This document shows positions 1-35,357 of a stretch of 35,357 nucleotides of DNA, piece after piece. The notes beneath the pieces are model-generated. The model saw only the letters and a list, made by a program, of their open reading frames with translations. It was not told the DNA's origin and did not search any database. Source of the DNA: a virus; the IMG/VR virus record IMGVR_UViG_3300010354_000266, positions 1 through 35,357 of that record, one strand, 5' to 3'. The translations under genes and the position numbers were made by a program. The first letter of the stretch is position 1, and every line of letters begins with the position of its first letter.

Positions 1-3000
1 AGTCAAAATGCTCGACCTCCTGTACTTTTGAATCTTGAACCCTTAAAACAATCTAAAACGATAGAGTCAGATGTATATTACGGATATTATACCGATAGCA
101 CTGGTTATATTGGAACACTAAAACACGATGATGAATGGGTTTACAAGTTAGCAGGATACGATTTCGAAGGACAAACTTCATTTACATACACCTGTGTGGG
201 TCTAGACATAATTAATCAAGCAGGACAGGGTGATGGCTCACTGAGCTTAAACTCATCAACCGGATGGATAACAGGAAAACTACCCAACATCGGCGGAGCT
301 AAATTTGACTTCTATCTTACTGCTACTGCTACCAAGATAGTTCCTCAGGGTGAATTAAATGCTATAAAGACTATAGTAAGAGGATCTCCTACAAGAATTA
401 CAACATTTAGAGATCATGATATTGCCTCTACTAATCAGATTACAATGTTGAATAACTCGATAGGATTCAACAATCAACAATGGTACGCTAAAGTTATAGA
501 TAGTAAAACTATTGATCTCTATCTAAATCAAGCTTTAACTAAGCCTGTAAATACGTCATTGTTTGATCAGCCTGTATTGTTGGGAACTATACAACGAAAT
601 GAATATCGTCGCTCTAGTTCGCTGTACGAATATAAACTAACTCTTCTAGGCAATCTTGATCCTACATTTACTTGGCATCAAGACTCAGATCTTGGAACAA
701 TTTATAACGGTGATACCAGTCATCTAAGTATCAGAGCAACCACTCCAAATACAGGATATCAGGTAAACTATAGAATCGTTAGTGAAAGACAAGAGAATTT
801 CAATGCTATCATTCAGGCACGAGCAGGTTCAGCGATAAATGATAGTACAGCCATACCTGATTACTATATCGTTGGTGATCTAGGTGTATTCGCTAGAAGT
901 CGAGATCTAGGTAACACCTTGGAATACTATACTCAGTTCTCTAGAGATAAAATGACTGCTCTAGCAACAGGAACAGTAGTAGAGGCTGGTGTTAACCGTG
1001 GTTTAGTGGTTGCTGTTGGATATAATCAAGCAGGCTATCCTAGAATATTTAGAACAGATGACGGCGAAAATTGGATTCCCGCCGCTGCTGCTGGTAATAG
1101 TCGTTTGTACAGTGTTATTCACGATGATCGTCTAGCAGGAGAACGATATATTGCTGTTGGAGAGAACGCTCAGGTCATCACAAGTAGTAGAAACGCATTT
1201 CTATGGTTTACTAGTTCTATGACAGGAATCGCTGACAGTTCAGTGACAGTGTTTAGAGACTTATTAGTCACTGATTATCTAGAACAAGATTCAAGCTTAG
1301 TTATTAAAACTATTTCTAAAGCAAGTCCCTGTGTCATTGAATTCAATCAAGATCATAGTTTAGTCACAGGTGATAAGATAATCGTTCATGATGTTGAAGG
1401 AATGACTGATCTAAATGGCAATCAATACTGGGTAAAGTATTTGACTAGTACTCAAGTAGAACTCTACACTGATAGTGCTCAAACATTAGCCGTGAATTCA
1501 AGTACCTATTCAACCTACGAAAAATCAGGATGGGTCGAACTAGATTATCATTATTTTTATACCGTGGTAGGTAATGTAGCTCAGGGTCAGGCTGGTATTT
1601 GGTATGTTAAAGACAAGACAGGCAAATTCCCAGGCACCCTGCAATGGTCAGAAGCAGTAATAGTAAATCCCGCGCTCGCTTTGACTAATCCTATCAGAAG
1701 TGTGATCTGTCATGAAGTACGAAACTCCGTAACTAACCAAGTTGAGTCTAAACGATTTGTAGCAGTTGGTAATAGTGGGCTGATACTAGATAGCAGTGAT
1801 GGTATTACTTGGACAGAACAAGTTCCGATTACCACAGAGAATATCTTAGACGTTGTATGGGATAACGATCAATTTTATATCGTTGGAGCCGATGGATTCA
1901 CTGCTTATAGTGATCTAGGAACTAATAATAGTTGGTCCTACAAGACCAGCAATCAGGCTAATGATCTAACGTCTATAATATATGGTGATACTCTGCCAGA
2001 TAGCGATTACTCGATTGGCTTAATAAGACTGACTAATCCATGTGAAATAGTATTCGAAAAGACTCATGAGTTTCAGGACGGACAACGAGTAATAGTACGA
2101 AACATCAAGGGTACCACTGAGCTGAATCATCGTCAATTTTGGATTGAAAAACTAGACGGAGAAACTATAGCACTCTATGCTGATAGTCTAAGAACTCAGC
2201 CTATAGATGCTCAGAGTTATACTCCATATGTTAGCGGTGGAGGAGTAAGTGCTGTAAAATACAATGCCGTAGCAGTAGGTCATGGTAGTACCTTGCTTTA
2301 TGGAAAGAGCATTCTGCTATATAATCCACGAGCATTTACCGAAGAGTTTGACGAGTTTAACTATGATATAACTTATTACGATCAGAATGCCAAATACATT
2401 GATACTTGGGTTACTCCAACATTGGGAGAGTTATGTCCCAATCTTACGCTGCTGACAACAGGCGAAATCAGTGGTAGGGTTGTATTTGAAACTACTCGTT
2501 CAACGCTTGCTTTGGAAACAGGACAAAGCCAAAGGTACTCATTTTGGGCTCAGGCTTATATCGTGGGACAGGAAGAAATCACGTCTGTCAAGCAGTTTTA
2601 TCTAACGGCAACAAAAAAGTATAGTACGCCATATGAAACGGTGTACATTCAAGCATTTCCTAGTCTTAGAGAAAGACGAATGTTAGATACTCTGTTTGAT
2701 CCAGTACAAGACAATGAAGCGCTAGATCCTATTCCAGATAATTGGGTTTATCGTCTCAAAGATCCCTATTATGGTAGAGCAAAGCGTATTATCTATTATC
2801 ATAGTTATGGTGTTCGTGCTGATGTCAGAGACAAATACATTCAAGCAATAGAACAAAATCATTATTGGAGAGATTTAGTTATCGGCCCACCAACTGCTGC
2901 TATCGCTAGAAACTCAGCGGGATCAGTTCTTTATGAAGTAATTTATTGTCCTATTATCGATAACTTAGTGAACTCAAATAATCAGTCGATAAGTCAAAGA

Positions 3001-3585
3001 GTGTCATGGCCTCGTAGAATAAATCTACATCGTGGACCGTGGATGACTAGTATGACCAACGTGTGGGATAGCTTTATTCACGCTGATAACAAAAACTATT
3101 ATCAACCAGGATCAAGTTCTGCTGACTATCCCAAGTATCAAGATTTCATGACAAGTCTAAGTCCAGGCTTCACTACCGCTGTTTATCCTGCTAGTTTAGA
3201 AAACATGAGACTTCGTGTGAATCAAATACTAGGAAACATCAACGATGACCGAGTACTGCCATTATGGATGACTACTCAGCAACTAGACGGTAATACTCTG
3301 GGATTTACGCCTGCTTGGGTGATTTGTTATTTACAGCCCGGCTATACTAATCAAGTGCTTACAAAATTAGAAACATGGCAGCAAAACAATCTTAGATTTA
3401 ACGAAATCAGATTTAATGTCGATAGGTTCTTAGTAGATAAGCAACTAACGTTTGATTGGGACGGAAATACATGGTTAAGTACTCTACCAAGTAGTCAGCC
3501 AGGTGTTACCGATAATAGCGAAGACGAAACGATCATGATGCTTAATCAACCAAATATTCTTCCCTATCGTGCTCCCTTAGGATAA
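1..3585 (+). CDS. Large virion structural protein (tail/baseplate type), 5'-partial
   Basis: The reading frame is open from base 1, so the true start lies upstream; a TTG at 28 is only the first start-like codon. The visible part is about 1195 residues and beta-rich. Two stretches match the putative-Ig pattern (SLSLNSSTGWITG near 256-295, and LTLLTTGEISG near 2440-2475). Three modules around 385-570, 1321-1545 and 2034-2250 share a 'H-x5-G-D/Q-x-V/I-I-V-x-x-V/I-x-G-M/T-x-x-L-N' pattern like the FCCH-type modules found in many phage tail proteins. Between them lie BNR/propeller-like repeats (VAVGxxGxIxxSxDGxxWT) near 1000-1210 and 1740-1960. The C-terminus (VDRFLVDKQLTFDWDG) looks like that of structural proteins of aquatic T4-like phages. 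A place in the tail or baseplate is inferred; the exact subunit is unknown. Confidence 0.75.
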   Translation, partial: SQNARPPVLLNLEPLKQSKTIESDVYYGYYTDSTGYIGTLKHDDEWVYKLAGYDFEGQTSFTYTCVGLDIINQAGQGDGSLSLNSSTGWITGKLPNIGGAKFDFYLTATATKIVPQGELNAIKTIVRGSPTRITTFRDHDIASTNQITMLNNSIGFNNQQWYAKVIDSKTIDLYLNQALTKPVNTSLFDQPVLLGTIQRNEYRRSSSLYEYKLTLLGNLDPTFTWHQDSDLGTIYNGDTSHLSIRATTPNTGYQVNYRIVSERQENFNAIIQARAGSAINDSTAIPDYYIVGDLGVFARSRDLGNTLEYYTQFSRDKMTALATGTVVEAGVNRGLVVAVGYNQAGYPRIFRTDDGENWIPAAAAGNSRLYSVIHDDRLAGERYIAVGENAQVITSSRNAFLWFTSSMTGIADSSVTVFRDLLVTDYLEQDSSLVIKTISKASPCVIEFNQDHSLVTGDKIIVHDVEGMTDLNGNQYWVKYLTSTQVELYTDSAQTLAVNSSTYSTYEKSGWVELDYHYFYTVVGNVAQGQAGIWYVKDKTGKFPGTLQWSEAVIVNPALALTNPIRSVICHEVRNSVTNQVESKRFVAVGNSGLILDSSDGITWTEQVPITTENILDVVWDNDQFYIVGADGFTAYSDLGTNNSWSYKTSNQANDLTSIIYGDTLPDSDYSIGLIRLTNPCEIVFEKTHEFQDGQRVIVRNIKGTTELNHRQFWIEKLDGETIALYADSLRTQPIDAQSYTPYVSGGGVSAVKYNAVAVGHGSTLLYGKSILLYNPRAFTEEFDEFNYDITYYDQNAKYIDTWVTPTLGELCPNLTLLTTGEISGRVVFETTRSTLALETGQSQRYSFWAQAYIVGQEEITSVKQFYLTATKKYSTPYETVYIQAFPSLRERRMLDTLFDPVQDNEALDPIPDNWVYRLKDPYYGRAKRIIYYHSYGVRADVRDKYIQAIEQNHYWRDLVIGPPTAAIARNSAGSVLYEVIYCPIIDNLVNSNNQSISQRVSWPRRINLHRGPWMTSMTNVWDSFIHADNKNYYQPGSSSADYPKYQDFMTSLSPGFTTAVYPASLENMRLRVNQILGNINDDRVLPLWMTTQQLDGNTLGFTPAWVICYLQPGYTNQVLTKLETWQQNNLRFNEIRFNVDRFLVDKQLTFDWDGNTWLSTLPSSQPGVTDNSEDETIMMLNQPNILPYRAPLG

Positions 3586-3588
3586 ATA
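3581..3588 (+). promoter_or_regulatory. T4-late-like promoter box GATAAATA
   Basis: One mismatch to TATAAATA. It overlaps the stop of the previous gene and stands exactly 5 nt before the ATG at 3594, which has no ribosome site. Confidence 0.45.
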
Positions 3589-3593
3589 ATCAT

Positions 3594-4352
3594 ATGAGTT
3601 CTAACATCAAAACAAGTCAAATCAATACTAGCTACCCTGTGCCAGGTATCAATAATAGCACTCAGGGATTTAGAACGAACTTCACGGCTATTAAAGCAGC
3701 TCTAGATACAGCCACGTCTGAAATTTCAGATTTGCAAAGCAAGGCAGTATTAAAGTCTGCTTTAGCTGATATGAACATTGATAATAACATGGCTAACACG
3801 CTGATTAGCAATGCTCTTGTTCGTGGATTTCGTGCTAAGACATTCAAAATCAGCGATGATATGAGTGGTACTATTACTATTGATACCACAGCAGCAGATG
3901 TACAATATGGTACGATTACTGACGATACCGATCTAGGATTTTCAAAATGGGCACCTGACGGAACACAGGCAACCGTTGATCTAATACTTACAATTGATAA
4001 CGCTGCCAGTGTTATTACGTTGCCTGATAATGTTACTCAGGGTATGTCCACGCTTGAAAACTATTCGGGAAATGGTATAGCAGGTGGATCATTTACAGCC
4101 CCATCAGGAGTAAGTAATATTCATCTACGCTTTACAACGATAGATTGTGGTACTAATATTGAAGTTCAGGCTCTTAATAGACCTCGTCAAGCACAACAAA
4201 TCGTGACTACCGTACCTACGACAAAATTTGGTAGTCAGGGAGATCGTGCTGGGTCAATAGCAACTGATTCCACTTATGTGTATGTATGCACAGCAGATTG
4301 GGATGGGACCACTGCTATTTGGAAGAGATTGTCTCTTACATCATGGACATAA
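3594..4352 (+). CDS. Virion structural protein, probable tail-fibre/appendage subunit
   Basis: 252 residues. The N-terminus (SQINTSYPVPGINNSTQGFR, residues 8-27) is a recognisable opening of structural proteins in aquatic T4-like phages. It is followed by a short helical stretch rich in Ala and Ser and then a beta-rich body. The end, with its VYVCTADWDGTTAIWKRLSL pattern, resembles the C-terminal caps of phage fibre-like proteins. There is no Shine-Dalgarno sequence. Instead a GATAAATA box sits 5 nt before the ATG and overlaps the stop of the previous gene. It follows the large structural gene directly and is probably expressed late with it. The role is inferred from these patterns and from position. 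Confidence 0.65.
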   Translation: MSSNIKTSQINTSYPVPGINNSTQGFRTNFTAIKAALDTATSEISDLQSKAVLKSALADMNIDNNMANTLISNALVRGFRAKTFKISDDMSGTITIDTTAADVQYGTITDDTDLGFSKWAPDGTQATVDLILTIDNAASVITLPDNVTQGMSTLENYSGNGIAGGSFTAPSGVSNIHLRFTTIDCGTNIEVQALNRPRQAQQIVTTVPTTKFGSQGDRAGSIATDSTYVYVCTADWDGTTAIWKRLSLTSWT

Positions 4353-4588
4353 ATCAAGTTCATCCATTTATTGGGGATCTTAGCAGCAAAACAATTGATG
4401 AACTTGGAGAGACTATTTCTCAGTTACATAGTCGTTTAGCCTGGGCTCAGCAAACACATAAATATCATATGGTCAATCAGATACAAATGATTCTGAATAG
4501 TTATAGATCAATTTACAATCAAAAGCAACAAGAACTTTGGGCTAAAAAAACAGGCAAAGACTTATCCAATAATATTGACATTCGCTAG
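4343..4588 (+). CDS. Small conserved-looking protein, function unknown
   Basis: The ATG at 4343 is chosen because it overlaps the end of the preceding gene by 10 bases, the usual packing here; an upstream TTG at 4286 would lie deep inside that gene. The 81-residue product (MDINQVHPFIGDL...) is mostly helical and hydrophilic, with a Gln-rich middle (QLHSRLAWAQQTHKYHMVNQ) and a Lys-rich end. It has no signal peptide or membrane segment. Position after two structural genes suggests a minor structural or assembly role, but nothing in the sequence proves it. Confidence 0.6.
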   Translation: MDINQVHPFIGDLSSKTIDELGETISQLHSRLAWAQQTHKYHMVNQIQMILNSYRSIYNQKQQELWAKKTGKDLSNNIDIR

Positions 4589-4602
4589 ATTTGTGATATT
4601 AT
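4575..4602 (+). promoter_or_regulatory. Sigma70-like promoter with extended -10 before the DnaE-like gene
   Basis: TTGACA at 4575-4580, 16 bp spacer, TATTAT at 4597-4602 preceded by TG at 4594-4595 (TGnTATTAT). Counting seven bases from the -10 places the transcript start on the A of the ATG at 4609, so the message would be leaderless. Confidence 0.6.
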
Positions 4603-4608
4603 TGATTG

Positions 4609-5121
4609 ATGTTCAAAGACAAATACGGTATTTCTGTATATAGCGAATCTGATATCTGTGATTATCTTCTTAGAAATCCAGATGCTACACTAACTCGCAT
4701 TGTGACTGACGATCCAATAAACGATCATGATATTTCGGATCTAGAGATTGAAAACTATCCCGAAATCATTAAACATTTTGATGCTGATATTAGCGTAGAA
4801 GAGTTTGATAGAATTTGTCAGAGCAATTGGTACATGCCCGATGAGTATAAAAATCTAGACATAGCAAGTTGGGTTTTAGATCAATGTAAAACACAAGATC
4901 AACTACAACGAACTGCTGAAGAACTGCTAGCCTATCAAGAACTTGAGTTATTTAATTTGCTGCGTTATCTTAAATATTTGGTTGATACTATGAGAGCAAA
5001 TGGTATTGTATGGGGCGTAGGGCGAGGAAGTTCAGTTAGTAGTTATGTTCTATATCTGATTGGCGTACATCGAATCGATAGTCATTTTTACGATTTAGAT
5101 TGGCATGATTTTTTGAAGTAA
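4609..5121 (+). CDS. DnaE-related mini-protein (fragment of bacterial replicative polymerase alpha subunit)
   Basis: 170 residues from the ATG at 4609; a TTG three bases earlier is less likely. The C-terminal third aligns by eye with DNA polymerase III alpha just before its catalytic aspartates. A helix (ELLAYQELELFNLLRYLKYL) leads into GVGRGSSVSSYVLYLIGV at residues 136-153, the counterpart of DnaE's VGPGRGSGAGSLVAYAL. The protein stops about 18 residues later, so the DxD and third catalytic acid are absent, and no PHP-domain metal motif is seen. It cannot be a polymerase by itself. It may be a relic, a regulator or a decoy that contacts host replication proteins. An extended -10 promoter sits directly before the ATG. 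Confidence 0.65.
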   Translation: MFKDKYGISVYSESDICDYLLRNPDATLTRIVTDDPINDHDISDLEIENYPEIIKHFDADISVEEFDRICQSNWYMPDEYKNLDIASWVLDQCKTQDQLQRTAEELLAYQELELFNLLRYLKYLVDTMRANGIVWGVGRGSSVSSYVLYLIGVHRIDSHFYDLDWHDFLK

Positions 5122-5124
5122 ATA
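5117..5124 (+). promoter_or_regulatory. T4-late-like promoter box AGTAAATA
   Basis: Overlaps the stop of the DnaE-like gene, 23 nt before the ATG at 5148. A strong AAAGGAG ribosome site lies in between, which fits a normal late leader. Confidence 0.35.
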
Positions 5125-5147
5125 CTATATCAAAGGAGAAACTTATT

Positions 5148-5441
5148 ATGGCTTTACATCGTTCAGCACACGGTAAAATGATAGACATGACAGCACTTAG
5201 AAACAAGAATGAAAGAGTTCGTGCTGTGGGCAATATGAATGTCAATGCTCGGGGAGATACTATTGATAGTGACAATCGAATCATCAATGATGTCAGCAAG
5301 CGCGTAAATAAATTATACGCTCGTGCCACTGAAGAAGTTCGCACACCTCGTCCCCCTGTAGAAAACACTGCCAAGTCAGTCTCAGAATTCCCTGAAGACT
5401 ATGACTCAGAATACAATGCCCGAGATCACGAGCGCAAGTAG
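5148..5441 (+). CDS. Small conserved T4-like phage protein, unknown function
   Basis: 97 residues with a strong AAAGGAG ribosome site about 11 nt upstream of the ATG. The opening MALHRSAHGKMIDM and the following KNERVRAVGNMNVNARGDTI stretch look like a small protein I recall from marine T4-like phages, where no function is assigned. It is hydrophilic and very charged, and ends in an acidic then basic tail (DYDSEYNARDHERK). No membrane segment or catalytic motif is visible. An AGTAAATA late-promoter-like box lies at 5117-5124, so late expression is possible. Confidence 0.7.
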   Translation: MALHRSAHGKMIDMTALRNKNERVRAVGNMNVNARGDTIDSDNRIINDVSKRVNKLYARATEEVRTPRPPVENTAKSVSEFPEDYDSEYNARDHERK

Positions 5442-5454
5442 TTGTCCATTTGTC

Positions 5455-5483
5455 TTGATTTATCTTAATATCTTTGTTATTAT
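5455..5483 (+). promoter_or_regulatory. Sigma70-like promoter with extended -10 before the GroES-like gene
   Basis: TTGATT at 5455-5460, 17 bp spacer, TATTAT at 5478-5483 with TG at 5475-5476. The predicted start is near 5490, at most a few bases before the ATG at 5493. No ribosome site fits in that leader. Confidence 0.58.
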
Positions 5484-5492
5484 ACACACACT

Positions 5493-5852
5493 ATGACTAA
5501 ACCATACAAACATCACACTATTACTAAACTTCGTGCTCTTCATGATTGGATTCTTGTTAGCGAGATGAATTTCACTGAGCGTACTACTCTATCAGGACTT
5601 GTTCTTGTATCTGATGACGGTAAAAATAGCGGTATCAGACCTCGTTGGGCCAAGGTTTATGCTATTGGCCCTGAGCAACACGAGGTCAAAGTAGGTCAAT
5701 ACGTTCTTGTAAGTCATGGACGATGGACCCGAGGAGTTGATATCGAAGATACTCAGGGAACTCATACTATTCGACGAGTTGATAATGATGAGATTCTTTT
5801 GGTTAGCGATGATCCCGTACAAGATGATACTCTTGGCGATAAGGTTATATAA
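5493..5852 (+). CDS. GroES-like co-chaperonin (T4 gp31 type)
   Basis: 119 residues with the GroES beta-barrel layout. LRALHDWILVSEM matches the opening 'RPLxDRVLV' strand. A mobile-loop region with ERTTLSGLVLVSDD follows at about residues 30-42, then WAKVYAIGPEQHEVKVGQYVLV (the GxVxAVGPG...VKxGDxVL strand pair) and a final DEILLVSDD strand. T4 gp31 replaces GroES on the host GroEL so that the major capsid protein can fold in a roomier cage; the same job is inferred here. An extended -10 promoter ends about 10 nt before the ATG with no ribosome site between them, so the transcript leader would be at most a few bases. The stop overlaps the next start (TAATG). Confidence 0.72.
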   Translation: MTKPYKHHTITKLRALHDWILVSEMNFTERTTLSGLVLVSDDGKNSGIRPRWAKVYAIGPEQHEVKVGQYVLVSHGRWTRGVDIEDTQGTHTIRRVDNDEILLVSDDPVQDDTLGDKVI

Positions 5853-6136
5853 TGTTAAAAAAGCTTATCTGTAAGTATTTGGGAATACGCTATGATGAGG
5901 ATAATAAAAAACTTCAGCCTGTTGATTCATCTAGCGGCCTAATAAGATCATCAGGATTAGAAGCACACCCTACGTTAAATTTCAGCATTTACAAAGCAGA
6001 TGGTGGTATAATTATTGAAACTCGATCACGAGACAGAAATGATTGTTTAATCACTAATCTTTATGTTTGTAAGGAAGAAGATGATTTAGGCGATAAGATT
6101 AACAAGATTGTTACAATCCAACTATTGAAACTATGA
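5852..6136 (+). CDS. Small conserved phage protein, unknown function
   Basis: 94 residues. The start is coupled to the co-chaperonin gene by TAATG. The core (LNFSIYKADGGIIIETRS, followed by NLYVCKEEDDLGDKINKIVTI) alternates beta strands with a short acidic turn and ends in an amphipathic segment. I recall similar short proteins next to replication genes in aquatic T4-like phages, without a known role. No catalytic motif or membrane span is visible. Its stop overlaps the clamp-loader ATG, so the two are probably translated together. Confidence 0.65.
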   Translation: MLKKLICKYLGIRYDEDNKKLQPVDSSSGLIRSSGLEAHPTLNFSIYKADGGIIIETRSRDRNDCLITNLYVCKEEDDLGDKINKIVTIQLLKL

Positions 6137-7071
6137 ATCTAGCAAACAAACTTTGGACTGAAAAGTTTCGTCCTAAAAACGTACAAGACTATGTTTTCGT
6201 TGATCGACATCAGCGAGATCAAGTCGAATCGTGGATTAAACAGGGCAGTATTCCTAATCTTCTATTCAGTGGCGAAGCAGGTGTGGGTAAAACCACACTT
6301 GCTCGTGTTTTGATCAATGAACTAGGCATTAATGAGTATGATGTTTTAGAAATCAATGCTAGTCGTGAAAATAGTGTTGATATTGTTCGAGATAGAATTC
6401 TGTCTTTTGTTCAGACTATACCATTTGGCAATTTCAAGGTTGTTTTATTAGACGAAGCAGATTATCTAAGTCCAGCTGCTCAGGCAAGTCTTCGTAATGA
6501 TATCGAAGCCTATCATCAAACTGCTCGTTTTATATTGACTTGTAATTATGCTCATCGAGTGATTCCTGCTCTAAAGAGTCGTTGTCATGAAGTCAATATT
6601 ACAAAGACTGATAGAACAGAGTTTACCGCTCGTGCTGCTCAAGTATTACTATCAGAGTCTATTGATTTTGATATCGATACGCTTGATACTTATGTGACTG
6701 CTTGTTATCCAGACTTACGAAAGTGTTTGAATCAACTACAAGTTAATAGCACATCTGGCAAATTGCTTATTAGCACGGCTAATGTTATCAATGAAGATAG
6801 TTTGTTAGTCAGTGTTACCGAGATGTTTCGTGCTAAAAAAATCAGCGAAGGGCGTAAGTATTTGTTACAATATCTTAGCACCAACCCAAGCAAATTAGAA
6901 TCAATTTATCACTGGATGTATAAAAATCTAGATCTTTGGGGTAAAACTGATTCTGAAAAAGACGCTGCTATTATAATTATTAGAAATGGATTAGCAAATC
7001 TTAGTTTGGTCGGTATTCCCGAAATAAGTCTAGCAGCAACTCTCATTGAATTAACCTCACAAGGAGCATAA
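6133..7071 (+). CDS. 44: Clamp-loader ATPase, large subunit (T4 gp44 type)
   Basis: 312 residues, close to T4 gp44 (319). It opens with the RFC-type LWTEKFRPKNVQDYV. Walker A is GEAGVGKTT at residues 47-55, Walker B is VVLLDEAD with the DEAD at 107-110, and the SRC arginine-finger motif is at 149-151. This AAA+ ATPase forms the motor of the complex that opens the gp45 ring and loads it at primer ends for DNA polymerase. The small partner gp62 normally follows directly; here the next genes do not resemble it. The clamp and polymerase genes are about 17-20 kb downstream rather than adjacent as in T4. The ATG overlaps the previous stop (ATGA). Confidence 0.93.
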   Translation: MNLANKLWTEKFRPKNVQDYVFVDRHQRDQVESWIKQGSIPNLLFSGEAGVGKTTLARVLINELGINEYDVLEINASRENSVDIVRDRILSFVQTIPFGNFKVVLLDEADYLSPAAQASLRNDIEAYHQTARFILTCNYAHRVIPALKSRCHEVNITKTDRTEFTARAAQVLLSESIDFDIDTLDTYVTACYPDLRKCLNQLQVNSTSGKLLISTANVINEDSLLVSVTEMFRAKKISEGRKYLLQYLSTNPSKLESIYHWMYKNLDLWGKTDSEKDAAIIIIRNGLANLSLVGIPEISLAATLIELTSQGA

Positions 7072-7356
7072 ATGAAAAAGACCTCGAAGAAACAAGAGAA
7101 TGTTACTGGAAATTATAGTACGGCTGTTTATAACAACAACGAATTGATCTCATTTGACATTGATTGGGATCGTTTGAAAATTCACGTTAGAGAAGCAATC
7201 GCTGAATATGAACATAAGCGTTTGGTAGAAGAAGCGCCGTATCATCCAGGATATGAAGGAGCAGTTATCATTAAAGAAAAGAAACCTGTTAAGCGAGTTG
7301 CTAAAGCAAAACCTGCTACAAAATCTGCTACGAAAACTAAAAAGAGCAAAGAATGA
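7072..7356 (+). CDS. Small protein with Lys/Ala-rich basic tail
   Basis: 94 residues with a clear AAGGAG ribosome site (7061-7066) inside the end of the clamp-loader gene. The middle (SFDIDWDRLKIHVREAIAEYEHKRLVEE) is helical. The last 25 residues are a low-complexity Lys, Ala and Thr tail typical of proteins that bind nucleic acid loosely. It occupies the place where T4 has gene 62, but at 94 residues it is half the size of gp62 and shows no similarity I can see. Function unknown. Confidence 0.65.
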   Translation: MKKTSKKQENVTGNYSTAVYNNNELISFDIDWDRLKIHVREAIAEYEHKRLVEEAPYHPGYEGAVIIKEKKPVKRVAKAKPATKSATKTKKSKE

Positions 7357-7601
7357 GATTTTTGTTAGTAACATATCTTAGAAAACCAAACGGTCAGATT
7401 GACGAACAAGTTGGATTTAGCACTAGAACACGAGAACGAGATCTAACAACCTGTAATGTCATTATTGATTACAAAGACAAACGAGTTATCAAATGTCATG
7501 TGGGCAATGATACTATTCCTACAACATTCGAAAAATTAACTGAATACTATCAGACACATTATCCTGATTTAATCGCTCAACTAAAGAAATCAAATGAATA
7601 A
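7353..7601 (+). CDS. Small conserved phage protein, unknown function
   Basis: 82 residues, translationally coupled to the gene before it (ATGA) and overlapping the HAD gene after it by 8 bases. The product starts with beta strands (MRFLLVTYLRKPNGQIDEQVGF), continues with NVIIDYKDKRVIKCHV and ends in a helix (TTFEKLTEYYQTHYPDLIAQL). It looks like a complete compact alpha/beta domain. No motif points to a function. Confidence 0.65.
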   Translation: MRFLLVTYLRKPNGQIDEQVGFSTRTRERDLTTCNVIIDYKDKRVIKCHVGNDTIPTTFEKLTEYYQTHYPDLIAQLKKSNE

Positions 7602-8175
7602 CGTAATACTCACTGATTGTGACGGAGTTCTCTTAAATTGGGAATGGGCATTCAATGTTTGGATGGAGCAGCATGGATTCAAAAAAGTAGCAGGTTCCTC
7701 TCTTGTTTATGATATTGGCAGTCGATATGGCATTGATTCCGAACAAGGTCGTAAATTAATAAAAATCTTTAACGAATCGGCTGCTATTGGCTTCTTGCCC
7801 CCTCTTCGTGATGCCATGCATTATGTCAAACGGTTACATGAGGAACATGGCTATATTTTTCATTGTATTACAAGCCTTAGTTTAGATAAGAATGCTCTTA
7901 AACTAAGACAAATGAATCTTGAGAAACTCTTTGGAAATACAGCATTTGAGCAAATTATCTGCTTGGATACTGGAGCAGATAAAGACGAGGCATTAGAGCC
8001 ATATCGAGATAGTGAATGTTGGTGGTTAGAAGACAAGTTGGAAAATGCCGAGACAGGTGTTCGAATGGGACTACGATCAGTTATCATGGAGCATGGGTTC
8101 AACATGAATTATAAAGGCCCAATTCCCGTGGTCAAAAATTGGGCCGAAGCGTATCAGTTGATTATTGGTCTTTAG
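7594..8175 (+). CDS. HAD-superfamily phosphatase, 5'(3')-deoxyribonucleotidase-like
   Basis: 193 residues. HAD motif I is DCDGVLLNW with the nucleophile D8 and acid D10, right at the N-terminus. CITSL fits motif II, the Lys in LDTGADKDEALEPY fits motif III, and WWLEDKLENA supplies the acidic motif IV. The size and the small helical cap fit nucleotide or small-phosphoester phosphatases of phages, which may adjust nucleotide pools. The substrate is not readable from sequence. The gene ends tail to tail with phoH; the two stop codons overlap, leaving no room for a terminator. Confidence 0.75.
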   Translation: MNNVILTDCDGVLLNWEWAFNVWMEQHGFKKVAGSSLVYDIGSRYGIDSEQGRKLIKIFNESAAIGFLPPLRDAMHYVKRLHEEHGYIFHCITSLSLDKNALKLRQMNLEKLFGNTAFEQIICLDTGADKDEALEPYRDSECWWLEDKLENAETGVRMGLRSVIMEHGFNMNYKGPIPVVKNWAEAYQLIIGL

Positions 8176-8939
8176 ACTGAGTATAAACGAATAACGTCCT
8201 CGATAATAGGATGACGTTGAACATCTTTAAGTCCAAATCGAATAACATCGATCTTAGAAACAGGATGTTTATACAATCTATCTTCTAGATCAAGTAGTCC
8301 GTTATCTGTTCTACGACGATCTGTTTGTTCAATGTCGCCTGTTATTACGATTTTGCTGTTATAACCAATACGAGTCATTAGCATTTTGATTTGACTTGGT
8401 GTGGCATTCTGTGCTTCGTCAAGTATAATAAACGATTCTTTGAATGTTCTTCCTCTCATAAAGGCTAAAGGACTAATCTCTACAATACCCTCGCTAAGCA
8501 TATATTCACATTCTTTGACAGAATAATGCTCTTTAAGAACATCTAATAATGGTCTAGTCCAGGGTTCCATCTTGCTGTTCAGATCACCAGGTAAGAATCC
8601 ATGCTTTTCGTCATCTACTCCCACAGCAGGTCTTGTAAGTACAATCTTATCAACTTCTCGATTTCTTAGTGCTTGAATGGCCGCGAGCATTGCTAGATAG
8701 GTTTTGCCTGTTCCTGCTGGACCAGTTGCTACTACTATATCTGTGTTAGAATCTAAAAGACTAAGAATATAACTCTCTTGACTCTGACTTTTTGGTAGTA
8801 GCTCAATTTGCTTTTTGTGCTTGACTAATGAAAAGTTTATTGTGTTTTCGTGCTTTTGATAGAAGGTCTGTGTGTTTTTATTTGATCGATCATACTGCTC
8901 TTGTTCTCTGCGCATAGCGCTATTTTTTCTACGGCTCAT
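8172..8939 (-). CDS. phoH: PhoH-like ATPase
   Basis: 255 residues from the ATG at 8939, chosen for its AGGAG ribosome site 6-7 nt upstream; a longer frame reaches 8996 but lacks such a site. The fold is a PhoH P-loop ATPase. Walker A is GPAGTGKT at 73-80, the PhoH signature RPAVGVDDEKHGFLPGD is at 103-119, Walker B is FIILDEAQ ending at 177, and ITGDIEQTD fits the sensor region. PhoH homologues are very common in T4-like marine phages; a role in RNA or phosphate-stress metabolism is proposed in the literature but unsettled. It is one of only two minus-strand genes here. A late-like AGTAAATA box lies 43 nt upstream. Confidence 0.92.
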   Translation of the reverse strand: MSRRKNSAMRREQEQYDRSNKNTQTFYQKHENTINFSLVKHKKQIELLPKSQSQESYILSLLDSNTDIVVATGPAGTGKTYLAMLAAIQALRNREVDKIVLTRPAVGVDDEKHGFLPGDLNSKMEPWTRPLLDVLKEHYSVKECEYMLSEGIVEISPLAFMRGRTFKESFIILDEAQNATPSQIKMLMTRIGYNSKIVITGDIEQTDRRRTDNGLLDLEDRLYKHPVSKIDVIRFGLKDVQRHPIIEDVIRLYSV

Positions 8940-8982
8940 CGGCACTCCTAAAATATGTTGTGTTCCCACGGATGAACAAAAG

Positions 8983-8990
8983 TATTTACT
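8983..8990 (-). promoter_or_regulatory. T4-late-like box AGTAAATA for phoH
   Basis: Reads AGTAAATA on the minus strand, 43 nt before the phoH ATG at 8939. The match is partial, so this is tentative. Confidence 0.3.
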
Positions 8991-9036
8991 AAGCACATCT
9001 ATTGAAAGAAGTGTGTTGAATATCGAAAATGATTTA

Positions 9037-9044
9037 ACTAAATA
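9037..9044 (+). promoter_or_regulatory. T4-late-like promoter box ACTAAATA (upstream copy)
   Basis: The first of two late-like boxes before the gene at 9114. It stands 12 bp before the first of two palindromes. The resulting transcript would carry both hairpins in its leader. Confidence 0.4.
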
Positions 9045-9056
9045 CTAAGATTTGCC

Positions 9057-9075
9057 AGTAAATGAATCATTTACT
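9057..9075. repeat. Near-perfect 19-bp palindrome AGTAAATGAATCATTTACT
   Basis: Two 9-bp arms around a single A, in the divergent gap between phoH and the gene at 9114. With almost no loop it is more likely a dimer-binding operator than an RNA hairpin. Confidence 0.7.
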
Positions 9076-9103
9076 ATCTAATCTAAAACAACCTAGATTA
9101 GAT
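9076..9103. repeat. 10-bp inverted repeat running into a late promoter box
   Basis: Arms ATCTAATCTA and TAGATTAGAT are perfect, with an 8-nt loop. The right arm shares three bases with GATAAATA at 9101-9108. No T-run follows, so it is not a standard terminator. Confidence 0.7.
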
Positions 9104-9108
9104 AAATA
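9101..9108 (+). promoter_or_regulatory. T4-late-like promoter box GATAAATA (downstream copy)
   Basis: Starts within the right arm of the inverted repeat 9076-9103 and stands exactly 5 nt before the ATG at 9114, the same geometry as at 3581. No ribosome site is present. Confidence 0.5.
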
Positions 9109-9113
9109 CAACT

Positions 9114-9755
9114 ATGACTAAAAAGACCACATTTCTAGACACGCCTCAGTGGGCATCGATTGTAGAAAACGTAAAGGGAATCATGATTAGTGATTCCACG
9201 ATGGCTACTTTACTTGACTTTGAGCGATGTTTAGATGAATCTGATGTTTATGCCTATCGTAATTGGAAACATGGTGAATTAGTTGACGGTCCTAACGTAA
9301 AGAAATACGTAGTACAATGTACTTTTATGTGGCCAGCAAAGCTAATGCCAGACCCTAGAGCAGGAAAACGTCTTATGAGTCTTGGTGCTCGAATTCATTT
9401 CAAGAAAACCAAGATCAAGGTACCCATCAAAGTAGAAAGTGCTGATGATTACGAACAGGGCACACACTTTCCAAAGTTAATAGATCAATCCATTTGGTTG
9501 GTTAGAATCACGTTGCCCAAGAGTCTGATGAACGATATTCGTGAAGGCAGCGTTGACATTGCAGATCAAACATTTGATTTAGAAGATATTGATGAAGCCT
9601 ATGAAAAAGATTATGACAAGGCTGATACTAAGACACAAGATAACGAACAAGAACAGCAGGGCATGGGTATGGGAATGAACGGACTTGGAGGACTTCCTCC
9701 GCTTCCAGGTGGGCCAGGTGGACTACCTCAGCCTCCAGGTGGGTTAGGACTATAA
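9114..9755 (+). CDS. Conserved T4-like phage protein, likely virion-associated
   Basis: 213 residues. The N-terminal part (FLDTPQWASIVENVKGIMIS, then MATLLDFERCLDESDVYAYRNW) resembles a conserved protein of aquatic T4-like phages whose function I do not know. KKYVVQCTFMWPAKLMPDPR follows. After residue 165 the sequence becomes acidic (DEAYEKDYDKADTKTQDNEQ) and ends in a Gly/Pro/Met-rich low-complexity tail. The GATAAATA box 5 nt before the ATG, with no ribosome site, suggests late expression. This fits a structural or assembly role, which is inferred only. Confidence 0.7.
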   Translation: MTKKTTFLDTPQWASIVENVKGIMISDSTMATLLDFERCLDESDVYAYRNWKHGELVDGPNVKKYVVQCTFMWPAKLMPDPRAGKRLMSLGARIHFKKTKIKVPIKVESADDYEQGTHFPKLIDQSIWLVRITLPKSLMNDIREGSVDIADQTFDLEDIDEAYEKDYDKADTKTQDNEQEQQGMGMGMNGLGGLPPLPGGPGGLPQPPGGLGL

Positions 9756-9758
9756 TCT

Positions 9759-10283
9759 ATGAGCATTGAACACATGGACATGAAAGATCAAATCATTCCT
9801 TTAGTTGGGATTGATATCTATAAATCGGCAGTTGCTGATGATGATCAGATCATTACGCTTAGTTTTATGGTCACTGATAAGGCAGTTGCAACTGATCTAG
9901 TAGAATGGTTTGAACGAGGATATGATTGGATCATTGATGCTGATATTAGCGAGGGTGAAGTAGGCAAGAGCAAGTATCTTGTGTTTGTAGAGATAAGCAG
10001 AAGAACTCGTGCTCCCGATAGAATATTAGAACTGATCGATGATTTAGAAACTCTGTGTGATATTAAGAGAGATGCTTGGTCAGTTAGAATCGCTGAAAAA
10101 ACAGAGCCAGCAACCATTGAATTCATCAAAGATAATCTTGTTCTTAGTCCGCTAGAATACAGAGAAAAACAACAAACTCAACTGAATGAGATGAGAAAAA
10201 TAGCTGGGTTACCAATAGTGCCCATCTATGATAGTGCAGATCAAGAACTTCAATTATTACAGCGTCAAGCGGGAATTATATAA
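9759..10283 (+). CDS. Conserved phage protein, unknown function
   Basis: 174 residues, starting 3 nt after the previous stop, so co-expressed with it. It reads as a compact alpha/beta domain: DQIITLSFMVTDKAVATDLVEW, then WIIDADISEGEVGKSKYLVFVEI, then RILELIDDLETLCDI. A helical C-terminus follows (YREKQQTQLNEMRKIAGLP). The 'LNEMRKIAG' type of motif recurs in other phage head-associated proteins, but that is weak evidence. No enzyme motif or membrane segment is visible. The context between an unknown late protein and a holin-like protein does not settle the role. Confidence 0.68.
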   Translation: MSIEHMDMKDQIIPLVGIDIYKSAVADDDQIITLSFMVTDKAVATDLVEWFERGYDWIIDADISEGEVGKSKYLVFVEISRRTRAPDRILELIDDLETLCDIKRDAWSVRIAEKTEPATIEFIKDNLVLSPLEYREKQQTQLNEMRKIAGLPIVPIYDSADQELQLLQRQAGII

Positions 10284-10286
10284 ATC

Positions 10287-10793
10287 ATGAGTACCTCTTT
10301 TACTAGTATTACTATTGGACAACGAACGGAAGAGGAACGCCCATTTGCTATTCGTGATGATATTCATGAGATGTTGGATAAAGATCCCACAGTAAACACT
10401 CGCTCTTGGCATAAGCCTGATGATATTGCATCTGCTAATAAGTGGGGAGAGCCACCTCAGGCAAAGCAAGCAGAGATTATTAAGAGTAGCGGTGGGGCTA
10501 TGCAAGAGGGTCCGGCTCAGGTCTTGATTAAAACTGATGATAAATTTGGTAACTTCATCAACTCAAAATGGCGACCATTGATGGCGATCATATACATGAT
10601 CACCTGTACATGTGACTTTGTAATTTTCCCAATTCTATGGAGTGTGTTACAAGCGTTAAGTCACGGTCAAGTTAATAGTCAATGGATGCCTATCACATTA
10701 CAAGGCGCAGGACTGTATCATATTGCCATGGGTGCTATTTTAGGAATCGCCGCCTATGGACGTAGTCAAGAAAAGATAGTAGGGAAAGCATAA
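10287..10793 (+). CDS. Membrane protein, holin-like
   Basis: 168 residues. The first 85 are hydrophilic. Residues from about 95 hold WRPLMAIIYMITCTCDFVIF, and a second hydrophobic stretch lies near 140-160 (AGLYHIAMGAILGIAAYGRS), with a possible further hydrophobic segment around FPILWSVLQAL. The 'F-x-N-S-K-W-R-P' entry to the first span and the Gly-rich last span followed by a short basic tail resemble the 3TM holin family of phages and gene-transfer agents. Holins pierce the inner membrane so that lysins can reach the wall. No endolysin gene is recognisable nearby, so the assignment rests on topology. Confidence 0.55.
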   Translation: MSTSFTSITIGQRTEEERPFAIRDDIHEMLDKDPTVNTRSWHKPDDIASANKWGEPPQAKQAEIIKSSGGAMQEGPAQVLIKTDDKFGNFINSKWRPLMAIIYMITCTCDFVIFPILWSVLQALSHGQVNSQWMPITLQGAGLYHIAMGAILGIAAYGRSQEKIVGKA

Positions 10794-11575
10794 TGAAACC
10801 ATCAGATATTATAACAGAAAGTATTGAACATCGTGAGCTAGAAGAAGCTCCTATGGGTTTCTTTAAAAATCTCGGATACAAAGTGGCAGGTAGTGTTTTA
10901 AACCCATTTGATAGTAGATCACTATATCAAGGTAAACAAGAGATAGGTAAACGAGCCGATGCATTAGCACGAGAATTTCGTAAATATCTAGCAACGATAC
11001 CTGGAAATCAAGCAACAGTAACTAACCTATTAAAATGGCTCAAGTTCAAAAAATTAGAGACTGCTGGTGTAGAAAAGTTAATTAGTGATCCCGCTCCAAT
11101 GGAAGAACCTAGAACTTCTAATGTCGCTTCAAATAAGTCATCGGGTGTTAGACAAAGAGTAGAACCTAGATTAAGTGAGGATACGATGACATTCAACACC
11201 GTGCTCTCACCTAAGCAAATAGACAGTTTTATACTAAGAGCTATTCAGGATACTGCTAATAAAGAATATTTTGAACCAAGCGCGCAAATTGATGATCAAG
11301 GAACTCGATCAGCTTCTTCCGAGCCAAAACCTCAGCCATCGCCAGCGACATCTGCTCAGCAACCAGCTTCTTCCGAACCAACACCTCAGCAACCAGCTTC
11401 TTCCGAGCCAACACCTCAGCCATCGCTAGCGACATCTGCTCAGCCAAAAGACGAGTTGAATGATATCAGAAGACTGAGTGGGATTGTTCAAGATCATGAA
11501 GATCGTATTAAAAAACTAGAAGTTGGTAAAACCGATAATCGAGTGAAATTCACTGGTAAAAAAACGGGCACCTAA
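10793..11575 (+). CDS. Probable internal head or scaffold-type protein with Pro/Ser/Ala/Thr repeats
   Basis: 260 residues, ATG overlapping the holin-like gene stop (TAATG). The N-terminus MKPSDIITESIEHRELEEAP resembles a capsid-targeting leader: a short amphipathic segment with I-T-E and L-E-E steps that match the T4 prohead-protease pattern (L/I-x-E). GFFKNLGYKVAGSVL follows. Residues about 173-222 are a tandem low-complexity block (ASSEPTPQ and PSxATSAQ units), encoded by duplicated DNA. The end is a coiled-coil-like helix (DELNDIRRLSGIVQDHEDRI) and a basic tail. It is likely packaged in, or part of the core of, the prohead; this is inferred. Confidence 0.6.
   Translation: MKPSDIITESIEHRELEEAPMGFFKNLGYKVAGSVLNPFDSRSLYQGKQEIGKRADALAREFRKYLATIPGNQATVTNLLKWLKFKKLETAGVEKLISDPAPMEEPRTSNVASNKSSGVRQRVEPRLSEDTMTFNTVLSPKQIDSFILRAIQDTANKEYFEPSAQIDDQGTRSASSEPKPQPSPATSAQQPASSEPTPQQPASSEPTPQPSLATSAQPKDELNDIRRLSGIVQDHEDRIKKLEVGKTDNRVKFTGKKTGT
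11310..11443 (+). repeat. Tandem coding repeats (A-B-A-A-B) in the Pro/Ser/Ala-rich protein
   Basis: Unit A (CAGCTTCTTCCGAGCCAAC and following CCTCAG) starts at 11310, 11364 and 11394. Unit B (CCATCGCCAGCGACATCTG) follows the first and third. The copies are almost identical in DNA, so the duplication is recent. All are in frame and encode ASSEPxPQ and PSxATSAQ. Confidence 0.85.
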
Positions 11576-11584
11576 TACTTTTCA

Positions 11585-11609
11585 TTATCAAGCATCAAAC
11601 GCTTGATAA
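11585..11609 (+). promoter_or_regulatory. Perfect 9-bp hairpin before dnaJ
   Basis: Arms TTATCAAGC and GCTTGATAA with a 7-nt loop end 8 nt before the dnaJ ATG. No T-run follows on either strand. It could control translation or mark an RNA-processing site. Confidence 0.55.
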
Positions 11610-11617
11610 GTAGTAGT

Positions 11618-12382
11618 ATGGATCATTATTCAACACTAGGGGTTAGCAGAGATGCTAGCCCTGACGACATTAAACGAGCATACCGTAAACTAGCAAGCCA
11701 GAATCATCCAGATCGTGGAGGTAATACTGCCAAGTTTCAGCAGATACAAGCAGCCTATGATACGCTGAGTGACGCTGAGCGTAGACATCAGTATGATAAT
11801 CCGACCCCTCAGGGATTTCCAGGAGGGTTTTCATTTAATTTCGGGCAAGGACTAGATCCTTTCTCTGATTTTATAAATCAATTCACTAGACAGCAACGAG
11901 TATATACAGCACAAGTAACAATAACGCTTGAGCAACTAGCCACTCAAAATACCATAGAGTTACAATTTCAGACAGAACATGGTCTTAAAATGATAACTGC
12001 CAGCATTCCTCCCAATGTACAAGATGGTCAACGAGTTAGGTATGGTGGAATCATTCCAGATGGTCCATTAGATATTATATTCAGAGTTCATCCTCATCCG
12101 AAGTTTCAAAGAAATGGAGTGGATATCACTGAGACTATTGAGGTTAACATATGGGATCTCATTCTTGGAACACGAATTCATATCACAACGATCAGAGGAC
12201 AACAGGTAGAAGTAAACATTCTACCGAAAACCGCTCCTGGAGCAACACTTAGATTGGCTGGACTAGGATTGGACAACTCCAGTCATCGAGGTGACCATTT
12301 TCTCTTGATTAAAACACGAATACCTGATATAATAAGCGCTGAACTATTAGATTTAATTGACAAAGAACGCTCAAGTAAATAG
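11618..12382 (+). CDS. dnaJ: DnaJ-like co-chaperone (type II, no zinc finger)
   Basis: 254 residues from the ATG at 11618; a TTG at 11603 would add five residues before the normal DnaJ start. The J domain spans residues 1-65 with the essential HPD at 30-32 (NHPDRGG). A short Gly/Phe-rich linker follows (GFPGGFSFNFGQG). The rest is the two-barrel C-terminal peptide-binding region, including the FRVHPHPKFQRNGVDI strand typical of DnaJ. No CxxCxGxG zinc repeats are present. It would stimulate the host DnaK ATPase and could direct it to phage proteins. It heads a proteostasis block with peptide deformylase and a ClpA-like unfoldase. A 9-bp perfect hairpin ends 8 nt before the ATG. Confidence 0.9.
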   Translation: MDHYSTLGVSRDASPDDIKRAYRKLASQNHPDRGGNTAKFQQIQAAYDTLSDAERRHQYDNPTPQGFPGGFSFNFGQGLDPFSDFINQFTRQQRVYTAQVTITLEQLATQNTIELQFQTEHGLKMITASIPPNVQDGQRVRYGGIIPDGPLDIIFRVHPHPKFQRNGVDITETIEVNIWDLILGTRIHITTIRGQQVEVNILPKTAPGATLRLAGLGLDNSSHRGDHFLLIKTRIPDIISAELLDLIDKERSSK

Positions 12383-12386
12383 GTAA

Positions 12387-12842
12387 ATGGAACTTAAAAA
12401 TCACAGATTACGACTTAAAACAAAGCCTGTTGACTTTAAGTATCAGTTAAAGTTACAATTATTAGAACAAGAAATGCTAAAAACCATGCTAAAACATGGT
12501 GGTATAGGTCTTGCTGCTAATCAAATAGGTTTATTAGAGTCAGTATTCATCATAAAATTGGAGTCTGATACTGAGCATACTGCCTATTGGAATCCAAAAA
12601 TAACTGAGTTTCATGGAGAGATTATTTCATATAGTGAAGGATGCCTTAGTTATCCAAATAAGTTTTGTGAAATCTATAGATCGAGTATAATAGACATTGA
12701 GTATTATAATAACAAGGGAGAATTACAATCTCAGAGATTAGACGGACTTCGAGCACGAGTGGCTCAACATGAATATGATCACTTGATCGGAAAAACTATG
12801 TACGATAGACTAGAAGAACAGGAATTAAAAAATGCAAAATAA
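12387..12842 (+). CDS. def: Peptide deformylase
   Basis: 151 residues, near the length of compact phage deformylases. All three catalytic motifs are intact: GIGLAANQ at 39-46, EGCLS at 84-88 with the metal-binding Cys86, and HEYDH at 128-132 with the two metal-binding His and catalytic Glu129. The enzyme removes the formyl group from new N-termini. Phage deformylases are known from marine T4-like phages, where they are thought to support rapid turnover or synthesis of selected proteins. Its end overlaps the clpA-like gene by 11 bases, so the two are translationally linked. Confidence 0.93.
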   Translation: MELKNHRLRLKTKPVDFKYQLKLQLLEQEMLKTMLKHGGIGLAANQIGLLESVFIIKLESDTEHTAYWNPKITEFHGEIISYSEGCLSYPNKFCEIYRSSIIDIEYYNNKGELQSQRLDGLRARVAQHEYDHLIGKTMYDRLEEQELKNAK

Positions 12843-15099
12843 TCCCGAAGTAGATAAGATTGTATCTGAAGCGATTCTCGATGCTGAACGTCGTATGCAT
12901 CGATATGTAACTTTAGAGCATGTGCTATTAGCACTGATTAACTATCCATCATTTAAGACATTATTAGATGACTTTGGAGCTGATACTGCTGCTCTTAGTA
13001 GTGATATCTCATCGTATCTAGATAGAGCACCGGGACTTAAAATTCCATCAACGGCTATATCAGAAGAAACAAAGCCAAAGAAAACGATCAGTTTAGAGCG
13101 AGCGTTTAATCGAGCAATCACACAGGCTCATTTTTCAGGTCGTAGACAGGTAGACATTGTTGATATCTATCTAAGCATTCTTGTAGAAAATCAAAGTCAC
13201 GCTCACTTTTTCTTAATCAAATATGGCATTACCAAGCAAGAGTTTATTCCATTTTGGCAAAAAGAAATGAGAAAGAGTGTAAAGTCTGCTAAAATGTCGG
13301 ATGAACAAGCAAACGAGATCCTCGAAGAATACACCACTAATCTTAGCAAGCAGGCTGCTGATGATAAACTCGAACCAATGATTGGTAGAGCTACCGAGCT
13401 TGACGAGATTGTAAATGTTCTTGCTAAAAAGTTCAAGAGCAATGTTCTATTAGTAGGAGATCCCGGAGTAGGTAAAACAGCTATTGCTGAAGGTCTTGCT
13501 TTGAGAATTAAAGAAGGAAATATCTCTAAATTTTTAGAGGGTTATGAAGTTTATAGTTTGGAAATTGGTTCGCTATTGGCAGGAAGTAAATATCGAGGCG
13601 ATTTCGAAGAGAAAGTCAAGAATGTAATATCTGCTCTTTCTGCCAAGCCCAAAGCAATTCTATTTATTGATGAAGCTCATACAATGAAGGGTGCTGGGAA
13701 TAGTTCAAGTGGCAGTGTAGATTTTGCTAATATGATCAAACCTGCTATTACCAAAGGCAATCTCAAGGTGATTGCTAGTACAACATGGGAAGAATTCTAC
13801 GAGAGTTTTGAGAAAGATCGTGCCTTAATGAGACGATTTTATCGGGTTAGCATTGATGAACCCGATACTGCAACTACGATTAGAATTTTAGAAGGATTAA
13901 GTCAGCGCTTGATGGACTTTCATAACGTTATTATTGATCCAACTGCTCGTGAAAGTGCAGTATCGTACAGCACACGTTATATTCATGATCGTAAAAACCC
14001 CGATAAAAGTATCGATCTATTAGATGCTGCCTGTGCTAAACAGCGAGTGGCAGATAATGTGGGTGCAATAATTACTGAGGCTAATATCAAGGAGCAAATC
14101 AGTCGTTATGCTAATATCAGCGCTGAAAAGCTTGATGTTGATAAAAACGATAATATTGCAACTTTGGAATCATCAATTTCTAGCAAACTCTACGGACAAG
14201 ATGAAGTTGTCAATCAAGTTCTTAACAGAGTCTATGTGAGTTTTGCTGGAATCGGAAATGATAACAGACCCATGGCCAGTTTTCTTTTCTTAGGGCCAAC
14301 TGGTACTGGTAAAACAGAGTTAGCCAAACTACTCAGTGAGGGTCTTCAAATGCCCTTGCTACGATATGATATGAGTGAATTTCAAGAGAAGCATAGTGTA
14401 GCAGGATTAATTGGGGCACCTCCTGGGTATGTAGGGTACGGTGAGGGCAATCTTGGAGGCGGTAAGATCATTAACGATCTTAGTAAGAATCCCTATGCTG
14501 TTCTATTGTTTGATGAAATTGAAAAAGCACATCCTGATGTCACTAATCTATTTCTTCAGTTACTAGATGAAGGTCGTATCACTTCAACGAATGGCAAAAT
14601 AGTAAGTGCTAAAAACACTATTATTATTATGACTAGTAACTTGGGAGCTAGAGACAGCGAACGTAACAATATTGGCTTTGGGTCACAAGAAAAGACAGGA
14701 GAGGATGATCGTGCTCTAAAAGACTTCTTTAAGCCTGAGCTTCGTAATCGTATTGATCAAATCTGTAAGTTCAATAAACTAGACGATGTTTCTATTAAAA
14801 AGATCGTTTACAAGTTTATCAATGAGCTTCGTCGTCAAGTGAAGACCACTCATAATATCATGCTTAGTGTAAGCGATGCTGTGATTGATCTCTTGATTCG
14901 TGAAGGGTATGATAAGAAAATGGGTGCTAGACCGCTAAGTCGTAAGATTGATGAACTAATCAGAGTGCCCTTGAGCAAGAAGATATTGTTCGAAAAACTA
15001 CGAAACGTTGATCTTTATGCTGATTACGATGGAACAACGGTTATATGGTCAACGCCAGTATCAGTAATGCCCATGATTACTGGAATGCAGCATGACTGA
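12832..15099 (+). CDS. clpA: ClpA-like AAA+ protein unfoldase
   Basis: 755 residues, the size of ClpA (758 in E. coli). A Clp N domain (HRYVTLEHVLLALINYPS) occupies the start. The first AAA module has Walker A GDPGVGKT at 209-216 and Walker B DEAH at 280-283. The second has GPTGTGKT at 488-495 and FDEIEKAH with D561/E562. No long ClpB-type middle coiled coil is seen. An IGF tripeptide at 614-616 (NNIGFGSQ) sits where ClpA and ClpX carry the loop that docks on ClpP. The protein could therefore feed substrates to the host ClpP; no phage ClpP is in the window. It overlaps the deformylase upstream and the next gene downstream. Confidence 0.92.
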   Translation: MQNNPEVDKIVSEAILDAERRMHRYVTLEHVLLALINYPSFKTLLDDFGADTAALSSDISSYLDRAPGLKIPSTAISEETKPKKTISLERAFNRAITQAHFSGRRQVDIVDIYLSILVENQSHAHFFLIKYGITKQEFIPFWQKEMRKSVKSAKMSDEQANEILEEYTTNLSKQAADDKLEPMIGRATELDEIVNVLAKKFKSNVLLVGDPGVGKTAIAEGLALRIKEGNISKFLEGYEVYSLEIGSLLAGSKYRGDFEEKVKNVISALSAKPKAILFIDEAHTMKGAGNSSSGSVDFANMIKPAITKGNLKVIASTTWEEFYESFEKDRALMRRFYRVSIDEPDTATTIRILEGLSQRLMDFHNVIIDPTARESAVSYSTRYIHDRKNPDKSIDLLDAACAKQRVADNVGAIITEANIKEQISRYANISAEKLDVDKNDNIATLESSISSKLYGQDEVVNQVLNRVYVSFAGIGNDNRPMASFLFLGPTGTGKTELAKLLSEGLQMPLLRYDMSEFQEKHSVAGLIGAPPGYVGYGEGNLGGGKIINDLSKNPYAVLLFDEIEKAHPDVTNLFLQLLDEGRITSTNGKIVSAKNTIIIMTSNLGARDSERNNIGFGSQEKTGEDDRALKDFFKPELRNRIDQICKFNKLDDVSIKKIVYKFINELRRQVKTTHNIMLSVSDAVIDLLIREGYDKKMGARPLSRKIDELIRVPLSKKILFEKLRNVDLYADYDGTTVIWSTPVSVMPMITGMQHD

Positions 15100-15817
15100 T
15101 GATAATTTTATCGTAGAAGAAAATCAAACAGGCTTGTATTATCGTAATTTCAAATACAAGCTATCTTTAAAATGTTCAGGAGTCATGAGTCTTCGTAGAT
15201 ATATAAACGAGATGAAACTTAATCCTGATAGATTTCAAGATCAAGATATTTTAAAATCATTACTTGAGTTTGATTCGAAATCTGCTTATAGTTGTTTTAT
15301 AACTAAAGACGCTGACTCTAAGATTTATCAGTTTTCTCTAAAATTTCTAAATGAGATCAGAGCATTTAATCGTGAAAATATTGACTACAGAATTAGAATA
15401 GAACATTATAATCTGAGCATTTTTCTTAATAATGTCGATCATATCAAACGAATCATCGATAATAGTATTTTGTCTATACCCTATAAAATTCATTATCAGT
15501 GTTTTAAAACTAAGATAAGCGAAATCGGGTACGATTCAAACGCTCTATATCGTAAAAAGTCAGACTTTAATTATAGAATGTATCTAAGACTATCAAAACT
15601 ATCAGATCAAGAAAAGTCAGACTTTGTCACTTTTCTAGAATCATATAAACATCAGTTATCATTGAGTCCTAGACTGATTCACTATTTAAAACCGAGATCT
15701 TATTCTTATAACGCATCAGGCTTCTTCATTGACTATCGTGATGAGAAACTTGGTCTAGTATTGGCTATGAAATTTACTAAACATCTAGAGAAAATATACG
15801 AGATTAGAATTCAATAA
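15092..15817 (+). CDS. Hypothetical protein linked to the ClpA-like gene
   Basis: 241 residues, overlapping the clpA-like gene by 8 bases. The protein is unusually rich in Tyr, Ser, Lys and Ile. It mixes beta strands at the start (TGLYYRNFKYKLSLKCSGVM) with long helices (SLKFLNEIRAFNRENI, DHIKRIIDNSILSIPYKIHY). The end is again beta (FFIDYRDEKLGLVLAMKF). There is no membrane segment, signal peptide or known catalytic motif. Translational coupling to the unfoldase suggests a possible substrate adaptor, but that is speculation from position alone. Confidence 0.6.
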   Translation: MTDDNFIVEENQTGLYYRNFKYKLSLKCSGVMSLRRYINEMKLNPDRFQDQDILKSLLEFDSKSAYSCFITKDADSKIYQFSLKFLNEIRAFNRENIDYRIRIEHYNLSIFLNNVDHIKRIIDNSILSIPYKIHYQCFKTKISEIGYDSNALYRKKSDFNYRMYLRLSKLSDQEKSDFVTFLESYKHQLSLSPRLIHYLKPRSYSYNASGFFIDYRDEKLGLVLAMKFTKHLEKIYEIRIQ

Positions 15818-15819
15818 TG

Positions 15820-15827
15820 ACTAAATA
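15820..15827 (+). promoter_or_regulatory. T4-late-like promoter box ACTAAATA
   Basis: Lies just after the stop of the gene at 15092-15817. It has room for a leader of about 19 nt with AGGG before the ATG at 15852. It probably drives the 54-residue gene and the structural gene after it. Confidence 0.45.
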
Positions 15828-15851
15828 CTCTATATTATCTAGGGTATTAGC

Positions 15852-16016
15852 ATGGCGAAAATCATTGAAGAAATCATCGTTATTAAATTTAGTAAGATTG
15901 CAAAGGACTCAGACTCTGGAACAACAATACTAGGGGAACCAGATCATCAAGCGCTTGAGCAAGTTGCCCAAGAGTTAGTCGGTAATAATGTGGTCGTTGA
16001 GGTTGAACGAGCATAA
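15852..16016 (+). CDS. Small conserved phage protein (54 residues)
   Basis: A 54-residue frame starts with ATG at 15852 after an AGGG ribosome site. Its stop shares bases with the next start (TAATG), a strong sign that it is translated. The product begins MAKIIEEIIVIKFSKIAKDS, a beta strand, and ends VAQELVGNNVVVEVERA, a helix followed by a strand. It reads like a tiny complete alpha/beta fold. An ACTAAATA late-promoter-like box lies 25 nt upstream, so it is probably co-expressed with the structural gene that follows. Function unknown. Confidence 0.7.
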   Translation: MAKIIEEIIVIKFSKIAKDSDSGTTILGEPDHQALEQVAQELVGNNVVVEVERA

Positions 16017-17314
16017 TGGCTATAACTCAAACTATATCTATTGCTGAAAACCTTGTTGATGATTTCGTCAACAACAAGGTGGGCAATATATCTCTAACGA
16101 ATCCAGGGGCAAATTACACATTTGTTCCTAATGTTACCATCGGTGCTTTTCAAACAACATTAGGTACTCAGGCAACTGCTGAAGTTAGCGATATGATTCT
16201 GACAAGAGCAGATATTTCTGCTGTTGGCTATTCATATCAAGTTGGAGATATACTAGATATTGCTGATACTACGGGACAGGTTCAGATCACAGAAACTGAG
16301 GTTACGATAACAGGTTTAGCTAATGCTGGGCAGAATTATACTACTGATACTCAAATAACGTTTAATAATGATATTAGTCCTGAATGGAAAAATACACTAT
16401 TGATCAAGATTACACGAGTTATCGAAGACGAGAATGATGTTTCTTCTTTTGGAGCCTTGGGTTCAAAATCATTTGTTATTTATAATAGTGATGGCAGTCA
16501 ATTTTTCACTGGTTTAGCAGATACGGAAGCACAGGTAATTGCTGATACTGATGTCGCTAATGGACAGTATTACATATACGGAACTCTAACTGCTTATAAT
16601 ACATTATTCAATACCAATCATAAAATTGGTGAAATACGAGAATACGAAGTAGTTCTCGCCGGATCGTGGCAATCAGAAAATACTCAACAACCCTCAATTT
16701 TATTAGTAGGCCCTGAAAATCTAACAGGTATTGCTAATGTTAGTGGAACCGGAGCAATTTTCAATGTCTCTTGGAATCTTAAATCTCTTAGTATAAAAAC
16801 TCCTCTTATAGCCGCTGATAACTTACTAGTCAATAGTGTAGAAACTGTGGCAAACACGGGCGTTGGTGCGGGATGTATGCTAGACTTGAGATATAGTGTA
16901 AACAGTATATCAGTAACAAATCAAGGATTGGGTTATCTTAGTGCCAGTGTCAATATTGAGACACCAACTGTTAGTTCATTAGACTCTGATAAAGCTCAAG
17001 CAATTGCCGAAACTGTTAAGGTTGCTAATACGATTTATACTAATTCTGTTTTTGGGTCTGGTTATTATCAAAGACTGTCGGGAATAAGTACTCTAACATG
17101 GGATTTAGAAGAAAACACAACGTGTAATGTTATTATTCAGGGAACACTTAAGCATGAACCTATAGATACTGATTGGGCTGATCTCGTTAATATTAGTTTT
17201 CCCGCTACACAAAGAATTGGAACAGATAAAGTATTAGGACATTGGGTTAAGCTAAGAGCTAAGATCGATAACCTTACAACTGGTGTGATAAATAATATCA
17301 AGATAACATATTAA
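16016..17314 (+). CDS. Virion structural protein, beta-repeat type
   Basis: 432 residues. Several segments follow the phage structural repeat 'V-x-x-G-x-G-Y-x-x-x-P-x-V-T-I': NPGANYTFVPNVTIGAF near residues 29-45, NAGQNYTTDTQITF near 102-115, and NQGLGYLSASVNIETP near 302-317. YSYQVGDILDI falls between them. The whole sequence is rich in Thr, Asn, Ile and Val with almost no Cys, as expected for a fibrous or beta-sandwich virion protein. It is coupled to the 54-residue gene upstream and probably transcribed from the late box at 15820. Which virion part it forms is not determinable here. Confidence 0.65.
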   Translation: MAITQTISIAENLVDDFVNNKVGNISLTNPGANYTFVPNVTIGAFQTTLGTQATAEVSDMILTRADISAVGYSYQVGDILDIADTTGQVQITETEVTITGLANAGQNYTTDTQITFNNDISPEWKNTLLIKITRVIEDENDVSSFGALGSKSFVIYNSDGSQFFTGLADTEAQVIADTDVANGQYYIYGTLTAYNTLFNTNHKIGEIREYEVVLAGSWQSENTQQPSILLVGPENLTGIANVSGTGAIFNVSWNLKSLSIKTPLIAADNLLVNSVETVANTGVGAGCMLDLRYSVNSISVTNQGLGYLSASVNIETPTVSSLDSDKAQAIAETVKVANTIYTNSVFGSGYYQRLSGISTLTWDLEENTTCNVIIQGTLKHEPIDTDWADLVNISFPATQRIGTDKVLGHWVKLRAKIDNLTTGVINNIKITY

Positions 17315-17317
17315 GAT

Positions 17318-17503
17318 ATGAAACGTGAAGCCATTCTTAAATTAATCAAGGAAAGCAAGCCATTCTTGGCAACTGCTAGTCCTGCTCAAAAATTAAAATT
17401 TCTTAAAGCTATTAAGGAAGGTCTTCGTCGGTCTCGTGAAGCGTCATTACCAGAAGTGCTTGTCGAGAGCCCAAAAAATAACGACTATTTACCCGAAAAA
17501 TAA
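17318..17503 (+). CDS. Small basic protein with leader-like N-terminus
   Basis: 61 residues, starting 3 nt after the previous stop. The sequence MKREAILKLIKESKPFLATA has a short amphipathic helix with an L-I-K-E-S step that resembles a capsid-targeting leader cut by a prohead protease. The middle (SPAQKLKFLKAIKEGLRRSR) is strongly basic and helical, so it could bind DNA. The protein could be an internal head peptide, or simply a small regulator. No ribosome site is visible, so it may depend on coupling with the upstream gene. Confidence 0.6.
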   Translation: MKREAILKLIKESKPFLATASPAQKLKFLKAIKEGLRRSREASLPEVLVESPKNNDYLPEK

Positions 17504-17521
17504 AATTTTTTGATCGTTCTG

Positions 17522-17530
17522 TGGTATAAT
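17522..17530 (+). promoter_or_regulatory. Extended -10 promoter before the glycosyltransferase gene
   Basis: TGGTATAAT is a perfect extended -10 element. No convincing -35 lies 17 bp upstream, which is acceptable for this promoter class. The predicted leader is about 22 nt and contains the GAGG ribosome site. Confidence 0.6.
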
Positions 17531-17558
17531 AAGTATCATTATAACTTTGAGGATACTT

Positions 17559-18479
17559 ATGACAACCACAACACAAGCAAACATTCCAGTAGACGCAGTA
17601 CAGGAATTAGCCGATAAAGCAGAACAAGCAGCTAGTATCGGCGGAACAACAGATCAGCCTCCCAATCCAAATCAAGTTCAGGTAAACGTTGATTTTCTTA
17701 GAACGACTAAATGTCATATCGCTATGCCTTGCTACGGCGGTATGCTTACTGAATCGACTTTTATGAGTTTTATTAAATTCGCTAACACTGCTCGTCAGCT
17801 TGGCGTTGATTGGACGTTAGAAACCATGGTTAACGAGTCATTGATCAGTCGTGCTCGTAATACATTAACTGCCAAGTTCATGCATCAAAAAGATAGCACT
17901 CATTTGATGTTTATCGATGCTGACATTGGTTGGGAGCCATGGCATCTGTTAGTTCTGCTTAATCATGATAAAGACATGATTGGCGGATTATACCCAATGA
18001 AGACCATGCCCATTAAATGGGTAGTGAATGGGTTCGAAGGTGCTGAAGAGGGTGCCAATGGTCTTCAAGAGGTGTCAAAGGCAGGAACTGGGTTCTTGTT
18101 AACCAAGCGTCATGTATTTGACAAGATGCGTAGCCACCCAGCAGTTAAGTATTACAAAAATGATATCGGATTAGATCCTGTATATGATCAGTACTTGGCA
18201 ACTTACTTTGACACTGCTGTTCGTCAAAATCGTTATTATAGTGAAGATTGGACTGCCTGTGAAAATTGGCGAGATCTTGGTGGTAGAGTATGGGTAGATA
18301 AACGTGTTCTTCTTCGTCATACAGGTACCTATGTTTTCTGTATGGAAAATCAAGAACATCTTTACAATAACATTGGACCTGCTTTTGTCGAAATCATGGA
18401 ACAGCAAGGTCGTGTAACTGTTGTTGATTCAGCAGCAAAGACTGTGCCATTTGTCCCCAGTGCTCCTGCTGCTAAGTAA
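17559..18479 (+). CDS. GT-A fold glycosyltransferase-like protein
   Basis: 306 residues from the ATG at 17559, which has GAGG 6 nt upstream; an in-frame TTG at 17547 overlaps that site and is unlikely. After a 45-residue Gln/Ala-rich lead, the catalytic domain starts with CHIAMPCYGGM. It holds a DxD-type metal motif DAD at 120-122 (LMFIDADIGW), GGLYPMK near residue 143, AGTGFLLTKRHVF, and a SEDW acidic motif. A final LLRHTGTYVF may supply a substrate His. It probably moves a sugar from a nucleotide-sugar to phage DNA, a virion protein or host glycan; the acceptor is unknown. It has its own extended -10 promoter and ends at a strong terminator. Confidence 0.78.
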   Translation: MTTTTQANIPVDAVQELADKAEQAASIGGTTDQPPNPNQVQVNVDFLRTTKCHIAMPCYGGMLTESTFMSFIKFANTARQLGVDWTLETMVNESLISRARNTLTAKFMHQKDSTHLMFIDADIGWEPWHLLVLLNHDKDMIGGLYPMKTMPIKWVVNGFEGAEEGANGLQEVSKAGTGFLLTKRHVFDKMRSHPAVKYYKNDIGLDPVYDQYLATYFDTAVRQNRYYSEDWTACENWRDLGGRVWVDKRVLLRHTGTYVFCMENQEHLYNNIGPAFVEIMEQQGRVTVVDSAAKTVPFVPSAPAAK

Positions 18480-18495
18480 TATCGTAGCACCCATT

Positions 18496-18522
18496 AAAGG
18501 CCGCTATCACAGCGGCTTTTTT
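18496..18522 (+). terminator. Rho-independent terminator after the glycosyltransferase gene
   Basis: Perfect 6-bp GC-rich stem GCCGCT / AGCGGC around the loop ATCAC, extended by A-T pairs and followed by six T. It lies 17 nt after the stop at 18479. Confidence 0.88.
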
Positions 18523-18530
18523 CATAAATA
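18523..18530 (+). promoter_or_regulatory. T4-late-like promoter box CATAAATA
   Basis: Follows the terminator at 18496-18522 without a gap and stands 8 nt before the ATG at 18539. A terminator joined directly to a promoter marks a clear transcription-unit border. Confidence 0.5.
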
Positions 18531-18538
18531 ATAGTACT

Positions 18539-19711
18539 ATGAATATAACTCAATTAGAATCTTTCAAGCTCAGTGATGCTGTAGAATTTCATGACGAGCT
18601 TAATCCTGATTTATTTCAAGATGAAAAGATGATCTCATCGGTTCGTCGTCAGATCATGAAAATTGCTTTAGATTTTGTTGAACATGTAAGCATCGGTGAT
18701 TTAGATATTGAAGATATTACACTTAGCGGAAGTAATGCTGCTTATAGTTATACTGATCATAGCGATATAGATATTCATATTTTGATTGATTATTCAAAAT
18801 TGCCCACGAATGAGGTCTATCGAGAACTATTCGACGCTAAAAGAATAAGTTATAACGACTCACATGATATAAAAATAGCAGGGTATTCGGTAGAGTTATA
18901 TGTTCAAGATAGTAATCAACCTCATGTTAGTCTTGGAGAATACAGCGTTATTGATGATCGATGGCTTCGAATACCCGTTAAACGTCGTGCTAATTTTGAT
19001 CAACATAATACTGCTCTTAAATTTGAGAAACTTGACAAGATTTCCAAGTTAGCTCTTAAGCAACAAGATTTAGATCAAGTAGAAAGAGTTTTAGATATTC
19101 TTCGTCGATATCGTACTGCTGGACTCAGTGAAAATGGTGAATTTGGGCCGGAAAATCTTGCTTATAAAGCATTGAGAGCACAAAATACAGTTCAAAAGTT
19201 ATTTGATCTCAGAGATAAATTACATGCTCGTTCGCTGAGCATGGACGAATCTCTAGATCGTAGAACCATGAGCGTAGAGCAAGTAGCGGCAAAGCATAAA
19301 GTTTCTGTTAAGCAGATATTGACTCAGCTTAGACAGGGTGTTGAGATAGAATTAGAACATACCACTGATAGAAAAACAGCTAAGGAAATAGCATTAGATC
19401 ATTTATCCGAAGATCCTAGATACTATACTAAGTTATCTAAAATGAAATTAGAGAATCGTCTTACTGTAACTGAAGCTGCTAAATTTTTGCTCAACGAAGA
19501 AAGTCCAACTATTAGTGTAATCAATCTTTATCGTACTAGAAAACTAACGGGTTCTGATAATTTAGATGATTCACAGGGTCTATGGTCACAAATTTGGAAA
19601 GTATTTGGAGATCGTCACGATAAAATGATTAAGAATCCTAAAAACAATAAAGATTATCTAATCTCTCAAGAATTATATGATTATCTCTTGAAAAGTCAAA
19701 CTATCAGATAA
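18539..19711 (+). CDS. Nucleotidyltransferase (Pol-beta/MNT fold) fused to a DUF5661-like domain
   Basis: 390 residues. The N-terminal domain has the Pol-beta superfamily signature LSGSNAAYSYTDHSDIDIHI: GS at 64-65 and metal acids D76 and D78. A third acid is plausible in GYSVELYV. Residues about 235-300 (RRTMSVEQVAAKHKVSV, then ELEHTTDRKTAKEIALDHL and DPRYYTKL) look like the DUF5661 family, a small helical domain also seen in phages and bacteria. A last domain (SVINLYRTRKLTG to the end) is unassigned. The protein may transfer a nucleotide to RNA, protein or small molecules. A CATAAATA box 8 nt before the ATG suggests late expression, so it may act in or travel with the virion. Confidence 0.72.
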   Translation: MNITQLESFKLSDAVEFHDELNPDLFQDEKMISSVRRQIMKIALDFVEHVSIGDLDIEDITLSGSNAAYSYTDHSDIDIHILIDYSKLPTNEVYRELFDAKRISYNDSHDIKIAGYSVELYVQDSNQPHVSLGEYSVIDDRWLRIPVKRRANFDQHNTALKFEKLDKISKLALKQQDLDQVERVLDILRRYRTAGLSENGEFGPENLAYKALRAQNTVQKLFDLRDKLHARSLSMDESLDRRTMSVEQVAAKHKVSVKQILTQLRQGVEIELEHTTDRKTAKEIALDHLSEDPRYYTKLSKMKLENRLTVTEAAKFLLNEESPTISVINLYRTRKLTGSDNLDDSQGLWSQIWKVFGDRHDKMIKNPKNNKDYLISQELYDYLLKSQTIR

Positions 19712-19713
19712 TC

Positions 19714-19721
19714 GCTAAATA
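19714..19721 (+). promoter_or_regulatory. T4-late-like promoter box GCTAAATA
   Basis: Lies just after the stop of the nucleotidyltransferase gene and 23 nt before the ATG of the giant modular protein, with AGGA in between. It suggests late, virion-phase expression of that protein. Confidence 0.45.
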
Positions 19722-19744
19722 CACTATAATCAGGAATTCTTCAA

Positions 19745-22700
19745 ATGAGTGACATTCGCAAACTATTATCTATCGTTACTGAATCAACAACTGCCGGAAG
19801 CATTGCTACTAATGCCGCTGTTCCCTTGACTTCTGAAACTATTAAACGTGAGAACAAGCCATCAGAATATGGTAATTGGGAAAATAGTTTGGGAGAAGAA
19901 AAGGTCAGACTAGATAAGTCATGTTGGAAGGGATATAAAAAGCAAGGCACCAAAATGAAGGGTGATACAAGAGTTAATAATTGTGTCCCTACAAAGAAAG
20001 TTAAAGAATCTCTAGAGGTTTATCCCGATCCCGAGGATCATTCATTTGATACATTAGAACATGCCAAGAAATACGCTCTGCGTAGAGCCAGTCATCTTAG
20101 AGATTCCTCTGATACTATTGAAATTTGGAAAGACAAGCAGAAAAACAAGTTTTGGGTAAATCATTCAATGAATTGGAATCAAAGACAGACATTGGAGAAA
20201 CGTGCTAATTTAGTTGACAATGTTAGTCGTCGTGATGTTAAAGAGAGTACTCTAACCAAGGGTCAAAAGAAAGCACGTCAAGTTAGTGCTACTGAGCCTA
20301 CAAAAAGCATACGAGTTCTTGGAAACAAGCCTCAAAAACATCCATTTGATGGTAAATTAGTTGGTGTGGCAGAATCTTACAGAGATGATCCTAATAGTTT
20401 ATCTAGTAAGATTCCTTCAACTGATACAATACCTCAAGATTCAACTGCTGGTCAGGCTCAATTGCAGGCCATGGTAGATGGAATGAAACAACAGACTATA
20501 GACAGAATCTTAGATATCAACCCAGAGTGGGGTCGCAGTGACTTGTCATTGATGACAGCGGCTGAACTGAATCAAATGCTAAGAGATCTACCTCTACCGG
20601 CTAAAAGAGCAAAGAAAGATGTGACGGAAATGGACAAGAGTCAACCCAGCCACGGTCGTGATGGTAAGATTAGCCACAGCACCTATGGTTCAAGAGATAA
20701 AAAAGGTTCTGACTATTTCAAAGGTAAGGAAGTTCCTGTTAAGCCTATTACCGTAAAGAAGATGGAAAAAGACGCACTTGAAATTTTGAAAAAGCAAGGT
20801 GTGGCGGAAGCAAAAATCTTAAGTGATCATGACAAGCAAAAAATGTATAGATCCGTTGAGAACGGTATCAATCGTTATGCTGAAAGATTAGAAGATGAGC
20901 ATGGGCGAATGGAAGATTGGCCCGAAGACGTAGGCTATCAAGCATGGGAAGATGCTCGTGATGATGTAGAACATTTCTTGTCTATGACAGACGGCAGTAA
21001 GCGAGTGCTACATGCTATATTATCAAAGATTGAAAACGACTATGACGGTATGATTCAAGCGGCCCTTGCTCACAATATGCTTGAGAACGGCGGTTTTGAT
21101 GATGTGTATGAGGGTAAGCAAGGTGTGGCGGAAGGCCAATTAGATGAAATCATTGATCCCACTACAGCCATAGCAAAGACATTGCGTTATATAGGTAGAA
21201 AATTTGCAACGGTATTTCCTTGGTTGGCAGTAGGTGGTTTGGGTGCTACTTTAACATATACGGGGTTACTCGCCCCGATGGTCACAGCAGTAGGTGGTGC
21301 AGCTAATGCGATTGCAGCATTGGGGACAGAGGCTGTGATTGGTAGCGCAATGGCAGGTACGTATGCCGCACCTAGTCTTATTCAATCAATAAAAGATTTA
21401 TTTGCCGCAGATGAAAATAGTATTCAAGCAGGCATTAAACGATGGGTTGAAAAACATGTGGGAGATGAAAATGATGTACAAGAATTTTTATTAATTCACG
21501 CAAAAGCAGCATACGGAGGTAAGACTGGTTTCCGTTGGAGAGCCAAAGAATGGACTGTTAAATTAAACAAGGATCAAGCTGAGGCATATTTAGAAAAGAA
21601 TGATAAGACGTGGCTTGATATGGAAAAACAACGAGTCCTTGACGCTGAAAAGAAAAAACCAGAGCAAGGTGTGGCGGAAGCAACTGGTGACATCTCATTT
21701 GACCAAATACTAAAAGATATTACTAGTAAAAAAGCAGTAAAAAAACAAAGACAATCAGATACTAAACAACAATCAAAAAGATCATTCGACTCAATGTTTG
21801 GCGGCGGTAATCCAGCTGTCATTCTTGATATAAGAAAGAAGAAGGTGACGGAAAGTTTTTCGTGGAAATCACTTGACTCTGGACTAAGTCTAGATAATAA
21901 AATGACAATATTTGAAGAATATTACACTAAAGGCAATCTATTTGAATCCATTGATGAGAATGAAAAATCTTATTTTATGTCATTGTTCAATATGTCATCT
22001 ACGCCAGAAAAGAATAACAGATACATTGTGGCTCCGTTGTCATTAGTAGGCAATAAAATAATGACATTAGCCAAACCTCGTTACTTAGAGTATTTGGGTA
22101 AATCTAAGGGTCAACTAGTTTTTAAATCAGATAAAGGTCAGATCAGATACCCATCTGAAACAATGCGCGATCTGTCTGTGTCTAACACTTTTACATTTTC
22201 GTCAGTAGACTTGTATAATAAGTTCAGAACTGCTCTTATTCTAAAGTTTAATGCTGATTTACCGAGGATAATGGGTGTGGCGGAAGGTGCCATGAAAGAT
22301 ATCATGCATGCCGATGCCGAACAACTGGAGTTGAAAGATTTTATTGAGAAGTATGGTAATGAAGATTGGGTCAAAGAATTTTGGCATAATATAAACGATA
22401 TCGGCGATCATACTCTACATGAAGTTACAGAAGCCCGTGATCCTAAAGAATTTATCAGTCAGGTAGTAGACACGGTTCAGGCTGATGATGCTTTCAATGA
22501 AATCAATGATTTAATCAATAAGTTGGGAATTAAAAATTTAGAGGTGACTACTGGATCCGAAAATATATACATAAAAGATAAAAGTCGAGCACATCAAACT
22601 CTTCCAAAAACCGAAATACATTTAACTTACGGACGAGATGGTCATAGATTTGCCAAGCGATCAGATGTAGAACGAGCTAAAAATAGTATTCGTACACAAT

Positions 22701-22873
22701 ATAAAATTGGTGCTATCAAAGAAGAATCTGCTATGTTTGAAGATGAACTTAGCGAAGAACAATTAAAAGAGAAATTAAAAAAAGAGATGAATTTGTTTAT
22801 GAAATCGCATCGTTCTAAGAATAAAGAACTAAGTACGAAACCCAAGGACAGGGAAATTCATAAAAAGGTATAA
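19745..22873 (+). CDS. Giant modular protein with repeated V-x-E sites, candidate prohead-processed polyprotein
   Basis: 1042 residues. It starts with a leader-like MSDIRKLLSIVTES. V/I-x-E followed by S, A, G, M or E recurs at E13, E88, E167, E210, E295, E355, E463, E645, E703, E847, E896 and E993, dividing the chain into pieces of about 43-182 residues. The pieces do not resemble each other. One carries CWKGY...NNCVP (Cys60, Cys80), one (464-645) has two hydrophobic spans, others are charged helical domains, and the end is Lys-rich. T4 gp21 cuts internal head proteins after (L/I)-x-E, so processing inside the prohead is a reasonable inference. A GCTAAATA box 23 nt upstream suggests late expression. 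Function of the pieces unknown. Confidence 0.75.
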   Translation: MSDIRKLLSIVTESTTAGSIATNAAVPLTSETIKRENKPSEYGNWENSLGEEKVRLDKSCWKGYKKQGTKMKGDTRVNNCVPTKKVKESLEVYPDPEDHSFDTLEHAKKYALRRASHLRDSSDTIEIWKDKQKNKFWVNHSMNWNQRQTLEKRANLVDNVSRRDVKESTLTKGQKKARQVSATEPTKSIRVLGNKPQKHPFDGKLVGVAESYRDDPNSLSSKIPSTDTIPQDSTAGQAQLQAMVDGMKQQTIDRILDINPEWGRSDLSLMTAAELNQMLRDLPLPAKRAKKDVTEMDKSQPSHGRDGKISHSTYGSRDKKGSDYFKGKEVPVKPITVKKMEKDALEILKKQGVAEAKILSDHDKQKMYRSVENGINRYAERLEDEHGRMEDWPEDVGYQAWEDARDDVEHFLSMTDGSKRVLHAILSKIENDYDGMIQAALAHNMLENGGFDDVYEGKQGVAEGQLDEIIDPTTAIAKTLRYIGRKFATVFPWLAVGGLGATLTYTGLLAPMVTAVGGAANAIAALGTEAVIGSAMAGTYAAPSLIQSIKDLFAADENSIQAGIKRWVEKHVGDENDVQEFLLIHAKAAYGGKTGFRWRAKEWTVKLNKDQAEAYLEKNDKTWLDMEKQRVLDAEKKKPEQGVAEATGDISFDQILKDITSKKAVKKQRQSDTKQQSKRSFDSMFGGGNPAVILDIRKKKVTESFSWKSLDSGLSLDNKMTIFEEYYTKGNLFESIDENEKSYFMSLFNMSSTPEKNNRYIVAPLSLVGNKIMTLAKPRYLEYLGKSKGQLVFKSDKGQIRYPSETMRDLSVSNTFTFSSVDLYNKFRTALILKFNADLPRIMGVAEGAMKDIMHADAEQLELKDFIEKYGNEDWVKEFWHNINDIGDHTLHEVTEARDPKEFISQVVDTVQADDAFNEINDLINKLGIKNLEVTTGSENIYIKDKSRAHQTLPKTEIHLTYGRDGHRFAKRSDVERAKNSIRTQYKIGAIKEESAMFEDELSEEQLKEKLKKEMNLFMKSHRSKNKELSTKPKDREIHKKV
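20794..22286 (+). repeat. Dispersed 13-17 bp in-frame repeat GCAAGGTGTGGCGGAAG
   Basis: The full 17 bases occur at 20794-20810, 21118-21134 and 21664-21680. The core GGTGTGGCGGAAG also occurs at 22274-22286, and a two-mismatch form lies at 20363-20375. All are in the same frame and encode (K/E)QGVAE at the joints between unrelated protein modules. Spacing is 324, 546 and about 610 bp. Confidence 0.9.
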
Positions 22874-22892
22874 CATTTAGGATATTAAATTT

Positions 22893-23333
22893 ATGTTACA
22901 AGAAAAACTTAAAGTTGTTTTAGGTACTACGTTCACGTTTTATGTTAAAACACATGGATTTCATTTTAATGTAGAAGGTCCAAACTTCCCTCAATATCAC
23001 TCATTCTTAGGTGATTTATATACCGAAGTCTATGGCACTATTGATACACTAGGAGAAATTATTAGACAACTGGATTCATATACTCCTGGATCATTGGCAA
23101 GATATCAAGAGTTGAGTGTAATCGACGAACAATTAAAGGTACCTCGTGCTGAACTAATGATACAAGAATTGTACGATGACAATCAAAAGATTATTGTGTT
23201 ATTAAAAGAAACATTTCATCTATGTGAAGAGGCAGATGAGCAAGGTATTGCCAACTTTATAGCAGAACGTATTGATGCTCATAGTAAATGGAAATGGCAA
23301 TTGAGTAGTATCTTAAAGACTAACAGAGGATAG
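22893..23333 (+). CDS. dps: Dps-like ferritin (DNA protection / iron oxidation)
   Basis: 146 residues, slightly shorter than E. coli Dps (167). The four ferroxidase ligands are present with exact Dps spacing: H24 (in HGFHFNVEGPNF), H36, D51 and E55, matching H51, H63, D78 and E82 of E. coli. The usual HWN is HFN here. The four-helix pattern continues to LSSILKTNRG. Dps assembles as a 12-mer that oxidises iron with peroxide and shields DNA. The N-terminus is short and lacks the Lys-rich DNA-binding tail of E. coli Dps. It lies between the modular polyprotein and a gene with a T4 internal-protein-like leader, so a role in the virion or in early infection is possible. Confidence 0.85.
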   Translation: MLQEKLKVVLGTTFTFYVKTHGFHFNVEGPNFPQYHSFLGDLYTEVYGTIDTLGEIIRQLDSYTPGSLARYQELSVIDEQLKVPRAELMIQELYDDNQKIIVLLKETFHLCEEADEQGIANFIAERIDAHSKWKWQLSSILKTNRG

Positions 23334-23334
23334 C

Positions 23335-23751
23335 GTGAAGCATTGGCAAGAATACGTTAAGCATAGTTATGATTTAATATTAGAAGCAGAGGGACGTAGT
23401 TCAGTAAATCTGCCTCATGATGTAGAAGCATGGATGGTTCATGCTTTTGCTCGTTGGATGGAACAACCTCGTATATTAGATGAGCCTGTGGCTATTAAGT
23501 TTATGACGATCATGCAAACTCAGGGTACAGAGAGACAGCATGGGTTTGAGAGAGTAGCAGAAGAATGTATGCTCGTAGATGGTCTTAGATTTAACTATCA
23601 TCGTTGGCCAAGCGAATTCTATTATCGTGATATGAGCATGATGGCTTTAGAGTATCGAGCTTATAGTGAGCGACCACCTGAGTTGTTTTATACTGATCTT
23701 GCTCGTATCTATCCAAAATGTGTAAGAGTATTGGAATATTGTAGAGCATAA
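23335..23751 (+). CDS. Conserved phage protein with T4 internal-protein-like leader
   Basis: 138 residues from a GTG one base after the dps-like stop. The opening MKHWQEYVKHSYDLILEAEG resembles the capsid-targeting leader of T4 internal proteins (MKTYQEFIAEA): the same M-K-x-x-Q-E-x-h start, then a possible cut at L-x-E or E-A-E. The mature part is a conserved-looking helical domain (HDVEAWMVHAFARWMEQP, ERVAEECMLVDGLRF) with many Trp, Tyr and Met. T4 proteins with this leader are packaged with the DNA and injected. The domain itself is not one I can name. Confidence 0.65.
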   Translation: MKHWQEYVKHSYDLILEAEGRSSVNLPHDVEAWMVHAFARWMEQPRILDEPVAIKFMTIMQTQGTERQHGFERVAEECMLVDGLRFNYHRWPSEFYYRDMSMMALEYRAYSERPPELFYTDLARIYPKCVRVLEYCRA

Positions 23752-23765
23752 TCTTCCAAAAAGCA

Positions 23766-23793
23766 TTGACTTTTTACGTCAAGAGAGTAGAAT
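23766..23793 (+). promoter_or_regulatory. Sigma70-like promoter for the dsbA-polymerase unit
   Basis: TTGACT at 23766-23771, 16 bp spacer, TAGAAT at 23788-23793. The predicted start near 23800 lies inside a perfect inverted repeat (23784-23802), so the site may be regulated. Confidence 0.5.
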
Positions 23794-23802
23794 AACTACT
23801 CT
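23784..23802. promoter_or_regulatory. Operator-like palindrome over the dsbA-polymerase promoter
   Basis: Arms AGAGTAG and CTACTCT are perfect around AATAA. They cover the -10 TAGAAT and the expected transcript start. Confidence 0.5.
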
Positions 23803-23823
23803 ACTAACTTACATGGAAACAAT

Positions 23824-24084
23824 ATGTCAGGTCAAACTTTCAGTGCCGATCAAAAGGCAAAACTCACTCAACTTATCAACGAAGGCTGTCAAGTTCTACA
23901 TGAAATTGACACTCTAAACGGCGGACTAACTGATACTATCAAGGCAATTGCCGAAGAACTAAACATCAAGAGTTCTGTCCTCAAACGAGCAATTAAAATT
24001 GCTCACAAGGCTGAACTACAAAAAACTCAAGCCGAGCAACAGTTGTTAGAAGATATTCTACAGACTGTGGGCAAAACACTTTAA
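23824..24084 (+). CDS. dsbA: DsbA-like double-strand DNA-binding protein
   Basis: 86 residues (T4 DsbA has 89). It is all-helical: LTQLINEGCQVLHEIDTLNGGLTDTIKAIAEELNIKSSVLKRAIKIAHK resembles the T4 DsbA core 'LIKDIR...KDELGVDGKMFNRLLALYHK', followed by an acidic helix. T4 DsbA binds duplex DNA and is linked to late transcription. Here it shares a TAATG junction with the DNA polymerase gene. It is served by a sigma70-like promoter whose -10 falls inside a 7-bp palindrome. Assignment is by size, fold pattern and context. Confidence 0.65.
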   Translation: MSGQTFSADQKAKLTQLINEGCQVLHEIDTLNGGLTDTIKAIAEELNIKSSVLKRAIKIAHKAELQKTQAEQQLLEDILQTVGKTL

Positions 24085-26759
24085 TGAGTTACGTTGATGC
24101 TATCATTGATCGTGATCGCGATGTTATTCATGTTGTGGAACGTGATAAAAAAGGTCGGCGTCTTTATCAAGAATTTCCTGCTAATTGGACGTTCTATTAC
24201 GACGATCCCCGAGGGAAATTCAGAACGATTTACGGAACGTCGGTAAGCAGATTCAGTTCTAAACGACGTAGTGAATTTCAAAAAGAACTAAGAGTTCAGT
24301 CTGGAAAACGCTTGTGGGAAAGTGATATCAATCCTGTATTCAGATGTTTGGCTGATAACTATCAGGATGCTCAGCCTCCACAATTGCATACAGTGTTCTT
24401 TGACATTGAGACTGACTTTAATCCTGAGCGAGGGTTTGCTTTGCCCGAGGATCCGTTTAACCCTGTCACGGCAATTAGTCTATATCAAGATTGGACTGGC
24501 GAACTATTCACTTTATGTTTGCCTCCAAAAACTCTAACCCCAGAACAAAGTCAATCAATTGCTGATAAGTTCTCTAATACACTTATTTGTGAGAATGAAG
24601 CAGAGATGTTCGAGGCATTCTTTCAACTGATTGAAGATTCAGATTGTCTAACAGGTTGGAACAGTTCAGGGTATGATATTCCCTATATGGTCAATAGAGT
24701 AACTCGTGTTCTTAGCAAGGATGATACTCGTAGATTTTGCTTGTGGAATCAGTTTCCTAAGCCAAGAACGTATATAATGTTCGAGAAAGAACAACAAACA
24801 TACGATCTTATTGGTCGTATTCATATGGACTATCTTGAGCTTTACAAAAAATATAACTATGAGCAACGACATAGTTATAAACTCGACTACATTGGCGAAA
24901 TGGAAGTTGGCGAGAATAAAACTCAGTACGAGGGAACGCTTGATCAACTTTACAATCGTGATTGGTTTAAGTTCTTAGAGTATAATCGTCAAGATACGAT
25001 GTTGCTTTACAAGATTCATGCTAAGCTTAAGTTCTTGGATCTTGCTAATAGTATCGCTCATCAAAATACAGTGCTCTTACAAACAGTTATGGGTTCTGTT
25101 GCTATGATCGATCAGGCTATCATTAACGAGGCTCATAGTCAGGGTCTTATAGTTCCAGATAAACGAAAGGTGAATATCGATGAAGAACCAACAGCGGCAG
25201 GTGCCTATGTTGCTACGCCCAAAAAAGGAATTCACGAATGGGTTGCAGCCGTTGACATTAACTCGCTTTACCCATCAACGATCCGCGCTCTTAACATGGC
25301 CGCAGAAACGATCATTGGACAAATCAGACCTGAATTAACCAACAAATATATCGATTCAAAAATCAAAAGTGGTAGTTCATTTGCTGGAGCATGGGACAGC
25401 ATGTTCGGCACATTAGAATATGAAGCAGTGATGAAGAAAGATCCAGCAACCATTCTTACCGTAGATTGGGAACAAGGTGGTAGTGATCTTGTTAGCGCTG
25501 CTGAACTTTGGCAAATCATCTTTGATGGTAATAATCCTTGGATGCTAACTGCTAATGGTACTATTTTTACTTATGAACGTGAGGGTATTGTTCCCAGTCT
25601 GCTTACTCGTTGGTACAGCGAACGTAAGGATCTTCAAAAGAAACTAAAGCAGGCACAAGAAGCTTCTGATAAAGAACAAATAGAGTTTTATGATAAACGA
25701 CAGTTGGTTCGTAAGATTCTGTTGAACAGTGCATATGGAGCTTTGCTTAATCCTCATTGTAGATTCTATGATATCAGAATTGGTCAAAGTACTACGCTGA
25801 ATGGCAGACAAATTGTCAAGCATATGAGCGCTTATCTGAATGAATTGATTACTGAAGAGTATGATCATACAGGTGACGCTATTGTATATGGTGATACTGA
25901 TAGTTGCTATTTCACAGCCAATCCCATGCTTATCCGAGATCATGAACTTCGTCAGGCTTGGAACAAAGATGTAGCAGTAAAGGTTTACGATCAACTGGGC
26001 GAAGCAGTAAACGCTAGTTTTCCTGAGTTCTTACAGCGAGCATTTCATTGTCCTCCGAATAGAGGTAGTATCATCAAGGCAGGTCGTGAATTAGTGGCAG
26101 ATCGTGGATTGTTCATCACTAAAAAGCGTTATGCTGTTAACATCTATGACAAAGAGGGAAAGCGTAAAGATACAAATGGTAAGATGGGCGACATTAAAGC
26201 AATGGGTCTTGATCTTAAACGAGCAGATACTCCAAAGTATGTTCAAGAGTTCTTGATGAAAGTATTAACTCAGGTATTGGCCGGTTCTGATAGAGATTCT
26301 GTAATTAGCATGATTACAGAGTTCAAGCAAACGCTCAAAGAGCAAGCAAGTTGGACCAAGGGTAGCCCAAAAGGTGTTAATAAACTATCGTGGTATCATG
26401 ATCAAGAGCGTAAGAGCAAAACAGGTAAGTTCAATATGCCTGGTCATGTTCGAGCGGCTATTAATTGGAATTATCTTCGTGAAATGAACGGCGATAACTA
26501 TAGCACCAAGATCATGGATGGCATGAAGATTGTGGTTTGTAAGCTAAAAAATAATGCTCTAAACATGACAAGTATTGCTTATCCCACTGATGAGCTTCGC
26601 TTGCCCGAATGGTTTAAGAGTTTACACTTTGATGACTCAGAAATGGAACGAATATTGGTTGATGAGAAGATAGAGAATCTCTTGGGAGTACTCAAGTGGA
26701 ATCTTAGAGAGGCCACTGATGTTAGAAGTACTTTCAACCAACTCTTCCAATTCTATTGA
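24084..26759 (+). CDS. 43: Family B DNA polymerase (T4 gp43 type)
   Basis: 891 residues, like T4 gp43 (898). Proofreading exonuclease motifs are intact: DIE at 107-109, GYD with D198, and YNRQD with D304. Polymerase motif A is DINSLYPS from D391, motif B is KILLNSAYGA from K544, and motif C is YGDTDS with D604 and D606. The C-terminal FNQLFQFY looks like a clamp-binding tail, as in T4 where the last residues bind gp45. It is the phage replicase. Coupling to the dsbA-like gene and a promoter-driven clamp gene just downstream place it in an early/middle replication unit. No intein or intron interrupts it. Confidence 0.96.
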   Translation: MSYVDAIIDRDRDVIHVVERDKKGRRLYQEFPANWTFYYDDPRGKFRTIYGTSVSRFSSKRRSEFQKELRVQSGKRLWESDINPVFRCLADNYQDAQPPQLHTVFFDIETDFNPERGFALPEDPFNPVTAISLYQDWTGELFTLCLPPKTLTPEQSQSIADKFSNTLICENEAEMFEAFFQLIEDSDCLTGWNSSGYDIPYMVNRVTRVLSKDDTRRFCLWNQFPKPRTYIMFEKEQQTYDLIGRIHMDYLELYKKYNYEQRHSYKLDYIGEMEVGENKTQYEGTLDQLYNRDWFKFLEYNRQDTMLLYKIHAKLKFLDLANSIAHQNTVLLQTVMGSVAMIDQAIINEAHSQGLIVPDKRKVNIDEEPTAAGAYVATPKKGIHEWVAAVDINSLYPSTIRALNMAAETIIGQIRPELTNKYIDSKIKSGSSFAGAWDSMFGTLEYEAVMKKDPATILTVDWEQGGSDLVSAAELWQIIFDGNNPWMLTANGTIFTYEREGIVPSLLTRWYSERKDLQKKLKQAQEASDKEQIEFYDKRQLVRKILLNSAYGALLNPHCRFYDIRIGQSTTLNGRQIVKHMSAYLNELITEEYDHTGDAIVYGDTDSCYFTANPMLIRDHELRQAWNKDVAVKVYDQLGEAVNASFPEFLQRAFHCPPNRGSIIKAGRELVADRGLFITKKRYAVNIYDKEGKRKDTNGKMGDIKAMGLDLKRADTPKYVQEFLMKVLTQVLAGSDRDSVISMITEFKQTLKEQASWTKGSPKGVNKLSWYHDQERKSKTGKFNMPGHVRAAINWNYLREMNGDNYSTKIMDGMKIVVCKLKNNALNMTSIAYPTDELRLPEWFKSLHFDDSEMERILVDEKIENLLGVLKWNLREATDVRSTFNQLFQFY

Positions 26760-26784
26760 TTTCAAGCAGCAAATATACTATACT
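26756..26784 (+). promoter_or_regulatory. Sigma70-like promoter for the sliding clamp gene
   Basis: TTGATT at 26756-26761, overlapping the polymerase stop, then 17 bp and TATACT at 26779-26784. Another TATACT begins at 26774. The leader of about 20 nt contains AAGGA before the clamp ATG. Confidence 0.58.
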
Positions 26785-26810
26785 AACAACATTAATACAA
26801 GGATTACACA

Positions 26811-27542
26811 ATGAAGGATCATCTTCAAGACATTATTTCTCATACCAGTGCTTTAGGCTTTATTGATTTAGTAAAAATCACAGGAACAGACAAAGAAACC
26901 AAAATTAACGCTATTGCTGAAGATAGAAACGTTATTCTTGAGGCACAATTTAAAAATCCACACTCAGATTTCATTGGCTTATTTGGAATGCCTAATCTTT
27001 CAAAGCTTAGAACTATTCTTGGATTTCAAGATTATGCTGAGAATGCCAAGATTTCAATGACTCGTGAAACAAGAAACGGTGAGACTATCCCTACGAGCAT
27101 TCACTTTGAAACAGCGACAGCAGACTTTATCAATGATTATCGTCTTATGTCACAAGCACTTGTTGAAGAACGAGTCAAGCCAGTTAAGTTTGCTGGAGCT
27201 ACTTGGAATGTTTCATTTGAGCCAACTAAGGACAATATTCAGCGTCTTAAAAGACAGGCAAGTGCCAATAGTGAAGAAATCTTATTTACAACCAAGACCG
27301 ATAATGGTAACATCAGAGTTTATTTTGGCGATGTCAGCACTCACAGCGGCAACTTTATCTTTGCCCCATCTGTAGCAGGTACATTAAATCGTGCTTGGAG
27401 TTGGCCTGTAAAGCAATTTCTTGGAATCATGGATCTCATTGGAGATAAGCGAGTTCATATCAGTGATCAGGGCGCTATGCAAATCACTGTGGATAGTGGG
27501 CTTATTGATTATGTATATCTTCTTCCAGCACAGCAACGATGA
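26811..27542 (+). CDS. 45: Sliding clamp (T4 gp45 type)
   Basis: 243 residues (T4 gp45 has 228). The repeated beta-alpha-beta layout, with FIDLVKITGTDKETKINAIAED near the start and VHISDQGAMQITVDSGLIDYVYLLPA at the end, is typical of gp45. The trimeric ring tethers DNA polymerase and, in T4, also activates late transcription at TATAAATA promoters together with gp33 and gp55. That fits the many such boxes in this window. It has its own TTGATT/TATACT promoter and an AAGGA ribosome site. In T4 the order is 45-44-62-regA-43; here the clamp follows the polymerase. Confidence 0.9.
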   Translation: MKDHLQDIISHTSALGFIDLVKITGTDKETKINAIAEDRNVILEAQFKNPHSDFIGLFGMPNLSKLRTILGFQDYAENAKISMTRETRNGETIPTSIHFETATADFINDYRLMSQALVEERVKPVKFAGATWNVSFEPTKDNIQRLKRQASANSEEILFTTKTDNGNIRVYFGDVSTHSGNFIFAPSVAGTLNRAWSWPVKQFLGIMDLIGDKRVHISDQGAMQITVDSGLIDYVYLLPAQQR

Positions 27543-27922
27543 GCGCAAGAGTAATTTTTGATGCCAATATCGTTGGAGGTAAGGGAATCATGATATCGGG
27601 CGGATCAACAATGCCTTATATTGGATTTGGACAGTCATCTGGTAACATGAGATTCAATTCTAATTCTCAGAGACTTGAAATCTATGACGGATGTGCCTGG
27701 CATAGCCCTTCAAATTCATCTATAACCATTGAATTTACGCCTGAGATTCAGAGTGCTCTTGAGTGGGTTTGTCGTCAACAAGAAAAAGAAAAAAGAATTC
27801 AAGAATTAGCCAAGAAAAATGCTAGTGTTGAATTTGCTCTTAAGGATTTACAACAAGCAGAAGATCGTTTACAAATAGTAACTATTCTAGCAGACAGCAA
27901 AATTGGACAAACTAATGATTGA
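27539..27922 (+). CDS. Conserved phage protein with C-terminal coiled coil
   Basis: 127 residues, ATG overlapping the clamp stop (ATGA). The first half is beta-rich and Gly/Ser-rich, with the phrase MRFNSNSQRLEIYDGCAWH. This is like the 'N-x-x-x-x-x-L-E-x-Y-D-G-x-x-W' element of many phage fibre and structural proteins. The second half is a Gln/Glu/Lys-rich coiled coil (RQQEKEKRIQELAKKNASVE). Despite sitting next to replication genes it looks more like a small structural or attachment protein. Function unknown. Confidence 0.6.
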   Translation: MSARVIFDANIVGGKGIMISGGSTMPYIGFGQSSGNMRFNSNSQRLEIYDGCAWHSPSNSSITIEFTPEIQSALEWVCRQQEKEKRIQELAKKNASVEFALKDLQQAEDRLQIVTILADSKIGQTND

Positions 27923-28280
27923 TTTACCAGTTATACAATCTAGACAAGATCGTGCTCGTAGAGTTCTTGATGAATGTAAAGTAAGCATTAAGCATAAGCA
28001 ACGACTATTAGGCTTTTTTCGAGCGTCATTTAAGATCGTCGTTACTGATGAATCAGATCTTGATATCAGTATCATTAAACAGGCTATTAAAAAACTAGAA
28101 TCAGAGTATCGTCCCAAAGACGATAGTCTTAAAGAATGTCATTCTCTTGCTGATAAACTTTTTAGTATATTAGCATTGAGTTACATCGGTGATATCACTA
28201 TTTCGGTAAGTGGTTCGGGCGAAACAGGTGTCACTGTACATTATCCATCCACCCGACCACATCTTTCAATTTCAATTTAA
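27915..28280 (+). CDS. Hypothetical protein
   Basis: 121 residues from the ATG at 27915, which overlaps the previous gene by 8 bases; an in-frame TTG at 27903 is less likely. It has a helical, Arg/Lys-rich N-terminal half (RQDRARRVLDECKVSIKHKQ), a helix-strand middle and a beta C-terminus (DITISVSGSGETGVTVHYPS). No known motif, signal or membrane span is seen. It is part of the tightly packed run after the clamp gene. Confidence 0.6.
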   Translation: MIDLPVIQSRQDRARRVLDECKVSIKHKQRLLGFFRASFKIVVTDESDLDISIIKQAIKKLESEYRPKDDSLKECHSLADKLFSILALSYIGDITISVSGSGETGVTVHYPSTRPHLSISI

Positions 28281-28282
28281 TC

Positions 28283-28510
28283 ATGTCAAAAAAGAAACTT
28301 AGTTCCTCAGTTACCACTACCAATCATCCTATTTTTGAAGAGCTTGAGCGATATTTAGACTTTTGTCGATCATATGGCTATCGATATGATGAGCGGGATA
28401 TCAATAACATGCGTAGTTATGCCTATCAACAATATCAGAAGTTTTTGAAAAACAAGCCAACTAAAAACATGTGGGAAGAAGATGCTCGACGTTTAGATGC
28501 TAATATCTAA
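28283..28510 (+). CDS. Small hypothetical protein
   Basis: 75 residues, starting 2 nt after the previous stop. It has a Lys/Ser/Thr-rich start and a helical body with many aromatic residues (FEELERYLDFCRSYGYRYDE, MRSYAYQQYQKFLKN). It does not resemble the gp62 clamp-loader partner. The last codons form the left arm of an inverted repeat that runs into a TCTAAATA box, so the end of this gene may carry the promoter of the next. Function unknown. Confidence 0.6.
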   Translation: MSKKKLSSSVTTTNHPIFEELERYLDFCRSYGYRYDERDINNMRSYAYQQYQKFLKNKPTKNMWEEDARRLDANI

Positions 28511-28511
28511 A
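28492..28511. repeat. 7-bp inverted repeat overlapping a late box
   Basis: Arms TTTAGAT and ATCTAAA around GCTAAT. The right arm merges with TCTAAATA, the same arrangement as at 9076-9108. Confidence 0.45.
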
Positions 28512-28513
28512 TA
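28506..28513 (+). promoter_or_regulatory. T4-late-like promoter box TCTAAATA
   Basis: Overlaps the right arm of a 7-bp inverted repeat (28492-28511) and the stop of the preceding gene. It would transcribe the cytidylyltransferase gene at 28568. Confidence 0.35.
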
Positions 28514-28567
28514 GTTATTTCCAAATCAATTAGTTCATGACTAAGTATCTTGAATAGGAAACTAATC

Positions 28568-29044
28568 ATGAACTTTTTGATTTTGAATAGGCTAAAGCAA
28601 GAGAACAAAAAAATAGGAATAACGTTTAGTACCTTTGATCTTTTGCATTGTGGACATGTTGCTATGTTAGCAGAAGCAAAAAATCACTGTGATTATCTTA
28701 TTGCAGGATTACAAACTGATCCCACAATTGATCGTCCCGAGATTAAAAATAAGCCTATTCAAACCGTTTTTGAACGACAGATGCTATTGGCTTCTTGTAG
28801 ATACGTAGACGATATAGTGGTCTATCAAACTGAGCAAGATCTAAGAGATATAATTCTTACATTACCAATCGACGTTCGTATCTTAGGAGTCGAATATCAA
28901 AATCAAGAGTTTACTGGGAAAAAAGAATGTAGTGATCGTGAGATTCGCTGTATTTTTAACTCTAGAGATCATTCATTCAGTTCAAGTTCGCTTAGAAAGC
29001 GTGTAGTAGAAGCAGATATCTCGATCAAAGATCAGCGTTGGTAA
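28568..29044 (+). CDS. Cytidylyltransferase-like nucleotidyltransferase (TagD/RfaE type)
   Basis: 158 residues from the ATG at 28568, which has AGGAA 7 nt upstream; the in-frame TTG at 28550 has none. The fold is the HxGH nucleotidyltransferase: GITFSTFDLLHCGHVAML with H27-C-G-H30, then the CRYVDDIVVY strand typical of glycerol-3-phosphate cytidylyltransferases, and SSSSLRKRV near the end in place of the ISTTxLR motif. Such enzymes activate a phosphorylated sugar, polyol or heptose with CTP or ATP. With the glycosyltransferase upstream it may supply an activated building block for a surface or DNA modification; the substrate is unknown. Confidence 0.78.
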   Translation: MNFLILNRLKQENKKIGITFSTFDLLHCGHVAMLAEAKNHCDYLIAGLQTDPTIDRPEIKNKPIQTVFERQMLLASCRYVDDIVVYQTEQDLRDIILTLPIDVRILGVEYQNQEFTGKKECSDREIRCIFNSRDHSFSSSSLRKRVVEADISIKDQRW

Positions 29045-29070
29045 CAATTTATGCAACAGAGAACAAGATC

Positions 29071-29238
29071 ATGAACGATAAACAATGGTTAGATAAATTA
29101 CATCATGCTTATCAAGTATATTCTATTACTCACAACGGTGAATCAGTAGAGCATTTTATTACTTGGTTGTATCAACAATATGGGATTCTCAAGCCCGAGA
29201 TTGTTGTACCCAATAGAATGAGTACAATTAAATCATGA
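29071..29238 (+). CDS. Small hypothetical protein (55 residues)
   Basis: The ATG at 29071 gives MNDKQWLDKLHHAYQVYS..., 55 residues; a longer frame opens at a TTG at 29038 inside the previous gene and is unlikely. The product is helical with a 'HFITWLYQQYGI' amphipathic segment. It overlaps the next gene by 4 bases (ATGA), which supports it being translated. No functional clue. Confidence 0.55.
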   Translation: MNDKQWLDKLHHAYQVYSITHNGESVEHFITWLYQQYGILKPEIVVPNRMSTIKS

Positions 29239-29531
29239 GTTGGTATTCATATCGTCCAAGAATTGAGATATCATTGACTGATTTACATATGATATTTGTT
29301 CCCGAACAACCAAGCGTTCAGCAGTGTATCCTTGATACTTATCGAGCAGCCAAAAAGTACGCATCCGAATGTATTGACAAATTCGAAGATTTAGAGTATT
29401 ATCTACTGTACGAATACGGGGTTTTTCACGTCATACCTTATAATACAAAGAGTTTTACTTCCATTTCTGACGTGAAGAGCAAACTTAACATGCTATGGGG
29501 CGAAAACTCCATGTTAGAAGAACTATTATGA
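29235..29531 (+). CDS. Hypothetical protein
   Basis: 98 residues, coupled at both ends: ATGA with the small gene before it and ATGA with the UV endonuclease after it. It is rich in Tyr and Glu. The middle is helical (CILDTYRAAKKYASECIDKF, DLEYYLLYEY), and the start has beta strands. It has no recognisable motif. Its fixed coupling to the repair gene may mean joint expression, not necessarily joint function. Confidence 0.58.
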   Translation: MSWYSYRPRIEISLTDLHMIFVPEQPSVQQCILDTYRAAKKYASECIDKFEDLEYYLLYEYGVFHVIPYNTKSFTSISDVKSKLNMLWGENSMLEELL

Positions 29532-30541
29532 CATTCAAAAAAATTGGGTTTGCTTGTAAGATTTCATCACTAGACCCTAAAAAAGGAATAGTTTCTATTC
29601 CCGAATTCAACTCTAAATCAACCACAATCAGTTGGCTTAATAGACAGTCTCGTGATGTTGCTGTGGAGAAGTTATGGGATTTAATGAAGTACAATATCCA
29701 AGCAGTCAAACAAGCGGTTACGTGGATTGGTAATCTAGAAGAAAATCTCAGAATGTTTCGACTGTCAAGCGAAATGTTCCCAGCATACACTGAGTCAAAT
29801 TGGTCGTGGTTTTGGAAACAATCTGATGTTCAGGCTTATGCTGAGCGTCATCTAAAAACTGTTGGAGATATCGCTAGACAGCGTAATGTTCGACTTAGTT
29901 TTCATCCTGGTCAATACACTGTACTTGCCAGCGCTAATCCCAATATAGTAAATAAGAGTATTGAGGAGTTTGAATATCATGTGGATTTGGCCCGTTGGAT
30001 GGGGTATGGAAAAGAATTTCAGGACTTTAAAATCAACGTCCACATCGCGGGTAAAGCCGGTACCCAAGGTATTCGAGCAGCACTTACAAGATTGTCTCCA
30101 GAAGCAAGAAACACAATTACCATCGAAAACGAGGAAATAAGTTATGGACTCGATGATTGTCTTCAACTTAGTGATGTTGTGCCTATTGTGCTCGACATAC
30201 ATCATCATTTTATTCGCGAAGGTGAGTACATACAAAGAACTGACCCTCGTATCCAGTCTATTATTCGTAGTTGGCGTGGGGTTAGGCCTGTTATCCATTA
30301 TTCTATCAGTAGAGAGGATCTATTGGTAGAACATAGTCCTGATGTTCTACCCAATCTAAATACGTTGCTAGAATCTGGATTCAACAAGCAAAAATTAAGA
30401 GCCCATTCGGACTTTATGTGGTCAAACTCAGTTAATGAATGGGCAGCGACTCATTGGGAATGGGCCGATGTAATGGTGGAAGCAAAGGGTAAGAATCTAG
30501 CTAGTTTTAAATTGTTTGAGTCTTGGAAAAATTTACAATGA
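29528..30541 (+). CDS. uvsE: UV-damage endonuclease (UVDE/UvsE family)
   Basis: 337 residues from the ATG at 29528 (coupled to the previous stop); an in-frame upstream start would lie inside that gene. The TIM-barrel family signature is clear: IGFACK at the start, LSFHPGQYTVLASANP with H126, TIENEE with E200, LDIHHH with D223, H225 and H226, VIHYS with H257, RAHSDF with H293 and VEAKGK with E318. These match the metal ligands of UVDE. The enzyme nicks DNA on the 5' side of UV photoproducts and starts repair, useful for a phage in sunlit water. T4 uses the unrelated DenV glycosylase instead. Confidence 0.9.
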   Translation: MTFKKIGFACKISSLDPKKGIVSIPEFNSKSTTISWLNRQSRDVAVEKLWDLMKYNIQAVKQAVTWIGNLEENLRMFRLSSEMFPAYTESNWSWFWKQSDVQAYAERHLKTVGDIARQRNVRLSFHPGQYTVLASANPNIVNKSIEEFEYHVDLARWMGYGKEFQDFKINVHIAGKAGTQGIRAALTRLSPEARNTITIENEEISYGLDDCLQLSDVVPIVLDIHHHFIREGEYIQRTDPRIQSIIRSWRGVRPVIHYSISREDLLVEHSPDVLPNLNTLLESGFNKQKLRAHSDFMWSNSVNEWAATHWEWADVMVEAKGKNLASFKLFESWKNLQ

Positions 30542-30580
30542 AGCCATGTGACGTTTTATCAAGAAAAAGAAATTAATGCT

Positions 30581-31021
30581 ATGTTTGAAATATTTAAAAA
30601 TCTATTTGCTAAACGAGAACCTGTTAAAAGTAAAACAGAAACTCCCGCTAAGCGGTCACCAGCAACTAGAAAAAAGAAAGAATCAACTGAAAAATCTAAA
30701 CTTACAGAGAAAGAAATAGCCACTAAAAATGGAGAACCCTGGATTTCTATTCTTAGAGTAGAAGTTAACCCTGAGAATATCAACAATGGATCTTTTGAGT
30801 TAGATTGGAATGATAAGTTTGTTTTGAATTTGATACGATCAGGCTATAAGATTAGAGAAGATGATACTGACTCGATGATTGTGGATCGATGGTTTCAGAC
30901 GGTCTGTCGCAATATTGCATTGGAAGTTTATGAGCAAGAGCAAGCGGATCCGGACAACAGAGGGGATTTAAGGCAGATTAGACGTAAAGATATTGGAAAC
31001 GGTCGTTCCGAAATCAGTTGA
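30581..31021 (+). CDS. Conserved phage protein, unknown function
   Basis: The ATG at 30581 is preferred over a GTG at 30548; it gives 146 residues. The first 45 are basic and disordered (KRSPATRKKKESTEKSKLTE). The rest is a conserved-looking domain: GEPWISILRVEVNPENINNG, WNDKFVLNLIRSGYKI and DSMIVDRWFQTVCRNIALEV. I recall this type of domain in aquatic T4-like phages without a known job. The stop codon overlaps the -35 element of the promoter for the next gene. Confidence 0.62.
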   Translation: MFEIFKNLFAKREPVKSKTETPAKRSPATRKKKESTEKSKLTEKEIATKNGEPWISILRVEVNPENINNGSFELDWNDKFVLNLIRSGYKIREDDTDSMIVDRWFQTVCRNIALEVYEQEQADPDNRGDLRQIRRKDIGNGRSEIS

Positions 31022-31046
31022 CATTTTGTCAAGTTAGATGTACAAT
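31018..31046 (+). promoter_or_regulatory. Consensus sigma70 promoter for the Rnh-type nuclease gene
   Basis: TTGACA at 31018-31023, 17 bp spacer, TACAAT at 31041-31046. It is the closest match to the bacterial consensus in the window. It is the reason for placing the nuclease start at 31075 and not upstream. Confidence 0.7.
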
Positions 31047-31074
31047 ACACACTCAGACACTACAAGTTATTATT

Positions 31075-32079
31075 ATGAAATATATTATAATTGACACGGC
31101 AAATCTCTTTTTCAAGTCTCGACACATTGCTAGTCGTAGCTCTAGCGAATGGGAAAAAGTGGGCATGGCCCTTCATCTAACACTAAGCGGAATACAAAGC
31201 ATTGTTAGAAAATTCGGAGATCAGAATCAGCATGTTGTATTTGCATTAGAGGGTAGAAGTTGGCGTAAGGATTTCTATGAGCCCTATAAGCGTAATCGTC
31301 AGGTAAAACAAGCAGCACTGACTCCTGCTGAACGGTCTCTAGACGAGTTATTTTGGAAAACATACGATGAATTTACAACGTTTTTACGAGGATCTACAAA
31401 TACTAGTGTTCTTCAATGTGATATCGCCGAAGCAGATGACATTATTGCTCGATTCATTCATCTTCATCCCAACGACGATCATTATATTATTTCCAGTGAT
31501 AGCGACTTTGTTCAGTTAATTGCATCTAATGTTAAGCAATACAATAGTATTAGTGGTCATTTGATCACGCTAGATGGCTATTTTGATGAGCGTCAGCGTC
31601 CTGTAAAAGATAAAAAAACAGGAGAGTATCGAGTTCTCGGTGATCCTGGTTGGCACTTATTTGAGAAATGTATGAGAGGGGATACCAGCGATAATGTATT
31701 TACAGCGTACCCTGGTGTTAGAACCAAGAGTACCAAGAACAGTGTAGGATTGCTGGAAGCATATGCTGATAGAAACACTCGTGGATTTACCTGGAACAAT
31801 CTTATGCTACAACGTTGGACCGATCATAACGGTGTAGAACATCGAGTATTGGATTGTTATGAGCGTAATCGTACACTATGTGATCTTAGTGCTCAGCCAG
31901 AAGAAGTCAAGAACAAAGTAGATTCTGCTATAAAACAGGGACTAAGAAGAGAGCATATCTCTAATGTTGGAATTCGTTTTATGAAATTTTGTGGGAAGTA
32001 TGAACTTGTCAAGATTGCTGAAAGCGCTGAGCATTATGGTCGTTGGCTAAATCGTGAATATCAAGGAGAACTTCTATGA
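31075..32079 (+). CDS. rnh: FEN-type 5' nuclease (T4 Rnh / RNase H family)
   Basis: 334 residues from the ATG at 31075; the longer frame from 31018 would translate a promoter. FEN-family acids are visible: D7 in YIIIDTANLFF, the ALEGRSWRKDFYEPYKRNR arch-entry block, DIAEADDIIARF, ISSDSDFVQL and MRGDTSDNV. T4 Rnh (305 residues) removes RNA primers from lagging-strand fragments. The same role is inferred, in support of the polymerase and clamp. It has a textbook sigma70 promoter (TTGACA, 17 bp, TACAAT) ending about 28 nt before the ATG. Confidence 0.9.
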   Translation: MKYIIIDTANLFFKSRHIASRSSSEWEKVGMALHLTLSGIQSIVRKFGDQNQHVVFALEGRSWRKDFYEPYKRNRQVKQAALTPAERSLDELFWKTYDEFTTFLRGSTNTSVLQCDIAEADDIIARFIHLHPNDDHYIISSDSDFVQLIASNVKQYNSISGHLITLDGYFDERQRPVKDKKTGEYRVLGDPGWHLFEKCMRGDTSDNVFTAYPGVRTKSTKNSVGLLEAYADRNTRGFTWNNLMLQRWTDHNGVEHRVLDCYERNRTLCDLSAQPEEVKNKVDSAIKQGLRREHISNVGIRFMKFCGKYELVKIAESAEHYGRWLNREYQGELL

Positions 32080-32237
32080 TGACTACTAAAGACGCTCTTC
32101 AAGCACTATCTAGAATACAAATTACGCAACAAGAACATGTCGAGATTTCAAATCTTATCAAAAAACTTATGATGGATATTGAGATTCTGAAAATAGAGTT
32201 ATCCAAATATGTTGACATTAAAGATAAACAGGTGTAA
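32076..32237 (+). CDS. Small hypothetical protein (53 residues), coiled-coil-like
   Basis: The ATG at 32076 overlaps the nuclease stop (ATGA). AAGGAG at 32063-32068 lies 7 nt upstream, a strong ribosome site. The product MMTTKDALQALSRIQITQQE... is a single helical heptad-like chain (EISNLIKKLMMDIEILKIEL). It could be a small interaction partner. No function can be assigned. Confidence 0.65.
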   Translation: MMTTKDALQALSRIQITQQEHVEISNLIKKLMMDIEILKIELSKYVDIKDKQV

Positions 32238-32246
32238 TATTTAATC

Positions 32247-32702
32247 ATGACAATTATAGCAAAACCAATCGTAAAAGATCAACTATGGGTTCTTACCGAT
32301 GGACAATCAAAGATCGGTAATATTGAGCATGATCAGGGTCTGTATCGTGTAAAGATTGGCGATCATGAGATCTCGGTTGAGAATAAGCGAAGTATTCAGC
32401 GTATTGCCAAAATTGAGTTCGAACATCCTAGTAATATCACAACTACTAGCAAGATTCCTTATGCTCGTTGGCCTGTACATACTACTCCTCATAATAACAT
32501 GTATGATGTTAAGAGAAAGATTCATCTCTATACTGATGATTCTAAGAGCAAATGCTATTACGCTGCCGGGTATTTTGCTCTCAAGATGAATGATGTATGG
32601 AGCGTAGAGTTCTGTCCTAAGTATATATTTATTAGTCGCTATCCCTATCACGGACCCTATCTTACTCAGGAACAAGCAAATAATAGCATAAATAATGTAT
32701 GA
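32247..32702 (+). CDS. Conserved phage protein, unknown function
   Basis: 151 residues. The sequence TIIAKPIVKDQLWVLTDGQS at the start and the C-terminal run KCYYAAGYFALKMNDVWSVE, then FCPKYIFISRYPYHGPYLTQ, look like a protein that recurs in many marine phages. The core is beta-rich with several conserved aromatic residues. I know no function for it. It is part of a run of coupled small genes that continues to 33596. Confidence 0.72.
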   Translation: MTIIAKPIVKDQLWVLTDGQSKIGNIEHDQGLYRVKIGDHEISVENKRSIQRIAKIEFEHPSNITTTSKIPYARWPVHTTPHNNMYDVKRKIHLYTDDSKSKCYYAAGYFALKMNDVWSVEFCPKYIFISRYPYHGPYLTQEQANNSINNV

Positions 32703-32887
32703 TTAATGTAAAGCGATTTATAGACAGAGTATCACGAGTAGATGCTAACTCTAATCGTGACTTTGTTATGCCCGTTGAGGAAGCCAGAGCACTTAGAGAT
32801 GAAATTGCTCATATTTTGGCGGATAAGATCATGGTCAAGGGAAATGACTCAATGATTGAGGTTGAGATTAAAGGCGGTAAATTTTAA
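32699..32887 (+). CDS. Small conserved-looking phage protein (62 residues)
   Basis: Coupled to the previous gene (ATGA) and the next (TAATG). The sequence has a helical start (VKRFIDRVSRVDANSNRDFV), a middle helix (VEEARALRDEIAHILADKIM) and an ending strand (MIEVEIKGGKF). It contains no Cys or Trp. It looks like a small complete alpha/beta domain. Function unknown. Confidence 0.65.
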   Translation: MINVKRFIDRVSRVDANSNRDFVMPVEEARALRDEIAHILADKIMVKGNDSMIEVEIKGGKF

Positions 32888-33177
32888 TGTCTAGAACACA
32901 ACCAAAAGTTCTGCTAGAAATGGTAGATAAACGAACCTATAAATCTGATCAAGTTCTAGAAGCTAGCGGTATATGGGCTATTTTCTTTGATGGGCAACCA
33001 ATAAATTTAAAAAATCAACACTATCTAGATAGTAATGCTGTGCCCAAATATAAAAAGACAAGTTTCAGTAACCCAGGACATGCTAGAAATCTATGCAAAA
33101 AGTTAAACATTCAGTTTAAAACGGATAAGTTTACTGTGGTGTTTATGAACAGCGGAACGGTGGTTTATCCTGATTAA
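32887..33177 (+). CDS. Conserved-looking phage protein, unknown function
   Basis: 96 residues, coupled by TAATG on both sides. The pattern is beta-rich: GIWAIFFDGQPINLKNQHYL, then KYKKTSFSNPGHARNLCKKL and FTVVFMNSGTVVYPD. Conserved-looking Gly-His and Asn-Pro-Gly turns are present but no catalytic triad. It might be a small nucleic acid or protein binding domain. Nothing more can be said. Confidence 0.62.
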   Translation: MSRTQPKVLLEMVDKRTYKSDQVLEASGIWAIFFDGQPINLKNQHYLDSNAVPKYKKTSFSNPGHARNLCKKLNIQFKTDKFTVVFMNSGTVVYPD

Positions 33178-33596
33178 TGAGCCTTTTACCAACCAGAGAA
33201 GAAATTACCATTAAGGTTTTGAAGGAGTTAGACGATAACGGCCCTGAATCTATTAAAGAAGCTCTAAGAACGTGGTGGGTAAATCCCAGAGAGCATGGTG
33301 GATTCAGACTTACAACTGATGGAATTTTAGCCTTTCAGAGAGCTAAATTGACTCAATATGAACTACCACTGATAAAAAGAGAAGATTTGGATCCTTCATC
33401 AACTACAGGACCTCCACAAGAATCATGGTCACGAGTAGTACTAGCATTACAGCATAATCTAACAACTCCCTATTTTTTATTCAGACATTCAGGAAAGATA
33501 ACAGTTATAGTATTTGATGGTAGAATTGCAAGTATATGTATGCTTTACGGATCGGTATATGACTACATACTAAGTATCATGAAAATGGAAGAATAG
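33177..33596 (+). CDS. Hypothetical protein
   Basis: 139 residues and last of the coupled run (TAATG). It begins with two helices (TREEITIKVLKELDDNGPES, IKEALRTWWVNPREHGGFRL). TTDGILAFQRAKLTQYELPL follows, where a winged-helix-like layout is conceivable. The second half is beta-rich (TPYFLFRHSGKITVIVFDGR). No motif is diagnostic. A gap of 125 bp without a terminator follows. Confidence 0.62.
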   Translation: MSLLPTREEITIKVLKELDDNGPESIKEALRTWWVNPREHGGFRLTTDGILAFQRAKLTQYELPLIKREDLDPSSTTGPPQESWSRVVLALQHNLTTPYFLFRHSGKITVIVFDGRIASICMLYGSVYDYILSIMKMEE

Positions 33597-33721
33597 AGGT
33601 CATCGTATCAATGTTCTCACACGTTAATATTAATACAGTCATACAAGTTACGTGTTCAGCGAGTATGACCGTGGTCTCGATAAGGGATTAGTGGACACAA
33701 AAACTCATTAATGAGGGTATT
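33597..33721 (+). other. Intergenic region before the exported-peptide gene
   Basis: 125 bp without a convincing frame. It holds a possible stem (CGAG/CTCG enclosing GACC/GGTC, 33660-33679) and a perfect 12-bp palindrome CTCATTAATGAG at 33704-33715 that reaches into the ribosome site. No clear -35/-10 pair was found. Confidence 0.45.
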
Positions 33722-33850
33722 ATGACTAAAGTTTTAGCCGCTCTAATCGCTGGAGCATTTGCAGTAACCGCCTTTGCCGCTGACGCAAAGAAAGAAGAAA
33801 AGAAAGATGCACCAAAGGCCGAGGCCAAGAAAGAAGCAGCAAAGAAGTAA
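33722..33850 (+). CDS. Short exported Ala/Lys-rich peptide with signal sequence
   Basis: 42 residues with GAGGG directly upstream of the ATG. The first 19 (MTKVLAALIAGAFAVTAFA) form a classic Sec signal peptide: basic start, hydrophobic core and an A-F-A cut site. The mature part of about 23 residues is almost only Ala, Lys, Glu, Asp and Pro (DAKKEEKKDAPKAEAKKEAA), so it is charged and probably unstructured in the periplasm. Short peptides of this style are common in proteobacteria, especially Burkholderiales, so it may be host-derived. It has its own UUCG-loop terminator. A phage role, such as shielding the envelope or affecting lysis, is unknown. Confidence 0.75.
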   Translation: MTKVLAALIAGAFAVTAFAADAKKEEKKDAPKAEAKKEAAKK

Positions 33851-33856
33851 TTTTAT

Positions 33857-33880
33857 AAAAGGGCACTTCGGTGCCTTTTT
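33857..33880 (+). terminator. Rho-independent terminator with UUCG loop
   Basis: Stem GGCAC / GTGCC with the extra-stable TTCG tetraloop, A-rich on the left and five T on the right. It ends the exported-peptide gene at 33850 and also faces the end of the minus-strand GIY-YIG gene. Confidence 0.88.
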
Positions 33881-33881
33881 A

Positions 33882-34343
33882 TTAGTATTTTTTATGTGAT
33901 CTATGTGCAGCGTATTTTCTTTGATGAGATAAACAACAGCATTTTATTCTCCAATTTTTATGCATGTTATTACACTCATCTAATGCACATTTTCTTTCTT
34001 CCATGATAAATTGTTCTCTTTTATGATAGGGTTTTTTGGTGATTCCTTTACCATAAAGTTTTAAAATTCTGTCGCTATTTATTTGTAGTGAAGATTTAGT
34101 TTCGGTAATCAATTTTGATTCAAACGATAATGCGTCTCTTTTATGAAAGAATTCTGCAATAATATAATGTTCGAACGAGTCAAAATTTCTCTTAACATAG
34201 CTATTGGATGTAAAATAAATTTTGCCAAAATCTTCAGATGACGGTACTTTGTTGGCATATCTATAACCAATGTAAAATCTGCCGCTCGATTTTTCTATAC
34301 ACATGTAGACATATGGTAATACTTTTTCGGATTTATATATCAT
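33882..34343 (-). CDS. GIY-YIG-type endonuclease-like protein with Cys/His C-terminus
   Basis: 153 residues on the minus strand. The N-terminal domain fits a diverged GIY-YIG nuclease: YVYM (11-14) for GIY, FYIGYR (23-28) for YIG plus Arg, and a Glu in ALSFESKLI for the metal acid. The C-terminus has Cys and His spaced as in a small zinc-binding element (CALDECNN, then CCCLSHQRKYAAHRSH). This resembles free-standing phage homing endonucleases, which cut alleles that lack them. It sits alone against the direction of the neighbours with its own AATAAATA box 5 nt before the ATG, as expected of a mobile gene. No intron is visible. Confidence 0.65.
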   Translation of the reverse strand: MIYKSEKVLPYVYMCIEKSSGRFYIGYRYANKVPSSEDFGKIYFTSNSYVKRNFDSFEHYIIAEFFHKRDALSFESKLITETKSSLQINSDRILKLYGKGITKKPYHKREQFIMEERKCALDECNNMHKNWRIKCCCLSHQRKYAAHRSHKKY

Positions 34344-34348
34344 GTATC

Positions 34349-34356
34349 TATTTATT
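34349..34356 (-). promoter_or_regulatory. T4-late-like box AATAAATA for the GIY-YIG gene
   Basis: On the minus strand it stands exactly 5 nt before the ATG at 34343, the same spacing as the boxes at 3581 and 9101. It is paired with a divergent copy at 34373. Confidence 0.42.
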
Positions 34357-34372
34357 TTACTAATATCTCATG

Positions 34373-34380
34373 AATAAATA
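34373..34380 (+). promoter_or_regulatory. T4-late-like promoter box AATAAATA
   Basis: Divergent partner of the minus-strand box at 34349. It leaves a leader of about 33 nt with AAAGGA before the micro-gene cluster that starts at 34419. Confidence 0.42.
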
Positions 34381-34418
34381 ACATTGAGAAACACACATAC
34401 ACATAAAGGATTATAAAA

Positions 34419-34595
34419 ATGTTTATTACACAGTTCATGCTCAATATCCTTGAGCGTCTAGCCGAAATGTTTCCGCAAGATCATTATCAATCACGCTTAG
34501 AAGCATATTTGGCACGCCGCAGTATAACCGATGCGGCTACTCTAGATAACTACATCAAAGAGTTTGAATACAATTCTCACAAGGAACTAACATGA
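34419..34595 (+). CDS. Small protein (58 residues), DUF3563-like
   Basis: An ATG at 34419 with AAAGGA 9-10 nt upstream opens a 58-residue frame. The product MFITQFMLNILERLAEMFPQ... is helical. Its later part (YQSRLEAYLARRSITDAATLDNY) recalls DUF3563, a short family of Burkholderiales proteins with an 'R-x-x-A-Y-L-x-x-S-x-D-x-x-x-L' core. The match is by eye and weak. Codons cgc, ccg and gcg are more frequent here than in the core phage genes, hinting at transfer. Its stop overlaps the next start (ATGA). Confidence 0.6.
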   Translation: MFITQFMLNILERLAEMFPQDHYQSRLEAYLARRSITDAATLDNYIKEFEYNSHKELT

Positions 34596-34705
34596 TTACC
34601 TATGTCTTAGCAGTATTCCATAAAATTTACCTGGCCTTGGAAGTCAGCGGTCAAGCTCGTGCTCGTAGATACTTGAGCAATCATAATCCAGGAGCCTGGC
34701 AATGA
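34592..34705 (+). CDS. Micro-protein (37 residues)
   Basis: The ATG overlaps the previous stop and the stop overlaps the next start, so a complete frame of 37 residues is threaded exactly between neighbours. It begins with a hydrophobic segment (MITYVLAVFHKIYLALEV), possibly membrane-associated, and continues with the basic SGQARARRYLSNHNPGAWQ. No function is known. Translation is supported only by the coupling and the reading-frame fit. Confidence 0.5.
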   Translation: MITYVLAVFHKIYLALEVSGQARARRYLSNHNPGAWQ

Positions 34706-34809
34706 CTTTTATTAAAATACTTTATGAAGTATGGTGTACTGGATTAGTAGCCAGTCATCTTACTCGCCGAGGTAAATGGCAAAGTGCAGTTAAGTTAATG
34801 GGACGATAA
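34702..34809 (+). CDS. Micro-protein (35 residues)
   Basis: Third of four coupled micro-genes; ATGA on the left, TAATG on the right. The product MTFIKILYEVWCTGLVASHL is amphipathic to hydrophobic, then TRRGKWQSAVKLMGR is basic. The basic second half with Arg-Arg and a small hydrophobic start resembles the previous micro-protein (ARARRYL), so the two may be diverged copies. Function unknown. Confidence 0.48.
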   Translation: MTFIKILYEVWCTGLVASHLTRRGKWQSAVKLMGR

Positions 34810-34952
34810 TGATGGAACCCACTTTACTATTCACATTTGGCGTTCTTATCTTCTTGTGTGCTGTAGTAGCGATTGATGAAATGCTAGATAGCAAATTCAC
34901 TTTGGGCGAAGAATGGGATTTTGTTACTCCAAATAATCGCCGCAGAAGTTGA
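34809..34952 (+). CDS. Small single-span membrane protein (47 residues)
   Basis: The start shares bases with the previous stop (TAATG); a second ATG follows directly at 34812. Residues 5-22 (TLLFTFGVLIFLCAVVAI) form one transmembrane helix. It is followed by an acidic then polar tail (DEMLDSKFTLGEEWDFV) and a basic NNRRRS end. The topology fits a small inner-membrane protein. The stop codon overlaps the TTGACA -35 of the promoter for the next gene. Confidence 0.55.
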   Translation: MMEPTLLFTFGVLIFLCAVVAIDEMLDSKFTLGEEWDFVTPNNRRRS

Positions 34953-34978
34953 CAGCAGTATAAATAATTTTGTATATT
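34949..34978 (+). promoter_or_regulatory. Sigma70-like promoter overlapping a late box
   Basis: TTGACA at 34949-34954, 18 bp spacer, TATATT at 34973-34978. A perfect TATAAATA late box (34959-34966) is nested inside the spacer. The downstream gene at 34995 may thus have both host-sigma and late transcription. Confidence 0.58.
34959..34966 (+). promoter_or_regulatory. Perfect T4 late promoter box TATAAATA
   Basis: The only exact TATAAATA listed in the window. It lies 28 nt before the ATG at 34995 and is nested within a sigma70-like promoter. Confidence 0.6.
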
Positions 34979-34994
34979 ACACACAGGGAGACAC

Positions 34995-35294
34995 ATGATG
35001 TTTAATCAACCACTACTTTTCATTGACAGCGTACAGAATGCTAAAATGCAATTCGTAGAAAAATATGTACGCCATCCAGACCTCAAAAATGATATGATCA
35101 TCTATATCGACGCACAAAGTCGATTTTTACATAGTGCCATAGAAGCTACCAATGGAATCATATCCACTTGTATGAGAGAATTTTATCATACCAAATTGGA
35201 AAAGTTGTTGAACCCATTTAGTATTGATTGGCACAAGGCTGGTTGGGACGCCTGGATCGCACAAAATCGTGCGGAACAAAAAACCAACAAATGA
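34995..35294 (+). CDS. Hypothetical helical protein, weakly phasin-like
   Basis: 99 residues, AGGGAG 4 nt before the first ATG. The middle (AKMQFVEKYVRHPDLKNDMIIYIDAQSRFLHSAIEATNGI) resembles the phasin layout of short helices around a 'xxxYIDAQxxFxxxAI' core. The end (NPFSIDWHKAGWDAWIAQNR) is Trp-rich. Phasins coat polyhydroxyalkanoate granules in many proteobacteria; a phage homologue could act on host storage, but the match is only by eye. Both a sigma70-like promoter and a perfect TATAAATA late box precede it, so it may be transcribed early and late. Confidence 0.5.
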   Translation: MMFNQPLLFIDSVQNAKMQFVEKYVRHPDLKNDMIIYIDAQSRFLHSAIEATNGIISTCMREFYHTKLEKLLNPFSIDWHKAGWDAWIAQNRAEQKTNK

Positions 35295-35318
35295 CATACA
35301 CACACAAAGGAGAAAATT

Positions 35319-35357
35319 ATGTCTGCTGAACTATTCAACATGCCTAAAGCACCCGAA
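35319..35357 (+). CDS. Start of a gene cut by the window edge
   Basis: An ATG at 35319 with AAAGGAG 6 nt upstream opens a frame that is still open at the last base; 13 residues are visible (MSAELFNMPKAPE). The ribosome site is among the strongest in the window, so a well-expressed protein is likely. The piece is too short to identify. Confidence 0.6.
   Translation, partial: MSAELFNMPKAPE

Follow-up and report, generated by a model that had tools for sequence, protein, structure and literature searches.

The gene described here has two known relatives in kind, the internal head proteins of phage T4 and the polyvalent proteins. The T4 proteins IPI, IPII, IPIII and Alt each begin with a capsid-targeting leader of 10-19 residues that ends in hydrophobic-x-Glu and is cut by the prohead protease gp21, for which the cleavage rule is L/I-x-E; Alt is a packaged ADP-ribosyltransferase (PMC9026906). 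Each of these proteins is a single cargo trimmed at its end. Polyvalent proteins (Iyer et al. 2017, PMC5512222) combine disparate effector domains, ParB-like and ADP-ribosyltransferase (ART) domains among them, and are presumed to reach the host together with the DNA; as far as the parts of that account available to us go, they either embed a peptidase or act as a whole chain, and no junction repeat is reported. Several prohead-protease cuts per protein, after x-x-Glu motifs, are known from head proteins of phages phiKZ and SPN3US, but these fall within removed propeptides and not between cargo modules, and cassette exchange has not been described for them (PMC10052503).

The window, that is, the whole stretch of DNA analysed here, corresponds to an entire IMG/VR record (35,357 bases), which is classed as linear and is therefore probably a fragment. 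It contains an open gene for a protein of 1042 amino acids (19745..22873, + strand, from the ATG at 19745 to the stop at 22873), in which, in contrast to the T4 internal proteins, up to a dozen unrelated cassettes are separated by repeated internal sites. An initial annotation, made from the sequence alone, had read the gene as a cassette polyprotein carrying many small proteins into the head, to be separated there and perhaps injected. We favour, with a probability of roughly 0.8, a polyprotein that is targeted to the head and processed by a protease, and whose cargo changes through recombination at repeats encoding the cleavage sites. The exchange of cassettes between sites, the T4-like leaders and the presence of gp21 in related records all support the earlier proposal, in which cleavage and injection remain inferred. 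That annotation also knew of no single gene with so many candidate sites, and neither do we: our motif search of the literature returned unrelated papers only, and other searches brought up no published system that unites these features. The new element is a junction that appears to carry two codes at once. Homology searches say little about the protein itself, which has no Pfam match, a single weak tblastn match among cultured phages and, in PHROGs, nothing beyond short matches of unknown function, all within residues 35-152. The PADLOC defence models gave no match.

Candidate cut sites are far more frequent in this protein than its composition would predict. The motif [VI]-x-E-[SAGME] occurs 14 times against a shuffle mean of 2.74 (0 of 2000 shuffles reached 14), and GVAE five times against 0.02 expected; the looser [VILM]xE occurs only 25 times where 17.3 are expected. 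The twelve glutamates listed initially (residues 13, 88, 167, 210, 295, 355, 463, 645, 703, 847, 896 and 993) all fit the stricter motif, and so their positions were right, but the list was slightly selective, because residues 456 (VYEG) and 724 (IFEE) fit as well and had been left out. The claim that the intervening segments are unrelated to one another held up in a BLASTP self-comparison of the twelve segments longer than 20 residues, where no pair reached E < 0.05. Relatives place the boundaries at residues 13, 88, 295, 355, 463, 645, 703 and 847 independently, through either a cassette or a leader, while E167, E210, E896 and E993 have the motif as their sole support. An AlphaFold model of the whole 1042-residue chain, with three sequences, had a mean pLDDT of 33 and was too poor to place sites in linkers; 11 of the 12 sites lie in coil, as do 57% of all residues, and we consider this unusable as evidence.

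The sites and cassettes follow one another along the + strand (a slash marks the candidate cut). The candidate capsid-targeting leader MSDIRKLLSIVTE (19745..19783), cut after E13, is kept in relatives L121 and L094. At 20000..20008 lies VKE/S (E88), and the cassette before it (CWKGYK..VNNCVP) ends in relatives with SVEE/, SVAE/ or GVAE/, after which other cassettes follow. A second VKE/S (E167, 20237..20245) rests on the motif only, and the GVAE/S site at E210 (20363..20374) is a repeat copy with one mismatch in its 12-nt core. The diverged junction VTE/M (E295, 20621..20629) corresponds to QQDVTE/MDSQ, KQGITE/M and LAE/MDKS in relatives. Then come a direct repeat copy CAAGGTGTGGCGGAAGC encoding QGVAE/A (E355, 20795..20811), the cassette of residues 356-463 (20810..21133), which has a repeat on each flank and is kept in contig L002, and the copy CAAGGTGTGGCGGAAGG encoding QGVAE/G (E463, 21119..21135). 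The 182-residue cassette 464-645 (21134..21679) is closed by another copy of CAAGGTGTGGCGGAAGC, again encoding QGVAE/A (E645, 21665..21681). Cassette 646-703 (ATGD..FGGGNPA..; 21680..21853) occurs beside different neighbours in L086, L094 and L170; it ends here in VTE/S (E703, 21845..21853) and elsewhere in VGE/A (L086), GVAE/G (L094) and GVAE/D (L170). The boundary at E847, where the copy ATGGGTGTGGCGGAAGG encodes GVAE/G (22271..22287), is also given by L004, and the motif-only candidates VTE/A (E896, 22424..22432) and IKE/E (E993, 22715..22723) complete the series. VTE and VKE stand at the older junctions of the window; relatives join these cassette ends elsewhere through VGE, VEE or GVAE.

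What the initial annotation missed is that the putative cut-site motif doubles as a DNA repeat at which, judging from the comparisons below, cassettes are exchanged. The junction sites also form an in-frame direct repeat of about 20 bp, AAG CAA GGT GTG GCG GAA GGC, which at least 120 viral records of IMG/VR have at their cassette junctions; such an exchangeable repeat is a feature of this gene family and not of the T4 internal proteins. Five sites of the window gene have the near-identical DNA GGTGTGGCRGAA in common, and a search with CAAGGTGTGGCGGAAGG at up to three mismatches found four copies in the window (20795, 21119, 21665 and 22271), all inside the polyprotein gene, where 0.01 would be expected. 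IMG/VR was searched both with a codon-neutral KQGVAEG pattern and with the exact repeat DNA regardless of frame, each giving at least 120 matches. The KQGVAEG matches listed lie nearly all in long open reading frames with up to seven GVAE sites each. Among these matches the DNA under QGVAEG is nearly fixed, with 110 of 184 non-redundant sites reading CAAGGTGTGGCGGAAGGC, identical over 18 nt. The codon-neutral scan gave, again among the matches listed, GCG as the alanine codon at 92% of repeats against 11% elsewhere in the same genes, and GTG as the valine codon at 89% against a background of 24%. Conservation of the DNA is confined to the stretch from about 6 nt before the Gly codon to about 14 nt after the start of that codon and falls to background beyond. 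In large records, the repeats form a small number of clusters and lie on one strand per record.

Exchange at these repeats can be followed almost to the base. The window and L002 share 98.5% nucleotide identity along 458 bp that close with AAGCAAGGTGTGGCGGAAGGC; behind it, L002 has a different cassette, and identity to the window of about 95% resumes at GTGTGGCGGAAGCAACTGG. Thus one cassette, residues 464-645, was swapped exactly between two sites, with the repeat at 21119..21135 as left and that at 21665..21681 as right breakpoint, as expected if sites are kept while modules change. The replacement cassette is present with other neighbours in seven other contigs, including L265, L168 and L040, and its homology to L265 and L040 begins and ends at the repeat. 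Over all gene pairs, homology ends within the repeat in both genes in 25% of cases, compared with 0.2% for random positions, and in 56% for pairs at least 90% identical. The 355 interior cassettes among the matches listed (median 91 amino acids) fall into 254 clusters, and the neighbours of those that recur are almost all different, in agreement with the idea that modules change around fixed sites. Integron-like cassettes need a dedicated tyrosine recombinase; no Phage_integrase or Resolvase match was seen in 16 records, which may be fragments, and the absence of tyrosine and serine recombinases from this search leads us to favour ordinary homologous recombination at the repeats, a step that is inferred. 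L049 shows a tandem duplication between repeats, of the kind expected from unequal recombination: two cassettes in a row are identical as protein (HADQQ..KHCLKQGVAE). The window cassette 464-645 has a copy with 36% identity in L076; by eye, two long hydrophobic stretches can be seen in it, and it might be membrane-active cargo.

The sites are also constrained as protein. Among the matches listed, 197 sites have drifted one to three bases from the consensus and no longer encode QGVAEG. Changes affect Gln in 83 of them, Gly in 32, Ala in 26 and the last Gly in 88, whereas Glu is kept in 193 of the 197, so that DNA drift alone does not explain the sparing of Glu; the Val position holds V, M, L or I in 196 of 197. 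Read at the level of sequence, the [VLIM]-x-E kept at drifted sites matches the T4 gp21 rule of L/I-x-E (PMC9026906), extended to V and M. Valine at P3 goes beyond the rule described for T4 and counts against the gp21 reading.

The leader at the start of the window protein, which had been likened to those of T4 internal proteins, proved to recur among related genes. MRAxEFxxE, MKIxELxxE or something similar starts many GVAE genes and many single-cassette genes of the same phages. Among the matches listed, [VLIMF]xE ends at residue 8 or 9 in 62 of 153 GVAE genes and in 279 of 2058 other open reading frames (p = 4e-15); in the window protein, the leader ends at E13. Cassettes that come immediately after the leader Glu in one phage recur in a different phage immediately behind an internal VAE Glu. 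When leader Glu and internal VAE Glu are aligned, the commonest register is 0 (25 of 132 comparisons), and many other registers occur too. We regard this in-register equivalence, which only sequences attest, as the most telling of the indirect indications that internal sites are handled in the same way as the cut site of a leader.

A prohead protease, whose absence from the genome would have refuted the initial proposal, is not visible in the 35-kb window, but T4-type gp21 is present in 10 related large records; gp21 for the window phage is thus inferred from its relatives. Both gp21 (PF03420) and gp23 (PF07068) were found in the same nine of the 20 large records sampled first. G021, a record of 231 kb, adds a further gp21; it contains four GVAE sites, and its PolB is 66% identical to that of the window. 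A match to the T4 portal protein occurs in 10 of 21 large records, and all nine that span the portal gene encode gp21. The tenth, G011, has a portal match without gp21, and its sequence breaks off within the portal gene; in G002, which has no portal, gp21 and gp23 lie at the extreme end. None of the 11 first-sampled large records without gp21 holds a complete portal gene, and no match to Peptidase_S78, as an alternative protease, was found in the large records without gp21. Because those records, G011 excepted, also lack portal and gp23, the head region is probably missing from them. The gp23 proteins of the group keep LxE just before N/S/T-A near residue 42, which we take, by comparison with T4, to be the maturation site.

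Evidence from virions comes only from related cassettes in a cyanophage, and neither virion presence nor cleavage products have been measured for the GVAE phage group, where cutting is inferred from sequence alone, such as the constraint to [VLIM]-x-E at drifted sites. ORF176 of cyanophage S-SCSM2R (815 amino acids) contains cassettes of the GVAE pool joined at VKE/, VKE/ and LKE/ without a DNA repeat; its 11 occurrences of [VLI]xE, where 8.3 are expected, are not significantly enriched overall. In S-SCSM1, ORF89-93 are annotated as virion proteins, ORF92 and ORF93 contain segments common to S-SCSM2R ORF176 and GVAE polyproteins, and ORF91, an NMNAT, begins with a targeting-type leader, MKSFLQFLKE/. 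The S-SCSM1 study, which reports mass spectrometry of virions purified on CsCl, names the NMNAT, and its authors allow that CsCl purification might have left non-structural proteins as carry-over (PMC9602691). The cyanophage block thus has cassettes, leader type and virion annotation (the last in S-SCSM1) in common with the window family, but its junctions are VKE, LKE and the like, it has no GVAE DNA repeat, and its cassettes are partly separate genes. One of our search probes was joined by hand from cassettes of several loci and served as a probe only.

The cargo is diverse. Pfam searches of 44 polyproteins found GNAT, ParB_N, DUF6321, GP88, chitinase, deaminase, amidoligase and nucleotidyltransferase domains, and PHROGs adds a cytidyltransferase and a family of protein kinases that is described as an inhibitor of host transcription. 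Disparate domains in one polypeptide, as in polyvalent proteins, are therefore met across the family, though the window protein itself is without a Pfam match. However, there is no peptidase among the 25 Pfam families listed for the 44 polyproteins, a difference from those polyvalent proteins that embed one, and the apparent cut rule fits a head protease. For the cassette that replaces residues 464-645 in L002, the top two Foldseek hits are Arr enzymes (probability 0.99, E 2e-3), and the best structural alignment (VIA-align) is to Tpt1 (Z 7.1, rmsd 3.0, 86 aligned), with ART-fold chains filling the list. This cassette is predicted to have an ADP-ribosyltransferase fold, on a model with a mean pLDDT of 66; the assignment is of fold only, and activity has not been shown. 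It fits the head-cargo reading because T4 Alt is a packaged ADP-ribosyltransferase (PMC9026906), and the phage group resembles T4 both in the gp21 of related records and in having cargo of the Alt type, as judged by fold. A 20-residue remnant of the ART-fold cassette lies directly after VTE/ in L116 (7834-7893) and looks decayed or truncated.

Could the repeat be a recombination linker and nothing more, with the protein injected in one piece, as a multidomain effector in the manner of an unprocessed polyvalent protein? We consider this unlikely. Neither the strong conservation at synonymous sites nor the exact DNA breakpoints need proteolysis, and the vRNAP of phage N4 is packaged unprocessed (PMC5512222). 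However, a linker alone leaves aside that drifted sites keep hydrophobic-x-Glu far beyond other codons, that the same cassettes start right after leader glutamates, and that in S-SCSM2R these cassettes meet at VKE/ and LKE/ with no DNA repeat to conserve. A structural or scaffolding protein of the prohead core, with fragments that serve head assembly and are not injected cargo, would also be cut, just as gp21 of T4 reduces gp22 and gp67 to small peptides that stay in the head (PMC9026906), and several of the fragments are small and basic. We find this quite improbable, since a part of the core assembly should not tolerate cassette content that differs between near-identical phages, and since many cassettes are enzyme-like.

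There is hardly any room for a further explanation, in which the repeat is a selfish or mobile element, or a target of a homing nuclease or site-specific recombinase, that came to lie in frame and whose peptide is incidental. The repeat is indeed short, strongly conserved, sharply bounded and always in the same orientation. Yet in 1.84 Mb all 257 exact copies and all 264 copies with one or two mismatches among the matches listed are in the QGVAEG frame, with none outside that frame or between genes. The recombinase search of 16 records described above was negative (homing nucleases were outside it), no RNA hairpin or fold is predicted at the repeat, and the 17-mer occurs only 70 times, always singly, in 257 Gb of bacterial and archaeal genomes, which is about the chance level (about 30 expected, estimated from base counts alone).

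For the processed head-cargo polyprotein that we prefer, comparison of sequences shows the modular gene, the junction repeat, the exchange, the hydrophobic-x-Glu constraint, the leader equivalence and the presence of gp21 in the group. By inference from T4, an N-terminal leader of about 13 residues would target the chain into the prohead core. A T4-type gp21 would then, we infer, cleave behind the Glu of [VLIM]-x-E sites, so that the leader is cut away and as many as a dozen small proteins are set free within the head, some of which may be injected with the DNA as early effectors; the effector function is likewise inferred. Recombination between in-frame repeats, as comparison of relatives indicates, would swap, add or drop whole cassettes and leave the frame intact. 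Because the repeat is both protease site and exchange point, an arriving cassette would automatically be in frame and automatically be excisable as protein. We lean, with some reserve, towards the broader proposal that this dual-code junction of about 20 bp is in use in a group of large T4-like phages that is itself widespread, and lets them trade several hundred effector cassettes of a shared pool in frame between genomes, deliver them in the head as a single polyprotein and release them with the maturation protease for injection. If true, this would account for the way in which large phages load many early effectors, and renew them, through a single gene, and would offer a clean case of one DNA motif kept by two codes, recombination and proteolysis. 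The repeat would also be a simple sequence tag by which hundreds of unknown proteins, candidates for a role against the host or its defences, could be found in uncultured phages, and, as the ends of every cassette are defined and it can be produced by itself, their head-cargo function is directly testable.

The surroundings of the gene offer some minor observations. A possible late-promoter-like element, GCTAAATA (19714..19721, + strand), lies 31 nt upstream of the ATG, and GATAAATA is found upstream of related genes at about the same spacing; both are suggestive only, and a scan of the window for the T4 late promoter TATAAATA gave a count not above chance. A separate gene of 260 amino acids (10793..11575, + strand) begins with a targeting-like leader of the family's class, MKPSDIITE/S, resembling a T4 capsid-targeting sequence, and is a possible candidate for a single-cargo head protein. 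The neighbouring gene at 18539-19711 has a DUF5661 domain (Pfam) and an N-terminal region that is, by eye, nucleotidyltransferase-like; DUF5661 is also the last cassette of polyprotein L086, and this gene may be part of the polyprotein cargo pool. Directly 3' of the polyprotein gene lies a gene for a ferritin-like (Dps-type) protein (22893-23333). In L013, L032 and L086, two or three separate polyprotein genes lie close together, most of them with their own leader.
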